Positions 1 to 64,000 are shown, counted from the first letter of the stretch. The stretch: 64,000 nucleotides of DNA from Gammaproteobacteria bacterium (GCA_016199745.1 JACQFZ010000070.1:1-64000), one strand, 5' to 3'. Notes: generated by a model from the sequence alone, not told the origin. Numbers and translations are program-made.

Positions 1-486
1 CCGACCACTGGGTCGGGAGAAGAAGTGTGCGCCGGATTATGCGCAGTGCCGCGGTTGCGCTACGTTAGGAAAGACTGATCTCGCTGAGGTCGTTTGTAGA
101 GCAAGGGGCATTTGCTATGGATAATCTGGTACTGAGCATTAAAAGTCTTATGCACTGCAGCGCATAATGCTTCACCCCGGCTGTACCCCAAATACGACCC
201 CAGCGCTGCGGGTATCGGTTGACCGTGAGGATTGGTCAAAAGCGCGTTACTTCAATTGGCTAAACGACAAATATCGCGTACATGGCAACTAGTTTTGGAT
301 GTCGCTACCACGGACGAAACGGAAATATTGATGGGTCTGGAGACGATTCGAGAGAGGCGCCGCGAGACTCTATCACCTACCGATTAAGATCCCAATCCAA
401 TACTACCGAGGAAGTACACAGCCCATTATCGGTTCCTCGATGAACGCCGTAACCGTTTTCCGCGATCGGAGTAAGAATGTAACGCC
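1..486. other. gene-poor left edge
   Basis: I see no complete gene here. The plus strand has a short reading frame ending in TAG at 290-292 whose last ~30 codons look coding-like (aromatic and charged residues, including a DREDWSKARYFNWL stretch). It has no start or recognisable family and could be the tail of a lost gene. The rest has stops in every frame. Confidence 0.4.
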
Positions 487-618
487 ATGACCGATCTTGC
501 CGTTTACGCCAGTTTATTTATCGTCGCCCTGGCGGCAGCGACACTTCTGCCGTTGCAATCCGAAGCGCTACTGGCTGGACTGCTGCTGGCGCAATCGCAA
601 TCGATTTGGCTGCTGTGA
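487..618 (+). pseudogene. truncated YqaA/DedA-like membrane protein (N-terminus only)
   Basis: The 43-residue frame starts at ATG 487 and stops at TGA 616-618. It reads like the first transmembrane segment of YqaA-family (SNARE-associated/DedA-like) proteins: a short N-terminus, an alanine/leucine helix and the ATLLP...SEALL pattern typical of that family. Full-length YqaA proteins are usually well over 100 residues, so the remainder is missing. No continuation is convincing in another frame up to 711. I infer a relic left by deletion. The family call rests on a short match and is moderate only. Confidence 0.4.
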
Positions 619-711
619 AGAAAGCCGCAATGAGTTACGCCAACGGTTTGTCCGAACCCGTGTCGCTCCCGTAGCGGTTCGTATTTAGATCGACGGAAAA
701 TTACGGAAAGG

Positions 712-888
712 TCAGACATGCTTCTGGGTGTCGTCCTTGATATCACCATATCCGGCCTGAATTTTACCGCCGGTTTTTTTGGCACGCCCTTTCGCTTCTA
801 ACGACTTGTTGCCGAAAAGCTTGCCGGTGATTTCCTTGAGCTTACCTGTCGCTTGGCTGATTCGACCTTTGAGTTGATGGCTATTCAT
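712..888 (-). CDS. CsbD family stress-response protein
   Basis: A small hydrophilic protein of about 58 residues, rich in Lys, Gly and Ala, with the CsbD pattern: KGRISQATGKLKEITGKL near the N-terminus, then an alternating K/G repeat and a GD-I-KDD end. CsbD-like proteins are general-stress proteins of unknown biochemical role, often among the most induced transcripts after osmotic or nutrient stress. I chose ATG 888 because AGGAGGT lies just upstream; a GTG at 894 is the alternative. It stands alone between a yqaA relic and the SulP gene. Confidence 0.8.
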   Translation of the reverse strand: MNSHQLKGRISQATGKLKEITGKLFGNKSLEAKGRAKKTGGKIQAGYGDIKDDTQKHV

Positions 889-1139
889 GAGCACCTCCTG
901 TCAGGCTGGCTGGGGCAGTAGCCTGTAATTCAAATCTGTGAATGGAGTATGGGCGTAACAGCACGTTTACTCTGTGCGGTAGCACGCATATCGCTTTTTC
1001 TTGGCCGGCGATTAATGGGGACTATTGGGGTTCGTTGAGCAATCTGCGCTCCCCGCTTCCCTCGCAAAAAGGAGCTGCACCAAACCTGTTCGCTACCCCT
1101 CCGTCTGACGCGGTCATCGGAAGCCATGGCGCCCATCGG

Positions 1140-2663
1140 TTAAGCAAGCTTGTCATCGGCGACATGATAATGCGGGTCTTCGAGCACATTTACCTCAATC
1201 ATTCCTTTGGCCTTGTCCAGCAGCTCGAGGCAGTCGGCGCTGAGGTGACGCAGATGCAACCGCTTACCTGCTTGCTGATAACGGTCGGCCAACACATCGA
1301 TTGCTTCCAGCGCGGAGTGATCGACGACACGCGCGCGGCGGAACTCGATGACGACGTCCGCTGGATCGTCTTTGGTCGAGAACAGTTTCTGGAATTCGGC
1401 CACCGACGCAAAGAACAGCGACCCTTCGAGCTCGTAGACCTTCCAACCGCTTTCATCCGTATAGGTTTGGACCTTGATGCGCTTGGCATGCTCCCAGGCA
1501 AATACCAAGGCTGAAACAATGACACCGACGACCACGGCGACAGCCAAATTAACCGCTACCGTTACCGCTGCGACCAGCAGCCCGACAACGATATCCGGCG
1601 TCGGTACTTTGCCGAACAAGCGAAAGCTGCCCCACTCAAACGTCTTGCCGACGACAACGAACATCACGCCGATCAGCGTCGCCAGGGGAATGCGCTCGAT
1701 CCACTCGGAGCCGTATAAGATAAAACTGAGCAAGAACAGCGCCATGGCAATACCGGATAAACGCCGGGTCGCACCGTTACCGACATTGATCATGCTCTGA
1801 CCAATCATGGCGCAGCCGCCCATGCCGCCGAAGAAGCCGGTCACGACGTTCGCCGCTCCTTGGGCCAAGCATTCGCGGTTCGGTCGGCCACGGGTGTTGG
1901 TCATGTCGTCGATGAGGTTGAGCGTAAGCAACGACTCCATCAAACCAATGGCGGCAAGGATCAACGAATACGGGAACACGATACGCAGCGTTTCCCAGCT
2001 CAACGGCACCGCCGGCAGATGAAAATTCGGCAACCCGCCTTTGATCGACCCAAGGTCGCCGACGGTTTTGGTTTCGATACTAAAGGTGGCAACCAATATC
2101 GATACCACCAGAATGCCGGCGAGTGTCGCCGGTATGGCTTTGGTGAGCTTAGGCAGCAGGTAAATAATCGCCATCGTTAGCGCGATGAGGCCAAACATGA
2201 TGTAGAGCGCATCGACCGGCAACCAGCGCGTCGCTCCATCCGCTCCAGTAATCTTAAAGTGGCCGAATTGTGCTAGGAAGATGACGATGGCAAGGCCATT
2301 GACGAAGCCCAGCATCACTGGGTGCGGCACCATGCGGATGAACTTGCCGAGCTTGGCGAGCGCAAACAACATCTGCAGAACGCCCATCAGTATCACCGCA
2401 GCGAACAAATATTCGACGCCATGATCGACGACCAGCGCGACCATGACGACGGCAAGTGCACCGGCAGCACCCGATACCATGCCAGGTCGACCGCCGATAG
2501 CGGATGTAATTAGCGCCATCATGAACGCCGCGTACAGGCCGGTAAGCGGAGAAACATGCGCCACCAGAGCGAATGCCACGGCTTCCGGCACCATGGCTAG
2601 CGCAACCGTCAAGCCGCTCAATAAATTAGTTCTGATTTCTTGTTGGGTAAAAGCGGCAAACAT
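1140..2663 (-). CDS. SulP family anion transporter with STAS domain
   Basis: Inner-membrane permease of about 507 residues. The first ~400 residues are ten or more hydrophobic segments with SulP hallmarks: VPEAVAFALVA in the first helix, GLYAAF, then GAAGALAVVMV. The last ~110 residues are a soluble STAS domain with a VVIEFRRARVVDHSALEAID core. Family members carry sulfate, bicarbonate or other anions; the substrate cannot be read here. Start: ATG 2663 has AAGGA 6 nt upstream, whereas the longer frame needs a TTG at 2684 without a ribosome site. No carbonic anhydrase or sulfur gene is adjacent to hint at substrate. Confidence 0.88.
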   Translation of the reverse strand: MFAAFTQQEIRTNLLSGLTVALAMVPEAVAFALVAHVSPLTGLYAAFMMALITSAIGGRPGMVSGAAGALAVVMVALVVDHGVEYLFAAVILMGVLQMLFALAKLGKFIRMVPHPVMLGFVNGLAIVIFLAQFGHFKITGADGATRWLPVDALYIMFGLIALTMAIIYLLPKLTKAIPATLAGILVVSILVATFSIETKTVGDLGSIKGGLPNFHLPAVPLSWETLRIVFPYSLILAAIGLMESLLTLNLIDDMTNTRGRPNRECLAQGAANVVTGFFGGMGGCAMIGQSMINVGNGATRRLSGIAMALFLLSFILYGSEWIERIPLATLIGVMFVVVGKTFEWGSFRLFGKVPTPDIVVGLLVAAVTVAVNLAVAVVVGVIVSALVFAWEHAKRIKVQTYTDESGWKVYELEGSLFFASVAEFQKLFSTKDDPADVVIEFRRARVVDHSALEAIDVLADRYQQAGKRLHLRHLSADCLELLDKAKGMIEVNVLEDPHYHVADDKLA

Positions 2664-2838
2664 TATGTTCCTTGTACCTAGCAAAAGAAGTTGGACACCC
2701 GTGCTCTGTTAAATACGGGTGCGATCATTTGAAGTTCGATTGGGCGGACAAGCGGAATCTGTGTGCCACTCGATGAAGATGAAATCGAAACCGGCAAACG
2801 GCGTTCTCGTCGTGCGAGCCAAACGGGCTTTCTTATAT

Positions 2839-2868
2839 CAAAAAAAGAGGGAGCATCGATGCTCCCCT
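2839..2868 (-). terminator. rho-independent terminator (minus strand)
   Basis: A GC-rich palindrome centred on GGGAGCATCGATGCTCCC is followed, on the minus strand, by a run of seven T. It lies downstream of the hemN fragment and probably ended the original hemN transcript. Confidence 0.7.
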
Positions 2869-2934
2869 CACGGTGTTCAAAAAAACGCATTCACCTGACG
2901 CAGGCTTCGGTACGGCATGCTACTAGTGATGCGA

Positions 2935-3160
2935 CTAAATAGTTAGTACAACGGCGTGCAACTCCTCCATGCGCAACAGCGTGCTGCCAGCAATCGGCAG
3001 CTGCCCGCTGTCGAGTGCCGTGCCGTAATCCGTTAATCGATCTTCGTTCTTGGCGTGGATTGCCCGAAGCTTGCTTAGGGCCGTCGGACCTATGCCAACT
3101 ACATCGCATTCGGTGCCGATGAAATAGTCGCACATGTCGTAGTTGAGCTGGCCATGCTGA
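2935..3160 (-). pseudogene. hemN: C-terminal fragment of oxygen-independent coproporphyrinogen III dehydrogenase
   Basis: The minus-strand frame reads ARQHGQLNYDMCDYF, then a TECDVVGIGPTALSKL stretch, then an N-x6-DYGTALDSGQLPI stretch. This matches the region of HemN that follows the radical-SAM barrel (family pattern: R-Q-G-LHRNFQGYTT, D-DLIGLG-SAI, QN-K-L-DYYA-LD-GRLP). Only about 70 codons survive and the last residues before the stop no longer match. The 5' end is cut at about 3160, exactly where a plus-strand kinase frame begins. HemN normally makes haem under low oxygen and often sits beside cbb3/anr genes. Identification is by motif only. Confidence 0.6.
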
Positions 3161-3161
3161 C

Positions 3162-3944
3162 GTGCCTTCAGAGGAGTTCCCGATCGATGCGTCGATTTCG
3201 CACATCACCGAGAACGGCCAGAAGTTTTATACCGTGATTCTGCGCGACGTTACCGAGCGTGTACGGGCGGAAGCGGCCTTGCGCTGCTCCAAAGAAGAAC
3301 TGTACGAGCTTGCCGCCGCCGCAAATCAGCTACGCGAGCAAGAAAAGCGCCGCATCGCTCGCGAGCTGCACGACGAGCTGGCACAGGCGCTGACCGGACT
3401 TAAGATGGATGTCGCCTGGATCAAAGATAAGCTAACGGCGCCACCGTTACCGATCGCCGATAAGCTGAAGGTCATGGAAGCGCTGCTCGACAGTACCGTC
3501 GCCGCCACCCGCCGTATCTCTTCGGATCTACGGCCGATGATGCTCGATGACCTCGGCTTGCTGCCGGCGACGGAATGGCTGGTGCAAAACTTTATCGAGC
3601 GTAGCGGTATCCAATGTCACCTCGCTGTCGCTGATCCTGAACTTGAAATGTACGATCCACAGGCAAAGATGCTGTTTCGCGTGTTACAGGAATCGCTAAC
3701 CAATATCGCCAAGCATGCGCAAGCGACTAGCGTGGATGTGACGGTCGAAAACGCCGACGGTGAAATCGTATTCAGCGTGCGCGACGATGGAATCGGTTTC
3801 ACGTCGACAGATCCGCGTAAACCGAATTCCTATGGCCTCATCGGCCTTCGCGAACGGGTATACTTGATCGGCGGTAAGGTGAAAATCGAAAGCAGTCCCG
3901 GCCATGGCACTTATATCGAGGTACGGCTACCGTTCAATCCATGA
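3162..3944 (+). pseudogene. 5'-truncated NarL-type sensor histidine kinase
   Basis: About 260 residues. The frame opens in the middle of a PAS domain's last strand (EEFPIDASIS...VILRDVTER), continues through a short coiled coil into a HisKA_3 dimerisation domain with the phospho-acceptor His in RRIARELHDELAQALTGL, and ends with a HATPase_c domain (N-box LTNIAKHA, DDGIG, GLIGLRERV). No start codon or signal-input domain precedes it: an in-frame stop lies at 3144-3146, and the sequence before 3160 belongs to the hemN fragment on the other strand. The catalytic core could still be translated from GTG 3162, but sensing is lost. Its partner regulator follows and is frameshifted. Confidence 0.7.
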
Positions 3945-3988
3945 TGCGCGTCGTCATACCGGTCGAAGAAACGCGTCAGCGTACCAAC

Positions 3989-4072
3989 TCCCCCTCTCCC
4001 CTCGCCGGAGAGGTCGCTCCTGCGCTCGCGACATTCGTACCTCCCTGTACCGCAGGATGGGGCGAGGGGGAA
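3989..4072. repeat. C-rich/G-rich imperfect inverted repeat
   Basis: Between kinase and regulator, a CCCCCTCTCCCCTCGCC arm faces a GGGGCGAGGGGGAA arm. It resembles the pyrimidine/purine arms inside the two larger elements at 4942 and 7848 but lacks their termini. Probably a dispersed intergenic repeat; it also supplies the GAGGGGG before the regulator's GTG start. Confidence 0.4.
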
Positions 4073-4074
4073 GC

Positions 4075-4721
4075 GTGATCCGAGTAGTGATTGCCGACGA
4101 TCACACGATCGTGCGCGAGGGGCTCAAGCAGCTGCTCGCCGACGCCGATTTTTCGATTGTCGGCGAGGCGCGTGACGGTCAAGAAGTCCTGCAGTGCGTG
4201 CGCGAGCTCGAGTTCGACGTGTTGCTGCTCGACATGTCGATGCCGAAAAAGAGCGGCATCGAACTGATCAAGCAGATCCGCAGTGAAAAGCCGAAGCTGC
4301 GTATCCTTATATTAAGCATGCATGAGGAGCAGCAATACGCGATCCGTGCGATCAAGGCCGGCGCCGCCGGTTATCTGACGAAAGAAAGCGCTCCGCGCAG
4401 CTGATCTCGGCGATCCGCAAGGTCGCTGGCGGTGGCGCTTTCATTAGCGCCGAGGTAGCCGAGCAATTGGCGCTCGGCGCCATGCCGCAGACCAGCGGCC
4501 CACCACATACCACGCTGTCTGACCGCGAGTACCAGGTATTTCAGCTGCTGGTTTCCGGCAAGTCCGTCACCGAGATCGGCGAGCGGCTGAACTTGTCGGT
4601 CAAAACCGTGAGCACGCACAAGGCTCGCCTCATGGAAAAGATGGGGCTGACCAACCAAACCGAATTAATCCGTTACGCGATCGCCAATCAACTGGTCGAC
4701 GATCCCAAGTCAGGCGGTTAG
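4075..4721 (+). pseudogene. NarL/LuxR-type response regulator with one-base frameshift
   Basis: From GTG 4075 the first 107 codons form a receiver domain (VVIADDHTIVREGL, phospho-acceptor Asp in DVLLLDMSMPKKSG, Lys in AAGYLTKES). The frame then stops at TGA 4402-4404. Shifting frame at about 4396 restores a contiguous family match (QLISAIRKVAGGG), then a LuxR-type HTH (LSDREYQVFQLLVSGKSVTEIGERLNLSVKTVSTHKARLM) to TAG 4721. The shift equals loss of one base. As read, the product has no DNA-binding domain. It forms a pair with the preceding truncated kinase, so the system looks dead, unless the shift is an assembly error. Confidence 0.75.
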
Positions 4722-4804
4722 AACGCTGCTGCTATTCCACCGAGTAGGTCGATTCCTACCCCATCCTAACGAATCACCCGCAACCACAATTTCGACGCCT
4801 CTGC

Positions 4805-4957
4805 ATGAAGGCCGGGGCAAACGTGTTTACGGTAAGCCGCATTTTTTCCAAGTTGCAGCGATCGGGCTTAATCGATGTCGATAACAAAAATGTGCACTTG
4901 CTCGACGTGCCGGCACGCCGAGCAATGCTAAGTCGGACACGAATGGCACTTACTTAA
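4805..4957 (+). pseudogene. C-terminal HTH remnant of an Fnr/Anr-type regulator
   Basis: A 50-codon plus-strand frame contains FTVSRIFSKLQRSGLIDVD followed by NVHLLDVPARRAML. This is the recognition helix and wing of Crp/Fnr-family regulators (family pattern: ETVSR-FS-LQ-GLI-V--k-v-l-D). Upstream sequence has no cAMP/Fe-S sensor domain. Its last five codons and stop lie inside the terminal repeat of the element at 4942, so the element cut or replaced the natural end. Position beside the cco genes fits the usual anr location. Confidence 0.55.
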
Positions 4958-5228
4958 GCAAGAGCCGAAGCATATCGGCCGACACTCCCTCCCCCTCAGG
5001 GGGGTGAGGCGAAGCTTTCGCCAGTGTCCAGTGGACACTGGCGCCGCCGAACGGGCGCACGTGATATTCGTGCGCACCGGGCGGGAACAGCCGGGGTGGG
5101 GGTGGGTTTTTTGCAGTAGCGACCACAACCCACCCCCATCCTGTCCTTCCCCCTGAAGGGGAAGGAACCTGCTAATAAGTTCGGGGCAGGTCAGTTTAGT
5201 AACATAGTCGAGTTAAGTAAGTACCATT
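4942..5228. mobile_element. MITE-like inverted-repeat element, long copy (287 bp)
   Basis: Bounded by AATGGCACTTACTTAA on the left and the complement of AATGGTACTTACTTAA on the right (15 of 16 bases match). The interior has G-rich and C-rich arms flanking GGTTTTTTGCAGTAGCGACC. It is a second copy of the element at 7848 but carries about 83 extra bases with two nested hairpins (5020-5042 and 5055-5075). It has no coding capacity. It ends the fnr remnant on one side and supplies the last codons of the SafE-like gene on the other. I see no flanking target duplication here. Confidence 0.75.
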
Positions 5229-5882
5229 CAGCAACGCGTAGATACCCAGCGCAATTAGCAACAGACCCACGACGCGCCGCACCCACGCTTGGCGCGCGAT
5301 ACCACCAAACCAACGCGCCGTAGCGCCCATGATAAGCAACATTGGCAATGTACCGAGACCGAATGCCGTCATTAGCGCGGCACTCTCGGTAGCGCCGCCG
5401 GCGGCGAGTGACCACGCAAGCGTGGCGTAGACCAATCCGCACTGAAGCCAACCCCACAATAATCCGAGCAGCAACGCCTGTAGCGGATGGCGTACCGGCA
5501 ATAAGCGCCGGCCAAGCGGTGCGATGCGGGTCCATAAATTTCCGCCGAGTCGTTCGAGCAATGCGAGGCCGGTCCACCAACCCGTGAGATACAGGCCGAG
5601 CGCAACCATAAAAGCAGCGGAAATTAGCCGCGCCACAAAGCGCGGTGCCAACTGCAACAACGGTACACTGAGAAAACCGACGATCGCACCGGCTACGGCA
5701 TAACTGGCGATACGTCCGGTGTTATAGGCAAGCAGATACGGAGCGATCGACCCCATCGTGCGGCCGGGAGCGCGGATACCCAAGGTCAAGGCACCGACGA
5801 TTCCGCCGCACATGCCAATACAATGGATCGAGCTCAGCAGGCCGACTAGGAACGCCGCGCCCAACGAGATCTCGTTAGGCAC
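5196..5882 (-). CDS. sulfite exporter TauE/SafE-type membrane protein of the cbb3 locus
   Basis: About 228 residues, six or seven membrane helices. The N-terminal helix carries the HCIGMCGG motif of the SafE-like proteins found in cbb3 oxidase clusters, which are thought to help copper or redox handling; the exact role is not established. It begins at GTG 5882, two bases after the ccoH stop, so it is the distal gene of the ccoGH transcript. The last nine codons (TYLTRLCY and stop) come from the inverted repeat of the neighbouring element, so the natural C-terminus has been replaced. The conserved core is intact and the protein is probably functional. Confidence 0.8.
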   Translation of the reverse strand: MPNEISLGAAFLVGLLSSIHCIGMCGGIVGALTLGIRAPGRTMGSIAPYLLAYNTGRIASYAVAGAIVGFLSVPLLQLAPRFVARLISAAFMVALGLYLTGWWTGLALLERLGGNLWTRIAPLGRRLLPVRHPLQALLLGLLWGWLQCGLVYATLAWSLAAGGATESAALMTAFGLGTLPMLLIMGATARWFGGIARQAWVRRVVGLLLIALGIYALLNGTYLTRLCY

Positions 5883-5884
5883 GG

Positions 5885-6391
5885 TTAGCGCGATACTGCC
5901 GGTAACACGTCAATTCGAGCATCGCCGGGAGCACGCAACGAACCGATCAATCGCCAATCGTTAGCGGCGAGTTGAATGTTGTAGCGCCCAGGTGCAAGCA
6001 CAAGGATCTGACCGCGATAACGGCCGTCGTCGGCGCGCGACAAAAGAAGTCGACGATCATTGCCTTCGCGCGTGGCATGCAAAAAGAGAACTTCCAATTG
6101 CGGCGGTTGAATCGTCGCCGGCTCAAGCTTGATGAGCAGCTCACGTTGCGCGGCATCGAGCTGCAGCGATGCTTTGAGATTCTTGGCCGCCGCCGCATGA
6201 TCGCGACTCAATACGAGATTGATCTCCTTGCCGCGTCGATAATAATCGTCAGCCACCACACCGTCGTCGGTAGCGATAGCAAACCACAGCATCGTAAACC
6301 CGGCGGCAACGGCGGCGGCCGGCAGCGCGATCAATAGCCAAACCATGGGTACGCTATACCAAGGCACCTGTGCAACGATGTTTGAATTCAT
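5885..6391 (-). CDS. ccoH: cbb3 oxidase assembly protein CcoH/FixH
   Basis: 168 residues: a short cytoplasmic N-terminus, one membrane anchor (VWLLIALPAAAVAAGFTMLWFAI) and a periplasmic domain with the FixH signature DDYYRRGKEIN. CcoH/FixH is needed for stable assembly of cbb3 oxidase. ATG 6391 is chosen because AAGGAGGAT lies 6-7 nt upstream; a longer open frame reaching 6610 runs back into ccoG in the wrong frame. It starts 13 bp after ccoG and is followed two bases later by the SafE-like gene. Confidence 0.9.
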   Translation of the reverse strand: MNSNIVAQVPWYSVPMVWLLIALPAAAVAAGFTMLWFAIATDDGVVADDYYRRGKEINLVLSRDHAAAAKNLKASLQLDAAQRELLIKLEPATIQPPQLEVLFLHATREGNDRRLLLSRADDGRYRGQILVLAPGRYNIQLAANDWRLIGSLRAPGDARIDVLPAVSR

Positions 6392-6404
6392 CGAATCATC
6401 CTCC

Positions 6405-7790
6405 TTAAGACGCCGGTCCGAGAAAACGCGCTTCCTCGATCTTGCGGAGCATCGGTTCGTCTTGCGCTTGTAAGGCAAATCGCACGACAGTGCTGCGTCC
6501 GTGTAATCCTCGAACATCGGCTTGCAGCCGCGCTGGTATTTCGACCACTTCACCGGAGGCCACCGAAACCCAATTGTGTTCAATGCCCAAGACAAGGTTT
6601 TGAATACCACCGGCAGTGATTAGGTAGCGATGGTCGCGTGTGTCTTTGTTAAGGATTTTTAAGGTATATACGTTTTCGATTAATCCGTCCGGCGTTTCGC
6701 GGTAGAGCGCGTTGCGGTCGCGGATAACATCAAGATCCAGCGGCACACGCAGTAACACCGCCGTTATCAACGCTGTGGCAATACTCGCCAGCGCGGCGCC
6801 ATAGATAAGTATGCGTGGCCGTAGTAATTGCCGTGGCGTGCCCTGCTCCATTTCATTTTGGCTGCTGTAGCGGATTAGACCTTTGGGATAGCCCACTTTC
6901 TGCATCACCGTGTCGCAAGCATCCAGGCAAGCCCCACAAGCGATGCATTCAATTTGCAAGCCGTTACGAATGTCGATGCCGGTCGGACAAACTTGCACGC
7001 ACAACGTGCAATCGATGCAATCGCCGAGGCCGGTGGTCGTGGTGTCGTCGGCGCGTTTCAGTGCACCGCGCGGTTCGCCGCGGCGTTTGTCGTATGAGAT
7101 AACGAGCGTGTCGCGGTCATACATGACACCCTGGAAACGTGCGTACGGACACATATAAAGACAAACTTGCTCGCGCAGGAACCCGGCGTTGCCGTAGGTG
7201 GTAAATCCGTAGAACAGAATCCAGAACGTTTCCCAGGGTCCCAGTTTTACCTGGGTAACTGCCAGCACGAGCTCGCGAATGGACGTGAAATAACCGACAA
7301 AAGTAAATCCGGTCCACAGTGATAACAGGATCCATACGAGATGCTTAGCGCCCTTCTTTAAAACCTTATCGCGGTTCCAAGCGCTCGCTGCTAGCTTCAT
7401 CTGCTTTAAGCGGCCGCCTTCGATGTGTCGTTCGATCCATAGAAATACTTCGGTCCATACGGTCTGCGGGCAGGTGTAACCGCACCAGAGCCGACCGGCA
7501 ATAGCGGTAAAAAGAAATAACGACAGCGCGGCGATGATCAGCACCGCCGCCAAATAAAAAAGATCTTGCGGCCAGAACGTCCAAAAGAATAGATGAAACT
7601 TGCGCCCGGGCAGATCGATGAGAAACGCTTGCCGACCTTCGCCCCACGAGATCCACGGCAGACCGTAGTAAATACCCAAAGTGAGCACGACCATGATCAC
7701 GCGCCAGCGCGCGAACACGCCGTGGACTTCGCGCGGATAGATCTGTTGGCGCCTGGCGTAAAGCTCTTCACGGACTTCGTCGTTCATCAT
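6405..7790 (-). CDS. ccoG: cbb3 oxidase accessory protein CcoG (4Fe-4S membrane protein)
   Basis: 461 residues, the usual length. It has about five membrane helices, the CGYTCPQTVW motif after the third, and two ferredoxin-like clusters (CIDCTLCVQVCPTG and CIACGACLDACD). The C-terminal ~110 residues form a periplasmic Ig-like domain. CcoG acts as a cupric reductase supporting copper delivery to cbb3 oxidase. Translation starts at ATG 7790 or the adjacent ATG 7787. A mobile element separates it from ccoP, so it may now be transcribed by read-through or from a promoter in that element. Confidence 0.93.
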   Translation of the reverse strand: MMNDEVREELYARRQQIYPREVHGVFARWRVIMVVLTLGIYYGLPWISWGEGRQAFLIDLPGRKFHLFFWTFWPQDLFYLAAVLIIAALSLFLFTAIAGRLWCGYTCPQTVWTEVFLWIERHIEGGRLKQMKLAASAWNRDKVLKKGAKHLVWILLSLWTGFTFVGYFTSIRELVLAVTQVKLGPWETFWILFYGFTTYGNAGFLREQVCLYMCPYARFQGVMYDRDTLVISYDKRRGEPRGALKRADDTTTTGLGDCIDCTLCVQVCPTGIDIRNGLQIECIACGACLDACDTVMQKVGYPKGLIRYSSQNEMEQGTPRQLLRPRILIYGAALASIATALITAVLLRVPLDLDVIRDRNALYRETPDGLIENVYTLKILNKDTRDHRYLITAGGIQNLVLGIEHNWVSVASGEVVEIPARLQADVRGLHGRSTVVRFALQAQDEPMLRKIEEARFLGPAS

Positions 7791-7808
7791 AATTTTGGTC
7801 TACGTTGA

Positions 7809-7840
7809 GGCGGGTTTGGCGCTCACGTGTCAAACCCGCC
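7809..7840. other. perfect 10-bp stem-loop between ccoP and ccoG
   Basis: GGCGGGTTTG pairs perfectly with CAAACCCGCC around a 12-base loop. It lacks a T run. In the presumed ancestral arrangement it lay just after the ccoP stop, so it may be an mRNA-stabilising or processing hairpin separating ccoNOQP from ccoGH. Confidence 0.6.
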
Positions 7841-7846
7841 AGACAT
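7835..7846. repeat. 12-bp direct repeat, left copy (target duplication)
   Basis: CCCGCCAGACAT, identical to 8052-8063 on the other side of the inserted element. The simplest reading is a target-site duplication made at insertion. Confidence 0.65.
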
Positions 7847-7847
7847 G

Positions 7848-8051
7848 AATGGCGCTTACTTAAGCAAGAACCGAAGCATATCGGCCGACACTCCCTCCCC
7901 CTCAGGGGGAGGGCCGGGGTGGGGGTGGGTTTTTTGCAGTAGCGACCACAACCCACCCCCATCCTGTCCTTCCCCCTGAAGGGGAAGGAACCTGCTAATA
8001 AGGTCGGGGCAAGTCAGTTTAGTAACATAGTCGAGTTAAGTAAGTACCATT
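7848..8051. mobile_element. MITE-like inverted-repeat element, short copy (204 bp)
   Basis: Starts AATGGCGCTTACTTAA and ends with the complement of AATGGTACTTACTTAA (14 of 16 bases match). The body is nearly identical to the copy at 4942, without its 83-bp internal part. G/C-rich arms around a GGTTTTTTGCAG core could fold into a long hairpin. There is no ORF, so movement would need a transposase elsewhere. It is inserted directly after the ccoP stop codon and flanked by a 12-bp direct repeat, one base away on the left. Confidence 0.8.
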
Positions 8052-8063
8052 CCCGCCAGACAT
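8052..8063. repeat. 12-bp direct repeat, right copy (target duplication)
   Basis: CCCGCCAGACAT, immediately adjoining the element's right end and the ccoP stop codon (TAG at 8064-8066, minus strand). It matches 7835-7846. Confidence 0.65.
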
Positions 8064-9035
8064 CTAAAATCCGTTCCCACCACTGCTCTCACCCGGAACG
8101 GTTGATAGCGAATTCGTCGCGGCGACGGCCGGCGGATGTGACAAGCTGTAGATGTAAGCCGCCAGCACATGTACCTTAGCCTCGCCAAGAAAATCGTTGT
8201 GCGCCGGCATACGCCCGCTCCGTCCCTTCTCGATCGTCTCCATTACAATTTGCGACGTGCTGCCATAGAGCCACGTTTTGTCGGTCAGATTCGGCGCGCC
8301 GAGCGCCGGATTTCCTTTCCCTTCCGGGCCGTGACAGGCGACGCACAGCTGCTGAAATTTTTCCCGGCCGGCTGTCGCCGCGAGCTCGTCAACGTCCGCC
8401 AATTTCGACAGCGAGCGCACATAGGCGGCAACATTACGAACGCCATCCGCGCCTAATACCGGGCCCCAGGCCGGCATGGCACCGCTGCGTCCCTCCATGA
8501 TCGATTGTTTGATTGTCTGCGGATCGCCGCCCCACAACCAATCGTTGTCACGTAAATTAGGAAATCCGCGGGCGCCGCGCGCATCGGAGCCGTGACAAGC
8601 CGTGCAGTAATTTACAAACAACCGCTCGCCGGTTTTGAGCGCCTCGGCATTGGTCGCAAGCACCGCCAGATCTTCGTGCGAATATTTTTCGTATTGCGCG
8701 CCGAAATTTTGTTCGGCCTCGGCGGTTTCCTGTTCGTATTGACCGCGCTGGCTCCAACCGAGCATCCCGCTATAGCCGCCAAGTCCGGGATAAAGCGCGA
8801 GATAAACCAGACCGAAGACCAGCGTCAGATAAAACAGATTGAGCCACCAACGCGGTAATGGATTGTTCAGTTCCTTGAGATCTTCGTCCCAAACATGCCC
8901 GGTCGTTTCCGTCTGCTTGACATCCTTACGTCGCGGCGTCGCCATCCAACGATTGAGCCAGAACAGCGCGGCAATACCGGCAAGCGTCACGCCAGCGATA
9001 AACCAACTCCAAAAACCGGTGCTAAAGTCAGCCAT
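8064..9035 (-). CDS. ccoP: cbb3 oxidase dihaem subunit CcoP
   Basis: About 323 residues: two N-terminal membrane helices, then a periplasmic part with two cytochrome c domains, each with a CxxCH haem site (CTACHGSDARG and CVACHGPEGKG) and downstream Met ligands in GAMPAWG and GRMPAHN. CcoP passes electrons to CcoO/CcoN. I chose ATG 9035 (MADFSTGF), overlapping the end of ccoQ by 8 bases; ATG 9044 is possible. The longer open frame to 9125 overlaps ccoQ in another frame and is not needed. An element insertion lies right after the stop. Confidence 0.93.
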   Translation of the reverse strand: MADFSTGFWSWFIAGVTLAGIAALFWLNRWMATPRRKDVKQTETTGHVWDEDLKELNNPLPRWWLNLFYLTLVFGLVYLALYPGLGGYSGMLGWSQRGQYEQETAEAEQNFGAQYEKYSHEDLAVLATNAEALKTGERLFVNYCTACHGSDARGARGFPNLRDNDWLWGGDPQTIKQSIMEGRSGAMPAWGPVLGADGVRNVAAYVRSLSKLADVDELAATAGREKFQQLCVACHGPEGKGNPALGAPNLTDKTWLYGSTSQIVMETIEKGRSGRMPAHNDFLGEAKVHVLAAYIYSLSHPPAVAATNSLSTVPGESSGGNGF

Positions 9036-9183
9036 GTTTTTCATCTCGCGACGCATCGTCGAACGGCGCGTTTGCTGCGGCATCGAAACGATCCTGCTGC
9101 CGTGCACTCCATGCCCAGACGACAATGCCGATAAAGATAATCAACGACAACACCGTCCAAACCGCATTGATCACTGTCATCAT
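9028..9183 (-). CDS. ccoQ: cbb3 oxidase small subunit CcoQ
   Basis: 51 residues: a single membrane helix ([19 protein letters not shown]) followed by an acidic cytoplasmic tail, the normal CcoQ/FixQ design. It starts at ATG 9183 (or the next ATG, 9180) in an ATGA overlap with the ccoO stop and ends inside the ccoP start. CcoQ stabilises the assembled oxidase. The position between ccoO and ccoP and the tight overlaps make this call secure despite the size. Confidence 0.88.
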
Positions 9184-9794
9184 CGACGCACCTTAATAAC
9201 AATACCGAGGTTTTGCAGATATGCGATCATCGCGTCCATTTCCGTTTTGCCATCGAGCTCTTGCGGTGCATTGGCGATATCTTCATCGGTATACGGATGG
9301 CCGAGTTGACGCAGTGTCCGCATTTTTTTCTGAACTAAGTCGGTGCTGAGCTTATTGGCCGCGAGCCAGGGATAACCCGGCATGATCGACTCCGGCACGA
9401 CGTCACGCGGACTAATAAGATGCGCGCGTTGCCAATCGTCCGAGTAACGCCCGCCGACGCGTGCGAGATCCGGACCGGTGCGCTTACTACCCCATTGAAA
9501 CGGGCGGTCGTAAACGAATTCGCCGGCGACCGAGTAGTGACCGTAGCGCTCGGTTTCGGCGCGGAACGGACGGATCATTTGCGAATGACAGCCGTAACAT
9601 CCTTCGCGTACGTAGATGTCGCGCCCCTCAAGCTGCAAGGCGGTGTACGGTTTAAGGCCGTCGACCGGCTCGGTGGTAGACCGTTGGAAAAACAACGGCA
9701 CGATCTCGACCAGCCCACCGATACTGATGACGATAACCACCAAGATAATCAGCAACCCTAAATTCTTTTCGATTTTGTCGTGCGCGCTTGCCAT
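9180..9794 (-). CDS. ccoO: cbb3 oxidase monohaem subunit CcoO
   Basis: 204 residues: one N-terminal membrane anchor, then a cytochrome c domain with haem site [13 protein letters not shown] and a Met ligand in [10 protein letters not shown]. CcoO is the membrane-bound c-type cytochrome that feeds electrons to the CcoN active site. Start ATG 9794 lies 9 bp after ccoN ends, and the stop overlaps ccoQ. All expected residues are present. Confidence 0.95.
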
Positions 9795-9803
9795 GTGGCC
9801 CTC

Positions 9804-11240
9804 TTAATTTGTCATCGCCAGCGCCCGGCTCGGCGCCGGAACTTGGATAGCCACCGGCTTCGCGCCGGCGATCGTGCGCCGCAGGTTATAGGCCATGAGC
9901 AACATGCCGCCGAAGAAACACAGGCCGCCTACCAGACGCGCTATGTAAAACCGGTGCATCGCCTGTACCGTCTCGACGAAGCTATAGGTCAAGGTGCCGT
10001 CGGGATTCACGGCCCGCCACATCAACCCCTGCATCACACCGGCAGTCCACATGGCGGCGATGTAGATCACGATGCCGATGGTCGAAACCCAAAAATGCGT
10101 TTCCACCAGCTTTAGGCTGTAGAGCGGACGATTGAACAGTCGCGGGATCAAGAAATAGATCGACCCAATCGATACCATCGCTACCCAGCCGAGCGCGCCG
10201 GCATGCACGTGGCCGATGGTCCAATCGGTGTAGTGCGACAACGCATTGACCGTCTTGATCGACATCATCGGCCCTTCGAACGTCGCCATGCCGTAGAACG
10301 ACACCGACACCACCAAGAACTTGAGAATCGGATCGGTACGCAACTTATGCCAGGCACCGGACAGCGTCATGATGCCGTTGATCATTCCGCCCCACGACGG
10401 CGCCAACAGGATTATCGAGAACACCATGCCTATCGACTGCACCCAATCGGGCAACGCCGTGTAGTGCAGATGATGCGGGCCGGCCCAGATATAAGTGAAG
10501 ATCAGCGCCCAAAAGTGGACCACGCTCAAGCGATAGGAATACACCGGCCGCTCCGCTTGCTTCGGAATGAAGTAGTACATGATGCCGAGGAAGCCGGCGG
10601 TCAGAAAAAAGCCGACGGCATTGTGGCCGTACCACCATTGGATCATCGCGTCCTGAACACCGGCGTAGGCCGAATACGATTTCCAGAACGACACCGGCAG
10701 CGCCAAGCTGTTAAAGATGTGCAGAATGGCGATCGTCAGGATGAAGGCACCGAAGAACCAATTGGCGACGTAGATATGACTGACCCGGCGCTTGGCGAGC
10801 GTGCCGAAGAAGACAATTGCGTAGGCGATCCAGACGACGGCGATGAGAATATCTATCGGCCATTCCAACTCGGCGTATTCCTTGCTGGACGTAATACCGA
10901 GCGGCAACGTGATGGCAGCGGCGACGATCACCAGCTGCCAGCCCCAGAAGGTAAAGGCCGCGAGCTTGTCGCTGTGCAACCGCACGTGGCATGTGCGTTG
11001 GACGACGTAGTACGACGCCGCAAACAGTGCCGAGCCACCAAACGCGAAGATCACGGCATTGGTATGCAACGGCCGCAGGCGCGAGAATGTCAGGTACGGA
11101 ATATCAAAATTAAGCTGCGGCCACGCCATTTGCGCGGCGATGATGACACCGACCAACATGCCGACGATGCCCCATACCACGGTCATCACGGCAAATTGGC
11201 GTACAACGGTGTCGTTGTACGTCGTTGTTACTGCAGTCAT
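9804..11240 (-). CDS. ccoN: cbb3 cytochrome c oxidase catalytic subunit I
   Basis: 478 residues with about 12 membrane helices. Haem-copper oxidase histidines are visible: [12 protein letters not shown] (low-spin haem), [13 protein letters not shown] with the tyrosine-containing segment following, [15 protein letters not shown] (CuB pair) and [10 protein letters not shown] near the C-terminus. CcoN reduces O2 to water with high affinity and pumps protons. AAAGGGG lies upstream of ATG 11240. Its promoter region, shared with ccoI, has two FNR-type boxes, consistent with low-oxygen induction. Confidence 0.96.
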
Positions 11241-11279
11241 GCAGGCGCCCCTTTTAAATTACCCACAACGTCGGTTCTT

Positions 11280-11293
11280 TGACGAAGATCAAC
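11280..11293. promoter_or_regulatory. FNR/ANR-type box, ccoN-proximal
   Basis: TTGACGAAGATCAA matches TTGAT-N4-ATCAA at 9 of 10 positions. It is centred 46 bp from the ccoN start codon. That is too close for a standard class II promoter with a full leader, so it may be an auxiliary or repressing site downstream of the main start. Confidence 0.55.
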
Positions 11294-11378
11294 CATCGTT
11301 CTGATCCGATCGAGTAAACCCGCGTCACCGGACCCGATTCAATGTCACAAACGATAGTCGACGTCGGTGTTTCCTTGT

Positions 11379-11392
11379 TTGATGCAGATCAA
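11379..11392. promoter_or_regulatory. perfect FNR/ANR box between ccoN and ccoI
   Basis: TTGATGCAGATCAA is a perfect TTGAT-N4-ATCAA palindrome. Toward ccoN, TATCGT (11351-11356, complement) would place a start near 11344, 41.5 bp from the box centre. Toward ccoI, TAATAC (11417-11422) would place one near 11428, also about 42 bp away. One box could activate both directions. Confidence 0.7.
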
Positions 11393-11482
11393 GGATTTGT
11401 GGAGTAACTGGGTGCGTAATACGGTTCGCGCATACGCTGTAAGAGTCTGAATAAACAAGCCGCGCACAAACCGGAACGCCTC

Positions 11483-13975
11483 ATGACAGCGTCAGCGCCA
11501 TCACTCGCCATCACCGCAGACCCGGTACCGGCGCGAACTGCGGTCGTTTCCTGCTTCCACTGCGGCCTGCCGATACCGACCGGCACCAACTTGTCACTCA
11601 CCTGGGACGGCGTTACCCGTCCGCTCTGCTGCCGTGGTTGTCAGGCAGTGGCCAATACGATCGTCGACGCCGGGATCGGCGACTACTACCGCTTTCGCAC
11701 GGCCGCCGCCGCTAAAGGCGACGAGCTCGTACCGGACACGCTCCGTGAGCTCGCCGTCTATGATCATCCGTCTGTGCAACGCGGATTCGTCCGCGACGTC
11801 GGCGAACAACGTGAAGCGGCGTTGATCCTGGATGGCATCACATGTGCCGCCTGTATTTGGCTGAACGAGCAACAACTGAAACGTCTTGAGGGTGTACACG
11901 ACGTGCAGGTGAATTACGCGACACGGCGGGCGCGCGTGATATGGGACGATAAAAAAATCCATTTGAGCGGCATCCTAAAGGCGATTCGCGCCATCGGTTA
12001 CGATGCTCATCCTTACGACGCGGCACGTAGCCAACAACTGCTAGCGCAAGAACGGCGTGCGTTGCTGCGCCGACTCGGCGTCGCCGGCATCATGGCAGCG
12101 CAAGTGATGACGTTGTCCGAGGCGCTCTATTTCGGCGATTGGTCCGGCAGCGATCCGATGTTGCGTACGTTCTTTAGCTGGATCAGCCTGGCGCTCACGC
12201 TACCGGTACTGCTCTACAGCGCGCGACCATTCTTCCGCGCTGCCGCCAACAGTGTGCGCCACGCGCGCGTCGGCATGGATGTGCTCGTGACCCTCGGCAT
12301 CGGCGGCGCCTTTGCCGCCAGCGCCGTCGCCACAATTACCGGCAACGGTATTGCTTACTACGACGCGGTCACCATGTTCGTGTTCTTACTGCTCGGCGGT
12401 CGTTATTTGGAGCTGGCCGCGCGCGCACGCGCCAGTGAATCCGTCGAGTCTCTGATTAAGGCAACACCGGCCAGTGCCACTCGCTTGAACGCGCGCGCCG
12501 AACCGGAGCAACTGCCGGTCGCGGAACTCGTACTCGGCGACCTCGTGCTCGTGCGTCCCGGCGAAACGATTCCTGCCGACGGCGTCATTCGTGGCGGGCT
12601 TTCGAGCGTCAACGAATCGTTGCTCACCGGCGAAAGCCGACCGATCCCCAAAGCAGTGGGCGACACAGTCATCGGCGGCTCGATCAATATCGAAAGCCCG
12701 CTGACCGTGCGCGTCGACAAAACCGGCACCGACACCGTGCTGTCGGCGGTGTTACGACTGCTCGATCGCGCACAAACGGAAAAGCCGCGCATCGCCGAGA
12801 TCGCCGACCGGGTCGCCGCCTGGTTCGTCATCGGCATGCTCGTCGTTACCGCGCTGGTCGGCGCCTATTGGTGGCAGCACGATGCGACCCGCTTTTTGCC
12901 GATCGTCATCGCCGTACTCATCGTCACTTGCCCGTGCGCGTTGGCGTTAGCGACCCCGACCGCGCTTACCGCGGCGACGTCGACACTGGCGCGTAACGGC
13001 ATGCTCGTCACTCGCGGCCATGCGCTCGAAACACTAGCGCGCGCGACTCACTTCGTCTTCGATAAAACCGGCACATTGACGCTCGGTCAATTGCACATCC
13101 GCCGTACCCAAGTGTTGGGCAACGAAACAAGCGAGCGCTGTCTCACGATCGCCGCCGCACTTGAGCAGCATTCAGAACACCCTATCGCCTGCGCCATCGT
13201 CGCCGACGCGGCAACGATGAAACTTCCGCAGATCAACAACGTGAAAAATCGCGTCGGCGCCGGTCTCTCCGGCGTGATGGACAACCGTCCGATTTTTATC
13301 GGCACACCAGCGTTCATCGCCGAGATGACACAGTTCCAGTTAGCGCCTGAGACGCTCGCTGATCTACGAAACGGTGGCGGCACGGTCGTGCTACTGGCGA
13401 CAACGGCGCAATTGCTCGCCGCCTTTGTGCTCAATGACACATTACGCCCGGGCGCCGCCGAATTGATCGCTGAGCTAAAGCGCTACGGACGACACATCGT
13501 CATGCTGACCGGCGACCACAGCGAGTCGGCAATGGCAGTTGCCAAATCGCTCGGCATCGACGACGTCCACGCCGAGCTAACACCGGCAGCCAAGCTGGCA
13601 CGATTGCAGGCGTTCCAGCAGAACGGCGCCATCATTGCCATGGCCGGCGACGGCATCAACGACGCCCCCGTGCTCGTCGGCGCGCAGGTGTCCATCGCCA
13701 TGAACAATGCCGCCGACATTGCCGCTGCCAGCGCCGATATGGTTTTACTGTCGTCGGACCTACGCCCGCTTGCCGCCGCCGTCACGACTGCCCGCCGCAC
13801 GACATCCGTAATCCGGCAAAATCTTACGTGGGCCATTTTGTATAACCTGCTCGCCGTTCCAACGGCGGCCACGGGTGTCGTTGCACCGTGGGTAGCCGCG
13901 CTCGGCATGTCGACAAGTTCATTGCTGGTGGTGGCAAATGCGTGGCGCCTTCATCGGCGGCCTGGGCGTCCATAA
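11483..13975 (+). CDS. ccoI: copper-exporting P1B ATPase CcoI/FixI for cbb3 assembly
   Basis: 830 residues. The N-terminal Cys-rich motif (CFHCGLPIP, then CCRGC, residues 24-53) is typical of FixI. A heavy-metal-associated domain with GITCAAC (118-124) follows, then membrane helices, TGES (382-385), the metal-selective CPC at 483-485 (TCPCALALATP), the phosphorylated Asp in DKTGTLT (about 527) and AGDGINDAP. Members move Cu(I) outward for insertion into CcoN. It is divergent from ccoN behind a shared FNR box; ccoS starts 4 bp later. Confidence 0.94.
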   Translation: MTASAPSLAITADPVPARTAVVSCFHCGLPIPTGTNLSLTWDGVTRPLCCRGCQAVANTIVDAGIGDYYRFRTAAAAKGDELVPDTLRELAVYDHPSVQRGFVRDVGEQREAALILDGITCAACIWLNEQQLKRLEGVHDVQVNYATRRARVIWDDKKIHLSGILKAIRAIGYDAHPYDAARSQQLLAQERRALLRRLGVAGIMAAQVMTLSEALYFGDWSGSDPMLRTFFSWISLALTLPVLLYSARPFFRAAANSVRHARVGMDVLVTLGIGGAFAASAVATITGNGIAYYDAVTMFVFLLLGGRYLELAARARASESVESLIKATPASATRLNARAEPEQLPVAELVLGDLVLVRPGETIPADGVIRGGLSSVNESLLTGESRPIPKAVGDTVIGGSINIESPLTVRVDKTGTDTVLSAVLRLLDRAQTEKPRIAEIADRVAAWFVIGMLVVTALVGAYWWQHDATRFLPIVIAVLIVTCPCALALATPTALTAATSTLARNGMLVTRGHALETLARATHFVFDKTGTLTLGQLHIRRTQVLGNETSERCLTIAAALEQHSEHPIACAIVADAATMKLPQINNVKNRVGAGLSGVMDNRPIFIGTPAFIAEMTQFQLAPETLADLRNGGGTVVLLATTAQLLAAFVLNDTLRPGAAELIAELKRYGRHIVMLTGDHSESAMAVAKSLGIDDVHAELTPAAKLARLQAFQQNGAIIAMAGDGINDAPVLVGAQVSIAMNNAADIAAASADMVLLSSDLRPLAAAVTTARRTTSVIRQNLTWAILYNLLAVPTAATGVVAPWVAALGMSTSSLLVVANAWRLHRRPGRP

Positions 13976-13979
13976 ACGT

Positions 13980-14165
13980 ATGGAAGTCGTCTATCTGCTC
14001 GTCCTACTTGCATTGGTGATTAGCCTAATCATCGTCGGGATATTTTTGTGGTCGGTACAAAGCGGACAATTCGAGGATCTCGAGGGGCCAGCGCATACAA
14101 TACTGATGGATCGCGAAACGCCCATTGCGCCGAGCACGGATGACACCGGACCGCGTTCGGGATAA
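13980..14165 (+). CDS. ccoS: cbb3 oxidase maturation protein CcoS
   Basis: 61 residues: a single N-terminal membrane helix (VYLLVLLALVISLIIVGIFLWSV) and the CcoS pattern SGQFEDLEGPA immediately after it. CcoS is required for insertion of redox cofactors (haem, copper) into cbb3 oxidase. I take ATG 13980, five bases after the ccoI stop; the longer frame from 13938 overlaps ccoI. It is probably co-transcribed with ccoI and the following ATPase. Confidence 0.92.
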   Translation: MEVVYLLVLLALVISLIIVGIFLWSVQSGQFEDLEGPAHTILMDRETPIAPSTDDTGPRSG

Positions 14166-14181
14166 TCCCGATATCGCAAAC

Positions 14182-16764
<2,583 letters not shown>

Positions 16765-16887
16765 AAATACGAAGTCCTTTGGTAGTCGCGGTTCGATTTA
16801 TCGCCCCATCATAGCCCTCCCCGTTTCACGGTATGAAATAACGCTAAAAAACCTTCGTTCTCGCTTCAACCCCTAAGCACGAAAACT

Positions 16888-16901
16888 TTGACATCGGTCA
16901 A
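16888..16901. promoter_or_regulatory. FNR/DNR-like box upstream of membrane protein trio
   Basis: TTGACATCGGTCAA is a perfect palindrome matching TTGAC-N4-GTCAA. A -10-like TAAAAA at 16924-16929 would put the start near 16936, 41.5 bp from the box centre. This is the geometry of class II FNR activation. Confidence 0.6.
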
Positions 16902-16953
16902 GGTACATCGGACCGGACGCTGCTAAAAATGAAATATCAAAGGGAGGAGCCTT

Positions 16954-17418
16954 ATGAAAGAAATCATTCTCATGCTACATCCCACCTTCGGTGTTCTGGG
17001 CGTGCTCGCCACCGTATGGGTCGGCGTCGAAATCTTGAACGCCAGTGCACATAACGAGAAGCGCATCCGTTGTGCCGCCTTAATCGCCGCCGTCATGTTT
17101 TGGTTGTCGTATATGTTCGGCGGCTACTGGTATGTCTTGTACTACGCCGCCGATAAAGCGGTAATCAAAAGCGGCCCCTGGCCGTTCGCGCACGATCTGG
17201 TAATGGAAAGCAAAGAACATTTGTTCTTTGTACTGCTGCTCTTGAGCACGTACCTGCCAATCGCTACGCGTGCAAGCGGCAACCGATTGATCCTCGATTC
17301 AGGCACCCGCCAGCTATTACTCACCGTAACGACGTTTATCGTGTTACTTGGCTTGGCGATGGAAGGCGGTGGTGCCGTTGTCGCGCTCGGCGTGAAACTC
17401 GGATTGCTCGGAGGGTAA
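16954..17418 (+). CDS. four-helix membrane protein of unknown function
   Basis: 154 residues with four hydrophobic segments: near the N-terminus, at about 40-65, 88-105 and 118-150. Histidines lie at or in helices (LHPTFG near residue 9, KEHLFFVLLLL at about 90), and the loop between helices 2 and 3 is aromatic (GGYWYVLYYAADKA). The paired membrane histidines would allow haem binding, but that is inference. A strong GGGAGGAG precedes ATG 16954, and an FNR-like box lies upstream. First of three co-directional small membrane proteins. I do not recognise the family. Confidence 0.8.
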   Translation: MKEIILMLHPTFGVLGVLATVWVGVEILNASAHNEKRIRCAALIAAVMFWLSYMFGGYWYVLYYAADKAVIKSGPWPFAHDLVMESKEHLFFVLLLLSTYLPIATRASGNRLILDSGTRQLLLTVTTFIVLLGLAMEGGGAVVALGVKLGLLGG

Positions 17419-17421
17419 GGT

Positions 17422-17733
17422 ATGTCGAATCGAAATACAGTGTTGTCGTTCGGGCTCTCAGCAGCAGTAACAAGTGTGTTGACAGTGCTGCTGGTGGTCG
17501 CCAAAGAAACCAACGAGTCACTCATGACGTGGATGAAAGCCGTGTCGGGTCATCATTGGATTACGCACGGAATACTAACGGTGCTGGTGTTCGTAGCGCT
17601 GGGGTTTATTCTGGCGAGATTCCAACCCAGTAAACGTTCGTGGATCAATGAAAGCGGCCTGGCGCTTCTTGTCGGTGCGACCACGGTTGTCAGCGGCCTA
17701 TTGCTCTTTGGATTTTTCCTGATGCGCGGCTGA
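17422..17733 (+). CDS. small three-helix membrane protein, unknown
   Basis: 103 residues with three predicted helices (about 8-26, 47-65 and 78-101). It starts 3 bp after the preceding stop, with GGAGGGTAAGGT as ribosome site, so it is translationally coupled. No catalytic motif is visible; the loop SGHHWITHG holds three histidines near the second helix. It probably forms a complex or acts in the same process as the first protein. I do not recognise it. Confidence 0.75.
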   Translation: MSNRNTVLSFGLSAAVTSVLTVLLVVAKETNESLMTWMKAVSGHHWITHGILTVLVFVALGFILARFQPSKRSWINESGLALLVGATTVVSGLLLFGFFLMRG

Positions 17734-17766
17734 TTCCCGGCTGTCGACAAAATTTGGAGGTGTTGC

Positions 17767-18255
17767 TTGGTAAACCGCAAAAAAACTCGCCGATCGCTGG
17801 CGCTGCCGACGTCGCTGGTGCTGTTGGCCGGACTCGCTGGCGGTTTGGCCGAAGTCGTATGGGTGGCCGCCTACGGCGTCATCTCACCAGTGTCGGCGGC
17901 GAATATTGCACGGGAAGTCACCTCGAGCATAGCACCGAACCTGGTGCAGTCGCCTAACGCCGTAATGATCGGTCTCGGGATTCATCTGCTGCTTTCGTTG
18001 GTCGTCGGATTTGGCTTTGCCCGTGTTGTCTGGCCGCGCCTGAGCCATCGGCGGTCGGCGGCAATATTTGCCTCAGCGTTGGCGACGCTGGCGGTGCTAT
18101 GGGCGATCAACTTCTTCGCGGTATTGCCGATGCTCCATCCAACGTTTGTAACGCTGCTACCGTATGCGGTGACATTCATTTCTAAAGCACTGTTCGCGCT
18201 TGCCATGGCGGCGGTACTAACAGGCGTTCGGCCACTGGTACCAGTACACGCTTGA
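17767..18255 (+). CDS. four-helix membrane protein, unknown
   Basis: 162 residues. It starts at TTG 17767 behind GGAGG with good spacing. A basic N-terminus (VNRKKTRRS) is followed by hydrophobic segments at about 14-38, 65-85, 97-118 and 130-152. The segment SVSAANIAREVTSSIAP between helices 1 and 2 is amphipathic. It is the last gene of the trio, 33 bp after the second. No known domain is recognised. The TTG start is inferred from the ribosome site. Confidence 0.7.
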   Translation: MVNRKKTRRSLALPTSLVLLAGLAGGLAEVVWVAAYGVISPVSAANIAREVTSSIAPNLVQSPNAVMIGLGIHLLLSLVVGFGFARVVWPRLSHRRSAAIFASALATLAVLWAINFFAVLPMLHPTFVTLLPYAVTFISKALFALAMAAVLTGVRPLVPVHA

Positions 18256-18468
18256 TGCGTTTTACTCCCTCCCTCTTTCAAGGACGGGATTGGAACATTT
18301 TATTATCTACCGCAAGCGGCGCCGCAGCGATTAGGTGTCATGCAGCCGACGAAGTATCCGAGCGATCAGCAGGTCCTGCGAATTCTGACATTACCGTTTG
18401 TCCAAAAAAACGCTGATCTCCTATTAGCGCCTGCTCTTGATGGGAAGTGGACTGGCGGGCACCAACTA

Positions 18469-20655
18469 CTAGCGAACCGAACATGCCGTTACGTGGGTAC
18501 GCAGAAATTCGCTGAACATATCCGCCGGGACCGGCCGACTATAGAAAAAACCCTGCGCGATCCAACAGCCGTTCACCGTCAAGAAGCTAGCCTGCTCTTG
18601 ATTGCCGACACCTTCGGCAATCACACGCAGGCCCAGTCCCTTAGCCATGGCAATGATAGTCGTCACAATCGTGTCATTCGATTGGCGGCCGATGCGACTG
18701 ACGAATGAGCGATCGATCTTTAGTGCATGGATCGGAAAACGTTGGAAATAGGACAACGCCGAGTAACCCATGCCGAAGTCGTCGATCGTGATCTGCGCAC
18801 CCATCGCCGCCAGCTCGTCGAGAATCACCAAATCTTGTGCGACCTGACGGACCAGATAACTTTCGGTAATCTCCAGATCGAGCGCCGACGCCGGCACTCC
18901 CGTCTCATTCAGAATGTCGGTAAGGGTGTGCTGAAAATGCGGTTGGTCGAATTGCCGCACCGAAAGATTGATCGCCATGCGCAGATTCGGTTGGCCGTTG
19001 TCGCGCCAATGTTTTAATTGCGCACACGCCTGTCGCAACACCCATTCACCCAGCGGAACGATTAGACCGGTTTCTTCGGCAACATGGATAAACTCCAACG
19101 GCGGAACCATACGTGAGTTCGGCGGCTGCCAACGCAGCAAGGCTTCGGTTGCAATGATTTCGCCGCTACGCATGTCCACCTGCGGCTGATAGTGCAGGAC
19201 GAATTCGTTGTTCGAGAGCGCGTAGTGCAATCGGTTGACCAATGTCACGCGCTGCTGCATGGCGGCGTTGAGCGCCGGCGTAAAAAATTGATAGTTGCCG
19301 CGCCCTTTTTCTTTGGCGTGATACATCGCAGCATCGGCCGCGCCGATCAACGCTTGCGCGTCGCCGCCGTCGGTCGGAAAAAAACTGATGCCGATGCTGG
19401 CATTCACGTGCAGCATTTGATCATTGACGGCAAAAGGTTGCGATATCGAATCGATAATCTTTTTGGCAACGACCGCTGCGTCCTGGTTTTGACTGATACC
19501 GGGCAACATGACCACGAACTCGTCGCCGCCGAGGCGGGCAATACTGTCGCTCTCGCGCAGACAGCTCTGTAATCGCGTCGCTGCTAGCTGCAGCAATTGA
19601 TCGCCGATTGTATGGCCGAGCGAATCGTTGACGTACTTGAAATGATCTAGATCGATAAAGAGCAGCGCCACCTGCTGGCGCTGGCGTCGCGCTTGGGCAA
19701 TGGCCAGGCGCACGCGATCGGCCAGCAGCGCGCGATTCGGCAGGCCGGTCAAGGCATCATGTGTCGCCATGTAACGGATGCGTTCTTCGGCCTGCGCGCG
19801 TTTGGTAATGTCGCGGATGTTGCATTGAATGACGTTGGCATTGTCGACCTGATAAATATTGCCGACGAATTCGACGTCGATGCGCGCGCCGCTCTTGGTT
19901 AACAATAACGGCTGTTCGAAGCAAACCGTCTCGTCGCCATGTATCTGCTCAAAGAACGTTTGGAACGACGGAGCAGCTTTGAACGGTTCGATTTCCCAAA
20001 GCGCTTTGCCGAGAAATTCCTCGTAGCTATAGCCAAACATTTTTATGAAAGCAGTGTTTACGTCGTTGATCTGGCCGGTTTCCGAATCGAGCAATAGAAT
20101 TCCGTCGTTCGCCGTCTCGAACAACCCGCGATAACGAACCTCGGAGACACGCAGCGCCTCTTCGGCCCGTCGCCGTTCCTGAACCTCCTGTTGAAGTTGT
20201 ACGTTTTGTGCTGCCAGCTGTTGTTGCATGCGGCGCAAGGCAAGATGGGTGTTGATCCGCGCCAGCACCTCGGCGATCTGGAACGGCTTCGTAACGTAGT
20301 CGACGCCACCGGTCTCGAAGCCGGTGACTTTGTCGTTGGTGGCGGTGAGCGCTGTCATGAAGATGACCGGAATATTCGCGGTTGCTTCATTCGCCTTCAA
20401 ATGGCGGCAAGTTTCGAAGCCGTTCATGCCCGGCATAATGACATCCAGCAGCACGAGATCCGGCCGAATCGAGCCGGCGAGTCGTAGCGCTTCCTCGCCG
20501 TTGCGGGCAATAACGACGCGAAAGCCCTCTTCCTCCAAATGCGCTGTCACTACCTGCAAGTTGGAGGCGGTGTCGTCGACAATCAGAATAGTGGAGTCAT
20601 GAAGCGTAGTGGTCGAGGCATCACTTGTCGTTTTTAACTCGATCCGCGAATTCAT
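18469..20655 (-). CDS. REC-PAS-GGDEF-EAL response regulator (c-di-GMP turnover)
   Basis: 728 residues. Receiver domain 21-140 with acidic pair DD27-28, phospho-acceptor D71 (LLDVIMPGMNG) and K123. A short coiled coil (~140-170) is followed by PAS (~172-290), a GGDEF domain (~295-455) with intact GGDEF at 376-380 and a RESD inhibitory site five residues before it, then EAL (~470-720) with E504-A-L and the DDFGMGYS loop (625-632). Both activities look possible, so the direction of c-di-GMP change cannot be read. It is monocistronic with no kinase beside it. AGGTAG precedes ATG 20655. Confidence 0.9.
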   Translation of the reverse strand: MNSRIELKTTSDASTTTLHDSTILIVDDTASNLQVVTAHLEEEGFRVVIARNGEEALRLAGSIRPDLVLLDVIMPGMNGFETCRHLKANEATANIPVIFMTALTATNDKVTGFETGGVDYVTKPFQIAEVLARINTHLALRRMQQQLAAQNVQLQQEVQERRRAEEALRVSEVRYRGLFETANDGILLLDSETGQINDVNTAFIKMFGYSYEEFLGKALWEIEPFKAAPSFQTFFEQIHGDETVCFEQPLLLTKSGARIDVEFVGNIYQVDNANVIQCNIRDITKRAQAEERIRYMATHDALTGLPNRALLADRVRLAIAQARRQRQQVALLFIDLDHFKYVNDSLGHTIGDQLLQLAATRLQSCLRESDSIARLGGDEFVVMLPGISQNQDAAVVAKKIIDSISQPFAVNDQMLHVNASIGISFFPTDGGDAQALIGAADAAMYHAKEKGRGNYQFFTPALNAAMQQRVTLVNRLHYALSNNEFVLHYQPQVDMRSGEIIATEALLRWQPPNSRMVPPLEFIHVAEETGLIVPLGEWVLRQACAQLKHWRDNGQPNLRMAINLSVRQFDQPHFQHTLTDILNETGVPASALDLEITESYLVRQVAQDLVILDELAAMGAQITIDDFGMGYSALSYFQRFPIHALKIDRSFVSRIGRQSNDTIVTTIIAMAKGLGLRVIAEGVGNQEQASFLTVNGCWIAQGFFYSRPVPADMFSEFLRTHVTACSVR

Positions 20656-20889
20656 GTTGGGCGTCTACCTTCAGCAGGTTAGTCGCCGAAGCGGCGACAA
20701 TAAACTCTCCGGTGCAGCCTACCTGGCACATCGGTGCCTATTTGCTGCATAAAGCGGACCTTACCCAACCGCGGCGTCGGCTTTACAACACCTGAAAATT
20801 CCTCAAGTGTGTCATTAACTTAATCAATTGTTGTAATGCCGGCGTCGCCGCAGGATAACTAAACCCTAACAACGAAATAAAAAACGACG

Positions 20890-22143
20890 ATGCCATCAAC
20901 GCCTGATCGCCCGATTACTGCCATCGAAGTAACAGTGTTGTTTACCGCGTTCATTGCCGCGACTTACGGGTTTGGCATTTATCTTTTCTCGATGTTAGTA
21001 CCGGACATGCGGCAGAGCCTCGGATTCGACTACGGCGTCGTCGGCGTCATTACCGGAACTGCGCAAGTCGGCTTCTTACTGTTCGCGCTGGCCAGCGGCC
21101 TACTGGCGCCGGTGCTAGGTCCGAAGCGGGTTATTTTATTTTCTGTATTAATATGTGCGGTGTCGTTGCTAGCGCTGTCGGTGGCGCCGACGACCTTGGT
21201 AGCCGGGTTGCTGTTAACGGTTCTTGGCGCATGCGCGGCGTCGGTGTGGGTACCGATGGTGGCGGTTTCGCAAGCGTTGATTCCGCCGCAACATCAGGGC
21301 AAGGCGCTCGGGTTCATGTCATCGGGTACGGCATATGGCGTTTTTCTTAATGGGTTGTTAGTGCCTTGGCTGGTACCACAATACGGTTGGCGAGCGCTTT
21401 GGCTTGTTGTCGGTTTAGTAACGTCAGTACTCTTTGTTTGGGCCGTATTGCGTTTAGGGACGCGCGAAAATGCGGCCTCCCCCGCGGCCGCGGCTACACC
21501 ATCTTCCACCGGCATAAATACTAAGCAATGGCGGCTTCTTAAACAGCCGACCGCGCTTGCACTCATGGCGGTGATGTTTCTGAGCGCACTCGCTTGTGCG
21601 CCCATGCAAAATTATTTGGCACCGTTTCTACGCGAGGAGCTTAACCTTTCGATCGAGGTCGCCACACGCAGCTGGAGCGTTATCGGTTTAGTCGGAATGT
21701 TCAGCGGCATTGTCATCGGCGCACTCGCCGATCGCATCACCATTCGCTGGGCAATGGTGTTGACGTATTTGATTTTGAGCCTGTCGGCGCTGGCAATTTG
21801 GCAGCACGGCTCGGTAAATCTAATTTATGCCGGCGCCGCCGGTTTCGGATTGGCGTTCTACGCTATTTATGGACTAGTTCCGGCATATATCAGCGTCGCC
21901 TTTCGTGGCGCCGGTGCAACGACATTATCGGGCGTCACTAACGTGCTTGCCGGTGTTGGCGGTGTAATCGGCAATTTGTCGGGCGGGATGACGAAGCAGC
22001 TATTTGGGTCGTTCTCCACGGTTTATTTCGTGATTCTGTGCGCCGCCTTGACGGCATTGTTGCTGAGCTTATTGATGCGCGGCGAGAGCGCTTCATCGCC
22101 AATCGGCGATGAAGCGCAATCCCTGCCAACGATGGCGTCCTAA
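20890..22143 (+). CDS. major facilitator superfamily transporter
   Basis: 417 residues, about 12 helices, with the MFS loop 2-3 motif degenerate (GLLAPVLGPKRVIL) and a matching loop in the second half (GALADRITIRWAM). MFS proteins exchange or symport small molecules; the substrate cannot be read. It begins 234 bp from the divergent GGDEF/EAL gene and converges with the LysR gene, which ends 20 bp beyond its stop. Start ATG 20890 has only a weak upstream purine stretch. Confidence 0.85.
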   Translation: MPSTPDRPITAIEVTVLFTAFIAATYGFGIYLFSMLVPDMRQSLGFDYGVVGVITGTAQVGFLLFALASGLLAPVLGPKRVILFSVLICAVSLLALSVAPTTLVAGLLLTVLGACAASVWVPMVAVSQALIPPQHQGKALGFMSSGTAYGVFLNGLLVPWLVPQYGWRALWLVVGLVTSVLFVWAVLRLGTRENAASPAAAATPSSTGINTKQWRLLKQPTALALMAVMFLSALACAPMQNYLAPFLREELNLSIEVATRSWSVIGLVGMFSGIVIGALADRITIRWAMVLTYLILSLSALAIWQHGSVNLIYAGAAGFGLAFYAIYGLVPAYISVAFRGAGATTLSGVTNVLAGVGGVIGNLSGGMTKQLFGSFSTVYFVILCAALTALLLSLLMRGESASSPIGDEAQSLPTMAS

Positions 22144-22163
22144 TCCGTTAACCGCCGACCGAA

Positions 22164-23063
22164 TCAGTCCGGCCACTTCGGTCGGCGAAACGCCTCTACC
22201 AGAAAATCGATCAGCAGTCTTACCTTTAACGGTTGCAGTTTTCGGGAGGCGTACAGCGCGTAAACCCCCAGCTCGACCGTTTGGTATTCCGCGAGCAACT
22301 CGATTAGATGGCCTTCGCGTAAATCATCGCCAACTAAAAACGTCGGTTGCAGCACGATGCCTTGATGCAGTAGCGCCGCCGCCCGGCAAGTATCGCCGTT
22401 GTTGGCGTAGATCCGCGGATGGGTCTTAACGCTCACCGGTCCCGCTGGACCTTCGAATTGCCATTCATCTTGTGTCGACCAATAGGAGTAGGAAATCACG
22501 TCGTGATCGGCGAGATCTTCCGGGCGTTTTGGTTTACCGCGTCGACGCAGATATTGCGGCGATGCACATACCACCATTCGTGTCGACGCCAGCTTGCGGC
22601 AGATCAAGCTCGAGCTCGGCAATCGCGAAATGCGAATCGCCAAATCGTAACCCTCCTCGACTAAATCGACGGCTCGGTCCGACAATGAGAGATCCAATTT
22701 TACTTTTGGATGAGCCGCCGTGAATTTTCCCCACAGCGGCGCCAAATGTTGAATGCCGAAACTTACCGGTACGTTCAGTCGCAACAACCCGCTCGCCTCG
22801 CCGGTGCGCGAGTTCACTTCGGCTTCAGCGGCATCGATAAAGCCGAGGATTTCTTTGCACTGCTGGTAGAACGTACGGCCCTCGTCGGTGAGCGACAGCT
22901 TGCGGGTCGTACGGTTGAGTAAACGCACGCCCAACCGTTGTTCGAGATCGACGACGTGGCGCGAGATCGCCGCCTTCGATGTCACCAACGTATCGGCAGC
23001 GCCGACAAAACTGCCGGCATCGACCACCGCGGTAAACGACTGCATTTCTCGATATTTGTCCAT
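22164..23063 (-). CDS. LysR family transcriptional regulator
   Basis: 299 residues. N-terminal winged HTH (MQSFTAVVDAGSFVGAADTL, SKAAISRHVVDLEQRLGVRLLNRTTRKLSLTDEG) and a type 2 periplasmic-binding-like effector domain from about residue 90, with the NVPVSFGIQHLAPLW motif common in the CrgA/AaeR-like branch. It is divergent from the oxidoreductase-dioxygenase set at 23211, with a 147-bp AT-rich spacer. The likely target is that set, sensing an aromatic or quinone-like effector; this is inferred from arrangement. Confidence 0.9.
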   Translation of the reverse strand: MDKYREMQSFTAVVDAGSFVGAADTLVTSKAAISRHVVDLEQRLGVRLLNRTTRKLSLTDEGRTFYQQCKEILGFIDAAEAEVNSRTGEASGLLRLNVPVSFGIQHLAPLWGKFTAAHPKVKLDLSLSDRAVDLVEEGYDLAIRISRLPSSSLICRKLASTRMVVCASPQYLRRRGKPKRPEDLADHDVISYSYWSTQDEWQFEGPAGPVSVKTHPRIYANNGDTCRAAALLHQGIVLQPTFLVGDDLREGHLIELLAEYQTVELGVYALYASRKLQPLKVRLLIDFLVEAFRRPKWPD

Positions 23064-23210
23064 CTGAAGGCTCTTTAGTCTCGAAAATCGGAACAGTTAA
23101 TCTCAATATATCTTATTTATCCTAAAAAACGATACCTCTACAGTTCGGTCCATGGTCGGGACAGTCGTTACCGCCAAAACCAATAACAGATGATCGACCG
23201 GAGAAACGTT

Positions 23211-23843
23211 ATGAACATCACCATCGTCGGCACCGGCAACATGGGTTCGGGACTCGTCAAGCAACTGGCCACGGCCGGTCACTGCGTGCGAGTGACGGCG
23301 AAAGATTTGGCCAAAGCGCAGGCGTTGGCCGCGCAATACCCGAATGTCAGTGCCGCCAGCATCGACCAGGCACTCGCTGATTCGTCGGTCGTGTTCGTCG
23401 CCACCGGTTACGCCGATGCGATACCGGCGTTGCGCGCCTTAGGCGATCTCACCGACAAGGTGATCGTCGACATCACCAATCCACTCACCGCGGATTACAT
23501 GGGCCTGACGATCGGCCATAACACGTCCGCCGGCGAAGAGATTGCAAAAGCATTTCCGCAAGCTGAAGTGGTTAAGGCGTTCAACACGGTGTTTGCGCAG
23601 GTGCTCGCCGACGGCGCTGACTTCGGTCACGGCAACACGGTACCGGTGTTCTATGCCGGCAACAGCGAACGCGCCAAGCAAACCGCGCACGCAATTATCG
23701 AGAGCATTGGCTTCGAGCCGGTCGACGCTGGCGGTCTACAGAACGCCCGTTATCTCGAACCGTTGGCCGGGTTGAATATTTACTTCGGCTACGGTGCCGG
23801 TCGCGGTACTGACATTGCGCCGACGTGGATCGCCCGCGCCTGA
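23211..23843 (+). CDS. NADP-dependent oxidoreductase, F420-dependent reductase-like
   Basis: 210 residues. Rossmann fold with N-terminal MNITIVGTGNMGSGLVKQL, an NADP-binding ITNPL segment and the KAFNT motif typical of the NADPH:F420 oxidoreductase-like/NAD-binding 2 family (YidH-NpdG type). Most bacterial members reduce other acceptors because F420 is absent. ATG 23211 follows GGAGAAACGTT; the longer frame back to 23190 adds seven residues with no ribosome site. First gene of the LysR-divergent set. Confidence 0.82.
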   Translation: MNITIVGTGNMGSGLVKQLATAGHCVRVTAKDLAKAQALAAQYPNVSAASIDQALADSSVVFVATGYADAIPALRALGDLTDKVIVDITNPLTADYMGLTIGHNTSAGEEIAKAFPQAEVVKAFNTVFAQVLADGADFGHGNTVPVFYAGNSERAKQTAHAIIESIGFEPVDAGGLQNARYLEPLAGLNIYFGYGAGRGTDIAPTWIARA

Positions 23844-23872
23844 GTAAACATAATTAAAACGGAGCAACGATT

Positions 23873-23901
23873 CGTGCCCGAATCGTAGAGATTCGGGCAC
23901 G
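23873..23901. other. intercistronic stem-loop
   Basis: CGTGCCCGAATC pairs perfectly with GATTCGGGCACG around a five-base loop. It has no T run and lies directly before the duplicated ribosome site of the next gene, so it probably influences message stability or relative expression. Confidence 0.6.
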
Positions 23902-23924
23902 AGGAACAAGACGAGGAACAAGAC
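23901..23924 (+). repeat. tandem duplication of a ribosome binding site
   Basis: GAGGAACAAGAC occurs twice head-to-tail, ending two bases before ATG 23926. Each unit carries a GAGGA Shine-Dalgarno core, one at about 9 bases and one at about 21 bases from the start codon. Confidence 0.75.
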
Positions 23925-23925
23925 A

Positions 23926-24723
23926 ATGACACATTCCACCTTATTTGTTTCGCATGGCGCACCGACATTCGCGGCTGAGCCGGGTCGCGCCGGTCCGTTG
24001 TTACAAACGCTGGGACGCGAGCTTGGCGATGTGAAGGCCGTGCTCATCGTCTCGCCGCACTGGATGACGCGCGATGTCACCGTGATGACCACGCCGATGC
24101 CGTCGACCATCCACGACTTCGGTGGCTTCCCGGCGCCGTTGTATCAGTTGCGTTATGACGCACCCGGCCATCCGGCACTGGCACAGAAAGTCGGCGAGCT
24201 GCTGGCCGCCGGCGGCCATTCGGTCAGTTATGACAACAAGCGCGGCCGCGATCACGGCGCCTGGGTACCGTTGATGTACTTGTTCCCGGAAGAAAACGTG
24301 CCGGTGTTCCAGATATCGCTACCGATATCGCTCGACGGTCCGGGTGCGTATCAGCTTGGCCAGACGCTGCGCCCGCTCGTACGTGACGGTGTGCTGGTGA
24401 TCGGCTCCGGCAGCCTGACACATAACCTCTATGAGCTACGCGCCGGCGCCGCCGATAGCGCGCCATATGCGATCGAGTTCGCGCACTGGATACGCCAGCA
24501 GGTAGTCGCCAACGACGTCGACGCGCTGACGCATGCGCTCGATCGAGCACCGCATGCACAACGGACGCACCCCACCAGCGAGCACTATTTGCCGTTGCTC
24601 ATTGCGCTCGGCGCCGCCGAGTCGACCACGCCAGCGACGGTGATCGATGGTGGCTTTACCTATGGCGTGTTGTCGATGGAATCCTACGCGTGGGGATCGA
24701 CGACAGAAGGACATGCGTCATGA
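23926..24723 (+). CDS. DODA-type extradiol ring-cleavage dioxygenase (YgiD-like)
   Basis: 265 residues of the LigB-superfamily class III extradiol dioxygenases. Metal-site histidines are visible in LFVSHGAPTF, IVSPHWM and HDFGGFP, and a further conserved His in RGRDHGAWVPL. Relatives include E. coli YgiD and 4,5-DOPA dioxygenase of plants; they open catechol rings, and bacterial substrates are often unknown. The C-terminal THPTSEHYLPLLIALGAA block is characteristic. Downstream gene overlaps by ATGA. With a LysR regulator and an oxidoreductase alongside, a catechol or quinone detoxification role is plausible. Confidence 0.88.
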   Translation: MTHSTLFVSHGAPTFAAEPGRAGPLLQTLGRELGDVKAVLIVSPHWMTRDVTVMTTPMPSTIHDFGGFPAPLYQLRYDAPGHPALAQKVGELLAAGGHSVSYDNKRGRDHGAWVPLMYLFPEENVPVFQISLPISLDGPGAYQLGQTLRPLVRDGVLVIGSGSLTHNLYELRAGAADSAPYAIEFAHWIRQQVVANDVDALTHALDRAPHAQRTHPTSEHYLPLLIALGAAESTTPATVIDGGFTYGVLSMESYAWGSTTEGHAS

Positions 24724-24989
24724 GTGGAACGGCGTCGCCATTAACCAATCTATTGCCGACGTGTCGCCGCCCAAAGGAAACCGCGTCGCCGAAATGGAAA
24801 CTGTGGTTACTGCGCTGGGCGGCTTTATATCCGACGTTGCTCGCGCTCTACGCGGTTGGCGGAACATCGTTGGGAAGCTTGCCGCTGTCAGTGCGACTGG
24901 TGTTAACCAGTGGGCTCGGCACGTTAGCGATGACGTTCGTATGGATGCCATGGCTGACGCGGCGATTGCGTGCCTGGCTGGAGCATTAA
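24720..24989 (+). CDS. small membrane protein, conserved hypothetical
   Basis: 89 residues. A cytoplasmic basic N-terminus with WKLWLLRWAALYPTLLALYAV, then a second helix (VRLVLTSGLGTLAMTFVWMPW) and LTRRLRAWL. This resembles the two-helix membrane tail found in some antibiotic-biosynthesis-monooxygenase-type proteins, but the enzymatic domain is absent. It starts at ATG 24720, overlapping the dioxygenase stop (ATGA), so it is coupled to it. Confidence 0.7.
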   Translation: MSGTASPLTNLLPTCRRPKETASPKWKLWLLRWAALYPTLLALYAVGGTSLGSLPLSVRLVLTSGLGTLAMTFVWMPWLTRRLRAWLEH

Positions 24990-25003
24990 CCGGAGTCATG
25001 CCT

Positions 25004-25753
25004 ATGAAAGATGAATCTATTGTTGTGCGAACGCCAACGACACCGGCGGAGCAGCTGATCCTGCTGTTTCATGGCGTCGGCGCCGATGCTAAGTCGATGT
25101 ATCCGTTCGGCCAATGGTTATCCACCTTCTTTCCAAAGGCGGCAATAGTATCCGTGGCGGCGCCGTATGCCTCTGATCTGGGTTCGGGTAACCAGTGGTT
25201 CTCGGTACGCAACGTTACTGAAGACAATCGACCCACCCGAGTCGCCGCCGTTATGCCGCAGTTCCTCGACACTGTTCAACGCTGGCAGGCGACGTTTACT
25301 GTGACACCATCCCAAACTGTACTGTTAGGATTCTCGCAAGGCGCCATCATGGCGCTCGAAGCTAGCGTCGCACAGGACGGAGTTGCCGGTCAGGTGCTCG
25401 CGCTATCAGGTCGTTATGCAAAATTGCCGAGTTCGGCGCCAACACAAACGATTTTGCATTTGATTCATGGTGAGAGCGATCCGGTAATCCCTGTTACAAA
25501 CTGCATCGATGCCGGCAAACGGCTGCAAGCCCTGCAGGCGAACTTTACGGCGAACGTATTACCGTCGGTAGGACACGAAATAACGCAGGAGGTGGCACGA
25601 CGCGCCGTTGAATGCTTGCAGAGGCCCTTGCAGCGGTCCGTTTGGATCGTCACGTGCAAAAGTGGTTCATGCGGTAGTGAATCGCATTCCGATGACCATC
25701 CCCTGCCCTTATCCGGGCATCGAGCAACAGCAGTTGGCGACACGAATGGCTAA
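25004..25753 (+). CDS. YpfH-like alpha/beta-hydrolase (carboxylesterase)
   Basis: 249 residues. Fold and motifs of the phospholipase/carboxylesterase family: LLFHGVGADAKSM oxyanion region, nucleophile elbow GFSQGAIM, Asp in HGESDPVIP and His in GHEITQE. E. coli YpfH is about 230 residues; here the last ~35 residues (from RSVWIVTC) are Ser/His-rich and do not resemble the family end, so the C-terminus may have been extended. I take ATG 25004 with GGAG 8 bases upstream; ATG 24998 is possible. Last gene of the LysR-divergent set, converging on the permease-cyclase gene. Confidence 0.82.
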   Translation: MKDESIVVRTPTTPAEQLILLFHGVGADAKSMYPFGQWLSTFFPKAAIVSVAAPYASDLGSGNQWFSVRNVTEDNRPTRVAAVMPQFLDTVQRWQATFTVTPSQTVLLGFSQGAIMALEASVAQDGVAGQVLALSGRYAKLPSSAPTQTILHLIHGESDPVIPVTNCIDAGKRLQALQANFTANVLPSVGHEITQEVARRAVECLQRPLQRSVWIVTCKSGSCGSESHSDDHPLPLSGHRATAVGDTNG

Positions 25754-25759
25754 TGCTCG

Positions 25760-28700
25760 TTACTGCCGATGGCACCCAGTCCTCGCCGTCATCGGTGCCG
25801 GCGCGTGATTGCACAGCAATTCGGTCATCTGTTTGGCAGACAACGGCTGACTGTAGTAAAAACCTTGAACAGCGTCGCAACCGTGCTCGATCAAAAACTT
25901 CAGTTGGCCCTCGGTTTCCACGCCCTCGGCGACGGTCTTGAGCTTGAGCGAACTGGCCAAGGCAATGATGGCTCGCGTGATCGACGCCGCTTCTTCGTTA
26001 TCCGGTAGGTCGACGATGAACGACTGATCGATTTTTATGAGATCGATGGGAAAGCGCCGCAGATAACGCAAGTTGGAATATCCGGTACCGAAATCGTCCA
26101 GCGACAGCGACACCCCGATCGATTTCAGCGCGCGTAAGGTTGCGATGACGGTGTCGGCATTATGAATCAGCGTACTTTCCGTCAGTTCCAATTCCAGATA
26201 CTCGGCGCGTACGCCGGTTTGCGCGAGAACTCGGCTTACCAGCTGCGGTACATCCTGGCGGAATAGTTGTCGTGCCGACAAATTAACCGCCAGCGCAAGT
26301 TGGTTATGGCCGGTGACATGCCATGCCTTCAATTGCGCGCACGCTGTCTGTAAGACCCATTCGCCAATAGGTGTAATCAAACCGATTTCTTCGGCAATGG
26401 CAATGAACTGTTCCGGTACGACTATTCCGTGGCCAGGGCGATTCCAGCGAATCAGCGCTTCGATGCCGCAGATTTTTCCGTTCTTGAGATCGAACCGCGG
26501 TTGATAGTACAGCTCGAACTGCTTGCGCTCGACCGCCAGGCGCAACGCACTTTCGAGATCGACGCGCTCGCGCGCTTGTGCGCCCAAGTCGCGGGTATAG
26601 AACTGAAAGCCGTCACGCCGTTCCTCCTTGGCACGGTACATAGCGGCATCGGCGTGCTTGAGTAACATAACCGGTTCATTGCCGTCTTCGGGAAAGATGC
26701 TGATACCGATGCTGGTCGTGACATGGAATTCGCGGCCGTCCACCTCGAACGGGCGGGAGAACGCGTCGAGTATTCGTACCGCTGCATGCTCCGCCTCATC
26801 GATGTGCTTCAGGCTCGACAAGAGAATGACGAATTCATCGCCGCCTAATCGAGCGACGGTATCGCCGTCGCGAACGATTTCCGTGAGCCGCACGGCAACG
26901 ACTTTCAACAGGCCGTCGCCGACCGGATGGCCGAAGGTGTCGTTGATCAGCTTGAATCGATTCAAGTCGAGGAACAGCAACGCTAGTCGTTGATCGCTTC
27001 GGTGCGCGCGGGCGATGGCGTCGCTGATGCGGTCGTCGAGCAGGTTGCGATTGGGAAGCCCAGTCAGCATGTCGTGACTGGCGATGTACTCGACGCGCGC
27101 GACATGCGTCTTGCGCTCGGTGATATCGCTCGCTACGCCGTCGATACGGATCGGCTTGCCGGTGTTGTCTCGCGTTAACCGTGCTTTATCTTCCAGCCAG
27201 CGCACTTCGCCGTTCGGCCGGATGATCCGGTATTCCAACGTCACCGATCCATTGATCGACAATCCGATGCGCGCATCGCGCACCAGTTGGCGATCGTCGG
27301 GATGAACACGTTCGTCCCACAATAGCTGGTCGCGGAAAAAATCGCCGATCGGTCGGCCGTAGACTTTTTCTGCGGCCGGATTGAGATAGAGCAATTCGTT
27401 CGTGTCGGACGATGCCGACCAAACGATGTTGTCGATCGATTCGAGTATTTCTTGTACGCGCCGCTCGAGGCTGGCGTTGACCTCGGTCAACGCTTGCTGC
27501 GCCTCGCGTAATCCTTCGCGGGCGCCATCGAGGCCGATCGCTGCCCTACTCACCTCGAGCTGCAACGAATTAAACGCCTCCGCCATATCGCCCACCTCGT
27601 CGCGCGAGCGGACGCGCACCGGCGTAATCGTCACACGCGCGTGCGCCGCGTCGAGATCGCCGTTCGCCAAGGCCTGCATCGCGCGGGAAAAATCAGCCAG
27701 TGTGCCTTTGACCAGGACGTGCGCGGCATTGGCAACCTCGACCGCCGAATGCGCAATCATGCCCGGTAAAATCAAACCGACACCGATGGTCAGCATCGCG
27801 ACGGCAACAAAAATATCGGCGAGCCCGGCGAGTAACGCCGCTTCGGTTTTCGGCACGACACTGACCGCCAGCAAGTAACCGGCGCCGTCGAGCAGCAACA
27901 CCAACAACATGGCACCGGTCAACTTAAGGTGCAGCGTACGCGCGACCGGCGGCAAACCGGCGCGCCGCCGATCGGAATAGCGGCGCCACGCGTACAGCAG
28001 CGAACCGGAGCAAGCGAGCGCCAAGCCGACGATGACTGTCGGCAGACCGAATTGCTCGAATCCTAACAATGCCGAAATACCCCAGCCGCCGGCGGCCACG
28101 AGCCCAAGACCGATGGTCCCGCGCGGCGCGCGATAGGGTCGCGGGTGGTGCGGTTCGTTACGGCGCAGTAACCAGACGGCAACGCTTGGTAAGGCGATGC
28201 CTATTAAGTAGGTAAAGTTGGTTGCAGCGATCAACCAAACCGGTTGCCCGAGCAACACGAAGCCGATACCCATGCCGCCCGTCAACAGCGTCGCTACCCA
28301 CGGTGTGCCGTTGTACCAGCGCCGGCTAAGCACGCGCGGTAGCAAGCCATCGTCCGCCAATTGCGACAAGGTGCGCGACGCACCGGCGATCGGCTGTAAC
28401 GCTGTCGAGCACATGCTGACGACCAGAAACCAAATAGCGACCGCTTTGGCGGCGGCGCCGAATATCGGTGCGAACGTCGGCCCGAGGATTAACGCCAGAT
28501 CCTTACCGAGTGCTTCCGGCCCGAGCGCGCCTAACCAAACGACGGGCAAGACGATAAAAAAAATACCGGCCAAGGCGGCGCTGGCGAAGACCGCGCGCGG
28601 CACGTTCTTCGTTGGGTTGATCGTTTCGCCGGCGTAGCAATGCACCGCTTCGAACGCCGGTCCGCAGTAACCGACGAGATAAAGGCCAGCCATCAAGCTG

Positions 28701-29329
28701 GTGAGCTCGCCGAACCAACCGGCAAACGGTGTCGTCAGGTGAAACGTGGTGGCCTGCCGCCAATCGACCTCACCGGCGATCATCGGCGTTAGTCCGGAAA
28801 CGAATGCCAGCAATGCCGATAGACCAGCGAGCGGTACCGCAAGTCGAGCCGCCCATTTGAGACCGAATAAATTAACGACGGTGAAAAACAGTAGTAACCC
28901 AATCGCCAGCGCCGTTACCGAGACGTCGGGCAGATACCACGAGTTAATCGCCGACGCCGCTAAAATCGCCGTCACGCCGCACACCCATCCCCACCAATAA
29001 CAAACACCGGTGATCGCGGCGAGCACCGGGCTATAGGGCCGGAATGCGTGCGCGCAGGTAGCGGCGATACCGCCGACACGATTTGGGTACATCAATGTCA
29101 GCTCGGTCCAACCAGGCGTCGCCGCCCAACCGAGCACGACGCCGACGATCAACAACGGAACCGCCGCACTCCCCTGGCCCAGGAATTCTGCCTGGCCGAT
29201 AAAGAGCACAGTGATTAATAACAGGCTGGTGTTGCTGCCACCCAACGCGAGCGCGGTTGTACCGAGCCAGCCGATCGTTCGTGGCGGCGGTGCGGGTACG
29301 CTGTCGTGGTTGGTCTGCTTTGCTTCCAT
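25760..29329 (-). CDS. amino-acid permease fused to HAMP-PAS-GGDEF-EAL (transporter-linked c-di-GMP enzyme)
   Basis: A single open frame of about 1,189 residues (numbers below count from an alternative ATG at 29401, 1,213 residues). Residues ~43-475: APC-superfamily permease with about 12 helices, including TIGWLGTTALALGGSN and the GYCGPAFEAVHCYAGETINP segment. Two extra helices (~491-515, 523-550) lead into a HAMP-like linker (~550-620), coiled coil (~620-650), PAS with PAC (650-765), and GGDEF (770-935) with GGDEF at 853-857 plus a RDGD inhibitory site. EAL (945-1195) with E981-A-L and DDFGTGYSN follows. All enzymatic motifs are intact. I infer that solute binding or transport controls c-di-GMP. 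The start is uncertain; ATG 29329 avoids an unlike N-terminal stretch. Confidence 0.88.
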   Translation of the reverse strand: MEAKQTNHDSVPAPPPRTIGWLGTTALALGGSNTSLLLITVLFIGQAEFLGQGSAAVPLLIVGVVLGWAATPGWTELTLMYPNRVGGIAATCAHAFRPYSPVLAAITGVCYWWGWVCGVTAILAASAINSWYLPDVSVTALAIGLLLFFTVVNLFGLKWAARLAVPLAGLSALLAFVSGLTPMIAGEVDWRQATTFHLTTPFAGWFGELTSLMAGLYLVGYCGPAFEAVHCYAGETINPTKNVPRAVFASAALAGIFFIVLPVVWLGALGPEALGKDLALILGPTFAPIFGAAAKAVAIWFLVVSMCSTALQPIAGASRTLSQLADDGLLPRVLSRRWYNGTPWVATLLTGGMGIGFVLLGQPVWLIAATNFTYLIGIALPSVAVWLLRRNEPHHPRPYRAPRGTIGLGLVAAGGWGISALLGFEQFGLPTVIVGLALACSGSLLYAWRRYSDRRRAGLPPVARTLHLKLTGAMLLVLLLDGAGYLLAVSVVPKTEAALLAGLADIFVAVAMLTIGVGLILPGMIAHSAVEVANAAHVLVKGTLADFSRAMQALANGDLDAAHARVTITPVRVRSRDEVGDMAEAFNSLQLEVSRAAIGLDGAREGLREAQQALTEVNASLERRVQEILESIDNIVWSASSDTNELLYLNPAAEKVYGRPIGDFFRDQLLWDERVHPDDRQLVRDARIGLSINGSVTLEYRIIRPNGEVRWLEDKARLTRDNTGKPIRIDGVASDITERKTHVARVEYIASHDMLTGLPNRNLLDDRISDAIARAHRSDQRLALLFLDLNRFKLINDTFGHPVGDGLLKVVAVRLTEIVRDGDTVARLGGDEFVILLSSLKHIDEAEHAAVRILDAFSRPFEVDGREFHVTTSIGISIFPEDGNEPVMLLKHADAAMYRAKEERRDGFQFYTRDLGAQARERVDLESALRLAVERKQFELYYQPRFDLKNGKICGIEALIRWNRPGHGIVVPEQFIAIAEEIGLITPIGEWVLQTACAQLKAWHVTGHNQLALAVNLSARQLFRQDVPQLVSRVLAQTGVRAEYLELELTESTLIHNADTVIATLRALKSIGVSLSLDDFGTGYSNLRYLRRFPIDLIKIDQSFIVDLPDNEEAASITRAIIALASSLKLKTVAEGVETEGQLKFLIEHGCDAVQGFYYSQPLSAKQMTELLCNHAPAPMTARTGCHRQ

Positions 29330-29516
29330 GATGTCCGTTTTTTGTAGGCGAGCGGATCCTTTTAGGCGGGACCGCCCCATACCGACGTTTGCAATGAACA
29401 TGCCGTTGCGTCGATGCGACGCGGCAGACCGAATTAATCGTTAGACGCGACGGAAAGCCGACGCGGATGTTGTGGAACATTGATAGGATCGCCTTTTTCG
29501 ACAGTTTCCCTACCGA

Positions 29517-30812
29517 ATGACACAAATGACGTCTCCCATTAATGTTTACGCCCCATTAGTCGCTGTTATCGGTGGCGGTCCGGCCGGTCTCATGGCGGCG
29601 GAAGTCTTGATTCAGAACGGCGTTCGCGTCGATCTGTTCGATGCCATGCCGTCCGTGGGCCGCAAGTTTTTAATGGCTGGCAAAGGCGGCCTTAACATCA
29701 CCCACGCCGAGCCGCTCGACGCTTTTTTCTCGCGTTATGGCGCACGTCGTGCCCAGATTGAGCCGCTGCTCAGCGCCTTCGGACCCGATGCATTGCGCCA
29801 GTGGGTACGGACGCTCGGGATCGAAACATTCGTCGGTAGTTCCGGCCGCGTATTTCCCGCCGATATGAAAGCAGCACCGCTATTGCGCGCGTGGCTGCAT
29901 CGGTTGCGTCAGGCGGGGGTGAACTTTCATGTGCGCCACCGTTGGTGCGGTTGGGATAACGATGCACTACGCTTCGCGACCACCGCCGGCGAGCGATTAG
30001 TGCAAGCGGAGGCCGTGGTACTGGCACTCGGCGGCGGCAGCTGGGCGCGACTCGGTTCCGACGGTGCCTGGGTGCCGTTGTTGGCACAACGTGGCATCGC
30101 TATCACGCCGTTGCAACCGGCGAACTGTGGATTCGACGTTGATACCAACCGCGGCGTCGGCTGGAGCGAACATTTTCGTACACGCTTCGCCGGTCAGCCA
30201 CTGAAATCTATCGCCGTTAGCTTTACGGATGCGGCCGGTGTTATGCATCGGCAACGCGGCGAATTCGTGGTCACGACCACCGGCGTAGAAGGCAGCTTGA
30301 TCTACGCATTCGCCGCGCAACTGCGCGACCGAATTGCCGCCGACGGATCCAACATTATTCATCTCGACCTAATGCCGGATTGGGATCTGCAACGTGTTTT
30401 TAAAGGTGTTGCCCACCCACGTGCTACCCGATCGATGTCCAGTCACTTGCAGAGTCGCATTGGCATTAAAGGCGTAAAAACCGGATTGCTGTGGGAGCTG
30501 CTGTCGAAACAAGACTTCGCCGATCCCGCTCGGTTGGCGGCGGCGATCAAAGCGCTACCGCTGCGACTGATCGCGCCCCGCCCTATCGACGAAGCAATCA
30601 GCAGTGCCGGTGGCATCGCTTTCGAAGCGCTCGATACCAACTTAATGCTGCACTCACTGCCGGGCATTTTTTGCGCCGGCGAGATGCTCGATTGGGAGGC
30701 ACCGACCGGTGGATATTTGCTCACCGCCTGTTTCGCCAGCGGGCGGGTAGCGGGCATGGGGGCATTAAATTGGCTAACGCGAGTTGCTTCAAACCGTCAC
30801 CAAAACCCGTAG
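29517..30812 (+). CDS. BaiN/YhiN-like FAD-dependent oxidoreductase (TIGR03862-type)
   Basis: 431 residues. FAD-binding Rossmann motif VAVIGGGPAGLMAAEVL at the N-terminus, then GRKFLMAGKGGLNITHAEP, a strong signature of the YhiN/BaiN (HI0933-like) flavoproteins, and a C-terminal FAD segment with FCAGEMLDWEAPTGGYLLTACFASGR. The subfamily with a shortened inserted domain and SGRVFPADMKAAPLLRAWL is the one usually labelled TIGR03862. Substrate unknown; BaiN itself is a bile-acid enzyme, which is not implied here. Divergent from the permease-cyclase gene. Confidence 0.85.
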   Translation: MTQMTSPINVYAPLVAVIGGGPAGLMAAEVLIQNGVRVDLFDAMPSVGRKFLMAGKGGLNITHAEPLDAFFSRYGARRAQIEPLLSAFGPDALRQWVRTLGIETFVGSSGRVFPADMKAAPLLRAWLHRLRQAGVNFHVRHRWCGWDNDALRFATTAGERLVQAEAVVLALGGGSWARLGSDGAWVPLLAQRGIAITPLQPANCGFDVDTNRGVGWSEHFRTRFAGQPLKSIAVSFTDAAGVMHRQRGEFVVTTTGVEGSLIYAFAAQLRDRIAADGSNIIHLDLMPDWDLQRVFKGVAHPRATRSMSSHLQSRIGIKGVKTGLLWELLSKQDFADPARLAAAIKALPLRLIAPRPIDEAISSAGGIAFEALDTNLMLHSLPGIFCAGEMLDWEAPTGGYLLTACFASGRVAGMGALNWLTRVASNRHQNP

Positions 30813-30839
30813 CCCGGATGGAACAAAGCGTAATCCGGG
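30813..30839. repeat. short dispersed palindrome after the flavoprotein gene
   Basis: CCCGGAT and ATCCGGG pair across GGAACAAAGCGTA directly after the stop codon. This GTAGCCCGGATG...GTAATCCGGG form is a widespread intergenic repeat of gammaproteobacteria. It probably acts as an mRNA 3'-end stabiliser or weak terminator. Confidence 0.6.
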
Positions 30840-30911
30840 AACCGTATTAATTTCTCTGACACGGCAATAGCTTGGTTTAAACTCTTCGCCGCTGACTAGG
30901 CCAAGGAAACG

Positions 30912-31358
30912 TCAACGTTTCCGCGGACGAGATACGTCCAGGCATGGTGCGATACGCTCACGTTTACGCTGATGCGTAATGAATGTCACATCGAAGGAAA
31001 GCTTTTTAGCCGTCGGCGTATGTTCATCGAGCACTCGCCAGAACGGGGTGATCTCTATCAACTTCGCGCCCTGCTCCAAGGCTTCGTAAGCCGCCTCGGT
31101 TACGGTTCGCAAGTGAAAGCCCATCGTGATCGGGCATGTCACTTCGGCGCGGTAGTTGCGCGCTAACTTCAGGCGCAAGGTTTTCACATCGATGCTCTTG
31201 CCCCGGGGTATTCGTCTTATGAAAGCGTCGACGATCTGGGCCGACGGAACTAGCATTATCTGCCCTGCCTTCATGCCGGCGATGTCGATCGGCGCCGGCA
31301 TGACCTTGTGCGGTTTGGCATCATTCAGTTTATCGGCCCACGATCTTCGTTTTTTCAT
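30912..31358 (-). CDS. MGMT-like protein with CPIT motif
   Basis: 148 residues, very basic. The layout follows small proteins related to the alkyltransferase DNA-binding fold: KKRRSWADKL at the start, PAPIDIAGM, PRGKSIDVKTLRLKLARNYRAEVTCPIT, then ITPFWRVL. The CPIT replaces the PCHR active site of true O6-alkylguanine transferases, so methyl transfer is doubtful; function in these relatives is not established. It begins 6 bp after the AraC-type regulator gene and is likely co-transcribed with it. The C-terminal RKRERIAPCLDVSRPRKR tail is unusual. Confidence 0.6.
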   Translation of the reverse strand: MKKRRSWADKLNDAKPHKVMPAPIDIAGMKAGQIMLVPSAQIVDAFIRRIPRGKSIDVKTLRLKLARNYRAEVTCPITMGFHLRTVTEAAYEALEQGAKLIEITPFWRVLDEHTPTAKKLSFDVTFITHQRKRERIAPCLDVSRPRKR

Positions 31359-31364
31359 TGTTAG

Positions 31365-32216
31365 TTAACGCAATGGTAAATAAATATCGGTCAGCAACTC
31401 GGTCGGTGCCGTGTCGCGTGGATTGTTGAGGTATTCCTCGAAGATCGGCGCGTTTGCTGCCTCTTCGCCCGACTGCGGCAACCATACGCCGTAAAGCCAC
31501 TGATAGGCAGCGCGCATGTCGGCGTACGGACCCTTGTGTCGCAATGTCGCGTAACGGCCGCCGGCGATTTCTACAGACTTTAACGGTAGCTCTACGGTGA
31601 CGTTTTCGTTGGTAATAACACAGGCACACGATCGCAGCTCGTCTTCAGCAACAGCTGTAGGGTCGTCAAAATAAATGCCGGCGGATCTCATCCCTGGTGT
31701 TATTAATTGACGCGCGCCTAACCAACCATACAGGGTGTCGAACGCTTTACCGATTTGCATATATCCGCCGATATGTTCGACCGCAATTACTTTGGTCGTC
31801 GGCACGGTCTTGATGGCGATGTCGTACGTCGTATTCATTGTTGTCTGCCTTTGGGGTTGAAACTGTGTGTGGCTGCCATTTTTTCGGTACTGCGCCGGCG
31901 GCATGCCGTAGGTCGCGCTGAAAATACGAGTGAACGATTGCACGTTGCCGAAGCCGGATTTTTCGGCGACCTGCTCGATTGCCATCGACGTTTGCGCCAA
32001 GTAACCGGCGGCGCGGTGTAAGCGTAAACGCTTGACGGTGGCGGCGAGCGTTTCGCCATACAGCGCGTGATAGGTCCGGTGCCAATGATGCGGCGACAGA
32101 CAGGCAATATCGGCGAGTTTATGGAGATCGAGATCGTCGTCGAGGTGATCGTGGATGTAGGCCGTGACTCGATTCAGCCGTTCTTCGTAATGGGTCCGCA
32201 AGCTCGTTTTTGTCAT
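31365..32216 (-). CDS. AraC family regulator with GyrI-like effector domain
   Basis: 283 residues. Two AraC helix-turn-helix units at ~10-110 (LHKLADIACLSPHHWHRTYHALYGE and IEQVAEKSGFGNVQSFTRIFSATYGMPPAQYRK), then a GyrI/SOUL-like small-molecule domain (~130-283; KVIAVEHIGGYMQIGKAFDTLY and GGRYATLRHKGPYADM). Relatives such as Rob and SbmC-type regulators bind hydrophobic ligands. It heads a two-gene unit with the MGMT-like protein. Confidence 0.9.
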   Translation of the reverse strand: MTKTSLRTHYEERLNRVTAYIHDHLDDDLDLHKLADIACLSPHHWHRTYHALYGETLAATVKRLRLHRAAGYLAQTSMAIEQVAEKSGFGNVQSFTRIFSATYGMPPAQYRKNGSHTQFQPQRQTTMNTTYDIAIKTVPTTKVIAVEHIGGYMQIGKAFDTLYGWLGARQLITPGMRSAGIYFDDPTAVAEDELRSCACVITNENVTVELPLKSVEIAGGRYATLRHKGPYADMRAAYQWLYGVWLPQSGEEAANAPIFEEYLNNPRDTAPTELLTDIYLPLR

Positions 32217-32285
32217 TGTCGTCGATCATTTTCCAGAAGCGATCACTATTAATAACACAGGTCGATTTGACGATTCTTGCGGACT

Positions 32286-32513
32286 TTATCGACAATCGAC
32301 AATTTCTACCGACCTCAGTGCAATGCTCTCCTCTTCGACATAGATGTCTTTTGGTTGGTAAATTAAATGATCGACATCATCATCGATCATCACCTCGAAG
32401 ACGTCGTCTTTCGAATCGCAAGTAAACCCGTTGAGCGGCTCCCATTTCCGATTGATTTGATCGCCAAGCTTGAACCCGGCGATCTCGACTTCAGCCTGCT
32501 CACCCACCAACAA
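32286..32513 (-). CDS. small acidic hypothetical protein, possibly the second half of a broken gene
   Basis: 75 residues from a TTG at 32513; acidic, with GEQAEVEIAGFKLGDQ, FTCDSKDDVFEVMID and DHLIYQPKDIYVEEE. The pattern recalls DUF5335-like stress-associated proteins of about 100-130 residues, but the N-terminal part is lacking. The same frame upstream of an in-frame TGA (32526-32528) continues as about 45 coding-like codons (RIDHLRVRDSICLVADLSES). I think this is either one gene broken by the TGA or two neighbouring remnants. Low certainty. Confidence 0.4.
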   Translation of the reverse strand: MLVGEQAEVEIAGFKLGDQINRKWEPLNGFTCDSKDDVFEVMIDDDVDHLIYQPKDIYVEEESIALRSVEIVDCR

Positions 32514-32811
32514 ACTGCGTGAGATTCAATCGAAATGGGATTGCCACTGTATATAGCGCTGGGCAGGCGACTCGGACAAATCGGCGACCAGGCAGATCGA
32601 ATCGCGCACACGTAAATGGTCGATTCGGAAACTGTGGTTTATATCTAGGGTCTTACGAAAAGGTGTAAAGGTCGAACGTTAAGTTGACCCCCGTCCCTAC
32701 CTTCCTGGATATCTATCAGCGACGCCGTGACGACGCGTTCAGACAAGACAACGCCGCCCGCCAGCTCGTCGTTTTTTTTTCGCGCCCCTAGACTGTGTAG
32801 GTATTAGCGCT
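32514..32811. other. intergenic with possible gene debris
   Basis: The minus strand carries the coding-like stretch upstream of the TGA at 32526-32528. The plus strand has a short frame around 32695-32790 (DIYQRRRDDAFRQDNAARQL) without a start or known family. A T9 run lies at about 32772. Nothing here can be called a gene. Confidence 0.35.
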
Positions 32812-32996
32812 CTAGGTATTCCCAGGATATTCATCCGCGGGAATGAAACGGGAAGTTCGGTGCGCTTACTTCAGCAAATCCGACGCTGCCCCCGCAACGG
32901 TAAACGAGCAAGGCTAGCAGCACGCCACTGTGTAATAGCACGGGAAGGCGCTAGTCAAGGATACAACATCCAGCTCGTGAGCCCGGAGACCGGCCT
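32812..32996 (+). ncRNA. cobalamin (adenosylcobalamin) riboswitch
   Basis: Well-formed class: GAATGAAACGGGAA near the 5' side (32841), CGGTGCG, GCTGCCCCCGCAACGGTA (32885-32902), GCCACTG (32924-32930), CGGGAAGGCG (32941-32950) and the closing B12 box AGCCCGGAGACCGGCC (32980-32995), in canonical order and spacing. It precedes, on the same strand, a 52-codon ORF and gbcA/gbcB-like genes. Known elements of this family switch expression off when the coenzyme is bound. About 150 bases separate it from the first start codon, room for a terminator or anti-Shine-Dalgarno helix that I could not model. Confidence 0.92.
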
Positions 32997-33146
32997 AGGG
33001 TGAATAGCAATTAGTATCGCGGTGGGCGATGCAGATGGTTGTCAGGGATGCATCCGTCTTTAACTCCTCCACTGAAATCGCTCAGCACGGTTGCGTGAGG
33101 TCGCCGCACGCGCGAATGAGTAGCCACGCCTGGAAGGAGACAAGTT

Positions 33147-33305
33147 ATGTCTATGTCAGCACTCAAGGAAAAGGACGCCGCGAATGATTTCGCCATGGCC
33201 ATTGTCATGACGGATACCGGCACCCTAATTGTGATTAAAACGGCAACGACCACGTTTGCAATCGTGTCCGCTGCCGAAGTCACAGAGCGCCCGGTACTGC
33301 ATTAA
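33147..33305 (+). CDS. 52-residue small protein between B12 riboswitch and gbcA
   Basis: ATG 33147 follows GGAAGGAGACAAGTT, one of the best ribosome sites in the window. The product has a polar N-terminus (SALKEKDAANDFAMA) and two short beta-prone hydrophobic stretches (IVMTDTGTLIVIK and TTTFAIVSAAE). No transmembrane span is clear, and it does not resemble CbtB or other cobalt proteins. It may be a regulatory leader peptide or a small partner of the oxygenase. I do not recognise a family. Confidence 0.6.
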   Translation: MSMSALKEKDAANDFAMAIVMTDTGTLIVIKTATTTFAIVSAAEVTERPVLH

Positions 33306-33352
33306 CGCGCTCGATCGTTGAACTTCTATTTAATAGCTTCAGGACTTTTACG

Positions 33353-34630
33353 ATGACGGTACACAAGTTACATCGAGTAGAACCGACGCCGGCACGAACG
33401 ACAGTAGATCTGCCGGCGCTGATCGCCGATCGCAAACCGGGGTACAGCCTCGAGGCGCCGTTCTATACCAGCCGCGAGGTATTCGACCTCGATATGGACG
33501 CAATCTTCGGTCGCCACTGGATCCACGTCGGCATCGAGCCCGACGTCGCCGAGCCGGGTGACTACTTCACGGTTGAAATCGGCAATGAGTCGATTTTGAT
33601 CGTGCGCGACGACGATATGCAGATCCGCGCGTTCCACAATGTTTGTCGCCACCGCGGCGCACGGTTGTGCAATGAATCGAAAGGCGTCGTCGGTAACTTG
33701 GTGTGCCCGTATCACCAATGGACTTACAACCTCACCGGCGAACTGATCTCGGCCGAGCACATGGGTGAGCAGTTCGACCGCTGCAAGCATGGCCTGAAAA
33801 CGGTGCACTTACGCAATCTTGCCGGCCTGCTGTTTATCTGCCTAGCGGAACATCCACCGGTCGACTTTGAAGAAATGCGTCGGCAGATGGAGCCCTACTT
33901 GTTACCGCATCAAATCGCCAACACCAAGATCGCGGCACAAGTCGACATCGTCGAGCATTGCAATTGGAAGCTGACGATGGAGAATAACCGCGAGTGCTAT
34001 CACTGCCGCGCGAACCATCCGGAGTTGACGATTTCGGTTTATGAATACGGCTTTGGCTATGCACCGACCGAAGAACACGCCGAGCTGCTGAACAACTTTG
34101 AATCGACGGTCGCGCAAAACCATGCGCGCTGGGAGGCCGATGGCCTGCCGTCGCGTGAGCTCGAACACCTGAACGACCGCGTCACCGGCTTCCGAACCAT
34201 GCGCTTACCTCTCGATCGCGCGCATGAATCGCAAACACTCGATTCGAAAGTCGCGTGCAGCCATCTGCTCGGCGACTTCAAACGTGCCGATCTCGGCGGC
34301 CTGTCGTTCTGGACTCAGCCCAATTCATGGCATCACTTCATGAGCGACCACATCGTCACGTTCTCGGTGTTGCCGTTGACCGCCGAGACCACGCTCGTGC
34401 GTACCAAGTGGCTGGTGCATAAAGACGCGATCGAAGGCAAAGACTACAACTTGGAAAACCTGATGGCAGTTTGGAATGCCACCAACGATCAGGACCGCAT
34501 GCTGGTCGAGCAAGCGCAGCGCGGCGTCCGTAGCAAAGCCTATCAACCGGGTCCGTTGTCGCCGTACACCGAAGACTTAGTTGAAAAGTTTTGCGGCTGG
34601 TACATCAAGCGGCTACGCGCCGCACTCTAG
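33353..34630 (+). CDS. gbcA: Rieske oxygenase, glycine betaine demethylase subunit GbcA-like
   Basis: 425 residues. Rieske [2Fe-2S] site CRHRGARLC...CPYHQW (Cys-X-His and Cys-X2-His), then a catalytic domain with mononuclear-iron ligands around NNRECYHCRANHPEL. The C-terminal WLVHKDAIEGKDYNLE and VWNATNDQDRMLVEQAQRGV blocks are close to Pseudomonas GbcA. GbcA oxidatively removes one methyl group from glycine betaine, giving dimethylglycine and formaldehyde, with electrons from GbcB. Stachydrine or carnitine oxygenases are close alternatives. AGGA precedes ATG 33353. Upstream control by a cobalamin riboswitch is unexpected for this family. Confidence 0.82.
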   Translation: MTVHKLHRVEPTPARTTVDLPALIADRKPGYSLEAPFYTSREVFDLDMDAIFGRHWIHVGIEPDVAEPGDYFTVEIGNESILIVRDDDMQIRAFHNVCRHRGARLCNESKGVVGNLVCPYHQWTYNLTGELISAEHMGEQFDRCKHGLKTVHLRNLAGLLFICLAEHPPVDFEEMRRQMEPYLLPHQIANTKIAAQVDIVEHCNWKLTMENNRECYHCRANHPELTISVYEYGFGYAPTEEHAELLNNFESTVAQNHARWEADGLPSRELEHLNDRVTGFRTMRLPLDRAHESQTLDSKVACSHLLGDFKRADLGGLSFWTQPNSWHHFMSDHIVTFSVLPLTAETTLVRTKWLVHKDAIEGKDYNLENLMAVWNATNDQDRMLVEQAQRGVRSKAYQPGPLSPYTEDLVEKFCGWYIKRLRAAL

Positions 34631-34641
34631 AGCTCGAACCC

Positions 34642-35748
34642 ATGCAAGCATTGGATACCCGTCTGACCCAAGAGTTTTTGGCGCAAGTGCCGACGTCGTG
34701 GAACGGCGAGCGCGACGACTATTTGATTTGCTGCCGCACCCAGCAGGAAACGCACGACGTCAAAAGCTTTTTCTTCCGGGCGCCGGAACCGCGGCTGTTC
34801 CGTTTCAGCCCCGGGCAGTACATCACGCTGGAGTTGGAAATCGACGGCGACCGCATCAATCGCTGCTACACCATTTCGTCCGCCCCTACCCGGCCGGATA
34901 CGATCTCGATCACGGTGAAGCGGGTACCGGGCGGTAAAGTCTCCAATTGGTTGCACGACAATCTGCGCGTCGGCGACAGCGTGCGTGCGCTCGGACCGGC
35001 GGGTGACTTCACCTGCGTCAACAAACCGGCAAAAAAATATCTGTTCCTGTCCGGCGGCAGCGGTATCACACCGTTGATGTCGATGGCGCGCGCGTTTTAC
35101 GAGTTCGGCGACGATCAAGACATCGTTTTCGTGCACGCCGCGCGCACGCCGAACGACATCATTTTCAAGCGTGAGCTGGAAATGATGGCAAGTCACATGC
35201 AGAAATTTCGCACCGCTTTCGTCTGCGAGAATCGCGGCAAACAACCGGAATGGAGCGGCTACACCGGCTACCTCTCGCCCGCCTCGTTGCAACTGATTGC
35301 CCCGGATTTTCGTGAGCGCGAAGTGTTCACTTGTGGACCCGGGCCGTTCATGAAGGCGGTCAAGGAAATGCTTGCCCAGTCCGAGTTCGATTTATCGCAT
35401 TACCACCAAGAAAGCTTCTCGTTCGAAGAAGCGGCCTCGACCAACGCCGAACCACCAGCCGTGCCAGCGGCGACGGCAGCGCAGGCGCAATTTACCATCG
35501 ATTTCGCAAAAAGCCGGCGTACCGTGAACTGCGATTCGCAAACCAACATTCTCGACGCGGCACGCGCCAATGGCTTGCGGCTGCCGGCGTCGTGTGCGCA
35601 AGGCATGTGCGGTACCTGCAAATGCAAGCTTGCGTCCGGCAAAGTTGATATGGTGCATAAAGGCGGGATTCGCCAGCGCGAAATCGATCAGGGGTTTATC
35701 TTGATCTGCTGCAGTAAACCGCTGACAGATCTGGTGATCGAGAAGTGA
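34642..35748 (+). CDS. gbcB: ferredoxin-NADP reductase-type electron donor GbcB-like
   Basis: About 368 residues. FAD-binding domain with RCYTISSAPT, NAD(P)-binding domain (LFLSGGSGITPLMSMARA; EVFTCGPGPFMKAV), a ~30-residue Ala/Pro linker, and a C-terminal plant-type [2Fe-2S] ferredoxin domain with CAQGMCGTCKC and the fourth Cys in LICCSKP. It supplies electrons from NAD(P)H to the Rieske oxygenase. ATG 34642 lies 11 bp after the gbcA stop; the frame extends back into gbcA but has no better start. The pair is complete. Confidence 0.85.
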   Translation: MQALDTRLTQEFLAQVPTSWNGERDDYLICCRTQQETHDVKSFFFRAPEPRLFRFSPGQYITLELEIDGDRINRCYTISSAPTRPDTISITVKRVPGGKVSNWLHDNLRVGDSVRALGPAGDFTCVNKPAKKYLFLSGGSGITPLMSMARAFYEFGDDQDIVFVHAARTPNDIIFKRELEMMASHMQKFRTAFVCENRGKQPEWSGYTGYLSPASLQLIAPDFREREVFTCGPGPFMKAVKEMLAQSEFDLSHYHQESFSFEEAASTNAEPPAVPAATAAQAQFTIDFAKSRRTVNCDSQTNILDAARANGLRLPASCAQGMCGTCKCKLASGKVDMVHKGGIRQREIDQGFILICCSKPLTDLVIEK

Positions 35749-35856
35749 CAGGAGTTGCGTTGGCGCGGCCGGGATTCTTTTTATCCGGCGCCTCACTCCA
35801 TTTGTGGGGCGATGGCGAAACATAGAACTTGCGCCCAGGCTGGTCGAGCAACAGGG

Positions 35857-37194
35857 TTAAGCGAGCAGAATACCGGGAAGTCGCAATAACGATTCGAGTT
35901 CTTGAAGTGCGTCGCGCACTTCGATCGCAAGCTGCGGGTCGACGAGATCGGCGAATACCAAACGATCGCGATAGTGCCGCGTTATCCAATCTTTCAGCGC
36001 TCGATAAAGTGGCTCGTCGAGAATGACGTTGCCTTGCAGCATTTGACGTTCGGTCTCGGTCAACACCACACGCAACCGCAGGCATGCCGGCCCACCCCCA
36101 TTGCGCATACTTTGCCGCAAATCGAAAGTGAGCACTTCTGCAATTGGCCCACCGCTGACTGTTAGCGATGCCAGTAGCGCACGGGTGCTCGGCGTCTCCT
36201 CGCACTCGTTGGGCACAACCAACAACTGCTTGCCGTCTGATCGTTGTAGCAGTTGACTGTTGAAAAGGTAACTCTTTACCGCATCGTCCAACGACACCTG
36301 CCGACGCGTCACTCGCAGCGGCTTGATGTCGAAATCGAGGCGTTTACCAACCGCGCGCAACGCTGCCAACGTGATTGTCTCATCCAAGAAGGCGTCTTCG
36401 TGATAGAACAACATATCCAGATTGCCGACGGCGATGACGTCATTGTGAAACACGCCGCGATCGATCGCCGCTGGATTTTGTTGGGCAAAGACCACCGTGG
36501 ATTCTGCGAGCTGATGACGGCGACTGACAGCACGGCTCGCTTCGAGCGTTTGTCGCGCCGGGAACTGCACTGGCGCAACTGCCCCCGGTTCGAATTCCGA
36601 TTTGCCGTAGACGAATAGTTCCACGCCAGGCCCGCCGTAGGATTTAGCGAAGCGCGAGTGATTGGCAGCACCTTCATCGCTAAACACCGGTGTACCGGGC
36701 AATGCTGAATGCACCTCGAAGTACTCGCGGTTACCGAAGATGGCCTGCAGAATCCGATAGGTCTGTGGATGCTCGTGCGAACGGTGCAGCTTGTTGTTTA
36801 AGTTGGCGACGGTAAGGTGCAAACGGCCGTCGCCGGTATCGGCCGACGGGCTGACCGTGGCCGCGTTCGCGGTCCACATGGACGATGCCGAATAGGCAGC
36901 GGCCAGCAGTAGTGGTTCCGATCGGGCGGTGTGCTGTAGCACCTGCGCATCATCGCCGCTAAAGCCGAGCGTGCGCAGCAGTTCGATATTCGGTCGCGCG
37001 ACCGGCGGCAAAACCGCCTGGGCGATACCGCGTTGTGCCAACGCCCACATCTTTTCCAATCCTTGCAGCGCCGCTTGTCGCGGGTTTGATGTCGCTTTGG
37101 CATTTTCGGTAGACGCGACGTTGCCACGGGACAAACCGGCATAGTTATGGGTCGGCCCGACGATACCGTCGAAATTGTATTCGCGCGTTGTCAT
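35857..37194 (-). CDS. astB: N-succinylarginine dihydrolase
   Basis: 445 residues, the family's normal length. It begins EYNFDGIVGPTHNYAGLSRGNVAS, the AstB signature, and includes ARPNIELLRTLGF, ANAATVSPSADT, GVFHNDVIAVGN (catalytic His) and MRNGGGPACLRLRVVLTE (catalytic Cys). AstB converts N2-succinylarginine to succinylornithine, ammonia and CO2, second step of the arginine succinyltransferase pathway. No other ast gene is in the window, so it is separated from its usual operon here. Confidence 0.93.
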   Translation of the reverse strand: MTTREYNFDGIVGPTHNYAGLSRGNVASTENAKATSNPRQAALQGLEKMWALAQRGIAQAVLPPVARPNIELLRTLGFSGDDAQVLQHTARSEPLLLAAAYSASSMWTANAATVSPSADTGDGRLHLTVANLNNKLHRSHEHPQTYRILQAIFGNREYFEVHSALPGTPVFSDEGAANHSRFAKSYGGPGVELFVYGKSEFEPGAVAPVQFPARQTLEASRAVSRRHQLAESTVVFAQQNPAAIDRGVFHNDVIAVGNLDMLFYHEDAFLDETITLAALRAVGKRLDFDIKPLRVTRRQVSLDDAVKSYLFNSQLLQRSDGKQLLVVPNECEETPSTRALLASLTVSGGPIAEVLTFDLRQSMRNGGGPACLRLRVVLTETERQMLQGNVILDEPLYRALKDWITRHYRDRLVFADLVDPQLAIEVRDALQELESLLRLPGILLA

Positions 37195-37266
37195 ACGTCC
37201 CGGGCATTCCTCCTACGTCAAGCCTAGTTGAGGAATTCCTTCCGTGGAGCGCCGGAAACGGCGTGG

Positions 37267-37551
37267 TTAGTTTTTTGACTGTACCGGCAGATAATCGCTC
37301 AACCATTCGGTCGTTTTGCGCGGACCGAAGCCGGTATAGGGCTTGGCTAGCTGAATGACGTAGAGTTGATCGTCGGCGTTAAGAAAGATTTTTAAATCGT
37401 CGTAAACCTTTATCGGGAGCAATGGAGTATATATCGCACAGCACGACTCTGATAACGCCGTCCAACTACGGTAACGCCTTTTAATCGTGTTAAAGATTTT
37501 CGTGCGCTTGTCCGGATCGCTGACGTCACAGATAACTAACAATACGCTCAT
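37267..37551 (-). CDS. Cas2-like/SinR-type small protein, stand-alone
   Basis: 94 residues. A ferredoxin-like fold of the Cas2/VapD/SinR type is suggested by the N-terminal strand VLLVICDVSDPDKRTKIFNTI, then SWTALSESCCAIYT (Cas2-like second strand), KIFLNADDQLYVIQLAKP and a C-terminal EWLSDYL. There is no cas1, repeat array or toxin partner nearby. Related stand-alone proteins are annotated SinR-like and have no settled function; nuclease activity is possible. Located upstream of, and divergent from, the aminotransferase gene. Confidence 0.65.
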   Translation of the reverse strand: MSVLLVICDVSDPDKRTKIFNTIKRRYRSWTALSESCCAIYTPLLPIKVYDDLKIFLNADDQLYVIQLAKPYTGFGPRKTTEWLSDYLPVQSKN

Positions 37552-37938
37552 TAGCGCTCTTCCCTTTCTAATTGTTTTTACACACCGACGATTCCGCGTA
37601 ATAAGCGCGACAACGGATTGTAATTAATTATTAATACCTAAATATGCAATATGTCCTTCACTTTATCTACGCAGAAAAATCCTGATAAGAGAAACTACTG
37701 AGTGTCGATAGGGGAAACAACTGGGCCTTCCCCCACTCCATTTCCGCGGAGGAGGAGAAGGAACGAAATTAACATCTTCCGCCGCACGCTCTGCTCGTGC
37801 CCACCTCTTTATGTGATCGAGATGTTGCTGCTCCTGCGTTGATGCCTGCCGGAAGGTTTCCAGCAGCACCCTTGGAAACACCTGACCCTGAATTTTCGGC
37901 GGTGATATGATCGATCAGACCCATCGCTAGAGAGCTTC
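37552..37938. other. 387-bp intergenic region
   Basis: AT-rich from about 37620 to 37690 (TTAATTATTAATACCTAAATATGC), which suits promoters for the flanking divergent genes. Two overlapping minus-strand frames (to 37663 and from 37924) have no family match or ribosome site. I call no gene. Confidence 0.5.
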
Positions 37939-39072
37939 ATGACGATCGACCAGCTGTTGACTCACGAATTTCCGCAGGCGCCCGATTTAATTTATTTGAA
38001 TCACGCCGCTGTCGCGCCTTGGCCGCGGCGCGCCGGCGAGGCCGTCAAGCGCTTCGCCGAAGAGAATGTCCGTAACGGTGCACAACATTATCCCGAGTGG
38101 ATGCAGACCGAACGGGCCGCTCGCCGCCTATGTGCCGAGCTCGTCAATGCCGCGTCGCCGGACGATATCGCCTTTCTTAAAAATACGTCGGAGGCGCTAT
38201 CGGTCGTGGCGCACGGATTCCCCTGGAGCACTGGCGACAACGTCGTTATCAGCGATGAAGAGTTCCCGTCGAACCGCGTCGTCTGGGAGTCGTTAGCACC
38301 AGCCGGCGTGCAAGTACGTCAGGTGGCATTGCGCGACAAGACCGATCCTGAGCAAGCGTTGCTCGAAGCTACCGATCGGCGCACGCGTTTGCTGGCAATC
38401 AGCTCGGTGCAATATGCCAGCGGCTTGCGTATCGATCTCGCCAAGTTGGGCGCACTCTGCCGAGCGCGTGGCATTGCCCTATGCGTTGATGCGATTCAAG
38501 GGCTCGGTGTCTTTGCGCATGATGTAGAAGCGATGCACATCGATTTTCTGATGGCCGATGCCCATAAGTGGCTGCTCGCACCGGAAGGCATCGCCGTATT
38601 CTATTGCCGTGCCGAATGGCGCGAGCGGCTAGCGCTGCATCAATACGGTTGGCACATGGTCGAAGCCGTCGGTGATTACACGCGTACCGATTGGCAACCG
38701 GCGCGGTCGGCGCGCCGGTTCGAGTGCGGCAGCCCGAATATGGTCGGTATTTATGCGCTCGCCGCCAGCGTGTCGTTATTGTTGGAGATAGGCTTGCCGG
38801 AAATCGAACGACGGGTCTTGCTACGAGCGGAAAGATTATTTGAAGGAATTAAGCGTCATGCAAATCTTGGCTTGATGACGTCGTCCGTGCCCGGTCGCTA
38901 TGCCGGCATCGTGACGTTCCGCCATCAACATCGACCGGCAACGGAGGTACACGCGCAGCTACAGGCACGCAATGTCGTTTGCGCGCCGCGAGGCGGTGGA
39001 ATTCGTTTTTCGCCGAATTTCTATACGACATTGGAACAGCTCGATCGAGCATTGGCTTGGGCGGCGGAATAA
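37939..39072 (+). CDS. class V aminotransferase (cysteine desulfurase-like)
   Basis: 377 residues, PLP-dependent fold type I. It begins YLNHAAVAPWPRRAGEAV (substrate-entry motif with NHA for NNA), includes LKNTSEALSVVAHG, CVDAIQGLGVFAHDV and the PLP lysine in MADAHKWLLAPEG. The related proteins include isopenicillin N epimerase-like and selenocysteine lyase-like enzymes; the active-site Cys loop of IscS is not evident, so sulfur transfer is not assured. No Fe-S assembly genes are near. Convergent with tatD. Confidence 0.85.
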   Translation: MTIDQLLTHEFPQAPDLIYLNHAAVAPWPRRAGEAVKRFAEENVRNGAQHYPEWMQTERAARRLCAELVNAASPDDIAFLKNTSEALSVVAHGFPWSTGDNVVISDEEFPSNRVVWESLAPAGVQVRQVALRDKTDPEQALLEATDRRTRLLAISSVQYASGLRIDLAKLGALCRARGIALCVDAIQGLGVFAHDVEAMHIDFLMADAHKWLLAPEGIAVFYCRAEWRERLALHQYGWHMVEAVGDYTRTDWQPARSARRFECGSPNMVGIYALAASVSLLLEIGLPEIERRVLLRAERLFEGIKRHANLGLMTSSVPGRYAGIVTFRHQHRPATEVHAQLQARNVVCAPRGGGIRFSPNFYTTLEQLDRALAWAAE

Positions 39073-39100
39073 CAACACGACTCCGAGCTCGCTGCCCAAG

Positions 39101-39874
39101 CTACATTGTTGCTTTGTTGAACAGCGTGAAGAAATTGCGCGTGGTCTGTTCGGCGATAGCGGCGAGCGGTTCGCCGCGAACTTCGGCGACACACTCGGCG
39201 ACGTGGCGTACATACGCCGGTTCGTTGGTCTTGCCACGGAACGGCACCGGCGCTAAGTAAGGTGAATCGGTCTCGATCAACAGCCGATCCGCCGGCACTT
39301 TGCGGGCGACATCGCGCAGCGCTTCAGCATTGCGGAAAGTAACGATGCCGGAAAGTGAAATATAAAAATTTAAATCCAACGCCTGCTGTGCGACTTCCCA
39401 GCTCTCGGTAAAGCAGTGCATTACCCCACCGATGGTACCTGCATTTTCTTCCGCCATGATGCGAATCGTATCGGCGGCGGCTTCACGGGTGTGGATGATG
39501 AGCGGCTTACCGGTAGCGCGGGCGGCGCGAATGTGATGCCGAAAACGGGTGTGCTGCCAGCTAAGATCGCCTTTGCTGCGAAAATAATCGAGGCCGGTCT
39601 CGCCGATAGCGACGATGCGCGGATCGTCGGCTAACGCGATGAGCTCTTCCGCCGTCGGGTCGCGACCTTCCTTTTCATCCGGGTGCACACCGACGGAAGC
39701 AAAAATATGTGGATAGGCGTGCGCGATCGCCCTTACCTCCGGAAACTTCTCCAACGTCACCGATACGCACAACATGTGCTGCACGCCATTGGCGTTGGCG
39801 CGCTCGAGGACCGCGGGAAGATCGGAACCTAGGGAGTCAAAATTGAGATGACAATGCGAATCGACGAAATGCAC
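39101..39874 (-). CDS. TatD family metal-dependent hydrolase (YcfH-like)
   Basis: 257 residues. Metal site residues: DSHCHL at residues ~5-10, GETGLDYFR (Glu ligand), IHTREA, HCFTES and ETDSPYLAPVPFRGKTNEP. TatD/YcfH proteins are 3'-5' DNA/RNA exonucleases or related hydrolases. It is the last gene of the long fab-holB transcript, as ycfH follows holB in E. coli, and starts right after pilZ. Confidence 0.92.
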   Translation of the reverse strand: MHFVDSHCHLNFDSLGSDLPAVLERANANGVQHMLCVSVTLEKFPEVRAIAHAYPHIFASVGVHPDEKEGRDPTAEELIALADDPRIVAIGETGLDYFRSKGDLSWQHTRFRHHIRAARATGKPLIIHTREAAADTIRIMAEENAGTIGGVMHCFTESWEVAQQALDLNFYISLSGIVTFRNAEALRDVARKVPADRLLIETDSPYLAPVPFRGKTNEPAYVRHVAECVAEVRGEPLAAIAEQTTRNFFTLFNKATM

Positions 39875-39876
39875 CG

Positions 39877-40272
39877 TTACATTGTGTGGGTCGGGCGCTC
39901 AGAATTCAACGACCCACCGAGTACGGTTTCGATCTTTGAACGCGCCAACCCCGCATCCTTTTCGCTGAACTGAACGCCGATACCGGCGGTACGGCTGCCT
40001 TGTGCGCCTTTGGGCGTAATCCAGACGACGTGGCCGGCGACTGGGATCTTTTCTTTGCTTTCCATCAAGCTCAACAGCATGAACACCTCTTCCCCAAGCT
40101 TGTACGGCCGGCTGCTCGGAACGAAGATGCCCCCGCCTTTCACGAACGGCATATAGGCGGCATAAAGCGCGTTCTTGTCTTTGATCGTTAGTGACAGGAC
40201 CCCAGGACGGGCGGTAGACGGGGCCGGCGGCGGAACTACCGTTGGGCCTTTGGGTGGAGTTTCGGTACTCAT
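39877..40272 (-). CDS. pilZ: type IV pilus PilZ-type protein
   Basis: 131 residues: a ~25-residue Pro-rich N-terminus, then the PilZ domain (IKDKNALYAAYMPFVKGGGIFVPS, GHVVWITPKGAQGSRTAGIGVQF). The RxxxR c-di-GMP-binding motif at the domain start is absent, as in the founding PilZ of Pseudomonas, which binds PilB/FimX instead of c-di-GMP. Position between holB and tatD is the same as in Pseudomonas and Xanthomonas, and suggests type IV pili are made by this organism. Confidence 0.9.
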   Translation of the reverse strand: MSTETPPKGPTVVPPPAPSTARPGVLSLTIKDKNALYAAYMPFVKGGGIFVPSSRPYKLGEEVFMLLSLMESKEKIPVAGHVVWITPKGAQGSRTAGIGVQFSEKDAGLARSKIETVLGGSLNSERPTHTM

Positions 40273-40294
40273 CAGTGCTTCAAGCTTAGTCGAT

Positions 40295-41275
40295 TCAAGT
40301 GGAGGTGCGACACCAGCGGATCAGCAAATCTTCCAGCAATAATGTTTCGTCGAGTGGTCCCGGAAGCAGGTTTTTGGCTTCAGAGACAGCATCAAAATAG
40401 CTGTATAAGTCCTTTACCTTATGGCTATTTTTTTCCCCGGCTAGCATTTCCCTCCGGATTTGATCGGTGAGATGGCGTTGCAGCCATTCCAGGCAGGCAA
40501 CGCCGCCGGCGCTCTTCCAGCGAGTAGCGACCCGTAGCGGGTTGTCCTTTCCGCTCTTGAGGGCTAAGAGGTCCTGGGTCAGCTCCGACAGGTTCGCCGA
40601 TGGCGGCGTCTTCAGTTGTGCCAAAGCGCGTAGGGGCGCCCCACCTACCTGCTTAATTAGTCCAGCGGGATCGGCAACGACGGTGCCCTGTGCAACTAAC
40701 CACTCGATGGCTTCGCTCTCAGCCGGTGCCCGAAAAAAGATCGAGCGACAACGGCTGCGAACGGTTGCCGGTAGCCGCGCCGGCTGCGATGCCACCAACA
40801 ACAGCACGCCTCCCGGGGGTGGCTCTTCCAACACTTTCAGCAAGGCGTTAGCCGCATTGACATTCATTGCCTCGGCCGGCGCCAAAACGACTAATTTGCG
40901 TGTCGCTGTATGTGGCTTCAGTGCGAAAAACTCGCGCACTTCCCGCACTTGGTCGATAGTGATGATCGTACTGTCGTCGATCGGACTCACCGCCAGGAGA
41001 TCGGGGTGAGTGCCGGCACTAAACAGCTCACAACTACCGCAGTGCCCGCATGCCGCAGCGTCAACGCCGGTACCGGCGCACAACAGCGTATGCGCCAGAC
41101 GCCAGGCGAACGCGGTTTTGCCAAGACCGGCCGGGCCTTGCAGCAACAAGGCATGCGGTAGACGCGCCAGGTCGCGTACCAGAAGATTCCAGGGAGTCGT
41201 GTGCCACGGAAAACGCTCGCGGTAACCGAGGTGCGGCGAGGTACCGGAGGTCGATGCGGTCGCAATTTCAGCCAT
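40295..41275 (-). CDS. holB: DNA polymerase III subunit delta'
   Basis: 326 residues. AAA+ clamp-loader fold with a modified P-loop (LQGPAGLGKTAFAWRL), a zinc module (CGHCGSCELFSAGTHPD), ANALLKVLEEPP and SRCRSIFF. Delta' is the rigid stator of the clamp-loader complex that puts the beta clamp on DNA. Overlaps the tmk stop by 8 bp, as is common. The C-terminal domain is complete. Confidence 0.92.
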   Translation of the reverse strand: MAEIATASTSGTSPHLGYRERFPWHTTPWNLLVRDLARLPHALLLQGPAGLGKTAFAWRLAHTLLCAGTGVDAAACGHCGSCELFSAGTHPDLLAVSPIDDSTIITIDQVREVREFFALKPHTATRKLVVLAPAEAMNVNAANALLKVLEEPPPGGVLLLVASQPARLPATVRSRCRSIFFRAPAESEAIEWLVAQGTVVADPAGLIKQVGGAPLRALAQLKTPPSANLSELTQDLLALKSGKDNPLRVATRWKSAGGVACLEWLQRHLTDQIRREMLAGEKNSHKVKDLYSYFDAVSEAKNLLPGPLDETLLLEDLLIRWCRTST

Positions 41276-41888
41276 GAACGACTTCCTTAAGTGCAGCGAT
41301 GATCGCCACCGTTACCTCGGCTTCGCTGCGGCTGGCATCGATTAGGCGAAATCGCTGCGGCTCACGCTCCGCTGCCGCCCGGTATTCGGCGGATACGCGC
41401 TCGAAGAACTCTAGCTGTTCGCGCTCGAATCGATCGGAACTGCCGCGTCGCCCGGCCCGCTCCATACCAACCACAACCGGCACATCAAGCAACAACGTCA
41501 GATTCGGCCGCAATCCTTGTTGCAGCCAATGCTCGAGCGCGGCGATCCGCGCGCGCGGGAAAGCGCGGCCGCCACATTGATAGGCGTAAGTCGCATCGGT
41601 AAATCGGTCGCATAACACAATCTTGCCGGCGGCCAGTGCCGGTCTGATCACTTCGGCCAGATGTTCCGCGCGCGCGGTAAATAGCAACAACACTTCCGTC
41701 TCAACCGCCATCGATCCGCGATGATGCAGCAAGATCTCGCGAACGCGCTCGCCGAGCTCGGTCCCGCCCGGCTCGCGCGTCACGACGACGTCGCGCTGTT
41801 GTGCACGCAGCCAATCGGCGACTCGCTGCAACTGCGTGCTCTTGCCCGCCCCCTCGCCGCCTTCGAATGTAATAAAGAGACCCGTCAT
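41268..41888 (-). CDS. tmk: thymidylate kinase
   Basis: 206 residues. P-loop FEGGEGAGKSTQ, DR(F) motif in LCDRFTDATYAYQCGGR and LREPGGTE-type loop (VTREPGGTELGERVR). It phosphorylates dTMP to dTDP, needed for DNA synthesis. It sits between mltG and holB, with only two bases between its start region and the mltG stop. Confidence 0.95.
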   Translation of the reverse strand: MTGLFITFEGGEGAGKSTQLQRVADWLRAQQRDVVVTREPGGTELGERVREILLHHRGSMAVETEVLLLFTARAEHLAEVIRPALAAGKIVLCDRFTDATYAYQCGGRAFPRARIAALEHWLQQGLRPNLTLLLDVPVVVGMERAGRRGSSDRFEREQLEFFERVSAEYRAAAEREPQRFRLIDASRSEAEVTVAIIAALKEVVHG

Positions 41889-41890
41889 AA

Positions 41891-42904
41891 TTATCGACCG
41901 ACCGATGCCTTACCGCCGAGCAGATATTTTATAACGGCGGCGTTATGTTCTTGCAACGTATCGGAGAACACATGCGAACCATCGCCGCGGGCAACAAAGT
42001 ACAATGCGTCGGTATCGTCCGGATGAAGCGCGGCGGCCAACGATTCCGCGCCCGGCATGGCAATCGGCGTCGGCGGCAAGCCGTAGCGGGTATACGTGTT
42101 GTAAGCATTGTCGCGCCGCAAATCGACCAAGCGGATGTTGCCGTTGTAGGTCACGCCCATACCGTAAATCACGGTTGGATCGGATTGCAGCTTCATACGC
42201 TTACGCAAACGATTGATAAACACGCCGGCAATTTGCCGCCGCTCAGCGGCGTCGCCGGTTTCCTTCTCAATCACTGAAGCCATTACCAGCGCCTCATCCA
42301 TTGTCGGCAACGGCAAATCCGCCGCGCGCCGTTCCCACTCTTCCTCCAAACGCGTCTGCATGCGTTTAAATGCGCGCGTGAGAATCGCAAGGTCGGTACT
42401 ACCGGTGGAATAATAATAAGTATCGGGGAAAAACCGCCCTTCCGGGTGCAATTCCGGATGGCCGAGTCGCGCCATGATTTGCGCCGGCGTCAGTCCGGTC
42501 AGCGTCTGCGTTAGCTTGGGTGCCGCCGCGAGCGCCTTCATAACTTGCGAAAAATTCCAACCCTCGACGAATATCACCGGATATTCGATGACTCGTCCGG
42601 CGACGACTTGGTCGAGCAACTCGACAGCATTGATATGCGGACGGAACCGGTACTCGCCGGCTTTGAGCTGACGACTGCGACCGGAAACATAACCGAGCCA
42701 ACGCAGTGAGTGCGGCTCCGGTATAACGCCACGTTCGTAAAGCTGCTGCGCGAGGCCGCGCATGCTGGTGCCAGGTTTTACTAGGTAAGTATCCGTACCC
42801 GGCTCTAACGGATGATGCCACGTCCAGTAGAGATACGCGCCAGCACCGATCACCAAAACTATAATCGCGGCGACGAAAGCGCCGAACACCTTGAGCTTGG
42901 GCAT
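41891..42904 (-). CDS. mltG: endolytic murein transglycosylase MltG
   Basis: About 337 residues from ATG 42904 (MPKLKVFG): a short cytoplasmic tail, one membrane helix, a LysM-like subdomain, then the YceG domain with catalytic Glu in ASVIEKETGDAAERRQIAGVFINRL and the SDPTVIYG motif. MltG cuts nascent glycan strands and sets their length. The start gives the length of E. coli MltG and begins 4 bp after the pabC stop; an open frame extends to 42988 inside pabC without a ribosome site. Confidence 0.92.
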   Translation of the reverse strand: MPKLKVFGAFVAAIIVLVIGAGAYLYWTWHHPLEPGTDTYLVKPGTSMRGLAQQLYERGVIPEPHSLRWLGYVSGRSRQLKAGEYRFRPHINAVELLDQVVAGRVIEYPVIFVEGWNFSQVMKALAAAPKLTQTLTGLTPAQIMARLGHPELHPEGRFFPDTYYYSTGSTDLAILTRAFKRMQTRLEEEWERRAADLPLPTMDEALVMASVIEKETGDAAERRQIAGVFINRLRKRMKLQSDPTVIYGMGVTYNGNIRLVDLRRDNAYNTYTRYGLPPTPIAMPGAESLAAALHPDDTDALYFVARGDGSHVFSDTLQEHNAAVIKYLLGGKASVGR

Positions 42905-42908
42905 TTTC

Positions 42909-43730
42909 TTATGTCGCTGCGCCGACGTCTTTGAAGTCTGTCCGGAGCGTTTCGGTGATTTCGCCAACCGCATATCCCCTGTGTTCAAGCTGCATTACCG
43001 GTGCAATACCGATAAGGCTGTTGGTCAAAAAAACTTCGTTGGCGCGGAACAACTCATCGAGCGGAAGCGATGCCACGCGCCAGCGTATACCGAGGAGCGC
43101 CGCCCGTTCCAATACGACCTCGCGAACGATACCGGCAACACCGCTATGCGACAGGTCTGGTGTCGTCAGGACTCCGTCGATAACAGCAAATACATTGGCG
43201 GAGATACCGTCGATCACACCGTCGGTCGCATCGAGCATCAGGCCTTCGGTATAGTCGTCGGCCCATTCGGCACGGGCAAGTATCTGCTCCAAACGATTCA
43301 GGTGTTTGATACCGGCGAGCAGCGGATTCGACGACAACCGCGTCTGGCAGATACGCACCGACGCGCCGCCTTCCGGCTCACGCCGTTCCGGCCAGGCCGA
43401 CAGACTTACTACGCGTGTTGGTTGCGTGCTTTCCGGTAGACGATAACCGCGCGCTGATGGACCACGAGTAATGATGAGCTTCAGTACCGCTTGCTTCGAT
43501 TGACGACAAAGCGAATCGGCTTCGACGCGTAAAAGATTTACATCCGGTAGCGGTAACCGCAGACGTTCGGCGCCGCGTTGCAATCGCCGGAGATGTCGCG
43601 CCCAACGCAACGGGATGCCGTCGTCCACGGCGATCGTTTCGAATAGACCATCGCCGTACTGAAAGCCTCGGTCCTGCACCGATACGCTATCGCCCGGCGT
43701 GCCATTAATAAGTATGCGCGGGGACGTCAC
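42909..43730 (-). CDS. pabC: aminodeoxychorismate lyase
   Basis: 273 residues. Fold type IV PLP enzyme: QDRGFQYGDGLFETI at the N-terminus (RGFQYGDG active-site region), the PLP Lys in AGIKHLNRLEQILARAEW and the ANVFAVIDG/THP-like end GVAGIVREVVL. It releases 4-aminobenzoate for folate synthesis. Family relatives include branched-chain and D-amino-acid aminotransferases, but operon position between fabF and mltG supports PabC. Confidence 0.92.
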   Translation of the reverse strand: MTSPRILINGTPGDSVSVQDRGFQYGDGLFETIAVDDGIPLRWARHLRRLQRGAERLRLPLPDVNLLRVEADSLCRQSKQAVLKLIITRGPSARGYRLPESTQPTRVVSLSAWPERREPEGGASVRICQTRLSSNPLLAGIKHLNRLEQILARAEWADDYTEGLMLDATDGVIDGISANVFAVIDGVLTTPDLSHSGVAGIVREVVLERAALLGIRWRVASLPLDELFRANEVFLTNSLIGIAPVMQLEHRGYAVGEITETLRTDFKDVGAAT

Positions 43731-43839
43731 CGTCGCCCCGTCGGCTGCTTGCTCATGGACTTGGTATACGCCGCAGACGGCGCCTGTTCAAGCGCCGTTG
43801 CGGGATTTATGCGAGGAAGGATGAAACGGATCGCCGGCG

Positions 43840-45081
43840 TCACGCCAGTCGGCGCAATACCAGCGTGCCGTTAGTGCCGCCAAAGCCAAACGAGTTGGAG
43901 ATGGCGACATCGATTTTCATCTCGCGCGCACTGCCCGGGATGTAATCGAGATCGCATTGCGGATCCGGCGTCGTTAGGTTGATGGTCGCCGGTGCAATCT
44001 GGTGGTACACCGCCAGCGCGGTGTAGATCGCCTCGACACCGCCAGCGGCACCGAGTAAATGACCGGTCATGGACTTAGTCGAGCTAACCGCCAACCGGCG
44101 TGCATGATCGGCAAATGCCGCTTTGATGGCGAGCGTCTCGGCAAGATCGCCCAGCGGAGTCGATGTGCCGTGCGCGTTCACATACTGCACATCACCGGTA
44201 TTGACGCCGGCATTACGCAACGCATTGCGCATGCAACGCGCCGCACCTTCGCCGCCTTCGGGTGGGCTAGTCATATGGAACGCATCACCGCTCAGGCCGA
44301 AGCCGATGAGCTCGGCGTAGATGCGTGCACCGCGTCGTTTGGCGTGTTCGTATTCTTCTAACACTACTGCGCCGCCACCTTCGCCCATAACGAAACCGTC
44401 ACGATCGGTATCCCACGGCCGGCTCGCCGTCTCGGGACTATCGTTGCGAGTGGATAGCGCTTTGGAATTGCCGAAGCCGCCCATGCTGGTCGGGGTAATC
44501 GCCGCCTCGGAACCGCCGGCAATCATGACGTCGGCATCGCCGTATTCGATCAGTCGACCGGCGTCGCCGATGGCATGCGTTGCTGTCGAGCAGGCAGTAA
44601 CCATCGCCAAGTTCGGCCCCTTGAGACCAAACATGATCGACAGATGGCCGGAAATCATATTAATGATGGCAGCCGGTACGTAGAACGGCGAGATGCGACG
44701 CGAACCTTTCTCGCGCAACGTTTCGGTCATGCCTTCGATGGTTTCGATCCCGCCGATGCCTGAACCCATATGCACGCCGATGTGCTCAGCGTTGGCGTCG
44801 GTAACTTGTAGACCGGAATTTTTGAACGCTTCGATGCCGGCAACCATACCAAGTTGCATGAAGCGATCCATACGCCGCGCTTCCTTATCGCTCATAAAGC
44901 GGGTCGGATCGAAATCTTTCACTTCCCCGGCAATCTGCGACGGAAAGCCGGTTGCATCAAAATGGGTGATGCGACTGATACCACTGCGACCGGCAAGAAT
45001 CGCCTTCCAATTTTCATCGACGCCTATACCTAGGGGCGAAACGATACCGATGCCGGTGATGACAACGCGCCGTTTATTCAA
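43840..45081 (-). CDS. fabF: beta-ketoacyl-ACP synthase II
   Basis: 413 residues. Thiolase fold with catalytic triad visible: Cys in TACSTATHAIG, His in VNAHGTSTPLGD and His in STKSMTGHLLGAAGG. FabF elongates fatty acids and, in E. coli, adjusts cis-vaccenate with temperature. It lies 93 bp downstream of acpP and is followed by pabC. Complete and typical. Confidence 0.96.
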   Translation of the reverse strand: MNKRRVVITGIGIVSPLGIGVDENWKAILAGRSGISRITHFDATGFPSQIAGEVKDFDPTRFMSDKEARRMDRFMQLGMVAGIEAFKNSGLQVTDANAEHIGVHMGSGIGGIETIEGMTETLREKGSRRISPFYVPAAIINMISGHLSIMFGLKGPNLAMVTACSTATHAIGDAGRLIEYGDADVMIAGGSEAAITPTSMGGFGNSKALSTRNDSPETASRPWDTDRDGFVMGEGGGAVVLEEYEHAKRRGARIYAELIGFGLSGDAFHMTSPPEGGEGAARCMRNALRNAGVNTGDVQYVNAHGTSTPLGDLAETLAIKAAFADHARRLAVSSTKSMTGHLLGAAGGVEAIYTALAVYHQIAPATINLTTPDPQCDLDYIPGSAREMKIDVAISNSFGFGGTNGTLVLRRLA

Positions 45082-45174
45082 GGACAGAGTTCCTCGCGCG
45101 AGCGGGTACGCAAGAAGGTGCAGGCTCGGCCGGCCGTCATCGCAAACGATGGCGGCCGGCCGAACAGAAGAATA

Positions 45175-45411
45175 TTAGTTGAGATGCGAATTGATATAGT
45201 CGACCGCCTGGCGCACCGTGGTGATCTTCTCGGCCTCTTCGTCCGGGATTTCACAATCGAACTCTTCTTCCAGTGCCATCACGAGCTCGACCGTATCCAA
45301 AGAGTCAGCGCCCAGATCATCCACGAAGGAGGCGTCGCCGGTAACTTCAGTCTCATTTACGCCCAGCTGTTCTACCACAATCTTTTTGACGCGTTCCTCT
45401 ACACTACTCAT
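45175..45411 (-). CDS. acpP: acyl carrier protein
   Basis: 78 residues, acidic. The 4'-phosphopantetheine attachment Ser is S37 in [31 protein letters not shown]. It carries acyl chains for fatty acid, phospholipid and lipid A synthesis. GGAGG lies 8-10 nt before ATG 45411, and the 182-bp gap upstream holds its own promoter candidate, in keeping with the high demand for ACP. Confidence 0.97.
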
Positions 45412-45492
45412 GGCAAAGAGTTCCTCCGAAGTATGACTCGTTCCGCCTACCCGCCACCAACGGCGAGCGGGCAGTGGGTGGGATTTTTCGCA

Positions 45493-45520
45493 ATTCTACA
45501 GGCTAATCGTTACTGACTAA
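45493..45520 (-). promoter_or_regulatory. candidate sigma70 promoter of acpP
   Basis: On the minus strand TTAGTC (45515-45520) and TAGAAT (45493-45498) are separated by 16 bp, about 80 bp upstream of the acpP start. It would provide an internal transcript separate from the plsX-fabHDG message. Confidence 0.4.
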
Positions 45521-45593
45521 TAGAATCACGGCCGATTGGCCTAATGCGGCCGCATAGATATCACAGTTTGCGCGAACCCGGCAAGCCGAGTTG

Positions 45594-46337
45594 TCAGCCC
45601 ATGTACATCCCGCCATTCACATGCAGGGTTGTACCGGTGATATAGGCTGCCTGCGGCGATGCGAGAAACGCGACCGCATGCGCAATTTCCTCGGCGAGCC
45701 CTAGCCGACCGAGCGGAATTTGCCCGATCAGCGCTTGCCGGCTCGCTTCCGGCAATGCACGCGCCATATCGGTATCGACAAACCCCGGTGCCACGGCGTT
45801 GACCGTTACATTACGACTTCCAACCTCGCGCGCCAGCGAACGCGTGAAACCTATAATACCTGCCTTGGCAGCGGCATAGTTGGTTTGGCCGGCATTGCCG
45901 ATCGCCGCAACCACCGAGGTCACGCTGATGATACGGCCCTTGCGCGCTTTGGTCATGGAGCGCAGGCATGCCTTCGTCAGGCGATAAACGGACTTCAGAT
46001 TGGTGTCGAAAATGGCATCCCAATCGGCTTCCGACATACGCAACAGCAGCCCATCGCGGGTAATGCCGGCATTATTGATCAAAATAGTCGGCATCCCAAC
46101 GGTTTTTCCCATCTCTGCGAGCAACGCATCGATGCTGTCGGCTTGGGTGACATTAAGCACGCGGCCGATACCGTTAGTCCCATTTTCCTTCAGTCCTTTC
46201 TCGATATTTTCGGCGCCTTCGCTGGAAGTCGCGGTGCCGACAATGCAGGCCCCTTGGCGACCCAATTCCAACGCGATCGCGCGACCGATACCACGACTCG
46301 CGCCGGTAATCAACGCTACTTCGTTTTGCAACAGCAT
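45594..46337 (-). CDS. fabG: 3-oxoacyl-ACP reductase
   Basis: 247 residues. Short-chain dehydrogenase: NADP motif ITGASRGIGRAIA, NNAGITRDGLL, catalytic Ser-Tyr-Lys in SVVAAIGNAGQTNYAAAKAG, and VNAVAPGFVDTDM. It reduces beta-ketoacyl-ACP. ATG 46337 follows AAGAGAGAA; the open frame extends further but overlaps fabD in a different frame. Confidence 0.96.
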   Translation of the reverse strand: MLLQNEVALITGASRGIGRAIALELGRQGACIVGTATSSEGAENIEKGLKENGTNGIGRVLNVTQADSIDALLAEMGKTVGMPTILINNAGITRDGLLLRMSEADWDAIFDTNLKSVYRLTKACLRSMTKARKGRIISVTSVVAAIGNAGQTNYAAAKAGIIGFTRSLAREVGSRNVTVNAVAPGFVDTDMARALPEASRQALIGQIPLGRLGLAEEIAHAVAFLASPQAAYITGTTLHVNGGMYMG

Positions 46338-46369
46338 GAATTCTCTCTTATCGATCAGGCCGGCGCGGC

Positions 46370-47302
46370 TTACTGTAATGCCGCCAGCGTATCTTGCAAT
46401 GATTGAGAATCGTATACGGCGCGGCAATCGAGCTCGCGGCGGATGCGCTTATTGAGACCGGTTAAAACTTTACCGGGACCGCATTCGATGAATGTGCGCG
46501 CACCATTGTTCGTTATTTGCTCGACCGTCTCAACCCAACGCACCGGTGCGGCAATCTGCCGTGTCAACGCGTCGCGAATCGCATTTACATCAGCTTCAGC
46601 GCGCGCACTGACATTATGCACGACCGGCACCGTCGGCACGCGTAGGTTGACCGACTTGAAACGTTCCGCCATGCGCGCCGCCGCCGGCGCCATCAGTGCA
46701 CAATGCGACGGCACACTAACCGGTAGCGCTAACGCTCGTTTGGCACCCGCTTCTTTCGCCAGCACTACCGCGCGCGCGATAGCGGCAGCGGTTCCCGCAA
46801 TCACGATTTGACCGGGCGAGTTAAAGTTGACCGCTTCGAGCACATCACCTTCGGCAGCCTGCACGCACAACGCGCGCACGGCATCATCTTCAAGCCCGAG
46901 CACGGCGGCCATTCCACCCTGCCCTACCGGCACCGCTTCCTGCATGTAACGCGCGCGGTCGGCAACTAAGCGGACCGCATCGGTGAAGTCGAGGGCGCCG
47001 GCGCAAACAAGCGCGGTGTACTCGCCGAGGCTATGACCGGCCATCGTCGCCGGCATGGCGCCGCCTTGTGCGCGCCATACGCGCCACGTAGCAACGCCGG
47101 CAGACAGCATCGCCGGTTGCGTGATTTCTGTTTGATTGAGCCGTTCTTCCGGCCCATTGCTGACGATGGACCATAGATCGAAACCGAGCGCTGCCGCGGC
47201 CTCGGCGAATGTATCGCGCACTTGCGTGTGGGCTTGCGCGAGCTCATGCAGCATTCCCACCGACTGCGAGCCTTGCCCGGGAAAAACGAATGCGAGTGTC
47301 AT
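46370..47302 (-). CDS. fabD: malonyl CoA-ACP transacylase
   Basis: 310 residues. VFPGQGSQSVGML at the N-terminus, nucleophile Ser in MAGHSLGEYTAL, Arg and His (PSHCALM) of the active site, and the C-terminal IECGPGKVLTGLNKRI. It loads malonyl groups onto ACP. Located between fabH and fabG as in E. coli. Confidence 0.96.
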   Translation of the reverse strand: MTLAFVFPGQGSQSVGMLHELAQAHTQVRDTFAEAAAALGFDLWSIVSNGPEERLNQTEITQPAMLSAGVATWRVWRAQGGAMPATMAGHSLGEYTALVCAGALDFTDAVRLVADRARYMQEAVPVGQGGMAAVLGLEDDAVRALCVQAAEGDVLEAVNFNSPGQIVIAGTAAAIARAVVLAKEAGAKRALALPVSVPSHCALMAPAAARMAERFKSVNLRVPTVPVVHNVSARAEADVNAIRDALTRQIAAPVRWVETVEQITNNGARTFIECGPGKVLTGLNKRIRRELDCRAVYDSQSLQDTLAALQ

Positions 47303-47320
47303 CGCTAAGACATCCGTGAG

Positions 47321-48289
47321 TTAGTACTTCAACAAAACCGATCCCCAGGTGAAGCCACCGCCGAATGCTTCCATCAGCACGGTGTCGCCGCGCTTAATGC
47401 GGCCATCGCGCACCGCTTCATCGAACGCCAGCGGAATGGAAGCGGCCGAGGTGTTACCGTGGCGATCGACCGTAAGCACAACCCGATCCATCGGCATACC
47501 GAGCTTCTTCGCGGTGGCAGTAATGATACGGACGTTCGCTTGATGCGGCACGAGCCATTGGATGTCCGACTTCTGCAAACCATTGGCTTCGAGTGTTTCA
47601 TCGACAATCTGGCCGAGCGTGGTCACTGCCACCTTGAACACTTCGCTGCCCTTCATGTGCAGGTAACGACCGCTGCCGGCGAGTTGCTCGCTGTTCCTGG
47701 AAATACCGGCCGGCACACACAATAGATCTTTGTAGCGACCGTCGGCGTGCAAGTGCGACGAGATTATGCCAGGCGCGTCAGCGGCACCGACCACAACAGC
47801 ACCCGCACCATCGCCGAAAAGCACGCAGGTACCGCGGTCGCTCCAATCGAGAATGCGCGACATTGTTTCGGCACCGACTACCAGCGCGTGGCGCGCACTG
47901 CCGGTACGGATAAATTTATCGGCGATCGATAACGCATACACAAAACCGGTGCACACCGCTTGCACGTCGAATGCGGCGCAACCTTGGATCCCGAGCTGAT
48001 CCTGCAACAGGCAGGCGGTACTCGGAAATACCAGATCAGGTGTGGTGGTGGCGACGATAATCAGGTCAATGTCTTGCGCACTGATGCCGGCCGCTGTTAG
48101 TGCGCGCTTGGACGCTTCGAGTGCCAGACTGCTGGTGGTCTCTTCCGGTCCGGCGATATGGCGTTGGCGAATGCCGGTGCGCTCAACGATCCAGTGATCG
48201 GACGTATCGACGATCTTTTCGAGATCGGCGTTCGTTACGATTTTCACCGGAAGATGGCTGCCGGTGCCGAGAATGCGGGTATGTTTCAT
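47321..48289 (-). CDS. fabH: beta-ketoacyl-ACP synthase III
   Basis: 322 residues. Catalytic Cys in [14 protein letters not shown], His-Asn pair in [10 protein letters not shown] and [14 protein letters not shown]. FabH starts fatty acid synthesis by condensing acetyl-CoA with malonyl-ACP. It overlaps the plsX stop by four bases (start 48289), indicating translational coupling. Confidence 0.96.
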
Positions 48290-49305
48290 GCCACTTGGCC
48301 AGTGCCAAGCATGCCGAGCAACTCACGGGCGATACGTTCCGGCACGCGGTTGTGAACTTCGGCAAGTGCTTCGTAGATTGCGTATTCGAAAGAGAAGGCA
48401 TCGGCACCGCCATGACTTTTGACGACGGTGCCGTTAAGACCGATGAGGGTCGCGCCGTTGTAACGTCGCGTATCGACGCGCTGACGAAACGAACGTAGCA
48501 CCGGCAGCGCCACTAATGCTGCCAGCTTTCGCAACCAACTGCGTCCAAACTCGTCGCGCATGAAGTGCGACAGCATATTCGCCAAGCCTTCGCTGGTTTT
48601 CAGAGCGACGTTGCCGACAAACCCGTCGCAGACGACGACATCGAAATCGCCCGTGTAGATCTGATTGCCTTCGATATAACCGGCGTAGTTCGCATGACTT
48701 GCGCGCAACAACGCGGCCGCCTTCTTTACCGCTTCCGTGCCTTTAATGTCTTCCTGGCCGATATTTAGCAGGCCGACGCGCGGACGCGGTTTGCCGTCGA
48801 TGGCGCTAACCAATATCGAGCCCATGATGGCGAACTGCACCAGCTGCTCGGGAGTGCAATCGACATTAGCGCCGAGATCGAGCATGTGCGTGCGACCACG
48901 CGTGGTCGGTAATGTTTTTACGATAGCGGGACGATCGATGCCAGGAATGGTTTTCAGCACGAACCGCGCGGTCGCCATCAAGGCGCCGGTGTTGCCGGCC
49001 GACACCGCCGCTTGCGCTTCGCCCTGCTTCACCAACTCAATGGCCAAGCGCATGGACGATACTTTTTTGTTGCGCAGCGCCTGTGCCGGTGGCTCGTCCA
49101 TATCGACGACTTCGGCGGCGTGATGAATTTGCAGACGCGGGTGCTCACTCGCGCCATGACGCGCGAGCTCTTCGAGCAAAACTTCACGACGACCGACAAG
49201 AACGAGCTTGAGCGTCGACTCTTTCGTCAGCGCCGCGAGGGCGGCGGGAACGGTAACGGACGGACCGTGATCGCCTCCCATCGCGTCGAGCGCAATGGTG
49301 ATCAA
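48286..49305 (-). CDS. plsX: phosphate acyltransferase PlsX
   Basis: 339 residues, normal length. It begins [23 protein letters not shown] and contains [29 protein letters not shown] and [15 protein letters not shown]. PlsX makes acyl-phosphate from acyl-ACP for glycerophospholipid synthesis. It lies directly behind rpmF, the conserved rpmF-plsX-fab arrangement. Confidence 0.95.
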
Positions 49306-49338
49306 GCGATGTCGCCTTCGCCTTGCAAGTGCGCGCTA

Positions 49339-49518
49339 CTACTCGGCGCTGTTGTCGATTACCTTACGGCCACGATAGTAGCCGTCGCGGGTCACGTGAT
49401 GACGGCGATGGGTTTCGCCGCTGGTCTTGTCGACCGCCAGGGTCGACGTGGTCAACTTGTCGTGCGCGCGCCGCATGCCACGCCGTGACGGTGATACTCG
49501 GCTTTTCTGGACTGCCAT
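49339..49518 (-). CDS. rpmF: 50S ribosomal protein L32
   Basis: 59 residues: [19 protein letters not shown], then [17 protein letters not shown], the L32 pattern. The zinc Cys ligands of some L32 forms are absent, as in many proteobacteria. It is absent from simple long-ORF lists because of its size, but the start (ATG 49518) has AAGGAG upstream and the position between yceD and plsX is diagnostic. Confidence 0.93.
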
Positions 49519-49546
49519 TTGAACTCCTTAAAACTGACTGAGTAGA

Positions 49547-50065
49547 TTAATGATCCGTGCGTTTCAGTCTTTCCAGCACGGAAAATGGATTGGGCCGACT
49601 GTCTTCTGTTGGCTGCGGCTGACTGCCCGCGCTTTTTCTCGTTACCGGACAATCCGCCGGTGCATGCATCGGCACCATCGGCATCACCAGTAACAGCTCA
49701 TCTTCCACCAGGCTGCTCAGCGGGATCGATTGTTCGACCACTAACGCATCGCCGTTTTCGAGCAAATCCTCGCGCTCGCGGGGACGCAGTAACAACAACC
49801 GCGGTTCGGTTCGTACCGCTAACTCGAACGGTCGCAGACAACGCTGACAAGTCATCCGCAGTCGCGCATGGACCCTGCCAACCATCGTGCGCACACCGTC
49901 GCCCTGACTACGGTCGAACTGTAGGTCGATCATAGCCGACCCAGCATCATCCAGGCACATGTCGATCAGCCGCTGCATTCCTTTAAGCGGAAGCTCGCCG
50001 GTTAAGCGCGCACCTTGATCGGCAAGCTGAATGGGATCGATCGTCGAAGGCCAGCCAGCAGACAT
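49547..50065 (-). CDS. yceD: DUF177/YceD family protein
   Basis: 172 residues. Contains the DUF177 core: CQRCLRPFELAVRTE (CxxC) and, toward the end, a second Cys segment (APADCPV), with an acidic loop and EDELLLVMPMVPMH. YceD/YlxR-adjacent proteins are linked to 23S rRNA maturation in plants and bacteria; the exact function is not settled. First gene of the rpmF-plsX-fab transcript. Confidence 0.9.
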   Translation of the reverse strand: MSAGWPSTIDPIQLADQGARLTGELPLKGMQRLIDMCLDDAGSAMIDLQFDRSQGDGVRTMVGRVHARLRMTCQRCLRPFELAVRTEPRLLLLRPREREDLLENGDALVVEQSIPLSSLVEDELLLVMPMVPMHAPADCPVTRKSAGSQPQPTEDSRPNPFSVLERLKRTDH

Positions 50066-50217
50066 AAGGCGCGCATCTTAATGGTGACGGTAACCTGTGT
50101 CAAAACAAGGTATTAAAAACTTTGGGACTGCCCCGACTTTACCTGCGGCCGTCGACCGGGCAGGATCGCCACCTATCTAGCTTCTTTCACTAACTTCTTA
50201 TAGATCCAATCCCTGCT

Positions 50218-50802
50218 ATGACGAATCTACCGCTAATCCTGGCTTCTTCGTCGCCCTACCGGCGCGAGCTGCTGGCGCGTTTGCAGCTCCCTTTCGAGGC
50301 AATCGCGCCCGATGTCGACGAACGGCCGCTGCCCGGCGAATCACCAATGACGCTGGTGGAGCGGCTGGCGGTTGCCAAGGCACGGGCCATTGGCGAGCGC
50401 CGACCGGATGCGCTCATTATCGGTTCGGACCAAGTGGCCATCTATGATGGCGCCATTGTCAGCAAACCGGGCACCCATGCCGAAGCGGTCAAGCAACTAC
50501 AGGCAGCATCGGGCAAGAAAGTTACACTCTACACCGGCTTAGCCCTATTAAATGCCGGTACCGGCCGCCTCCAAAGCGAGGTAATCCCTTACCGGGTCTT
50601 GTTTCGGCAGCTCACCAACGCGCAAATCGAGTCTTATTTGCACAAGGAAAAGCCCTACAACTGCGCGGGCAGCGTTAAGTCCGAAGGCCTCGGTATCGTG
50701 CTGATCGAGCGTTTCGAAGGCGACGATCCCAACACGCTCATCGGTCTCCCATTGATCCGTTTGATACGGATGTTGGAGAACGAAGGCGTGGTGGTCGTTT
50801 AG
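50218..50802 (+). CDS. Maf-like nucleotide pyrophosphatase (YceF-type)
   Basis: 194 residues. LPLILASSSPYRRELLARL at the N-terminus (Maf signature S-S-S-P-x-R), DVDERPLPGESP, IGSDQVAIYDG (Asp) and KPYNCAGSVKSEGLG. Maf/YceF enzymes hydrolyse non-canonical or methylated NTPs; the YceF branch prefers m7GTP, and the location near yceD supports that branch. Divergent from yceD across 152 bp and convergent with sppA (4-bp gap). Confidence 0.9.
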   Translation: MTNLPLILASSSPYRRELLARLQLPFEAIAPDVDERPLPGESPMTLVERLAVAKARAIGERRPDALIIGSDQVAIYDGAIVSKPGTHAEAVKQLQAASGKKVTLYTGLALLNAGTGRLQSEVIPYRVLFRQLTNAQIESYLHKEKPYNCAGSVKSEGLGIVLIERFEGDDPNTLIGLPLIRLIRMLENEGVVVV

Positions 50803-50806
50803 CGCT

Positions 50807-51784
50807 CTATCGCAACTGCGGCGCGGTTCCGCGCGTGCGGATGCCCAGTGCGCCGGCGATCGACGCACCGAATTGACGCGTAAAGCGATCGAGCATGTCC
50901 TCGTGTAATGAGTGGTCGACAAGATCTTCAGCGCCGATCACTTCGCGGGCAACGAAGCTAGCACTGCCGAAATCGTCGATTAGCCCAAGCTTCAACGCCT
51001 CTTCGCCGGTCCAGAACATTCCGGAATACATATCTTTGGTTTCTTTCAATTGTTGACCACGGCCGTCACGCACGCGCTCGATAAACTGTTGGTGGACGCT
51101 ATTGAGAATAACTTTCATGCGCTCGCGGTGTGCTGGCGTCATCGGCGAGAACGGATCGAGAAATCCTTTATTCTCCCCGGCAGTGAGCAAACGTCGCTCA
51201 ACGCCGAACTTTTTCATGGTATCGACGAACCCAAACCCATCCATTAACACGCCGATGGAACCGACGATGCTGGCGCGATCGGCGTAGATCTTGTCAGTTG
51301 CCGCCAATGCGTAATAGCACGCCGAGGCACAGACGTCGGTAACGACACCATAGACCGGCATCTTTGGATACTTCGCACGCAGGCGTTTGATTTCGTCGTA
51401 GATATAACCGGCCTGCACCGGACTGCCGCCAGGACTGTTGGCACGGATAATTACACCGAGCGCGTTGGTATCTTCGAAGGCGCTGCGCAAACCGGTAATA
51501 ACAGCATCGGCACCCGCCAGGCCGTCGGTTTCAATAGTGCCGTCGAGCTCGACCAACGCCGTGTGATGCGTCGACAACCCATGACTGCCGAGGCCATTAC
51601 TGAGAGCCATCAACAACACGAACAATAGATAAATGACGAAGAACAGTTTGAAGAAGATACTCCAACGGCGGGCACGCCGTTGTTCGGTGAGACTAGCGAA
51701 AGCAAATCGCTCTAGCAGATCGCGTTCCCAACCGGCCGTACGGTTTTCTGGTGAAGATGGTGTTTCATTTTTTGGGTCGGTCAC
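50807..51784 (-). CDS. signal peptide peptidase SppA-type S49 protease
   Basis: 325 residues from GTG 51784, which overlaps the Rieske gene's stop (GTGA). One N-terminal membrane anchor (FKLFFVIYLLFVLLMALS), then an S49 domain with the nucleophile Ser in TDVCASACYYALAATDKIYAD (lysine of the dyad downstream) and GSIGVLMDGFGF. It belongs to the shorter single-domain SppA36K-like form that digests signal peptide remnants in the membrane. It is placed between maf and rluC, as in Pseudomonas. Confidence 0.9.
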   Translation of the reverse strand: MTDPKNETPSSPENRTAGWERDLLERFAFASLTEQRRARRWSIFFKLFFVIYLLFVLLMALSNGLGSHGLSTHHTALVELDGTIETDGLAGADAVITGLRSAFEDTNALGVIIRANSPGGSPVQAGYIYDEIKRLRAKYPKMPVYGVVTDVCASACYYALAATDKIYADRASIVGSIGVLMDGFGFVDTMKKFGVERRLLTAGENKGFLDPFSPMTPAHRERMKVILNSVHQQFIERVRDGRGQQLKETKDMYSGMFWTGEEALKLGLIDDFGSASFVAREVIGAEDLVDHSLHEDMLDRFTRQFGASIAGALGIRTRGTAPQLR

Positions 51785-52143
51785 GGAATAACCTCGTCGC
51801 AGAATGTCGCAAGATGAATGCAATCATTGTTCTCGATTACTTCGAGCTTGGCCAGTCCCCCGTTACAAGGACCCCCCATGCAAGCACCGGTTTCTGGATG
51901 ATGCAGCGCGCCATGGGTAGCACAAATCAGATGGCGACCGTCTGCGTCAAAGAATCGACCGGGCGCCCAATCCAACTCGACACCGCGATGCGTACAGCGA
52001 TTGACATAAGCATGCACGTGACCGCGATACCGTACTGCAAAAGCGGGAAAGGTCCCATCGTCACGGCGCACGGTAAAGCGCACGCCATCGGCGCCATCGA
52101 CTAACGCCGTACTGGCACAAATTAATTGCCGGGCTTGATCCAC
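51781..52143 (-). CDS. Rieske [2Fe-2S] domain protein
   Basis: About 120 residues: a small stand-alone Rieske domain with cluster motifs CTHRGVELDW and CATHGALHHPETGACMGGPC. I chose GTG 52143 (VDQARQLICAST) because upstream frame is antisense-like to the HAD gene and has no start; overlap with the HAD gene is 22 bp. Such ferredoxin-like proteins pass electrons to oxygenases, but no partner is near; co-location with the HAD and SppA genes is conserved in Pseudomonas-type genomes. Confidence 0.75.
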   Translation of the reverse strand: MDQARQLICASTALVDGADGVRFTVRRDDGTFPAFAVRYRGHVHAYVNRCTHRGVELDWAPGRFFDADGRHLICATHGALHHPETGACMGGPCNGGLAKLEVIENNDCIHLATFCDEVIP

Positions 52144-52784
52144 TGGCAAACCTCGACAAACGAATCGCAACAGCCAAGTGGCGCAAGCGCCAATAAACGT
52201 TCGCGTGCATGCGCGCCGTAGCTCACGGCCAAACCGCCCATCTTGGCAGCAGCGGCCATTTCCAAATCGTAAGTGGTATCGCCCACCATCAGTGCACGAT
52301 CCGGAGTTATGCCGGTGTAATCGAGAATATCGTGCAGCATTTGCGGGTGCGGTTTGGAATAGGCTTCGTCGGCACAACGTGTGACACAAAAATGTGCGCC
52401 GATAGCCGTTTCGCTCAACACGCGGTCCAAGCCACGTCTCGCTTTGCCGGTGGCGATCGCCAGTTGATAGCCAGAGTCGACTAATCGTTGCAGCCCCGCT
52501 TCGACGCCGGGAAACAGCACCGTTTCTGTTTCGTCTAAATGTACGAAGTGATCACGATAACGATCGGCCAACCGCTCGCGCGCGCCGGCCTCAGCATTGG
52601 GTAGCAATACGGCAATCGCTTCGCGCAACGCCAATCCAATGATGTTACGAATCTCAGCATCGCTCGGCGGTATTAGGCCGATATCGGCCGCCGCCAATTG
52701 AAAGCAGCGAACGATTTTGGCGGCAGAATCCATGAGAGTACCGTCCCAATCGAAAACGATCAGGTCATAACGAGGACGTATCAC
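52122..52784 (-). CDS. HAD family hydrolase (phosphoglycolate phosphatase-like)
   Basis: 220 residues from GTG 52784. HAD motif I FDWDGTLMDS, motif II IATGKARRG, motif III Lys within YSKPHPQML, motif IV MVGDTTYDLEMAAAAKMGG. It is a cap-type C1 phosphatase of the Gph/PpaX kind acting on small phosphometabolites. It starts inside the end of rluC by 20 bp, so is coupled to it. Confidence 0.88.
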   Translation of the reverse strand: MIRPRYDLIVFDWDGTLMDSAAKIVRCFQLAAADIGLIPPSDAEIRNIIGLALREAIAVLLPNAEAGARERLADRYRDHFVHLDETETVLFPGVEAGLQRLVDSGYQLAIATGKARRGLDRVLSETAIGAHFCVTRCADEAYSKPHPQMLHDILDYTGITPDRALMVGDTTYDLEMAAAAKMGGLAVSYGAHARERLLALAPLGCCDSFVEVCQWIKPGN

Positions 52785-53718
52785 GCAGGCGTTCCAGGAC
52801 TTGAGACAGCTCGGTTGGCAGAGGCGCTTCGATGTCGATGGTAACTTCTTTCGTCGGGTGAATGAACCGCACGCGCGCGGCGTGCAGGAACAATCGTTTC
52901 AGCCCGACCTTACGCACGGCGCGGTTGAAGTCGCGTTCGCCGTATTTATCATCGCCGGCGATCGGGTGGCCGGCGTGAACCGCATGCACGCGCGCTTGGT
53001 GCGTGCGGCCGGTCACGAGCGTGACTTCCATTAACGTCGCCGAGCCGTAAAAGCCCTTCGGCGTGAACAGGCTTTCCGCCTCGCGCCCGTCTTCGCTTAC
53101 GCCGACGCGCCGCTCGCCGCCGCTGCTCATTTGATCGCGCGCCAGCGCCGCTTGTATCGTTCGCGGTCCGCCGCGCCAGCGTCCCTGCACCAGCGCCAGG
53201 TATTGCTTCTCCATGCGTCCTTCGCGCAGCGCCTCGTGCATTGCCAATAGCGCTTGTCGGTGTTTCGCCAACAACAGGCAACCGGAGGTGTCCCGGTCCA
53301 AGCGATGCACCAGCTCCAGCATCGGCACGTCCGGCCGCAATCCGCGCAGCGCCTCGATTAGGCCGATCTGCACACCACTACCGCCGTGCACCGCGAGACC
53401 GGCCGGTTTGTCGAGCACCAACAGGTCGGCATCCTCGTGCAGCACTCGTTGCAACAACCATTCGAACCCGTCCCCGTCCGGTTGTACCTTTACCACCTGC
53501 CGAACCGGTGGAATTCGGACGCTATCGCCCGCCTGTAAGCGGTAATCCGGCTTTACCCGACCGCGATTAACCCGAACTTCGCCACGCCGCAATAGCCGAT
53601 AAACATGACTTTTAGGGACGCCTTTCAGTTGCCCCAGCAAAAAATTGTCTAGGCGCTGGCCCTCGCGCGCCTCGTCGATTTCGACGTAGCGCACCTCCAT
53701 GGATTCCTGTTTTTTCAT
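52765..53718 (-). CDS. rluC: 23S rRNA pseudouridine synthase RluC
   Basis: 317 residues. An N-terminal S4 RNA-binding domain (QRLDNFLLGQLKGVPKSHVYRLLRRGEVRVN) precedes the RsuA/RluA catalytic domain with the nucleophile Asp in VHRLDRDTSGCLLLAK and the GRTHQARVH motif. RluC modifies U955, U2504 and U2580 in E. coli. It is divergent from rne across a 412-bp leader, the same arrangement as in E. coli. Confidence 0.93.
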   Translation of the reverse strand: MKKQESMEVRYVEIDEAREGQRLDNFLLGQLKGVPKSHVYRLLRRGEVRVNRGRVKPDYRLQAGDSVRIPPVRQVVKVQPDGDGFEWLLQRVLHEDADLLVLDKPAGLAVHGGSGVQIGLIEALRGLRPDVPMLELVHRLDRDTSGCLLLAKHRQALLAMHEALREGRMEKQYLALVQGRWRGGPRTIQAALARDQMSSGGERRVGVSEDGREAESLFTPKGFYGSATLMEVTLVTGRTHQARVHAVHAGHPIAGDDKYGERDFNRAVRKVGLKRLFLHAARVRFIHPTKEVTIDIEAPLPTELSQVLERLRDTSSL

Positions 53719-54130
53719 TTAAATTGCCCTACTTGCTGATTGCTGCTGGGTAAGTTCATTGATATAGTGCCCACGTTGTATCTTTTGATACGGTGTCAAG
53801 GGCCAACCGACGAACGCCCCGATTGGCCTATTTTGATTCGTGTCAGATAGAACATTTTTCCATACCGGGACAAAGCGTACCGGTACCGTCCCGGCAAGCA
53901 GACCGCAGTGAATCCATATCCCACTTTCGAGTAAGCCTGCCGGATAACAAGGGTTCAGCGTCTCTCACCCCCCTAGTCAATAGTAGGGACGCACAGTAAG
54001 ACGCAAACGGGTTTTCGCACCAGGCCGGCTTAGCGCCCGTCACTCGACGATGTGCCGCTTCCCGCAGGGTGCCGCATGGCCACACACGCCTGCCTTATGC
54101 TGCGTGAACCCCGAGCGTCGGGGATTTTAA
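53719..54130 (+). promoter_or_regulatory. rne promoter and long 5' leader region
   Basis: 412 bp without a gene between rluC and rne. TTGATA at 53759 and an AT-rich TTGTATCTTTTGATAC block follow the rluC side and could hold promoters for both genes. The remainder is stem-loop-rich. In E. coli a 361-nt structured rne leader lets RNase E control its own mRNA; I infer a similar role from length and position. Confidence 0.5.
54109..54123 (+). promoter_or_regulatory. hairpin covering the rne ribosome site
   Basis: CCCCGAGCGTCGGGG forms a perfect 6-bp stem with a three-base loop. Its 3' arm contains the GGGGA that is the only Shine-Dalgarno-like sequence before ATG 54131. Folding would mask it. 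Confidence 0.6.
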
Positions 54131-56422
54131 ATGAAAAGAATATTGTTTAATGCAACTCATCCGGAAGAGTTGCGGCTTGCCATCGTCGACGGCCAAAAAC
54201 TCCTCGATTTAGATATAGAGTCATCCAGTTATCAACAAAAAAAGGGCAACATCTACAAAGCGCGTATCACGCGCGTCGAGCCCAGCCTAGAAGCGGCGTT
54301 TGTGGATTACGGTACCGAGCGTCAAGGCTTTCTCCCCCTCAAAGAAATCTCGCGCAGTTACTTCAGCGGTTACGACGACAAAACACCCCTTGGCTCCGTC
54401 AAGATTAAGGACGTCGTCAAGGAAGGCCAAGAGCTCGTCGTGCAGGTCGATAAAGAAGAGCGCGGCACCAAAGGCGCCGCCCTTACCACCTTTATTAGTC
54501 TCGCCGGACGTTATCTGGTACTCATGCCGAACAACCCCAAGGGTGGCGGCATCTCGCGTCGGATTGAAGGCGAAGAGCGCGCCGAACTCCGCGAAGCCAT
54601 GGCTCAGCTCACGATCCCCGACGACTACTCGTTGATCGCCCGCACGGCCGGCATCGGCCGTAGTGCCGAAGAGTTGCAATGGGATCTCGATTACCTGATT
54701 CATCTGTGGGATGCCATTACTAAGGCAGCGGTTGAACGTTCAGCGCCATTCTTGGTTTACCAAGAAAGTAATCTCGTGGTCCGCGCGACTCGCGATTATC
54801 TGCGTCAGGACATCGGCGAAGTATTAGTCGACAACCCCGAAATCCACGAGCGCATGAAGAAGTTCATGCAGCAAGTGGCGCCGCAATGGGTCGAGCGGCT
54901 TAAGCTGTACGCCGACGAGACCTCATTGTTCTCGCGCTTTCAGATCGAGCATCAGATCGAATCGGCATTCTCACGCGAAGTGCGCCTCGAGTCCGGTGGC
55001 GCCATCGTGTTCGACAAAACTGAAGCGCTAGTCACGATCGATGTCAACTCGGCACGCGCCACCAAGGGCGCGGACATCGAGGAAACCGCCCTCAATACCA
55101 ATCTCGAAGCCGCCGATGAAGTCGCACGCCAATTACGGTTGCGCGACTTGGGTGGCCTGATCGTCATCGACTTCATCGACATGACACCGGTGCGCAACCA
55201 GCGGATGGTCGAAAACCGTATCACCGAAGCGCTTAAGGTCGACCGCGCGCGCGTACAGGTTGGTCGCATCTCCCGCTTCGGCTTGTTGGAAATGTCGCGC
55301 CAACGGTTGCGGCCATCGCTTGGCGAGTCGTCGAGCCTGGTGTGTCCGCGCTGTAGCGGCACCGGCGTGATTCGTTCGGTACGCTCCTCCGCCCTCTCCA
55401 TCCTGCGCATGATTCAGGAAGAAGCGATGAAGGAAAATACCGCGGCAGTACATATACATCTGCCGGTAACGACCGCCACCTACCTGCTGAATGAAAAGCG
55501 CGTCGAGATCAACGCCATCGAATCGCGTATCGGTACACCGATCATGCTGATTCCGGACGAGACACTCGAAACGCCGCATTACCATATCCGCCGGTTACGC
55601 ATGGATGAGTACGACTCCGAAGCCGATGTTCCAAGCTACGAGATCGAATTGGTCGATGAGGAAGAAGACGAAACGCCGGCCCGTGTCGTGCCAGTCGCCG
55701 AAAAGCCGGCGATCGGTCCGCTGACCCATGCGCCAGCACCTGTGCCGTTGGCGCCGAAGAAGCCGGTCAGCTTCATCAAGCGCTTGATTACCAATTTCTT
55801 CAGCACCGAGCCGGAAGCCACTTCCGCGCCGGCTACCCCCGTCAAAGCCAAAGAACCGCGCACTACCCGACCACAACCGACATCGGCACCCCGCGAGCGC
55901 GAACACCGCGAACGTGAGCACCATCAACGTCCGCGTCATCAACAACGGAATACGCCGCCGACTCCGAAGCCCGTAGCCGATGCGCCGAAGCATCAGCCGC
56001 GGCCACCACGGCCAGCGAACGCCAACCCGCAACCCCCGGAAGGCGCTGCGGGTCGCAATGAGCGGCGCGAAGGCGGTGGCCGCCGTCGTGGCCGCCGGGG
56101 TCGTCGCGGTCGTACGGGGAGTGATCGTCCGCAAGAGTTACGGCCGGAAGGCGCCTCGGAGCAGCCATCGTTTCGCGAATCGCAGCAGACGAATCAAGAC
56201 GAGCACCATGAACATCGTGAGCATGAACGTACCCATAGCCCGCGTCCCAGCGAGCCGGCGGCACCGAATGTACGCGAACCGCAAACAGCAACACCCGTGG
56301 AACATACAGAATCGACGCCACCACCGGCGACATCAGCACGATCGGAAGAACCGCGCTTGGTTCAGATAGAAACTGCACCGGCGCCGTCGCGGAATAATGA
56401 AGATTCGATTAAGACAGAGTAA
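54131..56422 (+). CDS. rne: ribonuclease E
   Basis: 763 residues. N-terminal catalytic half: S1 domain (~35-120), 5' sensor, DNase I-like domain with the metal Asp pair in [10 protein letters not shown] and IVIDFIDM, and the zinc link CPRCSGTG near residue 405. From ~510 on it is a low-complexity scaffold rich in Pro, Arg, Glu and His, with an arginine-rich [15 protein letters not shown] segment likely to bind RNA. Shorter than E. coli RNase E (1,061), as in many other gammaproteobacteria. It cleaves mRNA and rRNA/tRNA precursors. Confidence 0.96.
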
Positions 56423-56427
56423 TTAGC

Positions 56428-56463
56428 AATGCAGGGTGGACCGTTTGTCCACCCTGCATTTTT
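56428..56463 (+). terminator. strong bidirectional rho-independent terminator
   Basis: AATGCAGGGTGGAC and GTCCACCCTGCATT form a 14-bp perfect stem with a five-base loop, followed by T5 on the plus strand and preceded by A/T on the other. It ends rne and the convergent minus-strand operon. Confidence 0.9.
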
Positions 56464-56935
56464 AAGAAGTGCGTTTACGAATGTCGGCGAGCAGTCCTTC
56501 CGCGGCATCTTCAATCAAGTCCAACACCCGATCGAAACCACTCGCACCGCCGTAATACGGATCGGGAACGAAGCGCTCGTTCGAACGCGTGGCGAATTCC
56601 AGAAACAACCGAACCTTGTGTTCATGTTCCGGCGGACATAACGCGCGCAGGTGCGCGTAATTTTCGTCGTCCATCGCCAGCACATAGTCATGGCTCAACA
56701 AATCCTCCGCCAGCGCCTGACGACCGCGCAGCATGGCGATATCGACGCCACGCCGCGCTGCCGCGGCTTGCGCGCGCAGGTCGGGCGGCTGGTCGATGTG
56801 GTAAGCGTGTGTGCCGGCGGAATCGATGTGCACGCGATCGGCATACCCTGCCTGCTCGACTAGCCGGCGAAATACCCCTTCAGCCATCGGTGACCGGCAG
56901 ATATTACCCAGGCAAACGAACAGTACGCGTACCAT
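56462..56935 (-). CDS. low molecular weight protein-tyrosine phosphatase
   Basis: 157 residues. Active-site P-loop VCLGNICRSPMAEG at the N-terminus, with catalytic Asp in VPDPYYG. These phosphatases act on bacterial tyrosine kinases or arginine phosphates. ATG 56935 begins 4 bp after the kdsB stop; an open frame to 56956 overlaps kdsB. Last gene of the kdsB-lpxK transcript, a common position in Pseudomonas-like genomes. Confidence 0.92.
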   Translation of the reverse strand: MVRVLFVCLGNICRSPMAEGVFRRLVEQAGYADRVHIDSAGTHAYHIDQPPDLRAQAAAARRGVDIAMLRGRQALAEDLLSHDYVLAMDDENYAHLRALCPPEHEHKVRLFLEFATRSNERFVPDPYYGGASGFDRVLDLIEDAAEGLLADIRKRTS

Positions 56936-56939
56936 GTTG

Positions 56940-57689
56940 TCACGACCGGCTAGCAAAATAGTGACGCACCCGCTCGAGGTCTTCCGGCGTATCTACGCCG
57001 GTACCGGGGGCATCATCGGTTATACAGACGGCGATACGCTCGCCGTGCCATAACACCCGCAACTGCTCGAGCTGTTCCGTTTCTTCCGGCGGACACGGTC
57101 CCCAGGCGCAATAGCGCGCGACAAAACCGGCGCGGTAAGCGTACAAGCCGATATGGCGCAACGCCTGAATCGGTTGGTCGGTGCCGCCGCTCATTGGCGT
57201 ACGCGGCCACGGAATCGGCGCGCGGCTGAAATAGGTGGCATAACCTTCAATATCGCAGACCACTTTAACGACATTCGGATTAGTAAACGCTTCCCTGTCG
57301 GTAATCGGATGACAGGCAGTGGCGACCATCGCCTTCGGTTTACGCAACAGCGTGTCGCCAACCTCGCGAATCAAACGCGGCGGCATCAACGGCTCGTCAC
57401 CTTGTAAATTGATCACCACTTCATCCGCGCCGATACCAAGACGGTCGATGACTTCGCCGATGCGATCGGTGCCGGAGGCGTGGGTCGCGGCGGTCATGCA
57501 AACCTTAGCGCCGAAACCTTCAGCGGCGCGCTGAACACGTTCGTCGTCGGTAGTGATGACCACCGTTTTCGCACCGGTCGCGCACGCACGTTCGTACACG
57601 CGTTCCAACAGCATCTTGCCGGCAACATCGGCCAGCGGTTTACCGGGCAAACGACTGGAGGCATAGCGCGCAGGAATGATGATGTGCAT
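56940..57689 (-). CDS. kdsB: 3-deoxy-manno-octulosonate cytidylyltransferase
   Basis: 249 residues. IIPARYASSRLPGKPLADVAGK at the N-terminus, ITTDDERV, NLQGDEPLMPP and RHIGLYAYRAGF. KdsB makes CMP-KDO, the donor for the inner core of lipopolysaccharide. It is placed after a Trm112-like gene and lpxK, as in E. coli. Confidence 0.95.
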   Translation of the reverse strand: MHIIIPARYASSRLPGKPLADVAGKMLLERVYERACATGAKTVVITTDDERVQRAAEGFGAKVCMTAATHASGTDRIGEVIDRLGIGADEVVINLQGDEPLMPPRLIREVGDTLLRKPKAMVATACHPITDREAFTNPNVVKVVCDIEGYATYFSRAPIPWPRTPMSGGTDQPIQALRHIGLYAYRAGFVARYCAWGPCPPEETEQLEQLRVLWHGERIAVCITDDAPGTGVDTPEDLERVRHYFASRS

Positions 57690-57694
57690 TGCGT

Positions 57695-57877
57695 TTATTT
57701 CGGCAGTTCCGCTTCCGGCACCCGGCGTGCTTCGTCTTCCAGCATGACCGGAATATCGTCGCGAATCGGGAACGCCAGGCGTTCAGCGCGGCACACGAGC
57801 TCGGCCTTGGCCTTGTCGTAAACCAGCGGGCCTTTACAGGTCGGACATACCAAAATATCGACGAGTTTTTTATCCAT
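57695..57877 (-). CDS. Trm112 family protein (YcaR-like)
   Basis: 60 residues. [16 protein letters not shown], then [19 protein letters not shown], the Trm112/YcaR pattern; the second Cys pair is reduced to one Cys, as in YcaR. In eukaryotes and archaea Trm112 activates methyltransferases; the bacterial role is unknown. ATG 57877 overlaps the lpxK stop by 8 bases, hence coupled. Confidence 0.9.
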
Positions 57878-58847
57878 ACATCTCCCGCAGTCGTTGTTGC
57901 AACCATTGGTCGAAGCGCGGATCGACGCGCGCATCGACAGATAAGTACCAGACGGAATCGCCAGCGAAGTCCTGGCATTTTACCGCATCTTTTTCGGTCA
58001 TGATGACGATATGCGCCGGCGGGAATGCAAGATCGCTCGCACTAAATCGATGGTGATCCGGAAACGCATGTTCCATCGGATTGACGCCGAGCGTGCGCAA
58101 TAAGGCGAAGAACCGCGGTGGATGACCGATGCCGGCGACGGCGTGCACCTCTTTCCCGTGGAATGTTGCTAAGGCGGCAGTGATCGTCGGGTCGTTAACG
58201 CGATGGTATACGGTCGGCGTTAACGTCATACCCCATTCGCCGGGTTCAGTCGCACCATGAATGATGCGGGCATCGACGCTGTTGAGTCGCACCGGCGGTT
58301 CGCGCAACGGCCCGGCCGGTAACAACCGGCCATTGCCAAAGCGGCGTTCGCCGTCGATGACGGCAATTTCGAGGTCGCGCGCCAAGCGATAGTGTTGCAG
58401 GCCATCGTCACTGATGATGATGTCGCAACCGCTGCTGAGTAATTGCTGAGCGGCGCGCACGCGATCCGGATCGGCGACGACCGGACGTGCGGTACGTAGC
58501 GCTAACAGTAGCGGTTCGTCACCGATGAGTTTTGGATCGGAGTCAGGCGTAACGCGTTGCGGCCAGTCGCGCGCATTGCCGCCATAGCCGCGAGTAACGA
58601 TGCCGGGTTTCCAACCGAGCGTCTCGAGCCGACGCGACAACCATACGACCAACGGCGTTTTGCCGGTGCCGCCAACACTGATGTTGCCGACGACGACGAC
58701 CGGCATCGCCATTCGCACCGAACGACACCAACCACGGCGATAGGCATAACGCCGTAACGCGACAACGCCACGATAGAGCCAAGCGAGCGGCAGCAATAAA
58801 CCGCTGGCGAACGTGGGGTGCTGCCATTGGCGTTCGAGCCAGCGCAT
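57870..58847 (-). CDS. lpxK: tetraacyldisaccharide 4'-kinase
   Basis: 325 residues. An N-terminal membrane-associated helix, the modified P-loop [18 protein letters not shown], and conserved [12 protein letters not shown] and MTEKDAVKC. LpxK phosphorylates the lipid A precursor at the 4' position on the inner face of the cytoplasmic membrane. Directly follows msbA, the flippase for the product. Confidence 0.95.
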
Positions 58848-58864
58848 TTTCCGTTGAGGCCGGA

Positions 58865-60619
58865 TTAATTTTCGGCGAACTGTTGGCGGTATAGCGCGGC
58901 ATAAGCACCGCCGCGCGCGAGTAACTCTTTGTGCGTACCGGTCTCGACCACCTGACCGCGCGCCATCACAATAATGCGATCGGCATGCTCAATGGTCGAA
59001 AGACGGTGAGCAATGACGAGGGTCGTCCGATTGGCACGCAACGTCTGCATCGCCTCCTGGACGTAACGTTCGGACTCGGCATCGAGCGCCGACGTTGCCT
59101 CGTCGAGAATGAGGATTGGGGCATTCTTATATATGGCGCGGGCAATGGCGACGCGCTGGCGCTGGCCGCCGGACAGACGCGTACCGCGCTCCCCGACCCG
59201 CGTTTCAAACCCTTCGGGCAACAAACTGGCGAACTCGACGACATGCGCAGCACGCGCGGCTTCCTGCAAACGCGCTTCGTCGATGGCCTGCTCCTGTCCA
59301 TAAGCAATGTTGTTACGAATCGTGTCGTCGAACAACGTCGTCTCTTGACCGACGACGGCGATGTGCGAGCGCAGATTGGCGAGCACGAAGTCGTTGATAT
59401 TTACGCCGTCGATGAATATCTCGCCATCGTTGACGCGGTAAAAACGCGGCAGCAGGCTCCCGATCGTCGTCTTGCCACTACCGGAGGCGCCGACCAACGC
59501 CAACGTTTGCCCAGGCTCGATGGTAAAAGAGACGTCCGCCAGCGCTTCGTCTTTTGCCGTCGGATAGCGAAACGTGACGTGGCGATATTCGACGTGACCG
59601 CTGATTGGGTCGCGGCTGACGGTACCGGTATCCGCTTCCAGCGGTTCATCGAGCAAGGTAAATACGCTTTGTGCAGCTGCCAGACCGGTTTGGATAATTT
59701 CGTTGATCTTCGCCAGATTCTTCGACGGCCCCATCATCAACGTTACCGCGGTAATGTAGGCGACGAAATCGCCGGCATTGATGTCACCCGTAAGCAACGC
59801 GAAATAAATGACCGATGCCAACGCCAACGCCGCCACCAATTGCAATAATCCGACACCGATCACCGATACCGCGTTCTTGCGCAGGTGATGCCGGCGCACG
59901 TGTTCGTTCGAGCGGCGAAAAACGTTGGTCTCGGTCGTTTCTGCGCCGAATGCCTTGACGATACGCTGACCGCCGACCGCTTCTTGCGCGACTTGCGAGA
60001 TTTCGGCCATGCCACCCTGAATCTGGCCGCTGGCTTTGCGGAAACGCCGGCTCATCACTCGCATCAATATCGTCGATATCGGCGTGATGACGACGAACAG
60101 CAACGTCAGCTTCCAGCTTAGAAACAACATGTACACCGTCATGACAACGACGATCAGGCCATCGCGTACGAGCGTTGTCACGGCTTCAGTAACGGCGCCG
60201 GCGATTTGCTCGACGTCGAAGATCAGTTTGGAAATCAATCCGCCCGAGGGATACGCGTCATAAAAGGCGCTGGGCAAATGCACTAGGTGGGAAAACATCG
60301 CCTGCCGCAAATCGAAGGTGACACGGCGCGCGATCCAGGCGATGCCGTACTGTCCCATGACATTACCGAACGCGCGCGCGAAAATGATCCCGATAATCGA
60401 CAACGGGATGTACGTCATCGTGCGCAGATTGCGCTTGACGAATCCTTCGTTGACCAGCTTTCGCATGGTCTCCGACAATCCGGCCGAGCTCGACGCCAGG
60501 ATCGCCATGCCGATGATGGCGATCAGGAAAACCCATTTATAAGGCCAGGCGTAGGCGAGAAGCCGGCGGTAGAGCTTAATATCGTCTCTAACCTTGTACG
60601 ACGATGCGTCTGAACTCAT
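58865..60619 (-). CDS. msbA: lipid A export ATP-binding/permease MsbA
   Basis: 584 residues. Six-helix ABC exporter domain, then an ATPase with Walker A ALVGASGSGKTTIGSLLPRF, signature LSGGQRQRVAIARAIYK and Walker B ILILDEATSALD. MsbA flips lipid A-core to the periplasmic leaflet. It is the upstream neighbour of lpxK, and overlaps the exbD-like gene's stop by four bases. Confidence 0.95.
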   Translation of the reverse strand: MSSDASSYKVRDDIKLYRRLLAYAWPYKWVFLIAIIGMAILASSSAGLSETMRKLVNEGFVKRNLRTMTYIPLSIIGIIFARAFGNVMGQYGIAWIARRVTFDLRQAMFSHLVHLPSAFYDAYPSGGLISKLIFDVEQIAGAVTEAVTTLVRDGLIVVVMTVYMLFLSWKLTLLFVVITPISTILMRVMSRRFRKASGQIQGGMAEISQVAQEAVGGQRIVKAFGAETTETNVFRRSNEHVRRHHLRKNAVSVIGVGLLQLVAALALASVIYFALLTGDINAGDFVAYITAVTLMMGPSKNLAKINEIIQTGLAAAQSVFTLLDEPLEADTGTVSRDPISGHVEYRHVTFRYPTAKDEALADVSFTIEPGQTLALVGASGSGKTTIGSLLPRFYRVNDGEIFIDGVNINDFVLANLRSHIAVVGQETTLFDDTIRNNIAYGQEQAIDEARLQEAARAAHVVEFASLLPEGFETRVGERGTRLSGGQRQRVAIARAIYKNAPILILDEATSALDAESERYVQEAMQTLRANRTTLVIAHRLSTIEHADRIIVMARGQVVETGTHKELLARGGAYAALYRQQFAEN

Positions 60620-61053
60620 TTCGCCGATTCGGCCGGTTGCTGAGTCGCAAAGGTAAGTTGCGTTAGGCCCAGGCGTCGCGCCGCATCCATCACCCGCACC
60701 ACCGATTCGTGCGGACTCTTGGCGTCGGCATGGATCACGATGAGCTGATCCTTGTTAATGCCACCGGCACCGTTACCGGCAGCACGGGCGATCGCGTTGC
60801 GCAAGGTTTCGGCGCTGCTGTTCAGCAACTCTTGATTGTTGATGTAGTACTGCCCTTTCGCATCGATGGTAACGCGCAACGACGGTTTGTCCGGCGTCGT
60901 CTGCGGCGCCGCCTCCGGCAACCGCACCTGCAGCCGCGATTCTTTGGCAAAGCTGGTAGTGACGATCAAAAAGATCAACGTCATGAGCAAGACGTCGATC
61001 AGCGGAATCAGATTGATCTCCGGTTCTTCGTCCGGTGCGGGGCGAAAATTCAT
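60616..61053 (-). CDS. ExbD/TolR family protein
   Basis: 145 residues: a short N-terminus, one membrane helix starting EINLIPLIDVLLMTLIFLIVTT (with the proton-relay Asp) and a periplasmic domain. It pairs with an ExbB/TolQ-like protein to convert proton motive force. Placed in front of msbA, as in many gammaproteobacteria and betaproteobacteria, where it is of undetermined partner; TonB or Tol genes are not adjacent. Confidence 0.93.
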   Translation of the reverse strand: MNFRPAPDEEPEINLIPLIDVLLMTLIFLIVTTSFAKESRLQVRLPEAAPQTTPDKPSLRVTIDAKGQYYINNQELLNSSAETLRNAIARAAGNGAGGINKDQLIVIHADAKSPHESVVRVMDAARRLGLTQLTFATQQPAESAK

Positions 61054-61056
61054 GGC

Positions 61057-61671
61057 TTAGTCCTTCTCGCGCTGACCGTGCAGCACTTCGACTAGCTTCA
61101 GCGCTTCCTGCTCCATGTCGATCAGCAAATCGTTCACCTTACCGCGGAAGTAGCGATAGAACATGACGCTCGGGATCGCTACCGATAAACCGGTCGCGGT
61201 CGCGACCAGCGCTTGCGAGATGCCATTGGCGACGATCGACGGATCACCGAGGCCTTGGCTGCTGATGCCGGTGAACATTTGGATCATGCCGAGCACGGTG
61301 CCGAGCAAGCCGAGGAACGGTGCGATTGAAGCGATCGTGCCGAGCGTGCGCAAATAGCGTTCGAGCTCGGGCGAAACATGACGGCCACTGTCTTCGAGCG
61401 CCTCTTTGACGATTTCGCGATTGTGCCGACGATTGGTTAGACCGGCGGCGATGATGCGTCCCAACGGCGAGCTACCGCGGACCAGATTGATGCGATTGTC
61501 GTCGAGCTCGTTACGCGTGAGCCATTGCTGAACTTGCGGCACCAACCCCGGCGGGCAGACGTACTTGCGTTGCAGCGACCAAAAACGCTCGCCGATAATT
61601 GCGAGCGCTGCGACTGAACAAAGGATGAGGGGCCACATGACCCAGCCGCCGGCTTTAATGAGTTCGAACAT
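61057..61671 (-). CDS. MotA/TolQ/ExbB proton channel family protein
   Basis: 204 residues, three helices. GGWVMWPLILCSVAALAIIGERFW at the N-terminus, and the conserved core APFLGLLGTVLGMIQMFTGIS with the membrane segment ALVATATGLSVAIPSVMFYRYF. It forms the pentameric channel with the ExbD-like protein; the stop is 3 bp from the exbD-like start. Partner TonB-like component is not in the window. Confidence 0.94.
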   Translation of the reverse strand: MFELIKAGGWVMWPLILCSVAALAIIGERFWSLQRKYVCPPGLVPQVQQWLTRNELDDNRINLVRGSSPLGRIIAAGLTNRRHNREIVKEALEDSGRHVSPELERYLRTLGTIASIAPFLGLLGTVLGMIQMFTGISSQGLGDPSIVANGISQALVATATGLSVAIPSVMFYRYFRGKVNDLLIDMEQEALKLVEVLHGQREKD

Positions 61672-61739
61672 TGGATATTTTATCGGCAGTGAAAAAGTGC
61701 GGCTAATTTAACAGATAGCACGCTGTTGAAAAACCGGTC

Positions 61740-64000
61740 TTAAGGCGGCGTCTGCCAGTAGCGCCGATTGCGCTCACGATAGGCCACCACTTCAATACCA
61801 CTGGCACGCAAACGGAATTCGAGCGCGCCGCTGCTCGGCGAATCGTGCAACTCGCTGCCGAGCGCAATATACCGCTCGATCACTAATGGATGCGGATGAT
61901 GAAGGCGGTTGCGATAGCCGACTGCAAACGCCACGTATCGTGGATGCACCGCCGCCAGAAAGTCCGGGCTCGACGAGGTGCGGCTACCGTGGTGCGGCGC
62001 TACCAGGATATCGGCGGCAAGACGCTGCCCGTCACGCTCGACCAACAATTGTTCGGCCACTTGCTCGATATCGCCCGGCAATAAAATCGTACCGTGCGGT
62101 CCATGTACTCGCAGCACACACGACATGTTGTTCTCTTTTCCGGTCTGTCCATCAATGGGGTTGAGGACGTTGAACTCAACCTCGTCCCAACGCCACTGCT
62201 GACCAGCGCGGCACGGCTCGCCGGCGACCGTCGGTGCACCAGTCAACACCTGCGCGACCGGCAATGTCTTTAGTACCGACGACAGGCCGCCGGCATGATC
62301 GTTATCGCCGTGGCTCATCAACAAGGTATCGATGTGATCGATCCCATTGGCGCGCAAATACGGCACGATGACCGAACGCCCCGCGTCGGACCGCGGACTC
62401 CAGCGGGGACCGGTGTCGTAGAGCAATACGTGCGACTCGGTACGCACCAACGCCGACAGTCCCTGGCCAACGTCGAGCAACGTGAACCACACCTCACCGG
62501 CGGCCGGCGTGGCCGGACGAATCAAAAACAATGGCAGCAGCCACACCGCGCCGACGGCACGTCCCGGCCAACCCCGCGGCGCTAACAGCAGCAATACTCC
62601 GACAACGGCACAGGCCAGCGTCCAACCGCTGGGACGATGCTGGGTCCATTGACTGTGCTCGATGTTCGCCAGCCAATTCAATACCGGCCAAAGCCATTCC
62701 AGCAACGTATCGCCGCCTTGGAACAACAACGCTGCCAACGTATCGGCACCGAAGCCGAGTAACAATGTACCGAACAACGTGAGCGGAACCAGCAACAAGT
62801 CGAATACCGGGACCGCCACCAGATTAGCAACCGGTGCAATCAGCGAAATTTGTTGGAACAGCCATAGCGTCAGCGGCACCATACCAACGGCGATCGCCCA
62901 TTGCAGAAAGCCCCACTTGCGCCATAACGAGCGAACCGGACCGTCGTCGATCATCACGTAGATGATGACGGCGACGGCAACGTACGACAGCCAAAACCCC
63001 GGCGCCATCACCGCCAGCGGATCGAACAACAGCACCAGCAGCAGCGCCGCCGCCAATAGCTGCGTCAGCGGTACCCGCCGGCGCAGCAACACCGCCGCCA
63101 TCGCTACCGCCAGCATGACCAGCGCGCGTTGCGTCGGAATGACAAAACCCGCGAGCGCCGCGTAAGCACAGGCGGCAACTAAACCGGCAATCGCACCGGC
63201 TAGCGGCGCCGGCAAACGCAGCACCGGCGTACCGGCTAACGACCACAGAAATCGCACCAACATAAACATCAAGCCGGCGACAAAACTGATATGCATGCCG
63301 GAGATCGCCACCAAGTGCAACGTACCGGTGCGACCCAACGTCTGCCACTGCGCATCGTTCACACCGCCGCCGTCGCCATTGGCGAGCGCGACGATCAGCC
63401 CGGCGTTGGCGCGGTTTGGCATCAACGCTTGCATGCGATCGCCGAGTTGCTGGCGCCAACGATCGATGCGATAACGGCCTGTCGCTTCACCTAAGCGCGT
63501 TGGCGCCGGCTGGTTGCGTACATAACCGGTGGCGCGCAGGTGATTGCGAAAGAGATACGCTTCGTAGTCGAAGCCACCGGGATTCTGCAGTCCGTGTGGG
63601 CGTTTCAATCGCACCGTCAACCGCCAACGATCGCCGGCGCGCGGCTGCAGATCGCGATCCGCGCTCAACAGCACCCGATCGGGGACGACAACGGCGGCAT
63701 TATCACTGACAGCATGCACGACATCGAACGCGAAGTGCGTGCCATAAGCGGTCGCACTCGGCAATTCGGCAATGACACCTTCGAGCGTGATATCGCGTCC
63801 TTCGAGCGCGGGCGGTAATTGCTGTTGCAGGACGAGATCGGCGCGCCAACTTACCCAAACGACGCCACCGATGAAGAAGACGAGGATCAACCAACGTGGA
63901 TGCCAAAGCGCGAGCGCAATCGCCGGGATCAGTGCCAAGCTCCAATAGAGCGATGGCAATGCCGCCAGCTGCTGTACGACGAGGATCCCACCCAAGAAAG
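61740..64000 (-). CDS. comEC: DNA internalisation-related competence protein ComEC/Rec2 (5' end beyond window)
   Basis: At least 751 residues. N-terminal helices and an OB-fold-like soluble region, a competence domain of many helices (LVAISGMHISFVAGL, FVIPTQRALVMLAVAM), then a C-terminal metallo-beta-lactamase domain (LLDVGQGLSALV, MSHGDNDHAGGLSSV, APHHGSRTSSSP). ComEC forms the inner-membrane channel for DNA uptake. The frame stays open to the window edge and the apparent TTG start at 63995 is unlikely to be the real one. With PilZ, this hints at natural transformation capacity. Confidence 0.93.
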   Translation of the reverse strand, partial: FLGGILVVQQLAALPSLYWSLALIPAIALALWHPRWLILVFFIGGVVWVSWRADLVLQQQLPPALEGRDITLEGVIAELPSATAYGTHFAFDVVHAVSDNAAVVVPDRVLLSADRDLQPRAGDRWRLTVRLKRPHGLQNPGGFDYEAYLFRNHLRATGYVRNQPAPTRLGEATGRYRIDRWRQQLGDRMQALMPNRANAGLIVALANGDGGGVNDAQWQTLGRTGTLHLVAISGMHISFVAGLMFMLVRFLWSLAGTPVLRLPAPLAGAIAGLVAACAYAALAGFVIPTQRALVMLAVAMAAVLLRRRVPLTQLLAAALLLVLLFDPLAVMAPGFWLSYVAVAVIIYVMIDDGPVRSLWRKWGFLQWAIAVGMVPLTLWLFQQISLIAPVANLVAVPVFDLLLVPLTLFGTLLLGFGADTLAALLFQGGDTLLEWLWPVLNWLANIEHSQWTQHRPSGWTLACAVVGVLLLLAPRGWPGRAVGAVWLLPLFLIRPATPAAGEVWFTLLDVGQGLSALVRTESHVLLYDTGPRWSPRSDAGRSVIVPYLRANGIDHIDTLLMSHGDNDHAGGLSSVLKTLPVAQVLTGAPTVAGEPCRAGQQWRWDEVEFNVLNPIDGQTGKENNMSCVLRVHGPHGTILLPGDIEQVAEQLLVERDGQRLAADILVAPHHGSRTSSSPDFLAAVHPRYVAFAVGYRNRLHHPHPLVIERYIALGSELHDSPSSGALEFRLRASGIEVVAYRERNRRYWQTPP

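Follow-up and report, generated by a model that had tools for sequence, protein, structure and literature searches.

A cobalamin riboswitch ahead of GbcAB-like genes suggests a B12-independent stand-in for corrinoid-dependent betaine demethylation

Cobalamin riboswitches classically govern B12-independent isozymes, such as those encoded by metE and nrd. What role might such an element play in front of genes for an oxidative betaine demethylase? The question is raised by a locus near the middle of a 64,000-nucleotide stretch of DNA from a gammaproteobacterium (hereafter the window, its source being the window genome). An initial annotation had read this locus as a complete cobalamin riboswitch followed, on the same strand, by a small ORF and a gbcA/gbcB-like gene pair, and had suggested that the encoded oxygenase may replace, without B12, a betaine or methyl-transfer route that depends on corrinoids, or may act on a different substrate tied to B12 metabolism. 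The order and strand of the genes were confirmed, with the following features:

32797..33012, plus strand: cobalamin riboswitch aptamer (RF00174; Rfam and our own covariance model)
33016..33030, plus strand: candidate P13/L13 hairpin, AUCGC-GGUGG-GCGAU, proposed from reading the sequence by eye
33064..33070, plus strand: CUCCUCC, a possible anti-Shine-Dalgarno of the expression platform (by eye, speculative)
33147..33305, plus strand: 52-aa ORF (orf52), a leader or small protein, first cistron 3' of the riboswitch (Shine-Dalgarno and codon score)
33353..34630, plus strand: gbcA-like Rieske non-heme oxygenase, 425 aa (Pfam Rieske and Ring_hydroxyl_A; NCBIfam GbcA)
34642..35748, plus strand: gbcB-like ferredoxin reductase with FAD, NAD and 2Fe-2S domains (NCBIfam GbcB; Pfam FAD_binding_6, NAD_binding_1, Fer2)

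The riboswitch is the sole Rfam match in the whole window. It scored 108.8 bits against a gathering threshold of 31.5 (E = 2.5e-26), and all model positions from 1 to 189 were matched, so the aptamer is full-length, as had been claimed; its start lies 15 nt earlier than the position 32812 originally assigned. A purpose-built covariance model, trained on riboswitches of the window genome and its relatives, gave the same element 138 bits. The window genome carries three such riboswitches, preceding bluB and cobalamin-synthesis genes, cbtB-cbtA and cobN-like genes, and orf52-gbcAB, respectively (gene names assigned by eye).

The leader that follows the aptamer is less easily read. By eye, the loop of the candidate P13/L13 hairpin is complementary to the C-run of L5, suggesting a possible L5-L13 kissing loop, and similar G-rich GCGGGCGG motifs lie 3' of the aptamer in alphaproteobacterial leaders too; the hairpin is absent from the minimum-energy fold. 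The CUCCUCC motif is complementary, with one bulge, to GGAAGGAG, the strong Shine-Dalgarno sequence of orf52 (33132-33139), a pairing that the computed fold does not favour. Folding of the leader RNA revealed no significant structure (z 0.12, or -1.8 when the aptamer was included), and the expression platform is thus not clear in the computed fold, which counts against our main reading. So does the distance of 340 nt, with an intervening ORF, between the end of the aptamer and gbcA. An isolating terminator and promoter ahead of gbcA had been named as the finding that would uncouple it from the riboswitch; low-power scans of the plus strand found no terminator-like or promoter-like site from the aptamer through gbcB, and picked up one weak terminator-like site at 35760, just beyond that gene. 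Since no terminator was seen, a translational read-out appears most likely.

The small ORF itself has gene-like codon usage, with a codon score of 0.244 (gbcA, 0.239) and negative scores in the remaining frames. It matched no protein family in NCBIfam or Pfam and no homologue in anything searched. We considered CbtB as an identity for orf52, since cbtB sits behind another riboswitch of this genome. CbtB proteins have 60-odd residues and an HxxxH motif, and the sequence of orf52 ruled against this assignment. At the other end of the putative unit, we preferred ATG 34642 over TTG 34591 of the ORF listing as the start of the gbcB-like gene, and the next gene, astB, lies on the opposite strand.

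The two enzymes resemble glycine betaine monooxygenase. NCBIfam GbcA and GbcB were the best models for the oxygenase (471 bits, cut-off 670) and the reductase (414 bits, cut-off 500), respectively. Because its score falls below the curated equivalog cut-off, the oxygenase is named GbcA-like only; a homologue within an annotated betaine operon likewise falls under the GbcA cut-off, at 461 bits. The nearest oxygenase homologues come from Burkholderiales (69-72% identity, with a Paraburkholderia homologue at 72%). In one annotated case, the betaine operon around the homologue comprises an NADH:flavin oxidoreductase, an Fe-S protein, ETF subunits, gbcA, gbcB, a glycine betaine binding protein/transporter, a choline permease and a GlxA-type regulator. 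The Rieske ligands C98, H100, C118 and H121 are intact in the window oxygenase and conserved across 107 homologues, as are H217, H222 and D364, the likely facial triad, and the protein differs from the 95% consensus of these homologues at a single residue. The domain features expected of GbcAB, namely Rieske and mononuclear-iron domains with their metal ligands and a paired FAD/2Fe-2S reductase, are all present. The gbcA-like gene is the single member of its family in the window genome, and 56 further genomes of the order, when searched, yielded no gbcAB-like homologue. This absence makes acquisition likely, and the pair was probably gained horizontally, judging from its distribution. The G+C content of the gbcA-like gene nevertheless equals that of the window.

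A B12-independent alternative presupposes a B12-dependent counterpart in the same cell. Aerobic cobalamin-dependent betaine demethylation was described in 2025 in Ruegeria pomeroyi, where it involves MtgB, MtgC, MtgD, MtgE, MetF2, RamA, DUF1638 and the serine cycle (PMC12478193). A search of the window genome (a draft of 4.26 Mb, 98% complete with 2.2% contamination) for corrinoid enzymes, metH and metE, as the initial annotation had proposed, recovered a corresponding route together with MetH, and found no MetE. One cluster encodes an MtgC-like corrinoid protein, DUF1638, MetV, MetF (MetF2), an MtgD-like methyltetrahydrofolate:corrinoid methyltransferase, an AcsV/RamA-like activase and a BHMT-like (MtgE-like) protein, preceded by soxG and an ABC transporter. 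The three MTTB-family methyltransferases of the genome lie away from this cluster; the top scorer reaches 799 bits with PDB 4yyc and 429 bits with a glycine betaine methyltransferase in the PDB. All members of the MtgBCDE gene set (MTTB, corrinoid protein, pterin methyltransferase, homocysteine methyltransferase-like protein and activase) are thus present, and the set matches the aerobic system of PMC12478193. The MtgC protein scored 203 bits against the cut-off of 370 of the NCBIfam MtgC model; aerobic MtgC is reported to be distinct from the type found in anaerobes (PMC12478193). Also encoded are two DMGDH-like proteins, SoxB, SoxA, SoxG, GlyA, SdaA, ETF and GbdR-like regulators, which provide for the oxidation of dimethylglycine and sarcosine, as well as serine-cycle and formate dehydrogenase genes read from the sequence. 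Overall, the gene content looks like that of a betaine-using methylotroph. On one contig, a large region for methylated-amine use includes three GbdR-like regulators and several oligopeptide-type binding proteins alongside serine-cycle and formate dehydrogenase genes.

Bacteria bearing GbcAB and those bearing MtgBCDE have been set in contrast (PMC12478193). Unlike in that contrast, the two gene sets co-occur in the window genome, a co-occurrence that depends on draft-genome binning, as the one in Shinella does not. The tetranucleotide make-up of the contigs matches (r 0.91-0.96, versus 0.58-0.83 for other genomes), which argues that they belong to one genome. These findings support the suggestion of a B12-independent alternative, with an mtg set and three MTTB proteins encoded in the same genome.

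We then asked whether the pairing recurs. The survey of gbcA homologues proposed at the outset gave a divided answer. Text-pattern and covariance-model searches found no riboswitch near gbcA in any of the 80 closer homologue loci, and recurrence appeared only once the search was extended to more distant homologues on plasmids. There, Rfam confirmed a riboswitch before a gbcA-like gene in 7 of 26 plasmid loci examined, all seven of them alphaproteobacterial; the search covered plasmid records and one scan, limited in output, of named genomes, and the number of such loci is at least seven. The riboswitches upstream of gbcA-like genes, with their Rfam scores, are:

Phaeobacter gallaeciensis, 119 bits
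Gemmobacter fulvus, 115 bits
Ruegeria sp. TM1040, 110 bits
Cereibacter azotoformans, 104 bits
Tritonibacter mobilis, 103 bits
T. scottomollicae (Tritonibacter), 96 bits
Shinella sp. PSBB067, 89 bits

In all seven loci the riboswitch lies about 110-140 nt 5' of the oxygenase start, with no intervening gene. Shinella PSBB067 carries a complete mtg cluster on the same replicon as its riboswitch-gbcAB unit, its MtgC and MtgB being 81% and 68% identical, respectively, to those of the window genome. By gene content, it joins the window genome, to which it is unrelated, in combining the B12-dependent route with a riboswitch-associated oxygenase. In Cereibacter azotoformans, metH lies convergently right behind the riboswitch-gbcAB unit on pORIO2.

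At the observed riboswitch densities, any one gene would have such a riboswitch on its own strand within 400 nt with a probability of about 1e-4. Over the 107 loci together, the expectation is about 0.01 cases if kinship is ignored, and P is about 2e-7 for even three independent cases. Phylogenetically, the clade of the stachydrine demethylase Stc2 takes in all seven of the alphaproteobacterial enzymes with a riboswitch, and the window oxygenase, about 43% identical to them, falls in the GbcA clade of betaproteobacteria; well-supported branches force at least three changes of the riboswitch label. Because the carriers occupy separate clades, and the other sampled members of the window clade lack a riboswitch, we conclude that the pairing arose more than once. 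No second case from the clade of the window oxygenase was found in 57 genomes of the order or in a class sample of 369. Several riboswitch-less relatives have a divergent LysR-type gene immediately 5' of the oxygenase instead. A stretch of plasmid pAZKH of Azoarcus sp. KH32C (about 143-206 kb) carries mtgB, mtgC, mtgD, metF2, metV, DUF1638, an activase, DMGDH, sarcosine oxidase, betAB and gbcAB, so that both betaine routes are adjacent; its gbcA has no riboswitch, and its genes are 58-86% identical to those of the window genome.

Taken together, we think it probable that the cobalamin riboswitch controls orf52-gbcA-gbcB and that GbcAB is a B12-independent stand-in for the corrinoid betaine demethylase, turned down when B12 is ample. 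The three genes would form a single transcription unit under the riboswitch, and GbcAB, using O2 and NAD(P)H, would convert glycine betaine (or else a closely related quaternary amine) to dimethylglycine and formaldehyde, replacing the corrinoid-dependent MtgB-MtgC-MtgD when needed. With ample B12, the ligand-bound fold would keep gbcAB down and betaine would be channelled via MtgBCD into methyl-tetrahydrofolate. A shortage of B12 or cobalt would allow gbcAB to be made, and betaine use could go on, leaving the remaining cobalamin reserved for methionine synthesis (MetH, MtgCDE). A point against this reading is that cobalamin-synthesis genes are present in the window genome, so a B12 shortage would be a shortage of cobalt or of a precursor. 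The read-out would be translation initiation at the first cistron, orf52, with a downstream effect on gbcAB. By the logic of metE and nrd, gbcAB is expected to be off with cobalamin bound and on under scarcity. More broadly, we lean towards a convergent, recurrent strategy in Proteobacteria, in which cobalamin riboswitches on GbcAB/Stc2-type Rieske demethylases allow cells with a corrinoid route to go O2-dependent when B12 is short.

Might the riboswitch instead serve orf52 alone, or be the remnant of a lost btuB or cobalt-transport gene, with gbcAB behind it by chance? Such a history would suit the seemingly horizontal origin of gbcAB, missing from the rest of the order genomes searched, and an orf52 with no detected homologue; moreover, most cobalamin riboswitches in the family lie ahead of btuB-like genes, and no such riboswitch turned up at btuB in the window genome. 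We nevertheless regard it as distinctly unlikely, given that seven further loci have the riboswitch directly 5' of gbcA-like genes against the minute number expected over the loci examined, that no terminator was found before gbcA, and that a corrinoid betaine route exists in the same genome. A minor possibility, which keeps the logic of replacing an MTTB/corrinoid system, is that the riboswitch does regulate gbcAB and the substrate is another quaternary amine, of the proline betaine or carnitine type. Three MTTB paralogues are encoded in the window genome, and several betaines are handled by paralogues of this kind (PMC12478193). The alphaproteobacterial cases belong to the Stc2 clade, one riboswitch-less member of which adjoins a 4-hydroxyproline betaine epimerase; the window oxygenase, however, is part of the other clade, the one represented in glycine betaine operons.

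It is highly improbable that B12 turns gbcAB on, or that the oxygenase acts in corrinoid metabolism, for example in ring or lower-ligand chemistry. The two other riboswitches of the window genome do precede cobalamin and cobalt genes, but we set a corrin-biosynthetic role aside on the 70% identity between the oxygenase and enzymes of betaine operons, and we know of no corrin-linked Rieske demethylase. An activating corrinoid riboswitch is on record, as a rare case (PMC10653944).

The proposed control of gbcAB shares its RNA family with riboswitch-controlled metE and class I nrd, and here, too, the target would take over from a B12-dependent enzyme of the same cell; that counterpart is encoded alongside the candidate target in the window genome and in Shinella PSBB067. 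In a genome of the same genus, cobalamin riboswitches lie ahead of genes resembling metE, nrd and btuB (read by eye), and control of isozymes is thus already used in the genus. The cobalamin regulon differs strongly within the genus, this relative having metE-like, nrd-like and btuB-like targets and the window genome bluB, cbtB and gbcAB, with no MetE found. Unlike metE and nrd, the target here is a Rieske oxygenase of osmolyte catabolism and no biosynthetic isozyme, and the products differ, with formaldehyde from GbcAB and methyl-tetrahydrofolate from the corrinoid route. Compared to the GbcAB glycine betaine monooxygenases of Pseudomonas and Chromohalobacter, the window pair has the same domains, a paired reductase and nearest homologues in betaine operons, whereas it stands isolated, with a riboswitch and a small ORF, and scores below the NCBIfam cut-offs. 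With the Stc2 clade (PDB 3vca, 4qup, 3n0q), which holds the seven riboswitch-bearing enzymes, it shares the Rieske family, yet it forms part of a separate clade. Every component of MtgBCDE (PMC12478193) is encoded elsewhere in the window genome, but as the B12-dependent counterpart and not as the riboswitch target.

We found no description of a riboswitch paired with gbcA or a Rieske betaine demethylase in the open full-text literature, in line with the initial annotation, which knew of no such regulon. The single paper found to mention gbcA as well as a riboswitch is the description of MtgBCDE, where "riboswitch" occurs only in a glycine-riboswitch reference (PMC12478193). Five cobamide-independent alternatives were listed in a survey of cobamide use whose main text does not mention betaine (PMC6461909). 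As far as could be found, the type of control is already known and the target class is new. Aerobic cobalamin-dependent betaine demethylation has been proposed as a major route of oceanic osmolyte turnover. If our reading is true, the two betaine routes would be alternatives within one cell, with B12 supply choosing between them and carbon exiting as formaldehyde or methyl-tetrahydrofolate depending on the active route. Osmolyte turnover would then be tied to B12 supply, and the cobalamin regulon would gain a new class of target. Culturable carriers of the pairing include Ruegeria TM1040, Phaeobacter and Shinella.

Some further observations concern related systems. A split MtgCDE system has been reported in Phaeobacter inhibens (PMC12478193). 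On a plasmid of Leisingera caerulea (2968-5810 of the examined stretch), a Rieske oxygenase 35% identical to GbcA lies directly 5' of an MTTB-family gene that contains an Rfam match to PYLIS_3, the pyrrolysine insertion sequence of mttB. Elsewhere in the window, the minus strand (25760-29401) encodes a 1213-aa protein that appears by eye to be a fusion of an amino-acid permease with HAMP, PAS, GGDEF and EAL-like parts.
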